Below, piece by piece: positions 1-41,204 of a DNA stretch of 41,204 bases. The translations under genes were made by a program, and so were the position numbers. Under the pieces are notes generated by a model. That model worked only from the letters and a program-made list of their open reading frames with translations. It had not been told where the DNA came from and ran no database searches. The stretch lies in the NCBI GenBank assembly GCA_001820095.1, contig MHOO01000009.1, positions 1 to 41,204 on the forward strand, given 5' to 3'. Source of the DNA: Candidatus Staskawiczbacteria bacterium RIFCSPHIGHO2_01_FULL_39_25 (lineage in GTDB: Bacteria; Patescibacteriota; Minisyncoccia; Minisyncoccales; Staskawiczbacteraceae). Each line of letters opens with the position of its first letter. Position 1 is the stretch's first letter.

Positions 1-36
1 AACCACCCCTGGAGAGGAAAGTTTATTCTTAACGTG

Positions 37-96
37 TGACATTTCTAAATCCGCGCCGGTGTGACATTTCTATTTCCCGTTGACATTTTGGAACTG
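37..96 (+). repeat. cluster of TGACATT-type motifs at the left window edge (TGACATTTCTAAATCC, TGACATTTCTATTTCC, TGACATTTTGGAACTG)
   Basis: Motif copies start at 37, 62 and 81; a reverse-complement pair occurs at the right edge (41126-41165). Confidence 0.6.
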
Positions 97-100
97 ACTA

Positions 101-128
101 TTGACAAAGCCTTTTGATTTGCTACAAT
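101..128 (+). promoter_or_regulatory. sigma70-like promoter TTGACA-N16-TACAAT
   Basis: TTGACA at 101-106 and TACAAT at 123-128; precedes the terminator-like hairpin and the tRNA-like gene. Confidence 0.55.
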
Positions 129-171
129 GGAAATGTATCAGACGGCGTCACATTCTGTGATCAGAACCAGA

Positions 172-206
172 AACAACATCTTCTTAACGGGAGGTGTTGT
201 TTTTTG
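172..206 (+). terminator. terminator-like or attenuator hairpin followed by a T-run
   Basis: AACAACATC pairs with GGTGTTGTT (9 bp, one G-T), followed by T's. Confidence 0.5.
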
Positions 207-229
207 TTCCAAGTGATATAATCATAATT

Positions 230-332
230 GCGGAGGCATCGGAGGTTGACGCCGGATGGATCCGGCCGTCGTCTGATACACGAACGGTTCCGCATTACGG
301 AATGTGGTTCGATCCCACCTACCTCCGCACCA
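230..332 (+). ncRNA. tRNA-like RNA, about 103 nt with encoded CCA
   Basis: 7-bp acceptor GCGGAGG/CCTCCGC then ACCA; T-arm-like GTGG-TTCGATC-CCAC; long variable-arm-like hairpin TTCCG-CATTA-CGGAA; anticodon-arm-like TCGT-CTGATAC-ACGA; an extra hairpin CCGGA-TGGA-TCCGG. Followed directly by a terminator. Confidence 0.45.
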
Positions 333-358
333 AAAAATCTGCTTAAAGCAGATTTTTT
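332..358 (+). terminator. intrinsic terminator
   Basis: AAAAAATCTGCTT A AAGCAGATTTTTT. Confidence 0.75.
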
Positions 359-466
359 GGTTATTTTGCAAAAACAAAAAAGGCTCTCCTTAACTTTTTT
401 TCAAAGTTTCAGAGAGCCATAGTTTCAAAGTGCCAAAGTGTCCAACGCGGACAAAGGCACAAAGTT

Positions 467-1138
467 TCAACAATCGCTGGAGAGGACCTGGTCGCCAGCG
501 CGCCACCCGCGCGGATGACCAACCGAGCGGGCATAGACACTCCAGTAGCGGTAGTAGGAGTGCCAGAGGGCGCCGACGGCCCAGAAGTTGCCATTCTTGT
601 CTTTAATGTACGCGATGTTCGCGTAACCGTTAACAAGCAGGTGGCCTTCTTGGCCCTTTGACTGCTTTTTGAGCAAGTCAAAGAAATGAGCCAGCGCGAT
701 TTCTTCACGCTCCTGGCCAAGCTCCTTGCGGATCGGGGCGTCCACTGACCGCTTTTCCAAGCGATGGATGGCAATGATGCCATCTTGGACATTTTCCTCA
801 ACCTTGCCGAGGAAAAACTGATTGAAGTTTTCGCCCGTCCAGCCGACGTTGGCTTCCTTGAGGGAATCCTTGTCAGCGACAAAGCGCTTGGCACCAGCAA
901 CTTTGATGCCGCTGGTTACCAATTTCAGGACAGGCGGCACTTCGTGCCGGTGCTGGGCGATGTGATTGGCGATGAGTTCGCTCAACCCTCCTGCCTCATT
1001 TACGCGTTGGGCCTCTTCTTTGGTAAGAAGGGCTTTGTCGTAGGCAGCGCCTGCAACTTCCAGGAACTTGCGTCCCTTGGAGTCGCGAACGGTCACGAAC
1101 GTGGCAGACGGGGTCAATGTCTTAGACATCGGCGTCAT
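467..1138 (-). CDS. hypothetical protein (223 aa)
   Basis: Complete ORF, AAAGG upstream of ATG; visibly more GC-rich than the backbone; no family recognised. Confidence 0.7.
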   Translation of the reverse strand: MTPMSKTLTPSATFVTVRDSKGRKFLEVAGAAYDKALLTKEEAQRVNEAGGLSELIANHIAQHRHEVPPVLKLVTSGIKVAGAKRFVADKDSLKEANVGWTGENFNQFFLGKVEENVQDGIIAIHRLEKRSVDAPIRKELGQEREEIALAHFFDLLKKQSKGQEGHLLVNGYANIAYIKDKNGNFWAVGALWHSYYRYWSVYARSVGHPRGWRAGDQVLSSDC

Positions 1139-1173
1139 CCTTTAAAATAGTGTGCTTGACATACCGAAGTTGG

Positions 1174-1223
1174 CAGTCATAGCCATAAAATATCAATTTC
1201 TTAATAGCTTATGGCTATGACTG
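1174..1223. repeat. 15-bp perfect inverted repeat in the 5' region of the 467-1138 gene
   Basis: CAGTCATAGCCATAA (1174-1188) and TTATGGCTATGACTG (1209-1223). Confidence 0.8.
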
Positions 1224-1331
1224 GTTTGCAAGTAAATTTAGCTGTAAATGTGCTATTTTTGAGGCAGAACCCGTTGTTTTACCCTCATACCTTTATTATA
1301 GCATAATCAGGAATCCTTGTCAATAGGTCAA

Positions 1332-1360
1332 CTAAAAGAGGGGAAATCCCCTCTTTTTAG
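1332..1360 (-). terminator. intrinsic terminator for the 1391-3067 gene
   Basis: CTAAAAGAGGGG AAAT CCCCTCTTTTTAG. Confidence 0.75.
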
Positions 1361-1390
1361 CTTCATTTTATGAATTTTGGCAAGCAACCA

Positions 1391-3067
1391 TTATTGTACT
1401 ACTCCTCCGCCAGAGTTGCTTGGATCATCAGGCAAGCTAGTGGTTACAGCTTTGGCGCTGCTCTGCGTAGAGCCGCCGGTAAATTGGTCTTCGCCCGAAA
1501 CGGTTGCCTGGCCGATTAAGGGAGCAGTACCTCCTTTCTGAGACGCTATAGGCGTTAAGGAAATTTGAAAGTACAAAGCTGGCGGAGAATTGTTAGTTCC
1601 CGGTTCGGCTAAAAGGTCTCCCACCAGCCAAACAATCTCCCGGCTACTGCTATCAAAAGAAAAATGAGCTGCTTGGTCTTCAGGAGCTATATTATCAGAT
1701 ATAGAAACATTCTGCGGTAATACTGCTTTTACTTTTAAATTTTTAACATCATTTAAATAATTTTTAACCTGCCACACCACTGTATAGGTTGTCTCCTTGC
1801 CAACTTCGGGTGGAATAGGCCCCGTATTCTCAATTCCTTCTTTTGTGGCACGATATGTCTTTTGGGATAATTCCAATTTTGAATTGATTTTTGTAGTAAA
1901 TTCTTGGCTGATATTAAAAACGCTTACCTTATTTTTTATCACCGGCCCCGAATCTGAATTTTTTTCTGTATCATCAAAAAATAAATTATCTTTCAATTTT
2001 ACCGTAAATTGCACCTCAATTTCTTCCTGCGGGCCCAGGCGCTGTAACGCCGGAATCTGTTTTGAGTCCCAGATAATAATATTATCATCTTGCCGTACCT
2101 GCCCCCCGTCTTGAGCCTGCAAGGTAGATACATTAAACGCTGACCCGTCAATGTTAGATACGATAAATAAGTTATTAAATGGCGTAGAACCAATATTCCT
2201 AAGGAATATTTCGTAGTGGAGAGTATCTCCTGAAGACGCAATATAATTAGAGGATCCGTTAATTTCTTGTGATATGAAAAGCAGGGGTTTAATAACTTCC
2301 ACGTTTTGGTTTGTTTCCTTTATCACAATAAAAATGCCGTCTTGCCACATGCCAAGCTTGGCAGAAAAGTTTACTTGGCTTGCCGTATCAGCTTTTATGA
2401 CGCCTTTTATGGTTATCCTGCCCCCCTCCCCCTTATGCAAGGTTTTTAGCTTCCATTCAGAATTATCCAATGAAGGAGGATTAGACGAGGTAAGTTCAAA
2501 CCCATCTAAAGGATCTATCTTGATGCTAAGGTTCTCCAATGGATAATCTACATTTGAAAAATAGTTCATAGAGTAGTTAATTTCTTTTCCCTTTTCTGAT
2601 TTTGACTGCAGATCAAATTCCAAGGTTACCGGCACTACTCCTATCTGCGTGGTAAACGTAGTTTCAGATTCATAACGGGCCGATAATTTTTTTGGGGTAT
2701 ACGAAAGCCATGCATGGGCTACTTTTAAGTCGCCTTCCTTGCCTAAAAGCCGCAGCTTGAACTGGACAAAGTCCTCCACGCCCGGATAAATATCTTTAAG
2801 ATTTTTAGTGATCCTATTTTTCCCGTCTTCCGTTAAAGAGTTTTCGGGAAGCTCAAAAATAAGTTTTGGTTCTTCTAATACAAAGTTTCCGTTATTTTTG
2901 TATCTGACGGTATATTCAATTTCATCCCCCACTTTTGCGGTATCTGGCCCTAAAATTTCCAACTTTAAAATCTCTTTTGAAAAGATGGTATCTCGATAGT
3001 AGAGAAAAATAAGAAATCCGACAATGACCAGTATGGCCCAGAAAATAAAAGTATTTTTTTTGTTCAT
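1391..3067 (-). CDS. membrane-anchored protein with DUF11-like adhesin/Ig-type repeats
   Basis: N-terminal TM segment; repeated VGDEIEYTVRYKNNG / GDTLHYEIFLRNIGSTPFNNL / VGKETTYTVVWQVKN patterns. Confidence 0.7.
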   Translation of the reverse strand: MNKKNTFIFWAILVIVGFLIFLYYRDTIFSKEILKLEILGPDTAKVGDEIEYTVRYKNNGNFVLEEPKLIFELPENSLTEDGKNRITKNLKDIYPGVEDFVQFKLRLLGKEGDLKVAHAWLSYTPKKLSARYESETTFTTQIGVVPVTLEFDLQSKSEKGKEINYSMNYFSNVDYPLENLSIKIDPLDGFELTSSNPPSLDNSEWKLKTLHKGEGGRITIKGVIKADTASQVNFSAKLGMWQDGIFIVIKETNQNVEVIKPLLFISQEINGSSNYIASSGDTLHYEIFLRNIGSTPFNNLFIVSNIDGSAFNVSTLQAQDGGQVRQDDNIIIWDSKQIPALQRLGPQEEIEVQFTVKLKDNLFFDDTEKNSDSGPVIKNKVSVFNISQEFTTKINSKLELSQKTYRATKEGIENTGPIPPEVGKETTYTVVWQVKNYLNDVKNLKVKAVLPQNVSISDNIAPEDQAAHFSFDSSSREIVWLVGDLLAEPGTNNSPPALYFQISLTPIASQKGGTAPLIGQATVSGEDQFTGGSTQSSAKAVTTSLPDDPSNSGGGVVQ

Positions 3068-3078
3068 GTTTTATAGTA

Positions 3079-3822
3079 TTATGGGCTGTATTGGTAATTA
3101 GAATTGCTGGCTAGTAAATAATTACAATAATTGTCTGAAACTTCTTTCAATAACCTGCTTGAATCTATTCCTACCTTCAACTTAGATAAAATATCCCAGT
3201 CTTTTTCCAAAATTAATCGTAATACCTTTACAACATCCGGTGTTATTTTTACCCCATCTTTCTTGGTTGCAGCACAATCCTTACAAATAACACCCCCTTC
3301 TTTATTGGAGAAATAGAGGCTATGGGGATTTAATTTTTGGCGGCAAACAGCACAGTTTGAAATTTCAGGACCGTACCCTAAAACAAACATAAAATTCCAG
3401 AGGAAGTAATAGTATAATAACTCCTTATTATGTACTATGTGTATATTATTAAGCTTGCGCGATATGTCAACTATCAAACCCCAAATTCTTTCGTCTTTTT
3501 CCTGCCCCCTTATAAAACAATCTATAATATTTGAAATATTGTAAGCAATTTCTAACTTTTCTACTAAGTGAACCTTGCCATCAAGTTTTTCTATGGAAAC
3601 GGCGTCTGTTAAGGTTTTCCGGTTTTTTCCCTGTATAAATTCAATTTCCGAAAAAGAAAAAAAATCTATATTGCTCTTTAGCTTTGACGTAATTTTACGT
3701 ATGGCTTTGCCAAAAACTTCCACCCTCCCAAAGTCTTTGGTAAAAGCAGAAAAGACCCGGTCTGCATCCAATCTGTCTTCTTTCTTAAAAACAACTGCTT
3801 GCGTCCTATAGTGTACTGCCAT
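3079..3822 (-). CDS. recO: DNA repair protein RecO
   Basis: N-terminal OB-like region (RTQAVVFKKEDRLDADRVFSAFTKDFG) and Cys4 region CAVC..VICKDC. Confidence 0.85.
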   Translation of the reverse strand: MAVHYRTQAVVFKKEDRLDADRVFSAFTKDFGRVEVFGKAIRKITSKLKSNIDFFSFSEIEFIQGKNRKTLTDAVSIEKLDGKVHLVEKLEIAYNISNIIDCFIRGQEKDERIWGLIVDISRKLNNIHIVHNKELLYYYFLWNFMFVLGYGPEISNCAVCRQKLNPHSLYFSNKEGGVICKDCAATKKDGVKITPDVVKVLRLILEKDWDILSKLKVGIDSSRLLKEVSDNYCNYLLASNSNYQYSP

Positions 3823-3825
3823 TGG

Positions 3826-4281
3826 TTAAATTCCAAATTTCTTTTTTAAAAATTCTGCTTCCTCTTTCCTTCTAGCTACTTCCTTGCTTTCTTGGACGGT
3901 AATCCCTTCTTTCATTTTTTCATTAATATCATGTTTTGCATTCCAATATTCTTCAACTATGGCTTTCTTTAATTCATTTTTATCAAGAAAACCGCCAAAT
4001 CTTTCCGGTATTCTTTCTTGCATTTTTTTTATTTCAGCATCCATTTCAGGAGACCAAGGACTCAATTGCAATTTTTTTGCCAGGTCATTGCGAATGGTTG
4101 TATCTTTTTCTAATAATCTTTTGATTTCATATCGGGATATCTCTGACCTGCCTTTAAAGATAGATTTGTCCTGCGGATTGCCCGGCTTTTTTAGCGAATC
4201 TGATTTCTTGAGAAGATCTGGCTTCCTCAAGAAATCTGGCTTATTTTGGATAGATGATTTGTTGTTATTAAATGACTGCAT
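3826..4281 (-). CDS. hypothetical protein (151 aa)
   Basis: ORF between recO and ileS on the same strand; N-terminal 6-aa repeats PDFLRK/PDLLKK/SDSLKK. Confidence 0.65.
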   Translation of the reverse strand: MQSFNNNKSSIQNKPDFLRKPDLLKKSDSLKKPGNPQDKSIFKGRSEISRYEIKRLLEKDTTIRNDLAKKLQLSPWSPEMDAEIKKMQERIPERFGGFLDKNELKKAIVEEYWNAKHDINEKMKEGITVQESKEVARRKEEAEFLKKKFGI

Positions 4282-4283
4282 AT

Positions 4284-7193
4284 TTAACTAACTTTTTGAA
4301 TTTTAATGGCATACGCTTCATTTTCAATTTGTATTTCTTTTGCTAGGCCGATACTTTCCGGCGCTTGGCCTATGGTTATGTCAACCGCCCTTATTTCTTT
4401 GGCCAAAAGCTCTTTGTTTTTTTCTACGATGCGGTTTAATGCATCAGTGCCAAAAAACCACGCTGAAATTTTATCTTCTGGCTTTAAGCCTTGCTCTTTT
4501 CTTAAATCTTGCACCCATCTTATTAAATCCCTGATGATACCCTCCTCCTTTAACTCTTCGGTAATATTAAGATCCAGCTCTACTTCTTTTGTAATCGTAT
4601 CATCAAAAATAACTTCCTTCAAATTAACTTCGTCTTTTATCAATTCCAAAAGTTCTCCGTTATTTTTGATTTTTGATTTTTTATTTTTTATTTTTAAAGC
4701 TAATAACGGCTGCCTTACTTTTATGGTATGTTCATTCCTTTGGGCAAGGGCCAATGTAACAATACTTCTTACTTCGTCCATTTTTTGGTGCAAGTCTGTA
4801 TTAATTTTTCCTTTTTGGCTTGGCCAATCGCACAAATGCACTGATTCTGGCATGCCCTTTGCCCTTAAAGCGTGGTACATTGCTTCAGCAAAAAAAGGCA
4901 TGACAGGAGCGATCAGTTTTGCGGTTTGCAAGAGAACATAATACAGTGTTTCTATGGCTTCTTTTCTGCCAAGACTATTTTCATGAAACCTTTTTCTTGA
5001 CCTTCTAAGATACCACAACGATACGTCATTAATAAAGAAATCTTCTATGGCCAAAGTTGCCTTGGCAATATCATATTTTTCCAAGTTAGATTCTGCGACA
5101 ACAGCTACATGGCCAATTCTTGAAATAATCCATTTGTCTAAAATATTTTTAGATTTCGGAATTGCATGCTCAGCAAGTACTGGAAATTCTTCTTTTTTTA
5201 CATAGGTAGTAAAAAAGGTGTACACATTGTAAAGCGTTAATAATTTTCTCTTTATTTCATCAGCAGTCTTATAGCCAAACAGCATGTTTTCTGCCGGATT
5301 CTGCCTGGCGTACATCCAGCGCATAGGGTCAGCCCCTATTTTCTCTACCGCTTCATCAAACCAAATGGCATTTCCTTTTGACTTGTGCATTTCTTCTCCT
5401 TTCTCATCTTTTACGGATGCGTAGCCAAAAATAGTCTTGGCGGGCTCTGTATTTTCCAGCACCGTCGACATAACCAACAAAGAGTAAAACCAGTTTTTGA
5501 ATTGTCCGGGGAAAGATTCAGCTACCACTTGGGCCGGAAACCACTTTTTCCAGTATGACATATCAGAAAAGTATTTCATGGTAGAATATGGCACAATGCC
5601 CGCATCCAGCCATGGGTTTCCCACATCTTTAATCCGACCCGCCAATGTTTTACATTTCTTGCATTGGATTTTTACAGCATCAATCCAGGGGCGATGCGGA
5701 GAGTTTCCTTCAAATGCTTCCCATCCCTCAATGGCTCGCTTCTTTAATTCCTCTTTTGATCCAATAACTTCAAAATTACCGCATTCTTGGCACTCAAAAA
5801 TAGGCAAAGCCAAGCCCCAATACCTTTTTTTGGAAATGAGCCAATCATGCATGTTTTTTAGCCAATCCAGCTCCCGTTCTTTTCCAAACGAAGGAATCCA
5901 ATTAATTTTTTTGACAATTTTTTCCAGGGGTTTTCGCAATTTTTCCATTGAAATATACCATTCATCAACTACTCTCCACACTAATTCTGTTTTGCACCGC
6001 CAACAGGTGGGGTATTTGTGCTTATAGGGTAAAATTTCAAAAACATAATTTTTTTGCGCCGATAAATAGTCTAAAATTATGTTTGGATTTTTTTTGGCAT
6101 TCTGACCGGAAAATTCACCTAATCCATCCAAATAGCTGGCATCTTCGCCAATGACTTCTATTAATGGCAGGCCTAATTTTTTGCCCAATTGAAAGTCTTC
6201 TTGGCCGGCTGAAACTGCCGTATGGACCAAACCCGTTCCGTCTTCCGTCGTAATTGGCATAATTCTATTATCGGTTGCGACAACCGTGTGAAAATTTTCT
6301 GGGTTTTTTTGAGCCACTTCTTTTACCTTCGGCAAGTCGTCAAACGCAAATAAATATCTCAATCCAACTAATTTTTTCCCCTTTACTGTTTGCAAAATTT
6401 TATGCTCTCCCTTGAATACTTTCTGAACCAAATCTTTAGCCAACCAGAAATTACCGCGGTCATTTTTAACTAAGGCGTAGTCAATTTTTTCATCTACCGC
6501 TATAGCAATATTGGCCGGCAGGGTCCATGGAGTGGTTGTCCATACCAAAAGATACTCATTTTTTCTTGTTATAATGGGCAGTTGAAAATACACTGAATCG
6601 TGCACAATTTCTTTATATTCCTCGGTTAGAATTTCGTGCTGTGAAATAGCCGTCCCGCATCTAGGGCACCAGGGCACGCTGTCTCTTCCTTTATATAGGT
6701 ATTCTTTTTCGTGGCATTTCTTTAAAAAGTGCCAAATGGCATAATTATTTTCATCAGACATCGTAAAATAAGAATGTTCCCAGTCCATCCACTGCCCCAA
6801 ACGCACTGACTGCTGGGTTTGGATGGCTGAATATTTCTTCACCCTTTCTTTGCACTTTTCAACAAACTTATCAATCCCATAGGCTTCAATGTCTTTTTTA
6901 GTTTTAAAGCCTAATTCCTTTTCAACTTCCACCTCAACCCAAAGCCCTTGGCAGTCAAAGCCATTTTGATAGCGCTCATCATGCCCCTGCATTGCGTGGT
7001 ATCTTTGCAATAAATCTTTATACGTTCTGCCCCAGGCGTGATGCACCGCCATCGGGTTATTAGCGGTAATCGGCCCATCTAAAAACGACCAGCGGAATTT
7101 CCCCTTGTTTTTTTCTTGCAGTTTTTTAAAAATGCTGTTGTCCTGCCAGAATTTTAGTATTTTTTGCTCTTGTTCTGGAAAATTATACGCCAT
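4284..7193 (-). CDS. ileS: isoleucyl-tRNA synthetase
   Basis: 969 aa; HHAWGRTYKD (HIGH-type motif), MHKSKGN (KMSKS-type), WTTTPWTLPANIAIAV editing region. Confidence 0.93.
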   Translation of the reverse strand: MAYNFPEQEQKILKFWQDNSIFKKLQEKNKGKFRWSFLDGPITANNPMAVHHAWGRTYKDLLQRYHAMQGHDERYQNGFDCQGLWVEVEVEKELGFKTKKDIEAYGIDKFVEKCKERVKKYSAIQTQQSVRLGQWMDWEHSYFTMSDENNYAIWHFLKKCHEKEYLYKGRDSVPWCPRCGTAISQHEILTEEYKEIVHDSVYFQLPIITRKNEYLLVWTTTPWTLPANIAIAVDEKIDYALVKNDRGNFWLAKDLVQKVFKGEHKILQTVKGKKLVGLRYLFAFDDLPKVKEVAQKNPENFHTVVATDNRIMPITTEDGTGLVHTAVSAGQEDFQLGKKLGLPLIEVIGEDASYLDGLGEFSGQNAKKNPNIILDYLSAQKNYVFEILPYKHKYPTCWRCKTELVWRVVDEWYISMEKLRKPLEKIVKKINWIPSFGKERELDWLKNMHDWLISKKRYWGLALPIFECQECGNFEVIGSKEELKKRAIEGWEAFEGNSPHRPWIDAVKIQCKKCKTLAGRIKDVGNPWLDAGIVPYSTMKYFSDMSYWKKWFPAQVVAESFPGQFKNWFYSLLVMSTVLENTEPAKTIFGYASVKDEKGEEMHKSKGNAIWFDEAVEKIGADPMRWMYARQNPAENMLFGYKTADEIKRKLLTLYNVYTFFTTYVKKEEFPVLAEHAIPKSKNILDKWIISRIGHVAVVAESNLEKYDIAKATLAIEDFFINDVSLWYLRRSRKRFHENSLGRKEAIETLYYVLLQTAKLIAPVMPFFAEAMYHALRAKGMPESVHLCDWPSQKGKINTDLHQKMDEVRSIVTLALAQRNEHTIKVRQPLLALKIKNKKSKIKNNGELLELIKDEVNLKEVIFDDTITKEVELDLNITEELKEEGIIRDLIRWVQDLRKEQGLKPEDKISAWFFGTDALNRIVEKNKELLAKEIRAVDITIGQAPESIGLAKEIQIENEAYAIKIQKVS

Positions 7194-7212
7194 ATAAATG
7201 AATTTTAAATTT

Positions 7213-7779
7213 CTATGTAATTTCCCTTAATTCGGCCTTGCTGATTCTTTGCTCGGTATGCGCCTGTTCCATAGCCTTTTTAAAAGAAATTCCCTTTATT
7301 TTATTTTCTAATAGCCACAGGGGACATTGATGGCTTACAATTAAAATATGCTTTCCTTTATATCTTCCGTTAACCTCTTTAAAAAATGTGAATGCCCTCT
7401 TTAAAATGCTTTGGTAGCTTTCCCTATCTTTTTTCTTTGTTAGATCTGAATAAAAAAAGTTGCTTTGGGAAGTATTATTAAGATCTTTAAAATCAACTTC
7501 TCTTAACCTTTTATCAAATTTTACCTTTACGTTCAATGCGCGAGCAACAATTTCGGCTGTTTGGGTAGTCCTTAGCAAATCAGAGGCGAAAATCAAATCA
7601 ATGCCTTTACTGTGTTTAGCATGGTTTTCTTTCAATGTTTTTGCCGTTTTTGCCACCATTGCCTTACCGTTTTTAGTCAAAGGATTTTTAAATTTTTCAG
7701 GCCAGGAAGAATATACCTTTCTTGCATTAGAAAGCGCTTCCCCGTGGCGCAATAAAAAATAGGTATTATTGAGTTTCAT
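7213..7779 (-). CDS. histidine phosphatase (phosphoglycerate mutase-like) family protein
   Basis: LLRHGEALSNA motif; FASDLLRTTQTAEIVA; VSHQ. Confidence 0.88.
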   Translation of the reverse strand: MKLNNTYFLLRHGEALSNARKVYSSWPEKFKNPLTKNGKAMVAKTAKTLKENHAKHSKGIDLIFASDLLRTTQTAEIVARALNVKVKFDKRLREVDFKDLNNTSQSNFFYSDLTKKKDRESYQSILKRAFTFFKEVNGRYKGKHILIVSHQCPLWLLENKIKGISFKKAMEQAHTEQRISKAELREIT

Positions 7780-9489
7780 TTACATTTTTTCTGGCGCAGG
7801 TATCCCTAATAACCAAAGCCCATTTTTCATAATAATTGAAAAAGCTTTTGTAATAGCTATTTTGTATGGAGAAAATTCATCATTTTTCTCTACAATTTTA
7901 TTGTTTGCATAATAGTTGTTAAATTCTCTTGCCAATTCGGTCAGGTACGTTGTTATAAGATGGGGCTCATATTCTTGTCCGGCCTTCGCTGCTATTTCAG
8001 GAAACCTGCATAACATTTTTTCTAAATCGGTTATCTTGTCGGGCAAATCCTTAAATAATGGTTTAATTTTTTCCACTTTTGCTTTTTCTAAAACTGACAA
8101 CGCCCGCACTAATGAGTATTGTAAATACGGCCCCGAATCTCCCTCAAAAGAGATAGATTTTTCAATATTGTAAATTATATCACTCCCAATCGACTGCTTA
8201 AGAATGGAATATTTTATAGCTCCAATAGCCACTTTCTCTGCAATTTCATTTTTTTCCCTTTCAGTAAATTTTCTTGCTTCAATTTTTCCTGAAACTATTT
8301 TTTTAACTTCCTCAAATAAAAATTCAAATGTTACCACATTTCCAGTTCTTGAAGACATCTTACCTTCCGGCAAACGTAACATACCATGCCAAATATGCTT
8401 TGTTTTCTTTGCTAGTTCGGGAAACATTTCAGTCATTGCTCCTAATACAACTTTGAAATATTCGATTATTTCATTCCCAGTTACAATAATCGATACATCA
8501 TATTTAAACTTATCGTATTTAATCTTTGCTAGGCCTAATTCTTTTGCTTCATAAGTTGCGAGCCCTTCTGAATTAATAAAAACCCTTGTGTGCAAACCTA
8601 ATTTCTCACCCTTAAAAATGGTGGCGCCTCTCTCACCCTTTTCAAAAATGCCCTTTTTTAATCCATCCTCAACTACTCTTTTCCCAAAAGTAGCAATTTT
8701 ACTTTCAAAAAAGTAGTAATCGAATTTTGTGCCAAGCTTCTTATAAATTTTTTCGAATTCTTTTAAACTTACTTTTCTTCCCTCTTCGTATAATTTATTA
8801 ATTCCCTTATCACTTTTATCATATATTTTTCTGTTAATCTCTATAATTTCTTTCTTAATATCTCCGTCGCTTTCGTACGCTTGAGAACCATATGCATAAC
8901 CTGCTGAAAAATCCTTTAAACTATCGAAATCAAATGAAGAATTTCTATGCTTTCTTATATCCATTACACCCCAAATTGCTTTTGCTACATGCAATCCTAC
9001 ATCCCCTTGATAATTAGCTCTTTTAACGTTACCCCCCTGAAATTCAATAATTCTTGATATTGATTCCCCAGTAGAGTTATTACTCAAATGCCCAATGTGA
9101 AATACCTTAAATGGATTGGGATCAGTATACTCCACAATAACTTTTTTATCTTTTAAAATATTATTTCTACCAAAAATTTTAGGATGTTTTAAAACTTCTT
9201 TTACAGTATCCTTAAAAAAATCCCGTGAAAGGTAAAAATTAATGAAACCGGGGGAAGCTGCTTCAATTTTTTCAAAAAGACTGTGTTGGCCAATTCCACC
9301 AGCAACTTTTTTAGCTATTTCCAAGGGGTTTTTTTTCAATTCCTTGGCTATCTGCAAGGCAATATTCGTAGAATAATCCCCATAAGTTTTTTCTACCGGA
9401 CGTTCAACAACAATTTCAGGGACGCCAAAATCGCCAAATTCTTTTTTAATGGCTGCCCTAACTAACTTTTCTATTTGTTGTTGTACCAT
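7780..9489 (-). CDS. argS: arginyl-tRNA synthetase
   Basis: PNPFKVFHIGHLSNNSTGESISR; GDVGLH; MLRLPEGKMSSRTGNVV; start overlaps the upstream gene's stop by 1 base. Confidence 0.93.
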   Translation of the reverse strand: MVQQQIEKLVRAAIKKEFGDFGVPEIVVERPVEKTYGDYSTNIALQIAKELKKNPLEIAKKVAGGIGQHSLFEKIEAASPGFINFYLSRDFFKDTVKEVLKHPKIFGRNNILKDKKVIVEYTDPNPFKVFHIGHLSNNSTGESISRIIEFQGGNVKRANYQGDVGLHVAKAIWGVMDIRKHRNSSFDFDSLKDFSAGYAYGSQAYESDGDIKKEIIEINRKIYDKSDKGINKLYEEGRKVSLKEFEKIYKKLGTKFDYYFFESKIATFGKRVVEDGLKKGIFEKGERGATIFKGEKLGLHTRVFINSEGLATYEAKELGLAKIKYDKFKYDVSIIVTGNEIIEYFKVVLGAMTEMFPELAKKTKHIWHGMLRLPEGKMSSRTGNVVTFEFLFEEVKKIVSGKIEARKFTEREKNEIAEKVAIGAIKYSILKQSIGSDIIYNIEKSISFEGDSGPYLQYSLVRALSVLEKAKVEKIKPLFKDLPDKITDLEKMLCRFPEIAAKAGQEYEPHLITTYLTELAREFNNYYANNKIVEKNDEFSPYKIAITKAFSIIMKNGLWLLGIPAPEKM

Positions 9490-10166
9490 TATTGGATAAC
9501 CGTTCCCACAAACGGCTTATTATTTAAAAAGTCTTCAAGCCGCTCTAGTTTTTTACCGTTGATAATAGCCACTTTTATTTTTAAAATTTCTGCCATTTTT
9601 GATGCCCTGGGGTCAAATGGCGCTGATAAACCCGGCGTCCATTTATTGCCCACCATCTTCCTGAAATCCTTCCAACTAATTTCTTTTAACGGCCTTGCAT
9701 CCTTATAACGGTTGGGATCTTTATCATGAATATGATTAATATTGGTCATATTGATAATAGTTTTAATACCCATATTTTTGGCAAGCATTACCGAGCAATA
9801 GTCTGTTGACCAACCTGGCTTCCAACCGGCAAATATTATCACATCCCGCCTTGAATTCACCTTTTTTGTAGGATCAATAAGCACATGGTCAAAGGAAAGC
9901 TTATCAAATGATTGTTTTACCACTTCTGCGTTCAGCCTTGAAATATTAATTCCTATCTGATCCCGTTCTTTATTGTCAGCGCCAAAATCTAACAAGGCTT
10001 TCTGGTAGCTTCTGCATATTTTCCCCCCACCGACAAAAATAAAAAACCTCTTTTTTTGAAGATGTTTTGTAATTGTTTTTTTAAAAACCTTCAAAAAAGC
10101 GGTATCAATATCGCTAGGGGCCACCAGCGACCCGCCTAAAGAAACGATAACAGCTTCTTTTATCAT
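9489..10166 (-). CDS. pyrH: UMP kinase-like amino acid kinase family protein
   Basis: VSLGGSLVAP, FIFVGGGKICRSYQ, GWKPGWSTDYCSVMLAKNM, DPRASKMA. Confidence 0.75.
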   Translation of the reverse strand: MIKEAVIVSLGGSLVAPSDIDTAFLKVFKKTITKHLQKKRFFIFVGGGKICRSYQKALLDFGADNKERDQIGINISRLNAEVVKQSFDKLSFDHVLIDPTKKVNSRRDVIIFAGWKPGWSTDYCSVMLAKNMGIKTIINMTNINHIHDKDPNRYKDARPLKEISWKDFRKMVGNKWTPGLSAPFDPRASKMAEILKIKVAIINGKKLERLEDFLNNKPFVGTVIQ

Positions 10167-10274
10167 TTAAAAATTTTATCATAAAAAAGCGTAAAAACAA
10201 AGTGGGATTGATACATCACAAGATACTTGCTACTATGGATTAACCTCGGCACCTTAACATTATGGAGACCAATT

Positions 10275-10556
10275 ATGTCCAAATACAAGGAACGAGCCGG
10301 ACGCGCATGGCACATGATATCTATGATCATATTGTACATTGCCTACACCTGGCCAATTAGTGCTAAAAATTCTGAAGAAACGAATGCGGCATTCTGGAAA
10401 TTAATATCCTGTTTAGGCATTGTAACGCTGTGCCTGTTAATTGTTGCAATCACCAGTTGGTATCGCATTGATATACTCAAATTTTTGGACAGGTTTAAAA
10501 ATCTCACCATCAAAATCCGCAAACGGAAAAAAGACCTTGAATTTGATAAGCTCTAA
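10275..10556 (+). CDS. small hypothetical membrane protein (two TM segments)
   Basis: ATG preceded by ATGGAGACCAATT (GGAG RBS); hydrophobic IILYIAYTWPI and LGIVTLCLLIVAI; followed by a terminator. Confidence 0.6.
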   Translation: MSKYKERAGRAWHMISMIILYIAYTWPISAKNSEETNAAFWKLISCLGIVTLCLLIVAITSWYRIDILKFLDRFKNLTIKIRKRKKDLEFDKL

Positions 10557-10561
10557 CGCAA

Positions 10562-10597
10562 ACAAAAAGCCCCGCCAAAAGCCGGGGCTCTTTTTTA
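10562..10597 (+). terminator. intrinsic terminator
   Basis: AAAAAGCCCCG ... CGGGGCTCTTTTTT. Confidence 0.8.
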
Positions 10598-10617
10598 CCT
10601 TTTATATACTAGACCTA

Positions 10618-11001
10618 CTATATTTTCTCCGCTCGCCACTGTTCATTAACCCATAAAAGAATAATTTCTCCCCCAAATCCAAACGATTCAACGGTTTTTT
10701 TAGCTTTTTGCAAGTGCAAAAGCTGGATATCTTTTTCAACTGGATTCCCCGCGCACCCATGGTGCCCCACAATAGCCAGCACCGTGGCCCTATGATGGTG
10801 GAAAGAAATTCCCACTCTTGTTTTTATGTTCTCAATAATAGAGGAGTTAATATTTTCTGCCAAAATTTTATTGGGACCGGGTTCTGTCACCATATCCACA
10901 AAATCCACCTTGTAGGCATCTTTCATATAATTTTTAACCGCGTCTTGGACCCTGCCGTCCATGCAGTTAATAGCGCACGCAAATGTTTGTTTTGTTTCCA
11001 T
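10618..11001 (-). CDS. beta-carbonic anhydrase-like protein (short, 127 aa)
   Basis: CMDGR (CxDxR) near the N-terminus and GHHGCAGN (HxxC-type) later. Confidence 0.65.
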   Translation of the reverse strand: METKQTFACAINCMDGRVQDAVKNYMKDAYKVDFVDMVTEPGPNKILAENINSSIIENIKTRVGISFHHHRATVLAIVGHHGCAGNPVEKDIQLLHLQKAKKTVESFGFGGEIILLWVNEQWRAEKI

Positions 11002-11028
11002 AATATTTTTATGTTAATTGCAGTATTA

Positions 11029-11340
11029 AGGGGTGTGGGACTCGAACAGAACCACTTGAGCTCTCGTATATTGCTTGTATTCAAGGATTGAGGAATGAAA
11101 CGATGCCTTGCGCATCGTTTCATTCTGAATACGAAGAAGACAAGCAAGTGACAGAGCCCGAAGGGAAGCGAAAACAGAGATGATGTCTGCGTTGCGACTT
11201 CGGAAACATAGCGCAAGGCTATGTTTCCTCGTCGCGCCTTGACCTCATCTCTGTTTTCGAGGACGGGGCGAATTTGCTAAAGCAAATTACGCCTCGCGTC
11301 CCTACTTCTCAAGCTGGTTCTGTTCGAGTCCCACACCCCT
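11029..11340. ncRNA. highly structured 312-bp element closed by a 32-bp inverted repeat
   Basis: AGGGGTGTGGGACTCGAACAGAACCACTTGAG pairs with CTCAAG-C-TGGTTCTGTTCGAGTCCCACACCCCT; internal stems 11093-11106/11112-11125 (14 bp), 11169-11183/11245-11259 (15 bp), 11202-11212/11218-11228 (11 bp), 11271-11277/11282-11288 (7 bp). Confidence 0.75.
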
Positions 11341-12010
11341 AGGGGGCATCCACACGCAACACGGGCAAAACCCCTGATCCATTTACATAAATATTATTAG
11401 CAAAATACAGGTCAAGCGAAACTCTTACCGTATTATTTGCTAATGGCTCCAATGAAACCTCCCCTTTTAAAAGACTCCTCGCTACAAGCCCTTGATCTAG
11501 AGATTGGCCATTAAAATCACTTCTGCCTAGTGATGGATTGAATACATAGGTCGCTTTCTCAAAACTTTTAAAATTGAAAACGGTAATTTCCCTGATATGG
11601 GATGTATTGCTATCCTTCATCGCTATTACATAATCTTTGGGGCATGGATTTTGACCGCACGAAGCGCCCGAAGAGATAATTTCAAAATCACAAAATGTTG
11701 GCAAAAAATCTCCCCCGGTAACTTTAAGATTCATGCCGCAACTTGAAACCTGGCTATCTTGAGTTTCTTCTTTAGTGTTTTCTTGGTTAATTGTTTGAGT
11801 GTCAGCTCCTTTATTTTCATTATTTATATTTGATGCATCGTTATTAATAGCAGTATCAGTGACGCCTATATCTTGTTTTTTTTCATGCTGTGTTGCCACA
11901 GAAAACGGCTTCAGGTTTTTTATTTTTACCATATAATATATTCCGCTTCCCAAAAAAAACAATCCCGCAATTATTACTAATAACATTATAAATCCTTTTT
12001 GTTTATTCAT
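11339..12010 (-). CDS. hypothetical secreted or membrane-anchored protein
   Basis: N-terminal TM (GFIMLLVIIAGLFFLGSGIYYMV) then a low-complexity linker; C-terminus abuts the structured element. Confidence 0.65.
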   Translation of the reverse strand: MNKQKGFIMLLVIIAGLFFLGSGIYYMVKIKNLKPFSVATQHEKKQDIGVTDTAINNDASNINNENKGADTQTINQENTKEETQDSQVSSCGMNLKVTGGDFLPTFCDFEIISSGASCGQNPCPKDYVIAMKDSNTSHIREITVFNFKSFEKATYVFNPSLGRSDFNGQSLDQGLVARSLLKGEVSLEPLANNTVRVSLDLYFANNIYVNGSGVLPVLRVDAP

Positions 12011-12034
12011 AGCCGTAATCCTAAATTACTAAAG

Positions 12035-12117
12035 CGGAGGAGGTGGGACTCGAACCCACGAACCCCGAAGGGTCACGGTTTTCAAGACCGTTCTAATAGC
12101 CGCTATAGGACTCCTCC
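12035..12117 (-). tRNA. tRNA-Ser (anticodon TGA)
   Basis: Acceptor GGAGGAG/CTCCTCC; anticodon loop CTTGAAA; long variable arm; T arm GTGGGTTCGAGTCCCAC. Confidence 0.93.
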
Positions 12118-12192
12118 GATTGATTTTTATCATAAATTTAATTAAAAATCAAATTGACTTAATTAGTTTTTAAGGTTAAGCTAAAAAGCACT

Positions 12193-12282
12193 GGAGAGGT
12201 GCGTGAGTGGTTTAAACGAAAGGTTTGCTAAACCTTGCCGGCGCAAGCTGGCTCGTGGGTTCAAATCCCACCCTCTCCGCCA
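12193..12282 (+). tRNA. tRNA-Ser (anticodon GCT), CCA encoded
   Basis: GGAGAGG/CCTCTCC-G-CCA; anticodon arm AAGGT-TTGCTAA-ACCTT; long variable arm. Confidence 0.94.
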
Positions 12283-12292
12283 AATTGTAAAG

Positions 12293-12367
12293 GTCCCCAT
12301 AGTTCAGTGGATAGAATACGAGCTTGCGGAGCTCGGGACGGAAGTTCGACTCTTCCTGGGGACACCA
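12293..12367 (+). tRNA. tRNA-Arg (anticodon GCG), CCA encoded
   Basis: GTCCCCA/TGGGGAC-A-CCA; anticodon arm CGAGC-TTGCGGA-GCTCG. Confidence 0.92.
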
Positions 12368-12557
12368 CATTGAAAGATTTAGGGCAATATATCGTCATAA
12401 TAGGTGTAGGGATGTAAGATGCATTCCCATAGGTAACGAAAAATCTTGCATTTTCATAATTTTCTCTAAAAAAGATTTGCCAGTTATACAGTCTTTATAC
12501 TTACTTTAGAAACTAGGCAGAATCCTCTAGAAATAACTATGGAATAGCAAAAAATTT

Positions 12558-13496
12558 ATGGAAAATAATAAAAACATTATTCTTACGGTTGTCATTGTGG
12601 CTTTAATCGCGCTGGCTGCGCTGGGCGTTTACTATTACAATCAGGAAATCCCTGAAAATGGCGACTCAACTACCAACGGCACAGAGCAGGGAAAAATGAT
12701 CTTAGGCATTACTGATGCGGCGGCCTCCATGGAAAACATCAGTTCAGTATGGCTTACGGTAAATAAAGTAGAAATCCACGATGAAACAAAAGGATGGATT
12801 GTCGTATCAAATGAAACCAAGCAGTATGATCTTCTCGCCTTAAAGCAGTCGGGAGCCATAGCATTGCTTGCCACTGCCGATATTGATGCTGGCACTTATA
12901 ATCAAGTGAGAATTATGGTAAGCAAAGTGGTAGTAGTAGAAAACGGCGTAGAAAAAGAAGCAAAGCTGCCTTCTAAAGAGTTGAAAATTGTAGGAAGATT
13001 CGTAGTTAATGAAGATAAAACATCCACAGCAGTGTTTGACTTCTTGGCAGACAAATCGTTGCATGTAACCGGAAATGGCAAAATTATTTTTGCTCCGGTT
13101 ATAAAATTGGATTCAAAAAGCAATGCTGATGTCCAAGTAAAAACCAATAGCGAGGTAACCATAAACGGCGGGAGGAAAGAAGATGAAAAAACCGTGGGAA
13201 TGGATGAAAAAGGCGAGCTGAAAGTAAATTTTATCCTAGACACCAAAGACGGAGTTGATATTCTGGGAGATGTCATAAAAATTATGGTAAAAGGAGAGAG
13301 TGAAAGCAACGCAAAAATAAGCGCCAATACTGCTATTGATACCGCCGTAGACAAAGGATATCTGGATGTTGCGCTTTCCGTGAAGATGACCACCCAGAAT
13401 AACACCAAGGCATGGATGGTAAGCGGATTAAAAGACTTGGAACTGAAAAACATACTGATTAATGCATCAACCGGCACCGTAATAACTGCCGAATAG
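12558..13496 (+). CDS. DUF4382-type lipoprotein/membrane-anchored protein
   Basis: N-terminal TM; GKMILGITDAAASMENISSVWLTVNKVEIH pattern typical of DUF4382. Confidence 0.75.
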   Translation: MENNKNIILTVVIVALIALAALGVYYYNQEIPENGDSTTNGTEQGKMILGITDAAASMENISSVWLTVNKVEIHDETKGWIVVSNETKQYDLLALKQSGAIALLATADIDAGTYNQVRIMVSKVVVVENGVEKEAKLPSKELKIVGRFVVNEDKTSTAVFDFLADKSLHVTGNGKIIFAPVIKLDSKSNADVQVKTNSEVTINGGRKEDEKTVGMDEKGELKVNFILDTKDGVDILGDVIKIMVKGESESNAKISANTAIDTAVDKGYLDVALSVKMTTQNNTKAWMVSGLKDLELKNILINASTGTVITAE

Positions 13497-13509
13497 TTGC
13501 GCCATTAAC

Positions 13510-13531
13510 AAAAGCCCCATATGGGGCTTTT
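13510..13531. terminator. perfect 22-bp palindromic terminator
   Basis: AAAAGCCCCATATGGGGCTTTT. Confidence 0.8.
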
Positions 13532-13564
13532 GTTTTTCAGAACAGCTTTAGGCCTTGAATTACG

Positions 13565-13593
13565 AAAAAGCAATCAACAAGATTGCTTTTTTT
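13565..13593 (+). terminator. second terminator hairpin
   Basis: AAAAAGCAATC AACAA GATTGCTTTTT. Confidence 0.6.
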
Positions 13594-13606
13594 AAATTTT
13601 TGTAGG

Positions 13607-13615
13607 TTATCCACA
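13607..13615 (+). promoter_or_regulatory. DnaA-box consensus match TTATCCACA upstream of nrdA
   Basis: Exact TTATNCACA 9-mer. Confidence 0.35.
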
Positions 13616-13743
13616 GGATTTATTCGTTGACAAGCAGTTGTTTGTTTTTTTTATTTTTTATATAATAGAATAATTCAAAAAAATTTAAATTTTTTACCTC
13701 CAACACCATGGTGTTGGAAAATTTTTCGCCAAAATTTTAATAA

Positions 13744-13918
13744 CTTTGAATCACGAAATGCTTTCGCGGTATTTTTCCAGAATTTGGAGATAGAAATTTG
13801 ATAGAATTTTCAGGCTTACGCAACGCGTCCGCCTGAAAATTATAGCGAATTTATAGCCCAAATTCTGGGAAAAGACCCGAAACTCGTTTTTTCAAGGTGC
13901 ATTTCGTAATTCAAAGTA
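13744..13918. mobile_element. MITE-like imperfect palindrome (about 175 bp)
   Basis: Terminal inverted repeats CTTTGAATCACGAAATGC / GCATTTCGTAATTCAAAG; internal inverted segments CCAGAATTTGG/CCAAATTCTGG and AATTTTCAGGC/GCCTGAAAATT; flanked by direct repeat TTAATAAC (13737-13744, 13919-13926). Confidence 0.6.
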
Positions 13919-13936
13919 TTAATAACTATTTAAAAC

Positions 13937-16657
13937 ATGGAGTTAACTATCACCAAACGAGACGGCACCAAAGAATTGTTTAATGCAGACAGAATTAACC
14001 GGTCTATAGAGCGCGCCGCTTTTGGAATGATAGATCCTATTGCAAAAGTTACCCAAGTTGCTACCGATACCAAAGTAACGCTCTATGACGGCATTACCAC
14101 CGAAGAATTAGATTTGGCAACCATTAATGCCGCGGTGCAAAATATAAAAGAAAATCCTGATTACGACAAAATTGCCACTCGTTTGTTGTTAAAAACCGTT
14201 TACAAGCACGTATTAGGAGATTATGGTGAAGACCAAAGCCAGTTAAAAAAACTACACCGGGAAAATTTTTCCGCTTATGTTAAAAAAGGCGTCCAGGATG
14301 GAATTTTAGATTCCAGAATGGAGAAAAATTTTGATTTGGAAAAATTAGCAAGCGCATTAGATATTGAACGCGATGAATTATTTATTTATGCCGGTTTATC
14401 CAGCTTGCTTGACCGATATTCGGTGAAAAATAAATATCAAAAAGCTTTTGAAACTCCCCAGTACCTTTTTATGCGAGTTGCCATGGGAAACTCTTACCAT
14501 GAAAAAGATCCTACCGAATGGGCCATAAAATTCTACGAAAAAATGTCCGGCCACGAATACATCGCTGGCGGGTCTACCAATATCAACGCGGGGGTTCCCA
14601 ATCCCGCCCTTTCAAACTGTTTTTTGCTGGAAATCCATGATGATATGACCCACATCTCAAAGTCTGTAGCAGATGTTATGCTGTTGAGCAAGGCATCCGG
14701 CGGACTTGGAGCTTCTATTACTAAATTACGCGCAACCGGCTCTCCGCTTTCCTCAAACAACACTACCTCATCAGGCCCTACTCCTTTTGCAAAGATCATA
14801 GATACTGCAATAAGGGCGATACAAAGAGGCGGAAAGAAAAAAGGAGCACTGTGTTTTTATATGGAAAACTGGCACATTGATTTTCCTGAATTCATAGAGT
14901 GGAAGCACAACGCCGGCGATGATTACTTGAGGATGAGAACTGCAGATACTGCTGTTTTTATTTCCGATGAATTTATGAAACGGGTTGAACAGCGAGCCGA
15001 TTGGTACATGTTTGACCCCAAAGAAACTCCTGATTTGAATGAATTATACGGAAAAGCATTTTCAGCCAGGTACCAAGAATACGTGCAAATGGCAGAAGCC
15101 GGAAAACTACGAATGTTCAAAAAAGTTCCAGCCACTGAACAATATAGGGCAATCCTGGTGGCATTGCAGACTACTTCGCACCCCTGGCTTACCTTTAAAG
15201 ACCCTATTAACTTAAGGGCGCTCAACAATAATACCGGCACCATCCATATGTCCAACCTCTGCACCGAAATCTGCTTGCCCCAAGACAAAGATAATATTGC
15301 TGTGTGCAACTTGGCATCATTAAACTTGGCTGCTCATTTAAAAAAGAAGCAGGTTGACTGGCAGAAGCTTGAAGAATCAGTGAGATTAGCAATTAGGCAA
15401 CTAGATAATTTAATTGATATTAATGTGTTGCCTGTGCCAGAAGCGCGAAAATCAGATTCGGAAAACCGGGCCATTGGATTGGGCGTCATGGGTTTTTCCG
15501 ATGCCATTGAACAATTGGGTATGCCTTATGACAGCCCCCATACCTATGACTTTACCGACAAGATTTTTGAATTCATCAGCTATATGGCCATTGATGAATC
15601 AGCTAACCTGGCCGCAGAACGGGGAAGTTATAAAAATTTTACAGGTTCAGAGTGGTCAAAAGGAAAGGTGCCTATAGATACCATTGAAAAATTAGAGCAA
15701 GAACGAGGCATGGCACTGGATGTGGATAAAAAGTCAAAACAGAACTGGCTTGATTGGGAAACATTAAGAGGTAAGGTGAAAAATGGCATGAGAAACGCTA
15801 CCTTAATGGCCGTAGCTCCCAATGCCAACATTGGGTTGGTTGCGGGAACCACTCCGGGAATTGACCCTAGGTTTGCCCAGGTATTTTCACGAAACAAAAT
15901 TTCAGGAAAGTATTTGGACATCAATCATAACTTGGTCACCGAACTAAAAAATATGAACCTGTGGGACATGGTAAAAGACAAAATTATTGAACTGCAAGGA
16001 GACATTTCATCTATAGAGCAGATTCCGCCCCACATCCGGGAAATTTATAAAACATCTTTTTCGGTTTCTCCTTATGCCTTTATAGAAGTTGCCGCTAGGG
16101 CCCAAAAATGGGTTGACCAGGCATTGAGCCGAAATATGTATTTAGAAGACCGTGACATGGATAAAACCATGGACATTTATTATACGGCTTGGAGAAAAGG
16201 GGTAAAATCAACCTACTACTTGCACATGAAACCAAGACATACCGCCGAACAAAGCACCGTAGCCGTTAATAAGTCAGCCAAATTAGGAAAAACAGGGTTT
16301 GCCGCTGTTTTCAAGAAAACTGAAGCTATTGTTGAAGCTCCCCAAGAATTAGCAACCGCCGCCGTAGAAGAACCACCTATTGAAGAAAAAAATGACCAGC
16401 CAGAATCCTTTGACATGCCTCAGGACAAAGTTAATGATATAAAGCCAACGGTTACTATCCCCGTTGACCAAACTTCCAAACAAATTTTCAGCAATGTTCA
16501 AACTCAAATACCGCTCAATGGCGACCAGCAACCAGCAGCCAGCGACAAGCAAAAGACAGAAGGGCATTTTCATATCAAAGTAATTAACGGGAAAGAGTAC
16601 AAGGTGCATATGCCATCTGACCCGCAAGAGAAGTTTTTATGTGATGGATGCCAATAA
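13937..16657 (+). CDS. nrdA: ribonucleoside-diphosphate reductase alpha subunit (class I)
   Basis: N-terminal ATP-cone; LSNCFLLE, NLCTEICLP, NLASLNL, C-terminal CDGC. Confidence 0.92.
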   Translation: MELTITKRDGTKELFNADRINRSIERAAFGMIDPIAKVTQVATDTKVTLYDGITTEELDLATINAAVQNIKENPDYDKIATRLLLKTVYKHVLGDYGEDQSQLKKLHRENFSAYVKKGVQDGILDSRMEKNFDLEKLASALDIERDELFIYAGLSSLLDRYSVKNKYQKAFETPQYLFMRVAMGNSYHEKDPTEWAIKFYEKMSGHEYIAGGSTNINAGVPNPALSNCFLLEIHDDMTHISKSVADVMLLSKASGGLGASITKLRATGSPLSSNNTTSSGPTPFAKIIDTAIRAIQRGGKKKGALCFYMENWHIDFPEFIEWKHNAGDDYLRMRTADTAVFISDEFMKRVEQRADWYMFDPKETPDLNELYGKAFSARYQEYVQMAEAGKLRMFKKVPATEQYRAILVALQTTSHPWLTFKDPINLRALNNNTGTIHMSNLCTEICLPQDKDNIAVCNLASLNLAAHLKKKQVDWQKLEESVRLAIRQLDNLIDINVLPVPEARKSDSENRAIGLGVMGFSDAIEQLGMPYDSPHTYDFTDKIFEFISYMAIDESANLAAERGSYKNFTGSEWSKGKVPIDTIEKLEQERGMALDVDKKSKQNWLDWETLRGKVKNGMRNATLMAVAPNANIGLVAGTTPGIDPRFAQVFSRNKISGKYLDINHNLVTELKNMNLWDMVKDKIIELQGDISSIEQIPPHIREIYKTSFSVSPYAFIEVAARAQKWVDQALSRNMYLEDRDMDKTMDIYYTAWRKGVKSTYYLHMKPRHTAEQSTVAVNKSAKLGKTGFAAVFKKTEAIVEAPQELATAAVEEPPIEEKNDQPESFDMPQDKVNDIKPTVTIPVDQTSKQIFSNVQTQIPLNGDQQPAASDKQKTEGHFHIKVINGKEYKVHMPSDPQEKFLCDGCQ

Positions 16658-16672
16658 TTTTTGCTACTGCAA

Positions 16673-16721
16673 AAATTAGAATTTTGAATTTAGAATTATG
16701 AATTTTGAATAGATAATTTGA
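16673..16721. repeat. heptad-period repeat
   Basis: AAATTAG AATTTTG AATTTAG AATTATG AATTTTG AATAGAT AATTTGA. Confidence 0.75.
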
Positions 16722-16747
16722 ATAAATTGATAGTATATTATAATAAA

Positions 16748-16776
16748 AAGCCCACGATGAATCGTTGGGCCTTATT
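16748..16776 (+). terminator. terminator hairpin
   Basis: AAGCCCACGAT GA ATCGTTGGGCCTT. Confidence 0.65.
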
Positions 16777-16837
16777 TGTCAATAGTTGCACGAGACTTCC
16801 TTCTCTGATAAAATAAACCCACTTAAATTTAAAATAT

Positions 16838-16898
16838 TTCAAATTTAGCAATTTCAAATTGAATTCAAATTTCAAATTGTAAATTTCAAATTCAAAAT
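16838..16898. repeat. heptad-period repeat directly upstream of nrdB
   Basis: TTCAAAT TTCAAAT TGTAAAT TTCAAAT TCAAAAT plus related upstream copies. Confidence 0.7.
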
Positions 16899-16900
16899 CC

Positions 16901-17899
16901 ATGATATTAGGCAAAGCGTCACCAGAAGATATGAATCTTCACCCTATGCGCTACCAGTGGGCGTATGACCTGTACAACCAGGCTGTACGAAATACATGGT
17001 TTCCCCACGAAATCGCATTAAAAGAAGATTTGGAAGACTGGAGTAAAATGACCGAAGACGAGCGCCACGCGGTAAAGTTTACCATGGCTTTTTTTAACCC
17101 TGCCGAATTAATTGTAAACCGATCTATTGCGCTAGGAGTATATCCTTATTTAAAATCGCCCGAGTGCCATTTATATTTGGCAAAACAAATGTGGGAGGAA
17201 GCTAACCATTGCGTAGGTTTTGAATACGTATTGGAAACCTTTCCCTTTGACCGCGAAAAGATATTCAATGTGCATTTAGAAACCCCCTCCATGATTGAAA
17301 AGGAAAAGTTTGTGATGAAATACCTAAAAAGAATGACTGAAGACAAGTTGGATATTGAAACCGCCGAAGGCAAAAAGGATTTTATCAGGAATTTGGTTGC
17401 CACTAATATTGTTATGGAAGGCATTTGGTTTTATTCAGGGTTTATGGTAGCCCTGTCATTCCGACAGAGAAACCAGTTGAGGAATTTTGGATCCATGATT
17501 GACTGGGTGTTGCGTGACGAAAGCTTGCATTTGAAATTCGGGATTAACTTAATCCAGACGGTGCTTGAGGAAAATATTGAATTACTAACAGAAGATTTTG
17601 CCAACGAAATACGCCAACTGGTTATTGACGGAGTGAACATAGAAACCGCGTATAACAAAGACTTGTTCCCTAATGGAATCCTTGGATTGAATGCTGACTA
17701 TGTAAACCAGTACGTGCAATATGTGGCAGACCGCAGGTTGCAGGAGTTGGGATTGCCAAAGCAATACAACGTAACCAATCCGGCAAAATGGATGAGCACC
17801 GCCACCGACGTGCTTGAGCTGGTAAACTTCTTTGAGCAACAAAACACCAAATATGAAGTGGATTCGGGGCATACTAAGAAGCCCACATCTAACAATTGA
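16901..17899 (+). CDS. nrdB: ribonucleoside-diphosphate reductase beta subunit (class Ic-like R2)
   Basis: Ligand motifs FFNPAEL, WEEANHCVGFEY, VMEGIWFYSGF, RDESLHLKFG; Phe at the usual radical-Tyr position. Confidence 0.9.
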   Translation: MILGKASPEDMNLHPMRYQWAYDLYNQAVRNTWFPHEIALKEDLEDWSKMTEDERHAVKFTMAFFNPAELIVNRSIALGVYPYLKSPECHLYLAKQMWEEANHCVGFEYVLETFPFDREKIFNVHLETPSMIEKEKFVMKYLKRMTEDKLDIETAEGKKDFIRNLVATNIVMEGIWFYSGFMVALSFRQRNQLRNFGSMIDWVLRDESLHLKFGINLIQTVLEENIELLTEDFANEIRQLVIDGVNIETAYNKDLFPNGILGLNADYVNQYVQYVADRRLQELGLPKQYNVTNPAKWMSTATDVLELVNFFEQQNTKYEVDSGHTKKPTSNN

Positions 17900-17913
17900 T
17901 ATTTAACATTTGA

Positions 17914-17947
17914 CAGCGAAAAAGCGCTTGCGGGCGCTTTTTCGCTG
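17914..17947. terminator. terminator after nrdB
   Basis: CAGCGAAAAAGCGC TTGCGG GCGCTTTTTCGCTG, perfect 14-bp stem. Confidence 0.8.
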
Positions 17948-17987
17948 AAAAGTTTGACACAAATGCTTATGCAGTTATAATAGAGTT

Positions 17988-18239
17988 ATGTTAGAAGATA
18001 ACGATATTGAAAAATTATTATCTGCAATGGAAGTTAAATTTCCTACCAAGGTTGATTTTGAAAACTTTAAAGACGAATACCATAAAGATTTTAGCAACCT
18101 TCAAACCTCAGTTGACACATATGCTAAAAAAGCAGACACCTACTTTCAAGAAATGGTGATGTTAAGCCATAAAGTTGACCGTCATGAAAAATGGTTACAA
18201 AAACTCGCTGATAAGCTGGGAGTTAAATTAGACTATTAA
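17988..18239 (+). CDS. small coiled-coil hypothetical protein (83 aa)
   Basis: Intact ORF with downstream terminator; heptad-like helical sequence. Confidence 0.65.
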   Translation: MLEDNDIEKLLSAMEVKFPTKVDFENFKDEYHKDFSNLQTSVDTYAKKADTYFQEMVMLSHKVDRHEKWLQKLADKLGVKLDY

Positions 18240-18261
18240 ATCTGAACTAAAGGCGCAACCA

Positions 18262-18293
18262 TAAAGCCATGTCCAAAGGGACGGCTTTTTTAT
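18262..18293 (+). terminator. intrinsic terminator
   Basis: AAAGCCATGTCC AAA GGGACGGCTTTTTT. Confidence 0.7.
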
Positions 18294-18327
18294 TGTTTAA
18301 ATAATAACTGTTTGTTAAGATATATTT

Positions 18328-20478
18328 ATGTTAACCATAGAAACCAAAGTTGAAGAAATCCCGAGAATTGGAACAGCATACCAGAAAAAATTAAAAAAAC
18401 TTGGTATCAAAACCGTCCAAGACCTGCTTTGTTATTTCCCCGCCAGATACAATGATTTTTCAAATATCGTTGAAATTAATAAACTCAAGAATGGTTATTC
18501 CGCCTGCGTACAGGGAAAAATTATTGAAATAGGCACTACTAGAACTTTTAAAAAATGGGTGGACATTACCGAAGCTACCATAGAAGATGACACCGGATCC
18601 ATAAAAGCTTTGTGGTTTAACCAGCCATATATAGACAAATCATTGAAAGAAGATGACTTTGTATGCCTGGCCGGAAAAGTAAGCCTTGGCAAAGGCGGGC
18701 TTTACTTAAATAACCCCGCCTACGAAAAAATCAATGAAGTTACTGATAACCACAGCCTGACTCATACTGGCAGAATCGTTCCGGTATATTCTGAAACTCG
18801 TGGAGTCACTTCGCGCTGGCTAAGATACATTATAAAGCCCCTGCTTGCTAACTTTTACAACAAAGTGCCTGAAATACTGCCGGAAGAAATTCTTAAAAAA
18901 CATAAATTCCTGCCAATTCAAAAAGCACTATGGCAGGCGCACTTCCCTGATTCATTTGAATACGCCGATGCGGCAAAGGCTCGCTTTGCGTTTGAAAATT
19001 TATTTTTGCTCCAACTTTCTATCTTAAAAGAACGGGCAAAACTCATGCAAAAAACTGCACCTGCTTGTCCCATGGATGCAAAACTTATGCGGGAATTTAC
19101 AAAATCCCTGCCTTTCCAATTAACGGATTCACAAAAACAATGCAGCTACCAGATTTTAAAAGACTTGGAAAAACCGGCGCCTATGTCAAGGTTGCTGGAG
19201 GGTGATGTCGGATCTGGAAAAACTGTCGTGGCAACCATGGCAGCATTAAGCGCTGTAAAAAACGGTCATCAAGTCGCCTTTATGGCGCCTACGGAAATTT
19301 TAGCAAGCCAGCACTTTAAGGGTATTTCAAAAATGCTGGAAAAGTTTGACGTGGCCATTGGGTATTTAAGCGGCAAAGAAAGTTTCAGATACAAAGCCGG
19401 AAAAATTGAGGAAGTAAAAAAGAAAGATCTGCTGCTAGATTTAGAATTTGGGCAGATACCTATGGTAATCGGCACCCATTCATTAATTCAAAAAACGGTC
19501 AAATTTTCAAAGCTGGCGCTGGTTATTGTTGACGAACAGCATCGTTTTGGAGTTGCCCAGCGCGCCGAACTTACAAAAAACAGCAGGCTAGTTCCCCACT
19601 TATTGTCAATGACAGCCACGCCAATCCCAAGGACACTAGCGTTAACCGTGTATGGTGATTTGGATTTATCGTTGATAAAAGAAATGCCCAAAGACAGAAA
19701 AAAAACAAAAACGGTTATTGTAGACCCTTCTGAAAGAAAAACTGCCTATGACTTTATCCGCAAAGAAGTAAAAGAAGGAAAAGGAGTGTTTGTCATATGC
19801 CCAAAGATAGAATCTGGAAGCTTGAAGCTAGAAGCTGGAATGACGACGGGCTCTTTTGTTCCACAAAATTATAGTTTAATTAGCGGTAATGAGACTAAAT
19901 CGGTAACGCAAGAATATGAAAAACTTTCAAAAGAAATTTTCCCTGATTTAAGGATCACGATGATGCATGGCAAAATGAAGCCTAAGGAAAAAGAACGGAT
20001 CATGCTGGATTTTAAAAAAGGCGAAATTGATGTGTTAGTTTCCACGTCAGTGGTGGAAGTAGGCGTTGATGTGCCACGAGCAACCGTCATGATGATTGAA
20101 GGAGCCGAACGGTTTGGCTTGGCCCAATTGCATCAATTCCGCGGAAGAGTCGGCAGAAGTGATATGCAATCATATTGTTTTTTATTCACTACTGACCCAA
20201 GCCAGCTTAACCGAAAAAGGTTGAAAGCCCTGGTTGATTCCCATAACGGTTTTGAATTGGCCCAAAAAGATTTAGAAATCCGGGGCCCGGGCCAGCTCTA
20301 CGGAAGCCAGCAATGGGGCATTCCTGATGTTGCCATGGAGGGCATCTTAAATATATTTTTGGTTGAAAAAACACGAGCCGCCGCAAAAGAAATGTTAGAA
20401 AAAGACCCGGAGTTAAAGAATCATCTTCTGTTAAAAGAGCGAGTAAAACATTTTGAAAAAAAAATCCACTTTGAGTAG
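18328..20478 (+). CDS. recG: ATP-dependent DNA helicase RecG
   Basis: LLEGDVGSGKTVVA, DEQHRFGVAQR, MTATPIPRTLAL, QFRGRVGRSDMQSYC. Confidence 0.94.
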   Translation: MLTIETKVEEIPRIGTAYQKKLKKLGIKTVQDLLCYFPARYNDFSNIVEINKLKNGYSACVQGKIIEIGTTRTFKKWVDITEATIEDDTGSIKALWFNQPYIDKSLKEDDFVCLAGKVSLGKGGLYLNNPAYEKINEVTDNHSLTHTGRIVPVYSETRGVTSRWLRYIIKPLLANFYNKVPEILPEEILKKHKFLPIQKALWQAHFPDSFEYADAAKARFAFENLFLLQLSILKERAKLMQKTAPACPMDAKLMREFTKSLPFQLTDSQKQCSYQILKDLEKPAPMSRLLEGDVGSGKTVVATMAALSAVKNGHQVAFMAPTEILASQHFKGISKMLEKFDVAIGYLSGKESFRYKAGKIEEVKKKDLLLDLEFGQIPMVIGTHSLIQKTVKFSKLALVIVDEQHRFGVAQRAELTKNSRLVPHLLSMTATPIPRTLALTVYGDLDLSLIKEMPKDRKKTKTVIVDPSERKTAYDFIRKEVKEGKGVFVICPKIESGSLKLEAGMTTGSFVPQNYSLISGNETKSVTQEYEKLSKEIFPDLRITMMHGKMKPKEKERIMLDFKKGEIDVLVSTSVVEVGVDVPRATVMMIEGAERFGLAQLHQFRGRVGRSDMQSYCFLFTTDPSQLNRKRLKALVDSHNGFELAQKDLEIRGPGQLYGSQQWGIPDVAMEGILNIFLVEKTRAAAKEMLEKDPELKNHLLLKERVKHFEKKIHFE
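19813..19840. repeat. in-frame heptad repeat inside recG
   Basis: TCTGGAA GCTTGAA GCTAGAA GCTGGAA. Confidence 0.75.
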
Positions 20479-20514
20479 AAAAAAGACCCGTGGATATCCA
20501 GCGGGCCGTATACG

Positions 20515-20739
20515 TCAAATGAGGAGAGACACTTTGCCTTCTTTATCAATAAGAAGATTGACTTCCTGCCTTGCTTCATTCGCCAATCTCACGATAGCAG
20601 AAGCGCCTTTCTCAATTTTTAGCAATTTAGCCAACGCTTCAGAACAATTTCTGGAGCCTTTTATTTTGATTGGATTTTCTAATGGCTGTTCAGAACCCGA
20701 AGCAACAGAAATTTCTACCAACACGTTTTCATCTGCCAT
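20515..20739 (-). CDS. hypothetical protein (74 aa)
   Basis: ORF with GGGAGGC upstream of the start on the minus strand. Confidence 0.55.
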   Translation of the reverse strand: MADENVLVEISVASGSEQPLENPIKIKGSRNCSEALAKLLKIEKGASAIVRLANEARQEVNLLIDKEGKVSLLI

Positions 20740-20770
20740 GATAGTGCCTCCCTGTAGGATGTAAAAGAAC

Positions 20771-20804
20771 TTACCGAGAAATTATTTACGTAATTTCTCG
20801 GTAA
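20771..20804. terminator. perfect 14-bp hairpin overlapping the stop codon of the glycosyltransferase gene
   Basis: TTACCGAGAAATTA TTTACG TAATTTCTCGGTAA. Confidence 0.55.
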
Positions 20805-22317
20805 CCCAAAAACCCATGTATTTGCCTAGCATCAGGCGGATTTGGGCATCCAGCGCCGGCAGCGAACCAAAGATAATTAAAATGGCGGGCAAAAATATCC
20901 ATTGCAAAAAAATGGTTATTTTTTTTATACGACTTACTCCTTTTGGAACCGCAGGCAAAAGCATCATACTTAAAAAAGCAGAAACCAAAATGCCGACTAA
21001 GGCGATAGTCATAATCCTACTGGTTAACACGGGTAAATTAAACGATAAAACCGTAAAATTGAATTTATTGCCTCCTAAGAATAGGGGCAGCCAGCCTAAG
21101 ATAAACAGCAGAAGAGCTGCCGTTGCCCATGACCAATAGCCGTCAATTAAGATATATAAATGCGATATTTTGCGCCACGGGGAGATTTTTTTATTATGCA
21201 AAAAACCAAAAATAATGTAGGGAATTTCAACGCATCCCCACGCCCAGCGTTTTTGCTGTTTATATTGGTTAACCATAGTTTTCCAGATATTAGCCGAATC
21301 CACCACATCCATAGAAACCAAATAATAAATAGGCACGACCCGGTAGTCCCCGTTATAATAAAGGTATGCCCGCCAGAAAATCCTGCTGTCATCGCACACT
21401 ACGTTTGACGGGTAGCCAACCTCAAAAAACACTTTGCCGGGAATAGAATGAGAAGAGTAAGTGGTAAGCTTTTCTGATCTCTCCTGCTGGATCATCTGCC
21501 AAAAGGTGTTTGAAGTAGAAACAACCCTGGCAAAAAAAGGAGCTCTCCAAATATTATTATTATAGACCGGAACAGGCTGATAGCTTGCCCGTTGAGGATT
21601 ATCTTCGGTTAAATAATACCACGTTAAACAAGAAAAATATTGCGGGTAGATTTTGGTATCAATATCAAACGTGGAAACTAAAATATTTTCATGCTTAAGG
21701 CGCAATGGAACTACAATTTCATCATGCGTTTTTTTTCCCGCATAGGCCACGTTAGATCCCTTCCCTGCAATTTCCCCCTCAATAATATCAGGATGGATAA
21801 CCGTTAAAAATTTAAAAAACTTATCAGCATACTCTTTTTCTATGTTCTTTGCTATATTTTTAAATTCATCCCCAGCTCTTTCTTCCAAAGCTAAGACTAC
21901 AATGAGTTTCTCTTTAGGATAATCCGCATTCACTAACGAGTTAAGGCTTTCCCGTATGATATGTCCTCCCTCTTTATAGGTAGGCAGAATAACAATATGG
22001 TAAATGGCTTTCCAATCTTTGCCTTTTATTTTTTTCAAGCTTTTTAACCAATCAGTAGCAAGGTGGGATTTTACTTTATAATATCCTATAATCTGGTGAA
22101 GAGAAAAATAAAAAATCCTGAATAAATAATAAAAGCAAAAACAGATGATAAAGATTCCCACCCATGAAGGCAGAATCCATGAAAAAACAAAGACTCCTGC
22201 AAGAGTCCCCAAACTTATAATACCCGGCAATGTTTCAAACAAGCGATACAGCCTTCTTTGTTTTCTATTTTTTATATCGCTCGCCTTTGAAATTTCTAAA
22301 TACTCCTTTTTCTCCAT
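20782..22317 (-). CDS. membrane glycosyltransferase, family 2 type
   Basis: IVILPTYKEGGHIIRESLNSLV, DIDTKIYPQYF, QQKRWAWG (Q/RxxRW) and multiple TM segments. Confidence 0.82.
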   Translation of the reverse strand: MEKKEYLEISKASDIKNRKQRRLYRLFETLPGIISLGTLAGVFVFSWILPSWVGIFIICFCFYYLFRIFYFSLHQIIGYYKVKSHLATDWLKSLKKIKGKDWKAIYHIVILPTYKEGGHIIRESLNSLVNADYPKEKLIVVLALEERAGDEFKNIAKNIEKEYADKFFKFLTVIHPDIIEGEIAGKGSNVAYAGKKTHDEIVVPLRLKHENILVSTFDIDTKIYPQYFSCLTWYYLTEDNPQRASYQPVPVYNNNIWRAPFFARVVSTSNTFWQMIQQERSEKLTTYSSHSIPGKVFFEVGYPSNVVCDDSRIFWRAYLYYNGDYRVVPIYYLVSMDVVDSANIWKTMVNQYKQQKRWAWGCVEIPYIIFGFLHNKKISPWRKISHLYILIDGYWSWATAALLLFILGWLPLFLGGNKFNFTVLSFNLPVLTSRIMTIALVGILVSAFLSMMLLPAVPKGVSRIKKITIFLQWIFLPAILIIFGSLPALDAQIRLMLGKYMGFWVTEKLRK

Positions 22318-22318
22318 G

Positions 22319-22390
22319 TGCCGCTACGGGGAATCGAACCCCGATTACCAGATTGAAAGCCTAGTGTCCTAGCCGTTAGACGATAGCGGC
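22319..22390 (-). tRNA. tRNA-Glu (anticodon TTC)
   Basis: GCCGCTA/TAGCGGC-A; anticodon loop CTTTCAA; T arm CGGGGTTCGATTCCCCG. Confidence 0.93.
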
Positions 22391-22453
22391 AAAATGTACC
22401 TGAATTTTAGCCCAGAAATTGAAAAAAGGCAAGTTTTCCTGTATAAAAGGCTT

Positions 22454-23674
22454 ATGCGCATCTTAGCTATAGAAACATCTTGTGATGATACAGGAATTGC
22501 TATTTTGGAAGCAAAGGGCGACAAAACGCCCGTTTTTAAGGTGCTTTCCAATGTGGTTTCTTCCCAGCAAATCCATCAAAACTATGGAGGAGTTTTCCCT
22601 ATGATGGCAAAACGGGAACACCAATGCAATTTAATTCCAGTTTTAGAGCAGGCTCTAAAACAAGCTAAATTGCTTAAAATTAAAAGTCTTACAAAACCTA
22701 CGGCCGTGGACTTTGCAAGACCGCTAATAACTGTTCAAAAAGTTTTAGAAAAAGAAAATACCCTTTTTGAAGATATAAAAAAATTCTTGGAAAAGTATGA
22801 AAAGCCAAATATTGATGCCATTGCAGTAACCCATGGCCCGGGACTTGAGCCATGTTTATGGGTTGGAGTGAATTTTGCAAAAGCGCTTTCCTATTTCTGG
22901 GATATTCCAGTTATCCCTGTAAATCACATTGAAGGACATATACTCGTTAACTTTTTGCCAAAAGTTAACGAAAATCCGAAATCCGAAATCCGAAATCCGA
23001 AACAAATTCCAAATTCAAAATTCCAAATTCCAAACTCACGACCATTTCCCGCAATAAGTTTAGTGGTCAGCGGAGGACATACCCAGCTTATTTTAATGAA
23101 AGGCATTGGAAAATATAAAATTATCGGTGAAACACGCGATGATGCTGCCGGCGAATGTTTTGACAAGTGCGCCAAAATTTTAGGCTTAGGGTATCCCGGT
23201 GGTCCTATTATTTCAAAAATCGCCTTAGAAAAATTGAGGAGTCGCACATCCCAATTTTTGCCGAGGCCGATGATAAACTCAAAAGATTATGACTTCAGCT
23301 TTTCGGGTTTAAAGACTGCTGTACTCTATAAGGTAAGGGATTCAAAATTAACTCCTGAATTTATTCAACAAATGTGTGTTGAAGTCCAGCAAGCAATCAT
23401 TGATGTCCTCATTAAAAAAACTATCAATGCAGTCAAGAACTATAAAGCGAAAACTATTATTCTTGGCGGAGGTGTTTCAGCAAACGATGAATTGCGCAAG
23501 CGATTCACTCTGGAGCTGGAAGCTAGGAGCTTGAAGCTTGAATTACTAGTGCCGCCGAAAGAATTGAGCACCGATAACGGTTTAATGATCGCCGTTGCCG
23601 CGTACTTTAACCGTACCAAGAAAAAGCGCTGGCAGTCATTGAAAGCCAACGCGAATTTGAGAATTAGCAAATAA
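22454..23674 (+). CDS. tsaD: tRNA threonylcarbamoyladenosine biosynthesis protein TsaD
   Basis: MRILAIETSCDDTGIAI, HIEGHI, SGGHTQLI, DDAAGECFDK, LGGGVSAN, STDNG. Confidence 0.93.
   Translation: MRILAIETSCDDTGIAILEAKGDKTPVFKVLSNVVSSQQIHQNYGGVFPMMAKREHQCNLIPVLEQALKQAKLLKIKSLTKPTAVDFARPLITVQKVLEKENTLFEDIKKFLEKYEKPNIDAIAVTHGPGLEPCLWVGVNFAKALSYFWDIPVIPVNHIEGHILVNFLPKVNENPKSEIRNPKQIPNSKFQIPNSRPFPAISLVVSGGHTQLILMKGIGKYKIIGETRDDAAGECFDKCAKILGLGYPGGPIISKIALEKLRSRTSQFLPRPMINSKDYDFSFSGLKTAVLYKVRDSKLTPEFIQQMCVEVQQAIIDVLIKKTINAVKNYKAKTIILGGGVSANDELRKRFTLELEARSLKLELLVPPKELSTDNGLMIAVAAYFNRTKKKRWQSLKANANLRISK
22686..22721. repeat. 36-bp imperfect palindrome inside tsaD
   Basis: GTCTTACAAAACCTACGGCCGTGGACTTTGCAAGAC; 15 of 18 positions pair. 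Confidence 0.65.
22973..23035. repeat. 63-bp in-frame heptad repeat inside tsaD
   Basis: AATCCGA x4, AACAAAT, TCCAAAT, TCAAAAT, TCCAAAT, TCCAAAC. Confidence 0.9.
23508..23542. repeat. 35-bp heptad repeat near the 3' end of tsaD
   Basis: CTCTGGA GCTGGAA GCTAGGA GCTTGAA GCTTGAA. Confidence 0.8.
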
Positions 23675-23719
23675 TTTGATAAAATTAAAGAACGAGATTA
23701 GTAATCTGCCATAACAAAA

Positions 23720-25948
23720 ATGAAAATTGAGGGGCAATACGACGCTAAAAAGATAGAAGATAAGATATACAAGCTGTGGGAAGACAGCGGTTTTTTTAAT
23801 CCGGATAATTTGCCACCTGCCTCCGCTAAAGCTAGGGCGAGGCGAAGGAAGCCCTTTACCATTATCATGCCCCCCACAAATGCCAATGGGAACCTGCATG
23901 CAGGACACGCATTGGTAATGACTATTGAAGATATTATGATCCGCTACAAAAGAATGCGGGGATTTAAGGCATTATGGCTGCCAGGGCTTGATCATGCCGG
24001 CTTTGAAACACAAGTAGTGTATGAAAAAAAATTAGAAAAAGAAGGAAGAAGCCGTTTTAAAATGGCTCCCGAAGAATTATATAAAGAAATTTTACAATTT
24101 ACCCTAGAAAACAAAAAAAATATTGAAAGCCAAATAAAAAGCTTAGGGGCCTCCTGCGATTGGTCACGCGAGAAATTTACCCTAGACGCTGAAATTATAA
24201 AAATTGTCTACGAAACATTTGAGAAGCTCTATAATGATGGACTAGTGTACCGAGGCAAAAAAATAATTAATTGGTGCGCAAAGCACCAAACTTCCCTTTC
24301 AGACCTTGAAACAGAAAATACGGAAAAAATAGATAAGTTATATTATTTAAAATACGGCCCATTTACTATTGCTACCGCAAGGCCTGAAACAAAATTTGGA
24401 GATAAATATGTGGTAGTGCATCCAAAGGACTCAAGGTACAAAGCGTATGCACAAGGGCAGAAAATAGCCCTAGAATGGATAAACGGCCCCGTAGAGGCTA
24501 CAGTCATTAAAGATGAATCCATAGATATGGATTTTGGCACGGGAACCATGACTATAACCCCGTGGCATGATGCCATTGATTTTGGCATCGCTGAACGGCA
24601 TGGCTTAGACAAACAGCCGATTATTGATTTTCAAGGAAAACTGCTGCCAATTGCAGGAGAATTTGTAGGCATGAAAATTGACGAAGCTAGGCCAAAAATT
24701 ATAGAAAAATTGCAGTCCAAGGGACTCGTAGAAAAAATTGAAGAAAACTATAAGCATGTCGTAAAAACCTGCTATAAATGCAACACCCTCATTGAGCCCC
24801 AGGTAAAAGAGCAGTGGTTTTTAAAGATGAAGCCCCTAGCTGCGCCCGCCATCAGAGCTATTCAAAAAAATCAGGTTATTTTTATCCCTAACCATTACAA
24901 AAAAATCATTCTGCATTGGCTGGAAAGTATCTTAGATTGGCCATTATCACGCCAAGTTGTCTGGGGAATAAAGATTCCGGCATGGCACCACGAACCCATA
25001 TGCATACCTAAAAAAGGGCACGAAAAAAATATCGTGCATTGCAAACAGATAATCATTTCACCAATAAAGCCTAAGTGCGAATTCTGCGATGCAAAATTTG
25101 TACAAGATCCCGATGTCTTTGATACTTGGTTTTCATCGGGCCAGTGGCCTTTCGCTGCGCTTGCAGCAAACCATAACGCAAAAGATTTTAAAACTTTCTA
25201 TCCTACCGATGTGATGGAAACCGCAGGAGAAATTATATTTTTCTGGGTAGCAAGGATGATTATGCTGGGGTTATATGCTACCAAAAAAATTCCGTTTAAA
25301 TATGTATATTTACACGGACTTGTTTTGGACGCAAAAGGACAAAAAATGTCCAAAAGCAAAGGAAATGTAATTAATCCTTTAGAAATTACGGAAAAATATG
25401 GAACTGATGCCTTAAGGATAGGATTAATTATGGGAAATACTCCCGGCCAGTCTTTGGCGCTAGATGAGAATAAAATCAAAGGCTATAGGAACTTTTCAAA
25501 TAAAATTTGGAATGCCAGCCGGTTTGTTCTTATAAATCTGCAAGATTATAACCCTACAAAAAAGGCATCTTTAAATGCTTTGCAAAAAAAACATATAAAA
25601 GAGCTTAAAAAGCTGGCTAAAGAAACCACCATATTAATGGACGATTTTAAATTTTATATTGCGGGAGAGAAAATATACCATTACTTCTGGCATACTTTTT
25701 GTGATAAGATCATAGAAGAAAGCAAATCTGCCCTGGCCAAAAAAGGCAAGGAAAAACAAGCTGCTCAATATATATTGCTGCAGATACTTTCTGATTGTTT
25801 AAAAATGCTGCATCCTTTTATGCCGTTTATTACGGAAGAAATTTACCAGCAGCTGTCCCGATTGCCTAGCAATCGAGGATCCTCGACAAAGTCGGGACCT
25901 ATAAAAGATAAAAAACAATTGTTGATGATTTCAGAATGGCCAAAATAG
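23720..25948 (+). CDS. valS: valyl-tRNA synthetase (canonical copy)
   Basis: GNLHAGHALV, WLPGLDHAGFETQ, TARPETKFGD, GTGTMTITPWHDAIDF, GQKMSKSKGN. Confidence 0.93.
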   Translation: MKIEGQYDAKKIEDKIYKLWEDSGFFNPDNLPPASAKARARRRKPFTIIMPPTNANGNLHAGHALVMTIEDIMIRYKRMRGFKALWLPGLDHAGFETQVVYEKKLEKEGRSRFKMAPEELYKEILQFTLENKKNIESQIKSLGASCDWSREKFTLDAEIIKIVYETFEKLYNDGLVYRGKKIINWCAKHQTSLSDLETENTEKIDKLYYLKYGPFTIATARPETKFGDKYVVVHPKDSRYKAYAQGQKIALEWINGPVEATVIKDESIDMDFGTGTMTITPWHDAIDFGIAERHGLDKQPIIDFQGKLLPIAGEFVGMKIDEARPKIIEKLQSKGLVEKIEENYKHVVKTCYKCNTLIEPQVKEQWFLKMKPLAAPAIRAIQKNQVIFIPNHYKKIILHWLESILDWPLSRQVVWGIKIPAWHHEPICIPKKGHEKNIVHCKQIIISPIKPKCEFCDAKFVQDPDVFDTWFSSGQWPFAALAANHNAKDFKTFYPTDVMETAGEIIFFWVARMIMLGLYATKKIPFKYVYLHGLVLDAKGQKMSKSKGNVINPLEITEKYGTDALRIGLIMGNTPGQSLALDENKIKGYRNFSNKIWNASRFVLINLQDYNPTKKASLNALQKKHIKELKKLAKETTILMDDFKFYIAGEKIYHYFWHTFCDKIIEESKSALAKKGKEKQAAQYILLQILSDCLKMLHPFMPFITEEIYQQLSRLPSNRGSSTKSGPIKDKKQLLMISEWPK
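25854..25897. repeat. palindromic insertion near the 3' end of valS
   Basis: GTCCCGA [TTGCCTAGCAA][TCGAGGATCCTCGA] CAAAG TCGGGAC. Confidence 0.75.
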
Positions 25949-26021
25949 AATATAGAATCTAGTATCTGGAATCTAGAATAATGTAACGGATTCAAGCTTC
26001 AAGATACAAAATTCAAGATTC
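25945..26021. repeat. heptad-period element, strand-switching
   Basis: TAGAATA TAGAATC TAGTATC TGGAATC TAGAATA ATGTAAC GGATTCA AGCTTCA AGATACA AAATTCA AGATTCG. Confidence 0.85.
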
Positions 26022-26027
26022 GCGTTT

Positions 26028-26777
26028 ATGGAATACTATCGCCTCATTTTATATTTTATTTTTGGAGTTCTGCCCAGCATAACCTGGCTTTTGTATTACC
26101 TTAGCAAAGACTTGCACCCTGAACCCAAAAAAATGATCCTGAAAATTTTTATCTATGGGAGCCTCGTTACTATTCCGGTATTTTTTATACAAATAAGCCT
26201 TGCCGAACTGCTAAAGCAATTCCAATTTTCCCCATTTTTTATCCATTTTCCTATCTTCATTGATCTGATAAAATGGTTTATCATCATCGCCTTAACCGAA
26301 GAGCTGTTTAAATATTTTGTAGTGAAAGTAGCTGTATTTGGCAGTTCTGCATTAGACGAACCATTAGATATTATGCTCTATATGGTAGTGGCAGCATTAG
26401 GGTTTGCAGCCCTAGAAAATATCTTGTACTTATTTTCACCCTTAGACGGCGTGCCGTTTAACACGGTAATCAAAACTACCATCATCATAAGTTTTATCCG
26501 TTTTATAGGAGCGACATTCCTGCATACACTATGCTCGGCTATTCTAGGATATTTTGTGGTCTTATCGTTTTGTAAGGCTAAAAAGAGGCTGCCCCTAACC
26601 CTTGCTGGGATTCTTGCGGCAACCTTCTTGCATGGACTTTATAATTTTTCTATAATAGCATTAAAGAGTCCGGCGAACTTTATTATACCTATCGGGATAG
26701 TATTATCGTTAGCAGTATTGGTAATTTATGCGTTTGATGAAGTTAAAAAACTAAACAGTACTTGTAAATTAAATTAA
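26028..26777 (+). CDS. PrsW-family intramembrane metalloprotease
   Basis: DLHPEP, EELFKY, ALGFAALEN, HTLCSAILGY, multiple TM. Confidence 0.82.
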   Translation: MEYYRLILYFIFGVLPSITWLLYYLSKDLHPEPKKMILKIFIYGSLVTIPVFFIQISLAELLKQFQFSPFFIHFPIFIDLIKWFIIIALTEELFKYFVVKVAVFGSSALDEPLDIMLYMVVAALGFAALENILYLFSPLDGVPFNTVIKTTIIISFIRFIGATFLHTLCSAILGYFVVLSFCKAKKRLPLTLAGILAATFLHGLYNFSIIALKSPANFIIPIGIVLSLAVLVIYAFDEVKKLNSTCKLN

Positions 26778-26793
26778 ATTTTAAATTATTCTC

Positions 26794-27198
26794 ATGGCAA
26801 AAAAAACAAAGTTAACCATAGAAAAACCCCCTATAGATACTACAGAAAATAAAAGCACCATCTTTAATGCGGAGGGTGAATTGGTAGTAGATGTTTTTGA
26901 AACAGATTTAGAGTTTGTCGTGATAACTGCTATTGCCGGGGTCATGATAAAAGACTTAGATATTTCAGTGGAAAAAGATATGATGGTCATAAAAGGGCAA
27001 AGACTGGATCCCTATGATAGTCCAGGGAAAAAATATTTTTACCAGGAATGCTATTGGGGGCCCTTTTCAAGAAAGGTGGTTCTCCCTGAAAATATAGATA
27101 CTAAGGCGGCAAACGCCCAAATGGATAAAGGAGTACTAGTAATCAAAATACCAAAAATAAGCGAAGAGAGTAAAAAAGAAGAAGTGGCATTATCTTAA
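26794..27198 (+). CDS. Hsp20/alpha-crystallin family protein
   Basis: DVFETDLEFVVITAIAGV..DLDISVEKDMMVIKG..GPFSRKVVLPENIDTKAANAQMDKGVLVIKIPK. Confidence 0.87.
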   Translation: MAKKTKLTIEKPPIDTTENKSTIFNAEGELVVDVFETDLEFVVITAIAGVMIKDLDISVEKDMMVIKGQRLDPYDSPGKKYFYQECYWGPFSRKVVLPENIDTKAANAQMDKGVLVIKIPKISEESKKEEVALS

Positions 27199-27216
27199 AT
27201 AGCTATTAGCAAACAT

Positions 27217-27249
27217 AAAAGCGGCGCGATATATATCGTGCCGCTTTTA
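27217..27249 (+). terminator. intrinsic terminator
   Basis: AAAAGCGGC-GCGATATATATCGT-GCCGCTTTTA. Confidence 0.75.
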
Positions 27250-27257
27250 TGTTGATG

Positions 27258-27341
27258 TGCCGAGGGAGGGAGTTGAACCCTCACATTCTTTCGAATACTA
27301 GCTCCTAAGGCTAGTGCGTCTGCCAATTTCGCCACCTCGGC
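27258..27341 (-). tRNA. tRNA-Leu (anticodon TAG)
   Basis: GCCGAGG/CCTCGGC-A; anticodon arm CTAGC-CTTAGGA-GCTAG; long variable arm. Confidence 0.93.
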
Positions 27342-27371
27342 ATATTTTTTTCCCTTATAGCATATAATAAC

Positions 27372-27396
27372 AAAAAAGTCCCGCTCTGCGGGACAT
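27372..27396 (-). terminator. terminator of the pilin-like cluster
   Basis: On the minus strand: GTCCCGC AGA GCGGGAC TTTTTT. Confidence 0.75.
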
Positions 27397-27423
27397 ATAA
27401 TTCCATACCCAAAAATAAATATA

Positions 27424-27663
27424 CTAGACACCGAGAATCTCTCTCATGAGCTTCACTGCAGAAAAGGCTACAAACGCCACAATAATTCCAACTACCGCCC
27501 ATAATACCGCTTTCCTTGCCGTTGATATTTTACTGGGATCTCCTTGGGCAGTCACAAATAAAATTCCCGCATAGATAAACATTACTATTACAAGCCCTCC
27601 AAAAATAGGCCACAATACCATATCTAAAAACCTGTAAATAATTGCATTGATATCTATTGGCAT
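27424..27663 (-). CDS. T4SS pilin-like small two-TM protein (copy 7)
   Basis: FLDMVLWPIFGGLVIVMFIYAGILFVTAQGDPSKISTARKAVLWAVVGIIVAFVAF. Confidence 0.75.
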   Translation of the reverse strand: MPIDINAIIYRFLDMVLWPIFGGLVIVMFIYAGILFVTAQGDPSKISTARKAVLWAVVGIIVAFVAFSAVKLMREILGV

Positions 27664-27672
27664 AATACTGCG

Positions 27673-28026
27673 TTATTGTTGACTCCAATAATTTGTTCCT
27701 GTAAGATTTTTCTCAATGATGTCTTGTATGGAGAATCCTAGTATTGCAACTGTTACTCCCACCATTCCCCATATTACCGCTTTTCGAGCGATACTAAGTT
27801 CAGCTGGGTTGCCCTGGGCGGTTAAAAATTTAAAACCGGCTATTATGAAAGCAACAATTGCAAAACCAATAAAAGCTTCCCATATGGGAAGCAATAGGTT
27901 ATATACTATCGCCCCGATACTGCTAATTCCGCCTTCTTTGGGAATAGCTGCCAAGGACAGCGCTGGCATCATTAGCAATAACATGCCTGCCATTGCAGTT
28001 AATTTTTTGGTTATTTTGCTTATCAT
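27673..28026 (-). CDS. T4SS pilin-like protein (copy 6)
   Basis: Signal peptide plus FIGFAIVAFIIAGFKFLTAQGNPAELSIARKAVIWGMVGVTVAILGF. Confidence 0.78.
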   Translation of the reverse strand: MISKITKKLTAMAGMLLLMMPALSLAAIPKEGGISSIGAIVYNLLLPIWEAFIGFAIVAFIIAGFKFLTAQGNPAELSIARKAVIWGMVGVTVAILGFSIQDIIEKNLTGTNYWSQQ

Positions 28027-28062
28027 AAACAGATTGTATTCATTAACAAACAGTTGTAAATC

Positions 28063-28389
28063 TTATACGCCAAGTTGATTCCAAATGACAAAAGGAAGTG
28101 AGAATGCCAATACGCCCACTACCACACCAACTGATGCCCAAATAACAGCTTGACGTGCTTTTACTACTTTGCTTATTTCCCCTTGAGCGGTAAGGAATTC
28201 AAATCCGGCAACAATAAACATGATAATGGCAAATCCAATGAAAATGGGCCAGATAAGGTTAAGTACTGCCGTAACAATGGTCCATACGCTAAAATCAGGA
28301 TTAGAAGAAGGCAGGCGTAATTCGGCCATACTCATCAAGGGTAATACCATTAAGACAGTCAATGATGCTATCGCTATTTTTTTATTCAT
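28063..28389 (-). CDS. T4SS pilin-like protein (copy 5)
   Basis: IWPIFIGFAIIMFIVAGFEFLTAQGEISKVVKARQAVIWASVGVVVGVLAFSLPF. Confidence 0.8.
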   Translation of the reverse strand: MNKKIAIASLTVLMVLPLMSMAELRLPSSNPDFSVWTIVTAVLNLIWPIFIGFAIIMFIVAGFEFLTAQGEISKVVKARQAVIWASVGVVVGVLAFSLPFVIWNQLGV

Positions 28390-28446
28390 CTTTAAAAATT
28401 ATTCAACAAGTAATTGGATTTCTAAGATCCTCAACCTAAAAATAAA

Positions 28447-28779
28447 CTACGCATTCAATTGATTCCTGATGACGAACGGAATAGAGAATGCCAGCACGCC
28501 CACGGCCACGCCAACGGCTCCCCAGATAAGCGAGTTTCTTGCCTGCGTCACTTTTCCTGGCTCGCCCTGGGCAGTTAAAAACTGGAATCCGGCAACAATA
28601 AACATAATTACGGCAAACCCAATGAAGAATGGCCAGATAAAATTAAATATTGCGTTGAAAATACCCACGACATCAAGATTCGGATTGGTATCTGGAACTG
28701 GCCCAGGTTGAAAATCTGCCATACTCAACACAGGCAAGGCCATTAGGGTTAATGTTGCGATAGCTAATTTTTTGTTCAT
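28447..28779 (-). CDS. T4SS pilin-like protein (copy 4)
   Basis: Near-identical core to the neighbours. Confidence 0.8.
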   Translation of the reverse strand: MNKKLAIATLTLMALPVLSMADFQPGPVPDTNPNLDVVGIFNAIFNFIWPFFIGFAVIMFIVAGFQFLTAQGEPGKVTQARNSLIWGAVGVAVGVLAFSIPFVIRNQLNA

Positions 28780-28840
28780 TTTATAATAAGAGATTAATTT
28801 TTTGTATCGACTTTACTAAAAACTTTTCTAAAGAGTTTCA

Positions 28841-29179
28841 TTATAATCCGATGGCATTTCTGATGACAAACGGAATAGAGAACGCCAACACGCCTACGGC
28901 CACGCCAACGGCTCCCCAAATAATAGATTGTCGCGCGCCTGCCACTTTGGTTGGATCACCCTGGGCAGTTAAAAACTGGAATCCAGCGACTAGGAACATA
29001 ATTACGGCAAACCCAATAAAGATAGGCCAGATAAGATTTAATATGGCATTGATAAAGGTAACAATATCCAAATTTTGCGCTGATCCTGGCGTAGGTCCCG
29101 GGTCAATATCAGCCAAGCCAACTAACGGAGATGCCATAAGAAAAGCTAATGTAGATATAATTGCTAATTTTTTACTCAT
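28841..29179 (-). CDS. T4SS pilin-like protein (copy 3)
   Basis: Near-identical core to the neighbours. Confidence 0.8.
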   Translation of the reverse strand: MSKKLAIISTLAFLMASPLVGLADIDPGPTPGSAQNLDIVTFINAILNLIWPIFIGFAVIMFLVAGFQFLTAQGDPTKVAGARQSIIWGAVGVAVGVLAFSIPFVIRNAIGL

Positions 29180-29213
29180 AAAGGTAATAGATTAATTTTT
29201 ATAACAGGCTTGT

Positions 29214-29251
29214 AATCCAGCACTATTCATCATTATGAATAGTGCTGGATT
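29214..29251. repeat. perfect 17-bp hairpin between two pilin-like genes
   Basis: AATCCAGCACTATTCAT CATT ATGAATAGTGCTGGATT. Confidence 0.9.
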
Positions 29252-29274
29252 GAAATTTTAATGTAAACCTATTA

Positions 29275-29607
29275 TTACAATCCAATGGCATTCCTGATGA
29301 CAAATGGAATTGAGAATGCTATGACTCCTACGGCCACCCCTACAGCTCCCCAAATCAATGATTGTCGGGCCCCCGCTACTTTAGTTGGATCGCCCTGGGC
29401 AGTCAAAAACTGGAATCCGGCGACTAGGAACATAATTACGGCAAACCCAATAAAGATAGGCCAGATAAGGTTCAATACTTGGTTAATAAGAGTTACAATA
29501 TCCAGATTTGGAGACGATCCTGGGGTAGGTCCTGGGTCAATATCAGCCATGCTGGCCAAAGGCAAGGCCATTAGGGTTAATGTTGCTATAGCTAATTTTT
29601 TGTTCAT
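29275..29607 (-). CDS. T4SS pilin-like protein (copy 2)
   Basis: Near-identical core to the neighbours. Confidence 0.8.
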   Translation of the reverse strand: MNKKLAIATLTLMALPLASMADIDPGPTPGSSPNLDIVTLINQVLNLIWPIFIGFAVIMFLVAGFQFLTAQGDPTKVAGARQSLIWGAVGVAVGVIAFSIPFVIRNAIGL

Positions 29608-29674
29608 TTTATGTTTCCGCCTTAGGTTATATACACTTAGCGGATGTTAACTATAATCGACCTTTTAAATTTCA

Positions 29675-30010
29675 TTATCCATTTCCACTAATAATATTGG
29701 TTACCAGTTCAATCAATCCGCTGCCTGCCAATCCAATTGCCAATCCTATGACAGCATACAGGGCAGCTTTTTTTGCTTTTTCAATTTGCCCGGGGTTTCC
29801 CGCGGAAGTTAAGAAAAGAATACCAGCCCATAAAAACATTACCACCGCTAATCCCGCAATTAATCCAAATATATATTCAGTAATATTCGCAATCAATTCT
29901 CCAAAACTATTCGCCCCTAATGGATTTGCAATAGAAATAACTTCAGCTGCTGCTACGCCCCCAAAGCCTAACAAAATAATCAGAGCGATTGAAAAGACAA
30001 AATTTTTCAT
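29675..30010 (-). CDS. T4SS pilin-like protein (copy 1, divergent)
   Basis: ITEYIFGLIAGLAVVMFLWAGILFLTSAGNPGQIEKAKKAALYAVIGLAIGLAGSG. Confidence 0.75.
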   Translation of the reverse strand: MKNFVFSIALIILLGFGGVAAAEVISIANPLGANSFGELIANITEYIFGLIAGLAVVMFLWAGILFLTSAGNPGQIEKAKKAALYAVIGLAIGLAGSGLIELVTNIISGNG

Positions 30011-30525
30011 TTAATGAATAGTAAGGCGTAATGATAATCTCCTGCGGCAAATTCTTTTTTTAATGAAAGGCCAAGCTCATCGGCTATTTTTTTCACCTCG
30101 GCTGGCGCTACCATGCCATTCTTCGGGCTAAAGGGAGAGCGCTTCAACCAATCTACTATTAAAAGCTGTCCCTGTGGTTTTAAAATTCTTTTCCCTTCAT
30201 TAATCATAGCATACTTGTTTTCAGCCTGAAAGAGTACATTGGGGATTAATACCAAATCTAAAGCATTATCGGGAAAGGTAGATCCCTTGGCAGCTTCTAA
30301 ATCACAAAGTATCGTTTGGATATTGCTGACATGTTCCTGCTTTGCTTTCCCCTGCAATGCGGAGAGCTTTTCTTCTTGGATATCCAAAGCATACACTTTT
30401 CCTTTGTTAAGCTTCTTTGCCAAGCTAAGGGTAAACACAGCTGAACCGCAACCAAACTCACAGGCTAACATCGTATCTTTCAGATCAAGATTAGCTAGGA
30501 CTTCATCTACTTTTAAAAAATCCAT
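30007..30525 (-). CDS. class I SAM-dependent methyltransferase
   Basis: MLACEFGCGSAVFTLSLAKKL, VYALDIQEEKL, GKRILKPQGQLLIVDW. Confidence 0.82.
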   Translation of the reverse strand: MDFLKVDEVLANLDLKDTMLACEFGCGSAVFTLSLAKKLNKGKVYALDIQEEKLSALQGKAKQEHVSNIQTILCDLEAAKGSTFPDNALDLVLIPNVLFQAENKYAMINEGKRILKPQGQLLIVDWLKRSPFSPKNGMVAPAEVKKIADELGLSLKKEFAAGDYHYALLFIK

Positions 30526-30527
30526 GT

Positions 30528-30654
30528 ACTGGAATCTTGAATCTTGTATCTGGTAGCTTGAATTGAATTTTGAATTGAATTTGGAATATGAAGTTTTTTG
30601 AATTCAGCATTCCTTTATTCTATTCCAGATTCAAGATACGAGATTCTAGATTCA
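30528..30654. repeat. heptad-period element, strand-switching
   Basis: ACTGGAA TCTTGAA TCTTGTA TCTGGTA GCTTGAA TTGAATT TTGAATT ... CTATTCC AGATTCA AGATACG AGATTCT AGATTCA. Confidence 0.85.
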
Positions 30655-30687
30655 TTGCTCTATTATACCAAAATAAGTTCTCAAAAA

Positions 30688-33600
30688 CTACTCTTTCAAG
30701 CACGATCCCGACGCCACTTTATCCCCGCTATCCAACTTCATAATCCTTACCCCTTGGGTCGCCCTTCCCAATACCGATACCGATTTGGTAACAGTCCTTA
30801 TCACTTGGCCTTTTTGGGATATTACGATTAAGTCTTCATCATCAGTGGAATCATCTAAGATAAACGAAAGCACAATACCGCCGGTTTTAGAAGTAATGTT
30901 CGCCGTTTTTATCCCAGATCCCCCTCGGCCTTGCACCTTGTATTGGGAAACTTCCGTCCTCTTCCCATATCCATTCTCCATAACCACCAAAATGTACCTT
31001 TTCATCTTTTTATCATCTGGACCGATAACGGCTGAAATGACATCCATGCCAACTACTTCATCTCCTTTCTTCAGGCGTATGCCCTTAACTCCCGCAGCTC
31101 CCCTTCCCATAGGCCTGATGTCTTTTTCTTTAAACCGAATAGCAATTCCCTGCTTGGTGACTAGCATAATATCATCTTCCCCGGTGGTAGTAACTACCTT
31201 TTTCAGCAAATCGCCCTTTTCCAATTTTATGGCAATAATTCCGCTCTTTCTGACATTATCAAATTCATCCAAACTCGTTTTCTTGATCCGGCCATTTTTG
31301 GTAACCATGACTAAATACTTTTCCTGCCGCGCTCCGGAAGGCTGGGCCTTAGCCATTGGAACCAGTGACAGCACTTTTTCATTAGGTGAAATTTCCAAAA
31401 AGTTGGAAAGCCCGCGGCCCCGAGCTACCCTAGTCCCTTCTGGAATTTCATAGACCTGGGTTTGAAATACTTTTCCCGAATCAGTGAAAAAGAGCAAATT
31501 GTCATGGGTTGAGGCGCAAAGGAAATGCTCTACAATATCTTCCTGCATGGTTTTCATCCCCATAATGCCCTTGCCGCCCCGCTTTTGTATTTTATAGGTA
31601 CCCGGATTAATCCGTTTTATGTATCCGCCCGTAGTTAGGGTAACCATGGTATCTTCCAGGGGGACTAGGTCAATTTCGGTGATTTCTCCCAATTTCTGCT
31701 TTATCACTTTTGTCCTTCTCTTGTCGCCAAATTTTTCCTTTAATTCCTGCAGTTCTTTCTTGATAATAGCCTTAAGTTTTTCGGGACTTTTTAAAATAGC
31801 AGTCAACTCTTTAATTTTTTCAAGTATTTCTTTTAACTCATCTTCTATTTTCTTTCTTTCCAGCCCCGCCAATGTCTGAAGTTTCATTTCCAAAATGGCC
31901 ACGGCCTGCCGTTCGGTAAGCTTGAACTTCTTGATTAAGTTATTCTTGGCATCTTCCCGATCTTCTGATTTTTTAATGACAGCAATAACCGCATCAATGT
32001 TTTTAAGCGCGATCATCAAACCCTCCAGGATGTGGGCCCGTTCTTTGGCTTTTTCCAAGTCAAACTTGGTGCGTCGCGTTACCACTTCGGTGCGATGGGT
32101 AATAAAATATTTAAGCACATCTGAAATGGAAAGGATTTCCGGCTGGATGCCATCAACCAAAGCCAGCAAATTCAAATGGAAAGTTTTTTGCAGATTGGTA
32201 AATTTATACAGCCTATTAAGGACCCTTTGAGGTTCAAATCCCCGTTTAACATCAATGACAATGCTCATTCCCTGCCGATCTGACAAGTCTTTAATATCCC
32301 GTATGCCTTCAATTTTTTTCTCTGAAACCAGGTTTGCCATTTCTTCAACCAGCGTTGATTTTAGCACCTGATAGGGAATTTCAGTGATGATAATTTGTTC
32401 TGAACCGTCTTTTTTTTCTACCACTTCAGCCTTGCCCCGCATAATAATGGAACCCTTGCCCTGCGAATAAGCCGAAATAATCTCTTTTTGGTCATAAATA
32501 ACGCCGCCGGTGGGAAAATCAGGTCCTTGGATAAACTGGAATAAGTCGGGAGTTTCGGCCTTAGGGTGGTCTAATAAATGCACAATGGAATCTATTAACT
32601 CGGTTAAATTATGGGGCGGGATATTGGTTGCCATGCCCACGGCAATACCCAACGATCCATTCAAGAGCAGTTGGGGAAGAGGCGAAGGCAACACCGCCGG
32701 CTCTTGCCGAGTCCCATCGTAATTAGGAACAAAATTAACAGTGTTTTTATCAATGTCTCCTAGTAATGCTTCGCCTAGTCTTGACAATTTTACTTCTGTA
32801 TAGCGCGGAGCAGCAGCAGAATCTCCATCGACGCTACCAAAATTTCCTTGAGGGTTTACTAAGGGATATCTTAAGTTAAAATCTTGCGCCATTCTTACTA
32901 AAGAATCATAAATAGCCATATCCCCGTGCGGATGGTACTTCCCCATGCAGTTATGAGAAATTACTCCATTAGCAACAAATTCATGGTCGTTTTCCACTTC
33001 AAAATCAAATGTTTTTTGAGGTGCAACCTGCTCTACCAAAGAAACTTTTAAGAAATAGATATTATTTTTAATAACTTCCTCTAGGAATTCAAAACGGGAA
33101 GAGTCTATTTTTTCTAATTTATCTCTTATCCCCCATTCAATAACTTGGGTTTTCCTCAATGGTATTTCATGCAAATCCGAGCTATACCTGATCTTTGTTC
33201 CGTCGGGGTATTTTACTCCCATCCTGAATTTTTCTCCTTCTGCATCCTGATACCATCCTCCGCCCAAATGATGATTGCTTAATTCCCGGAATAAAATATT
33301 GCCTGCATATGGAATAATATCATACCTATTTGGCCCTTTTCTGTCGTAGCTTGTAAGTTTTTTTGATCCAAGTTTTATCGCTCTTTGCCCTTTGTTTTTT
33401 GAGGCTAAATCAAGTTGTGATGATAAAGCTATTGCATTCTCGCCCTTTAATTCTAAATAATATGGTAAGTGCTTTACCTTAATTTTTCTATCTGAAACAA
33501 AGCTGTCCTTGCCTAAAGTATTTATTTTATATTTACTGCTAAATATCTTTTGCGATAAAAGCAATACCATAAGTTGATCTATTAGCCTCTCTGAAATTGA

Positions 33601-34587
33601 AACATAGTTAACGCGATTTTGTTTGTGTGATACATATCCATCACCCTCAAAAAGGCCTGAAATAAAAGAGAATATGATTTCAGGTGGTGATTGGTAAATT
33701 GCATCGGGTATTTTTTTGGTTAAAGCTCCTGCTCCCCGGATATCAAAATTCTGAACAAAAAACTCATTAATGTATTTGCTATTGATTCTTACATTATAAA
33801 TTTTTTTACGGCTGATTCCATTAAAAATCCGCTCTTCAATAGAAGACTGATGGCCAAACTCTTCTTTTAAAATAGAAACTATTCTTTCTGCTATTTCTTT
33901 ATCGTTTCCAGCGGTAAAACCGATCCGTGCGGTTTTTTTCTTTGAATAATCTTCCGAAATCCATCCGTCGGAAACAAATAAACCTAAAAGATATGCAAGG
34001 TTTTTATTAAGATGGGTGGGCTGATTTTTTCCAGTTTGCTGTAATTTTACTTGATCACTAATCTTAGGGTAATCAGATTTTATTATTAAATAATCTTGGC
34101 TGGTCAAGTCCTTGGCCTCTTTCCATTCAAACTTCCAATCCGGAGTAAGAATTTTGAATTTTTGGGAAAGCGTAACCACATTTGAAAGACCGTTATCTAA
34201 AACTATTTTTAGTAAAGGTTTTTCGGGCATTTCATACGTTTGAACAACTTTTTGCATGCCTTTCTGGGTATATACTCGATCTCCGATCTTCACATCTTGA
34301 ATAGGAACCAATCCTTTCCTGGATAATATCAAAGTATCTTTTACAAAGCATTCTCCCACCACAGTTGCCGATTTTCTAAATTTTGCCGAAGCACCCAATC
34401 CCATTTCATTCATCGTATACAAAATTTTCCGGTGCACCGGCTTTAAGCCGTCCCGCACGTCAGGAAGCGCACGAGCAACAATCACCGACATTGCGTAATC
34501 AATGTATGATTCTTTCAGCTCGTCAACAATCTCCCGTTTGTTGATTTTCCCTATGTTTGAAATTTCTTCTTTTTGTTTTTCAGCCAT
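30688..34587 (-). CDS. gyrA: DNA gyrase subunit A containing an intein
   Basis: ALPDVRDGLKPVHRKILYTM, KYHPHGDMAIYD, QGNFGSVDGDSAAAPRYTE, GyrA-box-like KRGGKG; interrupted by a 467-aa intein. Confidence 0.94.
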   Translation of the reverse strand: MAEKQKEEISNIGKINKREIVDELKESYIDYAMSVIVARALPDVRDGLKPVHRKILYTMNEMGLGASAKFRKSATVVGECFVKDTLILSRKGLVPIQDVKIGDRVYTQKGMQKVVQTYEMPEKPLLKIVLDNGLSNVVTLSQKFKILTPDWKFEWKEAKDLTSQDYLIIKSDYPKISDQVKLQQTGKNQPTHLNKNLAYLLGLFVSDGWISEDYSKKKTARIGFTAGNDKEIAERIVSILKEEFGHQSSIEERIFNGISRKKIYNVRINSKYINEFFVQNFDIRGAGALTKKIPDAIYQSPPEIIFSFISGLFEGDGYVSHKQNRVNYVSISERLIDQLMVLLLSQKIFSSKYKINTLGKDSFVSDRKIKVKHLPYYLELKGENAIALSSQLDLASKNKGQRAIKLGSKKLTSYDRKGPNRYDIIPYAGNILFRELSNHHLGGGWYQDAEGEKFRMGVKYPDGTKIRYSSDLHEIPLRKTQVIEWGIRDKLEKIDSSRFEFLEEVIKNNIYFLKVSLVEQVAPQKTFDFEVENDHEFVANGVISHNCMGKYHPHGDMAIYDSLVRMAQDFNLRYPLVNPQGNFGSVDGDSAAAPRYTEVKLSRLGEALLGDIDKNTVNFVPNYDGTRQEPAVLPSPLPQLLLNGSLGIAVGMATNIPPHNLTELIDSIVHLLDHPKAETPDLFQFIQGPDFPTGGVIYDQKEIISAYSQGKGSIIMRGKAEVVEKKDGSEQIIITEIPYQVLKSTLVEEMANLVSEKKIEGIRDIKDLSDRQGMSIVIDVKRGFEPQRVLNRLYKFTNLQKTFHLNLLALVDGIQPEILSISDVLKYFITHRTEVVTRRTKFDLEKAKERAHILEGLMIALKNIDAVIAVIKKSEDREDAKNNLIKKFKLTERQAVAILEMKLQTLAGLERKKIEDELKEILEKIKELTAILKSPEKLKAIIKKELQELKEKFGDKRRTKVIKQKLGEITEIDLVPLEDTMVTLTTGGYIKRINPGTYKIQKRGGKGIMGMKTMQEDIVEHFLCASTHDNLLFFTDSGKVFQTQVYEIPEGTRVARGRGLSNFLEISPNEKVLSLVPMAKAQPSGARQEKYLVMVTKNGRIKKTSLDEFDNVRKSGIIAIKLEKGDLLKKVVTTTGEDDIMLVTKQGIAIRFKEKDIRPMGRGAAGVKGIRLKKGDEVVGMDVISAVIGPDDKKMKRYILVVMENGYGKRTEVSQYKVQGRGGSGIKTANITSKTGGIVLSFILDDSTDDEDLIVISQKGQVIRTVTKSVSVLGRATQGVRIMKLDSGDKVASGSCLKE
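32950..34350 (-). mobile_element. GyrA intein with LAGLIDADG homing endonuclease
   Basis: Starts CFVKDTLILSRKG, ends FVANGVISHN followed by C+1; LAYLLGLFVSDG and IFSFISGLFEGDG motifs. Confidence 0.92.
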
Positions 34588-34593
34588 AAATTA

Positions 34594-34950
34594 TTAAGGC
34601 TCTAATTCTAAATCTTCTGCTTCCGGTTCAATATCCGGATTTTCATTTTGCAATATGCCTGCGTCGCCTTCAGAAACGGTTGAAGTAGAATCGCCTGGCT
34701 CATTAAAAGGTATATTAGGAAGATTAAGCGTGTTGCCTTCTGGCATATTTAACTGCGGAATGGTTATTGATTTTGCAGACTCTTTTATCTTGGCAAGGTT
34801 GTCTTGGGTTAACTTAATTTCCAATAACAGCATAATTAGCGCTGAAATGATGATAACCGTAAAAAAAATAATCTTCTTTTTGTGTTCTGGAAGCGCCTGC
34901 AAATGGGCAATATACTCTTTTACCTCTTTAATTTTTTCAGAAAAATCCAT
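34594..34950 (-). CDS. hypothetical single-TM protein
   Basis: KKIIFFTVIIISALIMLLLEI TM segment; acidic C-terminus. Confidence 0.65.
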   Translation of the reverse strand: MDFSEKIKEVKEYIAHLQALPEHKKKIIFFTVIIISALIMLLLEIKLTQDNLAKIKESAKSITIPQLNMPEGNTLNLPNIPFNEPGDSTSTVSEGDAGILQNENPDIEPEAEDLELEP

Positions 34951-34962
34951 GCAAATGCAAAT

Positions 34963-35622
34963 TTATGGTTTTAGAACTACGATTTCCATTTCTCCTTCCT
35001 TGGGCAGCGTACTTGTTTTTACCGTTAATTTATCCTGCGGCTCAACGGCATTTTTGCCCATGGCTTTCAAAAATTTCCCTACGTCATCTAACTTAACCTT
35101 TAATTTCGGTAGTTCGTAGTGCATGGGAATGACCATTTTAGGCTCTACCTGGCCTATGATTTTTTGGGCCTGCGAAGAATCAATGGTAAACTCTCCCCCC
35201 ACTGGAATCATCAGCACATCAACAATGCCTATTTTTTCCAATTGTTCATCGGTCAATTCTTTCTGCCCTAAGTCGCCCAAGTGGCACAGCCTAATGCCTT
35301 CTGATTCAATCATATAAATGGTATTCATTCCCCGTTCTTTCCCTTCGGCGCCATCATGAAAAGAAAAAATTCCCTGTACAAAAACTCCCTTTATCTCGTA
35401 TTCACCGGGACCATCTATTACAAAGGGGCTTCCTTTTACGGCCCTTACATTATCGTGGTCGTAATGGTGATGAGTGATCAGCAAAATGTCGGCCTCAAAA
35501 TTGGGGACTTTCAATCCTATTTTTTCATCAAACGGGTCAATGACAACATTCGCCTGGCTGTCTTTTGCGTTAGAAACCGAAATTTGAAAGCAGGATTGCC
35601 CTGCCCAAGTAAGTTTAGCCAT
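34963..35622 (-). CDS. MBL-fold metal-dependent hydrolase
   Basis: ILLITHHHYDHDNVR, LCHLGDLG, VIPMHYE. Confidence 0.85.
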   Translation of the reverse strand: MAKLTWAGQSCFQISVSNAKDSQANVVIDPFDEKIGLKVPNFEADILLITHHHYDHDNVRAVKGSPFVIDGPGEYEIKGVFVQGIFSFHDGAEGKERGMNTIYMIESEGIRLCHLGDLGQKELTDEQLEKIGIVDVLMIPVGGEFTIDSSQAQKIIGQVEPKMVIPMHYELPKLKVKLDDVGKFLKAMGKNAVEPQDKLTVKTSTLPKEGEMEIVVLKP

Positions 35623-35625
35623 AAA

Positions 35626-35744
35626 CTTAGAATATAGAATCTTGTATCTGGTATCTTGAATTGAATGTTGAATTTAGAATTCTTTATTCAGTATTCAGTA
35701 TTCTATTCCAGATTCAAGCTTCAAGATACAAAATTCAAATTTTT
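35626..35744. repeat. 17-unit heptad-period element in unbroken register, strand-switching
   Basis: CTTAGAA TATAGAA TCTTGTA TCTGGTA TCTTGAA TTGAATG TTGAATT TAGAATT CTTTATT CAGTATT CAGTATT CTATTCC AGATTCA AGCTTCA AGATACA AAATTCA AATTTTT. Confidence 0.9.
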
Positions 35745-35897
35745 AATTATTTTATCACACCTGATTTTTAGTTTCAACTCTGCGGGGGTGATACAACTAT
35801 TGCGGAATTATAAAAATTAAGGTAGCATGGCAGGTATTACTATTAACAAGCCAGCTGGAAAAATACACAAATTTTTCGCCTGGTTAAAACATATATT

Positions 35898-37028
35898 ATG
35901 AAAGAAGTTATTGCTAAAAAAACAGTAAAGGAAATTTCAAATGCGCCGGGAATCGGCTCAATTGTGGAAGGCAAGGTGGTTGCGAGAGACCGATCATCTC
36001 TTTACATTGATTTGGGCAACCAAGGCACCGGCATCATTTATGGAAGAGAGTTCTATGAAGTTAAAGATGCGATAAAAAACCTGCAAATAGGAGATACAAT
36101 TTTTGCAAAAATTGTTGAACTGGAAAATGAGGATGGCTACCGGGAGCTTTCCATGCGCGACGCCACCAAAGAAATTAACTGGCAGAAACTGGCAGGAATG
36201 AAAGAAAAAGAAGAAATCATCAAGGTAAAAATAACCGGAGTCAATAAGGGCGGCTTGCTAACAAATATCAACAATATTCCCGCTTTCTTGCCGGTTTCCC
36301 AATTATCTCCGGAAAACTACCCCAGGGTTGCCGATGCCGATAAAGCCAAGATATTAAAAGAACTGCAAAAATTCATCGGTAAAACCTTAGAAGTTAAAAT
36401 ACTGGATTTATTGGCAGCGGAAAACAAATTGATTTTATCTGAAAAAGCAAAAACCGAGCAAGCCATTAAAAAAATCCTTACGAACTATAAGAAAGGAGAT
36501 GTTATTGAAGGAAAAATCACCGGCATTGCAGATTTTGGCGTATTCATACGGTTTCCGCTCGCTAGTGAGCCAGCTACGCAGAACTCCGCGGAAATTAACG
36601 TGGAAACAAGCGGAAATGAAAAAAAGGACGAGAGCATTGAAGGATTGATCCATATTTCAGAATTAGATTGGCAACTGGTTCAAAACCCTACGGAAATTGT
36701 GAAAGTAGGCGAAACGGTAAAAGCCCAGATTATAGACATCCATAACAACCAGGTGTTTCTTTCGCTAAAAAGCTTAAAGCAAAACCCCTGGGAAGAAGTT
36801 GAAAAAAATCATAAAAAAGGCGATATTATTAAAGGAAAAGTTATCTCTTTCAGCCCGTTTGGAGCATTTATTGAAGTAATGCCCAAGATACGGGGGTTAT
36901 GCCATATCTCTGAATTTGCATCCCAGAAGGAAATGGAAGAATCCCTAAAAGCAGGCGAGAGCTATAGCTTCGAAATTTTACTCATAGAGCCCAAAGAGCA
37001 CCGCATGAGCCTGAAATTGGCAAAATAA
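35898..37028 (+). CDS. rpsA: S1 RNA-binding domain protein (30S ribosomal protein S1-like)
   Basis: Four S1-type repeats, e.g. GDVIEGKITGIADFGVFIRF...IEGLIHISEL and GDIIKGKVISFSPFGAFIEV...GLCHISE. Confidence 0.88.
   Translation: MKEVIAKKTVKEISNAPGIGSIVEGKVVARDRSSLYIDLGNQGTGIIYGREFYEVKDAIKNLQIGDTIFAKIVELENEDGYRELSMRDATKEINWQKLAGMKEKEEIIKVKITGVNKGGLLTNINNIPAFLPVSQLSPENYPRVADADKAKILKELQKFIGKTLEVKILDLLAAENKLILSEKAKTEQAIKKILTNYKKGDVIEGKITGIADFGVFIRFPLASEPATQNSAEINVETSGNEKKDESIEGLIHISELDWQLVQNPTEIVKVGETVKAQIIDIHNNQVFLSLKSLKQNPWEEVEKNHKKGDIIKGKVISFSPFGAFIEVMPKIRGLCHISEFASQKEMEESLKAGESYSFEILLIEPKEHRMSLKLAK
36552..36594. repeat. palindromic insertion inside the S1 gene
   Basis: TTTCCGC ... GCTCGCTAGTGAGC ... 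GCGGAAA nested stems. Confidence 0.65.
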
Positions 37029-37038
37029 GTAATATACC

Positions 37039-37067
37039 AAAAAATCGCCTCGTGGGCGATTTTTTGG
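37039..37067 (+). terminator. intrinsic terminator
   Basis: AAAAAATCGCC TCGTG GGCGATTTTTT. Confidence 0.8.
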
Positions 37068-37098
37068 TATATTAGTATAATAGATAAAAAATAACCTT

Positions 37099-39315
37099 AT
37101 GGAGGAAATTTTTAATCATAAAGAAATTGAAAAAAAGATCAAGTTGATGTGGGAAAAAAGCAATATTTTTTCTCCAAAAATAGAAAAAACCAAAAAGCCA
37201 TTTTCTATTTTTCTAGTGCCACCTAACGCCAGTGGTCCTATGCATATCGGAAACGCTTTGATGGTTGCAATGCAAGATATTCTGGCCAGATACCACCGAT
37301 CCAATGGAGAGCCAACCCTTTGGATTCCATCCACTGATCACGGAGGATACGAAACACAGGTAAGCTTTGAACGGGAACTTGAAAAAAACGGCAAAGATAA
37401 AGCAGATTATACCAATAAGGAACTTTTTTTGAAAATTAAAAAATTCGTTGAGGATAATAACGATATTATAAAAAACCAGTTAACAACACTGGGCGCAAGT
37501 GTGGACTGGAGCCGCTTCCGCTTTACCATGGACAACCAATCCCTGTTATCGGTTGACCAGACATTTAAAAAAATGATCCGGAATAATTTACTCTACCGGC
37601 GGCAATATATGGTGAATTATTGCCCTTCTTGCGCAACTTTTTTGGCAGAGATTGAATTGAAGGAAGCTGAAAAAAAGACACCGCTTTATTATATAAAATT
37701 CGATCGAAAGGACGGCACCGGGCACGTCACTTTAAAAATTACCCGCCCGGAATTCCTTTTTTCCGTCAGCCATGTACTAGTGCACCCCAACGACCAAAAA
37801 CACTCTCAATATATCGGAAAAACGCTTATCAATCCGGTAACCGGACAGTCAGTAGAAGTCATTGTGAGTAAAAGAAAATGGAATCCGGAAAAAGCAGAAG
37901 AATTCTTATCTCCCTTTTGCCCGTCTTTTAAAAGCTACGATTATCAATATACCCTCCGAAATTCACTGCCAAGTCGTAATCTGCTGGACTGGCAAGGAAA
38001 TATGATTGAAAGATATCCCGGATTAAAACCATCGGAAGCAAGAATTCAGGAAATCTCTTTATTAGAAAAAAACGGCAGCATTGAAAGTATTAACGAATCC
38101 TATACTGAGCCCGTTCTACTTTGTAAAAAAGGCCACACAACCGAAAACCTTATCGTATTCACCTGGTTTTTAAGTATTGACGACCCAAAAAATCCTCTGA
38201 GAAAACCTGCTATGCAGGCAGTAGAAAAAGAAGACTTCATAGTTTTCCCCCACTGGAAAAAGAAAGGGCTTATTGAATGGATGGGAAAAATGAGTGATTG
38301 GCCGATTGCTCGCCAGAATGTATGGGGAATTAGAATCCCCATTTTTTACGATGTTTCAGAACCAAAACATTTTATGGTTTGGTTTGTCGATAAGCGAGGA
38401 AAGCGACAATACGGCAACCTAAAAGATTTCTTGGAGCAGGGAATTACACTTGACGAAATCCACGAGGGTCTTGAGCGCATTTATGCTGGCGAAAAAGCAA
38501 TGTGGGCTTTGGAACAAGAGCCAGGCAAACCTTATTTGCCCGAAACTGACACGTTTGACACCTGGTTTTCTTCCGGACAGTGGGCAACCATCGTTTTTGG
38601 TGAACAAAATAGTGCCGACTTTTCCTATTTCTACCCCAGTGATTCGATTGTTATCGGACATGACTTGTTGCGATTGTCAGTTTCACGGAAAATACTACTA
38701 AGTTTTTACGCAACAAAAAAACTGCCGTTCAGGTTTGTGTATTTGCATCCGCTATTAAAAGGCCAAGACGGACAAAAAATGAGCAAGAGTATTGGAAACA
38801 CCGTATCGCTGGAACATTATCTTGAAAAATTCGGAGCCGATGCAACAAGAATGGCGCTTGTGTCTTATATTGCATCCCAAGAAGATTTTTATTTTTCAGA
38901 ACAAACATTGGAAACTTTTCAAGATTTTTCCCGCCGGCTTTGGAAACTAGGCAATGTTGTAGGTTCAATGAGTAAATATAAACTTAACGAAGATGCAAAT
39001 CTAATCTTGTCTCCTGAAGATGAACGGTTATTGCTAGAAATGGAAAAACTTGCCAAAACGATAGGTTCATATATTAAAAAATATATGTTTTCATCTGCAC
39101 AGGAAAAAGTTTGCAGCTTTCTTGCAGAGTTGGAAAAATATATGGAGTCAATGCAATCTGAAGGTGATATTGAAACTTCTATAACATTACTATATAAGAT
39201 GTATGAAAAATATTTAATCATATTGCATCCTTTTATGCCCTTCATGACAGAGGAATTATATGGAAATTTATATAAAAAATCTCCGCTAGCAGCTCTATGC
39301 GCTGGCCCCAATTAA
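37099..39315 (+). CDS. divergent valyl-tRNA synthetase paralog
   Basis: GPMHIGNALMVAMQDILARYH, WIPSTDHGGYETQV, DTFDTWFSSGQW, GQKMSKSIGN; editing motifs degenerate. Confidence 0.85.
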   Translation: MEEIFNHKEIEKKIKLMWEKSNIFSPKIEKTKKPFSIFLVPPNASGPMHIGNALMVAMQDILARYHRSNGEPTLWIPSTDHGGYETQVSFERELEKNGKDKADYTNKELFLKIKKFVEDNNDIIKNQLTTLGASVDWSRFRFTMDNQSLLSVDQTFKKMIRNNLLYRRQYMVNYCPSCATFLAEIELKEAEKKTPLYYIKFDRKDGTGHVTLKITRPEFLFSVSHVLVHPNDQKHSQYIGKTLINPVTGQSVEVIVSKRKWNPEKAEEFLSPFCPSFKSYDYQYTLRNSLPSRNLLDWQGNMIERYPGLKPSEARIQEISLLEKNGSIESINESYTEPVLLCKKGHTTENLIVFTWFLSIDDPKNPLRKPAMQAVEKEDFIVFPHWKKKGLIEWMGKMSDWPIARQNVWGIRIPIFYDVSEPKHFMVWFVDKRGKRQYGNLKDFLEQGITLDEIHEGLERIYAGEKAMWALEQEPGKPYLPETDTFDTWFSSGQWATIVFGEQNSADFSYFYPSDSIVIGHDLLRLSVSRKILLSFYATKKLPFRFVYLHPLLKGQDGQKMSKSIGNTVSLEHYLEKFGADATRMALVSYIASQEDFYFSEQTLETFQDFSRRLWKLGNVVGSMSKYKLNEDANLILSPEDERLLLEMEKLAKTIGSYIKKYMFSSAQEKVCSFLAELEKYMESMQSEGDIETSITLLYKMYEKYLIILHPFMPFMTEELYGNLYKKSPLAALCAGPN

Positions 39316-39327
39316 AAAATATAATTA

Positions 39328-39358
39328 AACGGGCCGGACTACTATTGCAGTCCGGCCC
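39328..39358 (+). terminator. intrinsic terminator
   Basis: GGGCCGGACT ... AGTCCGGCCC followed by TTATT. Confidence 0.7.
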
Positions 39359-39381
39359 TTATTGACCGTGGGGGTGTTTTC

Positions 39382-39990
39382 CTACACCACCTCAAACACC
39401 AGCTCAAATTCCCCGTTTTCGGTAATGGTGAGATGCCGCTCCGCTTTCTTGGGACTCTGCGATTCTCCTGCGAGAATCGGCTGTCCGTTTGGATCAAGGA
39501 GCCAATCGGGCTGATCACTATTGATGCTCAATGCCCGCATCTGGTCGGGATCCCGGCCTTCCTTGAGATACTGATTGTTGTACCCCATCGTCCGGTAGCT
39601 CGCCATGGCGCAAACTTGGCCGAGCACTTCCGTCATTTCCTTGAAAGGGCGTGGGTTATCCCATTCAATATCTCGATCGGGGCAAAGCATGAAGCGGAGC
39701 GTGACCTTGTCGTCCTTCTCTTCACATGAAGCGGAAAAGACGACGAAGTTGTGTTCGCAAAAGAGCTTGTCAAACATTTCCTTCAGCCCACAGTTACATG
39801 TGGATTGAAGGAAGATTTCTCCTTTCGGCTGAGCAGCGCGCTGCGCACTATTCATGCCGCTGCCCTCCTTTCGGATGTCGCCGTATTCCCGGAAATAGTT
39901 CTTCAGGAAGTTGAGGGCATGTTTGCGCCATACCCAAACCGGAATACGGAAGATGAACACGACAGACAGAACGTTCGCGATACTGACCAT
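39382..39990 (-). CDS. hypothetical membrane-anchored protein (about 202 aa)
   Basis: ATG at 39990 preceded by AAGGAG; N-terminal hydrophobic segment; GC-rich relative to the backbone. Confidence 0.65.
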   Translation of the reverse strand: MVSIANVLSVVFIFRIPVWVWRKHALNFLKNYFREYGDIRKEGSGMNSAQRAAQPKGEIFLQSTCNCGLKEMFDKLFCEHNFVVFSASCEEKDDKVTLRFMLCPDRDIEWDNPRPFKEMTEVLGQVCAMASYRTMGYNNQYLKEGRDPDQMRALSINSDQPDWLLDPNGQPILAGESQSPKKAERHLTITENGEFELVFEVV

Positions 39991-40013
39991 TCTAAACTCC
40001 TTAAACAAGGGAT

Positions 40014-40065
40014 ATTTCACACGATCCTACCAATAAATAGGCTTACAGGCAAAATCGTGTGAAAT
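40014..40065. repeat. 12-bp inverted repeat in the 5' region of the 39382-39990 gene
   Basis: ATTTCACACGAT (40014-40025) and ATCGTGTGAAAT (40054-40065). Confidence 0.8.
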
Positions 40066-40131
40066 GTTATTAAAAGAGCTATTCTTATCCTATTTTTTAA
40101 TTATACACCTATTAATTTTTATTGTCAATAC

Positions 40132-40158
40132 TTGACAAATATTTAATATTTCTATAAT
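40132..40158 (+). promoter_or_regulatory. sigma70-like promoter for the NYN gene
   Basis: TTGACA (40132-40137), 15-nt spacer, TATAAT (40153-40158). Confidence 0.5.
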
Positions 40159-40203
40159 ATTAATACAGTTCATTTTACTGGGCACCTAACACATGAGGGA
40201 AAA

Positions 40204-41025
40204 ATGCAGCTATCCATCATTGGTGACTACGAAAACTTGCGGTGGGCAATACAGGACAAAGAGGCGCGGGAAAAAAACCCTATTTCAATGGAAACTGTTA
40301 CCGGTGAAATCATTGAAAAAGGACTGGCCCTTGGAGAAATCCATGATTTTCGCTTTTTTATTCCAGCCTACTTTAATGGCACTTCTTGGCGCCTGATAAA
40401 CGCTTTGATGTGTAAATTTGGGGTGAAGGTTGAAGTTTGCCCGGTCTTAACGGAACAAGCTGGCAACCTGGGAGGAATGAAAGACGCAGTAGACTTTGCC
40501 GTTTTGGAATGGATCAAAGACCATTTACACAAGAACGTCGCCCCGAAGCAAATCATCTTTGTCAGCGGGGATGGCCATTGGATCATGTCAGGTAATGCCG
40601 CCAAAATGAAGGATAAAAAAGTGCAGTTTTGGTCTTTGGATTCTTCAAATGTACATGGGACCATCTTGCGCCAAGAAGAGTTCCGGGAGGTCAAAATCAA
40701 GGCTTCATCCACGCTTTTGGCCGGAGACAACCCGTTCTTCCAAACCTTAAATAAGCTGATCGACGGCAAAGAAATTAATGGACAAGATAGTGCCAATCTG
40801 AAAATGATGGCAAGAATCGCCCAATCCGATCTGAATGGAAGTTCAGAAACGGATGACGTATCCTCCCTAATAAGCACGAACTTGGGCATCAGCCCAAAAG
40901 AAGCCCTTGCTTTACTGGAGGCGTTGATGGCTCTGGATATTGCCAGGATCCATCCGGCGATAAAAAGGGTTATCAATATCGATAAATCCCATCACCTTTT
41001 TGAATGGCTGCAGGTCTACAAATAG
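40204..41025 (+). CDS. NYN (PIN-like) domain ribonuclease-type protein
   Basis: GDYENL N-terminus; GMKDAVDFAVLEWIKDHL and IIFVSGDGHW acidic motifs; GAGGG RBS. Confidence 0.78.
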   Translation: MQLSIIGDYENLRWAIQDKEAREKNPISMETVTGEIIEKGLALGEIHDFRFFIPAYFNGTSWRLINALMCKFGVKVEVCPVLTEQAGNLGGMKDAVDFAVLEWIKDHLHKNVAPKQIIFVSGDGHWIMSGNAAKMKDKKVQFWSLDSSNVHGTILRQEEFREVKIKASSTLLAGDNPFFQTLNKLIDGKEINGQDSANLKMMARIAQSDLNGSSETDDVSSLISTNLGISPKEALALLEALMALDIARIHPAIKRVINIDKSHHLFEWLQVYK

Positions 41026-41070
41026 CTAGCAATAACAATTGAGAAAAATCATAATCCATAGTTTTTCCAA

Positions 41071-41100
41071 AGATTCAGAATGTTCTGGATCTTTTTTTTT
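41071..41100 (+). terminator. intrinsic terminator of the NYN gene
   Basis: AGATTCAGAA TG TTCTGGATCT TTTTTTT. Confidence 0.75.
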
Positions 41101-41125
41101 GCAAACACGACGTGGGCTGTAATAC

Positions 41126-41165
41126 GGAAATGATAATGTCACACTTGAGGGAAATAGAAATGTCA
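41126..41165 (-). repeat. transposon-end-like motif pair at the right window edge
   Basis: GGAAATGATAATGTCA (41126-41141) and GGAAATAGAAATGTCA (41150-41165), reverse complements of the left-edge TGACATT motif family. Confidence 0.6.
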
Positions 41166-41204
41166 TAGTAAGTCTGTGTGGTACGGTAAGTTAATAGTAT
41201 TAAC

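Follow-up and report, generated by a model that had tools for sequence, protein, structure and literature searches.

The locus at 11029-11340 of the window, which is the whole stretch of 41,204 nucleotides analysed here, raises the question whether a long, hairpin-rich sequence between two genes of a Candidatus Staskawiczbacteria genome represents a structured RNA or a piece of mobile DNA. A preliminary description of this sequence had named both possibilities, namely an undescribed ncRNA and a non-autonomous mobile element. The element has no coding capacity and no endonuclease is encoded in it.

Anatomy of the element

The element lies, as already described, between a CA-like gene, for which a Pfam match was found, and the stop codon of the gene 11339-12010. 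Its parts and neighbours are listed below; the "forward" orientation of the family corresponds to the minus strand of the window.

11029-11340, minus strand: whole element, 312 bp, or about 267 bp once the nested hairpin is subtracted
11029-11060, no strand assigned: terminal inverted repeat (TIR), right end in forward orientation, with covarying pairs (helix 1)
11308-11340, no strand assigned: TIR, left end in forward orientation, with a bulged C at 11314
11169-11259, minus strand: arm A, with stem 11169-11187/11241-11259 and apical hairpin 11203-11227, modelled as R1
11157-11165, minus strand: mini-hairpin CC-UUCG-GG between arms A and B, CCCTTCGGG on the minus strand, covariation helix 5
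11066-11150, plus strand: arm B, an inverted and diverged copy of arm A, with apical hairpin 11097-11121; opposite-strand match to the arm-A model in relatives
11260-11304, no strand assigned: nested 45-bp hairpin insertion of a separate repeat family, TAGGGACG..CGTCCT on the minus strand, no target-site duplication
11339-12010, minus strand: upstream gene with no match in Pfam; its stop codon TAG (11339-11341) spans the element end
10618-11001, minus strand: downstream gene, putative carbonic anhydrase, Pro_CA_2 (PF20393)

The closing inverted repeat was found as reported, with 11029-11060 and 11308-11340 pairing over 32 bp with one bulged C (32/33 nt, 97%; 26 bp perfect). The RNA fold of the element was computed at -186 kcal/mol for the plus strand and -183 for the minus strand, a stability far beyond chance (z = -17.5 and -17.8) that was reached by none of 100 shuffled sequences. 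All three long-stemmed arms of the preliminary description are present as well, but the third one (11260-11304) stands outside the basic element. It is absent from three near-identical copies (C11:154360, C11:250940 and C11:64982) and related hairpins stand alone elsewhere in the same genome (C7:28112, C11:17203 and C4:70975), and therefore it is a nested insertion of another repeat family. This small hairpin repeat has TAGGGACG..CGTCCT ends and a GGGGCGAATT stem, and its target is not duplicated.

The closing repeat had also been likened to a tRNA T arm. The shared sequence exists, since GTTCGAGTCCCAC is common to the window element and the neighbouring tRNA-Ser gene (12034-12117) and the T-arm-like GGTTCGAATCC is present in many TIRs of the family, but a T stem is not formed because the T-arm-like bases are already paired in the closing stem. 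Derivation of the TIR from a tRNA was rejected for the family as a whole, since unrelated TIRs occupy the same position in many members; in a single lineage a tRNA end may have been captured. The preliminary description had recognised no RNase P RNA, tmRNA, SRP RNA or group II intron, and an Rfam 15 scan of the window (gathering threshold) indeed matched tRNAs only. The matches in the relatives comprised only tRNA and the host 23S rRNA, and neither in the window nor in the relatives did the elements match a group I or group II intron.

Copies, relatives and insertion sites

The own genome (G000; 743 kb, 12 contigs) contains eight full-length copies including 11029-11340. Three of them (C11:64982, C11:154360 and C11:250940) are 99-100% identical to the window copy and 45 bp shorter, two are related (C11:242919 and C12:12221) and two are more distant (around C4:16186 and C11:198118). 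The flanks of the four copies that share 99-100% identity are mutually unrelated. A copy consisting only of TIRs was found at C4:16459-16514. It was considered as an empty target palindrome, but on one side some of the inner end is still there, and it reads better as a deletion derivative.

Beyond this genome, the covariance model R1 built on arm A has matches in 12 of the 36 genomes of the host's taxonomic family and in 10 of 380 genomes sampled across the phylum Patescibacteria, with up to about ten copies per genome and many multicopy bearers. The plan of the family is constant and comprises a TIR of about 30 bp, arm A, the CC-UUCG-GG mini-hairpin, arm B and the second TIR, mostly within 267-280 bp. 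In relatives arm B fits the arm-A model on the opposite strand. This means that the two arms are inverted copies and that either strand is able to fold into the same T. A 21-base arm-B pattern gave 13 matches among 84,980 species genomes, all of them in Patescibacteria MAGs (the groups named are Staskawiczbacteria, Azambacteria and Wolfebacteria), and no match among viral contigs.

Filled and empty sites were compared by aligning joined flanks with the intact loci of relatives. The element at G009:C2 splits AAAACCTTT^TGCCCTGTC (CCTTT^TGCCC) near a gene end, and this site is empty at seven loci (in G005, G006, G008, G010, G015 and G021 and at G000:C4:40687). The own copy at C11:250976 splits ATAGT^AGAGC, a site that is empty in six genomes, and G009:C12:114000 splits GGGTT^CACTC, which is intact in G003. 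For the element at G009:C12:79140 the junction is CTGCCC^AATGG, with CCCA^TAATGG suggested by the reading frame, and the flanks of the own copy C11:154360, once joined, continue in frame when read by eye. In the 23S rRNA gene one hairpin loop is filled in G017 and G018, representing two genera, and empty in G022, G041, G053 and G019. The preliminary description had regarded multicopy occurrence together with target-site duplications as the mark of a simple MITE; the copies are indeed numerous, but no duplication was found at the insertions compared with relatives. Its proposal of a non-autonomous mobile element is supported by the multiple copies, their unrelated flanks, the patchy distribution and the empty sites in relatives.

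Insertions are mostly found at the ends of genes, often the 3' ends: 26 of 56 members contain the stop codon of an adjoining ORF, and the neighbouring genes are seldom divergent (3/44). The location at gene 3' ends may reflect a target preference or selection against harmful insertions.

Several sites deserve mention in their own right. The 23S hairpin loop after CGCCACTACTAAGGGAAT is a hotspot (L054, L107, L176-L180) that is occupied by the element family in two genera, and G000, G003, G004, G005 and G013 carry an apparently different, unrelated sequence at the same point of the loop. L102 (G009:C10:68136) splits a tRNA-like pseudogene immediately 5' to its T arm and is adjoined by an apparently intact tRNA gene. 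Roughly 450 bp separate L028 (G009:C12:114000) from the reverse transcriptase gene at G009:C12:112936-113535, perhaps part of a diversity-generating retroelement locus, and at the similar locus G009:C2:102912 a reverse transcriptase is found nearby, too. Further nesting was also seen: in L074 and L083 (G279) arm B hosts a 46-bp palindrome, TCCCGTTAGAAG..CTTCTAACGGGA, of a further nesting hairpin family, accompanied by a 4-bp CTCG duplication, in L023 (G018:C10:37014) another long hairpin, with CCCCCACACCAATTT ends, disrupts arm B, and in L026 (G037:C7) arm A contains a hairpin-bearing insertion of 44 nt with a possible 3-bp CAT duplication.

Paired change and the question of DNA or RNA

The preliminary description had suggested a search for covariation in the stems and in a pair of complementary loops. 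The stems covary clearly. Across the 99 pairs compared in 41 distinct members, 87.1% of the cells are paired and 89 of the 99 pairs have changed on both sides, and the covariation score reaches 0.488 compared with 0.176 for shuffled and 0.08-0.13 for slid partners. In the TIR helix changes on both sides occur in 28 of 29 pairs. When members with at least 80% identical cores are considered, their TIR arms show 202 matched pair changes versus 79 expected if both arms changed independently; since the copies are related, these concerted changes, like the mismatches counted below, are not independent events. In one example the core is 92-93% identical while the TIRs differ by about 40%, and even copies with 97-100% identical cores still exhibit some paired TIR changes. 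Thus, the core is conserved and the TIR sequence is nearly free, while TIR pairing is maintained.

The complementary loops behave differently. The 9-nt complementarity is present in the window element as claimed, but the loop-loop match is not kept across members (3.5 nt with the own partner versus 3.4 nt with shuffled partners; 618 of 2000 shuffles were as good), which speaks against the kissing-loop interaction proposed earlier.

In the stem of an RNA under selection, G-U mismatches are expected to exceed A-C mismatches. In forward orientation the TIRs contain 54 G-T and 43 A-C mismatches (p = 0.31), and in the sense of the gene ending at the element the counts are 19 and 31, respectively. 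The arms, read in motif sense, have 55 G-T and 26 A-C mismatches (p = 0.0017), and this sense lies on opposite strands for A and B, as is expected if each strand offers one recognition hairpin. Member L103/L104, found once per strand due to its symmetry, was counted twice in part of these mismatch counts and once in the 41-member covariation, the TIR paired-change and the 56-element stop-codon counts. The closing stem shows no wobble signature, the arms are inverted copies and the loop match is not conserved, and so the ncRNA and kissing-loop readings are both unsupported. As far as can be judged from sequence comparison, the mismatch statistics and the unconserved loop match favour a DNA element.

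How the two TIRs remain complementary is a separate matter. Template switching during replication is a documented route by which hairpin arms are kept complementary (PMC8794818), and it has been documented for quasipalindromes of E. coli (PMC7202029). In the present family TIR complementarity would probably be kept by one arm templating the other, either through template switching or hairpin repair, together with selection for pairing. The fast but nearly always joint change of the TIRs offers a test case for whether selection on RNA or template switching on DNA lies behind covariation, a question that bears on the calling of new RNAs from stem covariation alone.

Candidate movers, rival explanations and known systems

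Five candidate families were tested as movers, namely Y1_Tnp, S23/IVP, RVT_1, Resolvase and IS110. Y1_Tnp/RAYT (PF01797) was rejected as obligatory partner since it has no match in the element-rich genomes G000, G004, G015 and G030, and the same holds for S23/IVP, which is missing from some element-bearing genomes, for Resolvase (PF00239; missing in G002, G008, G015, G030 and G254) and for RVT_1 (PF00078; missing in G002, G008, G030 and G254). IS110 (PF02371) occurs in none of the 20 tested element-bearing genomes. G030 has several copies and is devoid of all five families. A longer element with the same TIR was not found in the own genome, where close matches to the TIR motif are elements and one deletion derivative, and an exact 20-base TIR pattern had no match across genome contigs. 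The mover may have disappeared from these genomes, may be provided from outside or may be a member of another family such as the DDE transposases. As no autonomous relative and no mover was found among the tested families, we infer mobilisation only from its results.

These elements are dispersed, multicopy and patchy, they insert cleanly without duplication, and their T-fold is kept by two-sided changes. We consider that they are probably non-autonomous, quasi-palindromic mobile DNA elements of about 270 bp, here found only in Patescibacteria, with a mover supplied in trans. The mobilising machinery would recognise the folded single strand or a cruciform, and the conserved arm motifs would serve as recognition hairpins, one in sense per strand, as in REP dimers. 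For the TIRs pairing would suffice and sequence would not be needed, and the mover would act in trans. An element inserted behind a gene provides that gene with a stop codon and, at the 3' end, with a stable hairpin, and within rRNA it could persist as an intervening sequence. The combination of missing target-site duplication, TIRs that are sequence-free yet paired, and absence of a mover among the tested families is unusual. More tentative is the idea that the machinery itself is an as yet undescribed one belonging to Patescibacteria or their hosts, reading a T-shaped single strand by its shape and arm motifs, requiring only pairing of the closing stem and leaving no duplication, while the closing stem would be rewritten in both arms simultaneously during copying; we regard this as conceivable but doubtful.

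Among the alternatives, the transfer of a REP/REPIN-type element by a RAYT (Y1 HUH) transposase acting on single-stranded hairpins would account for two inverted hairpins with a short spacer, for the missing target-site duplication and for the strand bias of the arms in motif sense, and published REP dimers do sit inside long palindromes (PMC3733652). It is nevertheless rather unlikely, because Y1_Tnp is absent from the four genomes mentioned above, the arms measure about 90 nt instead of 20-40 nt and no terminal GTAG tag was recognised. A conventional MITE, derived by deletion from a DDE-type insertion sequence and moved by a transposase that binds the TIRs, would fit the size, the TIRs, the dispersed copies, the missing coding capacity and the intergenic preference. 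The checked insertions lack target-site duplications, though, and the TIRs diverge faster than the core, which is the opposite of what is expected for a TIR-reading transposase; on these two grounds the element is not an ordinary MITE. With no longer element of the same TIR in the own genome either, we regard this origin as improbable.

A structured ncRNA selected for its fold, either as riboregulator or as 3' stabiliser of mRNAs, could claim the exceptional stability, the strong covariation (also expected of a functional RNA), the UNCG mini-hairpin, the position behind genes and the two copies within 23S rRNA. We judge it very improbable, as the closing stem has no excess of G-U over A-C in either frame of reference, the inverted arms leave neither strand privileged, coding ends are interrupted, presence is patchy and Rfam gives no match. 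Finally, homing might have spread what is primarily a ribosomal intervening sequence, the genomic copies being by-products. The same 23S hairpin loop is occupied in two genera and rRNA genes of CPR bacteria are rich in insertions (PMC11270868), but almost every copy is located outside rRNA, there was no match to group I or II introns and no endonuclease is encoded, which makes this explanation hardly credible.

The genomes of Patescibacteria are tiny, and the family provides natural filled and empty sites for studying how palindromes move without duplication. Some of the long hairpins between their genes, and one kind of insertion in their 23S rRNA, are likewise accounted for by this family. 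In the part of the literature that was searched no description of such elements in Patescibacteria was found, which is weak evidence.

In integron attC sites the sequence may vary while the palindromic structure is kept, as expected for recognition of a folded single strand. The element likewise keeps its palindromic structure despite sequence change, but it carries no gene cassette, is much larger and has more arms. Bacterial MITEs such as ERIC, Correia, QMITE2 (found mainly at gene 3' ends) and Chunjie are similarly short, non-coding, bounded by TIRs and dispersed (PMC10969869), whereas here target-site duplications are missing and the TIR sequence is unconserved between close copies while the interior is conserved. 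The palindromic elements of Rickettsia (RPE; PMC10969869) resemble it as palindromes inside genes of a small genome; they keep an in-frame ORF, whereas the element of Patescibacteria supplies stop codons and truncates C-termini. With the intervening sequences of CPR 23S rRNA (PMC11270868) it shares two copies in a 23S hairpin loop, but most of the family lies in other parts of the genome, and no S23/IVP gene is carried by it.

REP units consist of a 20-40 bp palindrome with an unpaired GTAG or CGTC tag, the CGTC class having no known dedicated transposase, and dimers in long palindromes are represented by GTAG-15 of Anabaena variabilis and CGTC-1 of Halothiobacillus neapolitanus (PMC3733652). 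Many members of the present family have CGTC next to the arm-B apical hairpin, but there it does not form a terminal tag. These REP dimers, as non-autonomous inverted hairpin pairs in a long palindrome between tandem or convergent genes, are the nearest published arrangement (PMC3733652); the arms in Patescibacteria differ in being about 90 nt long with internal loops, and the closing palindrome moves together with the core and varies freely.
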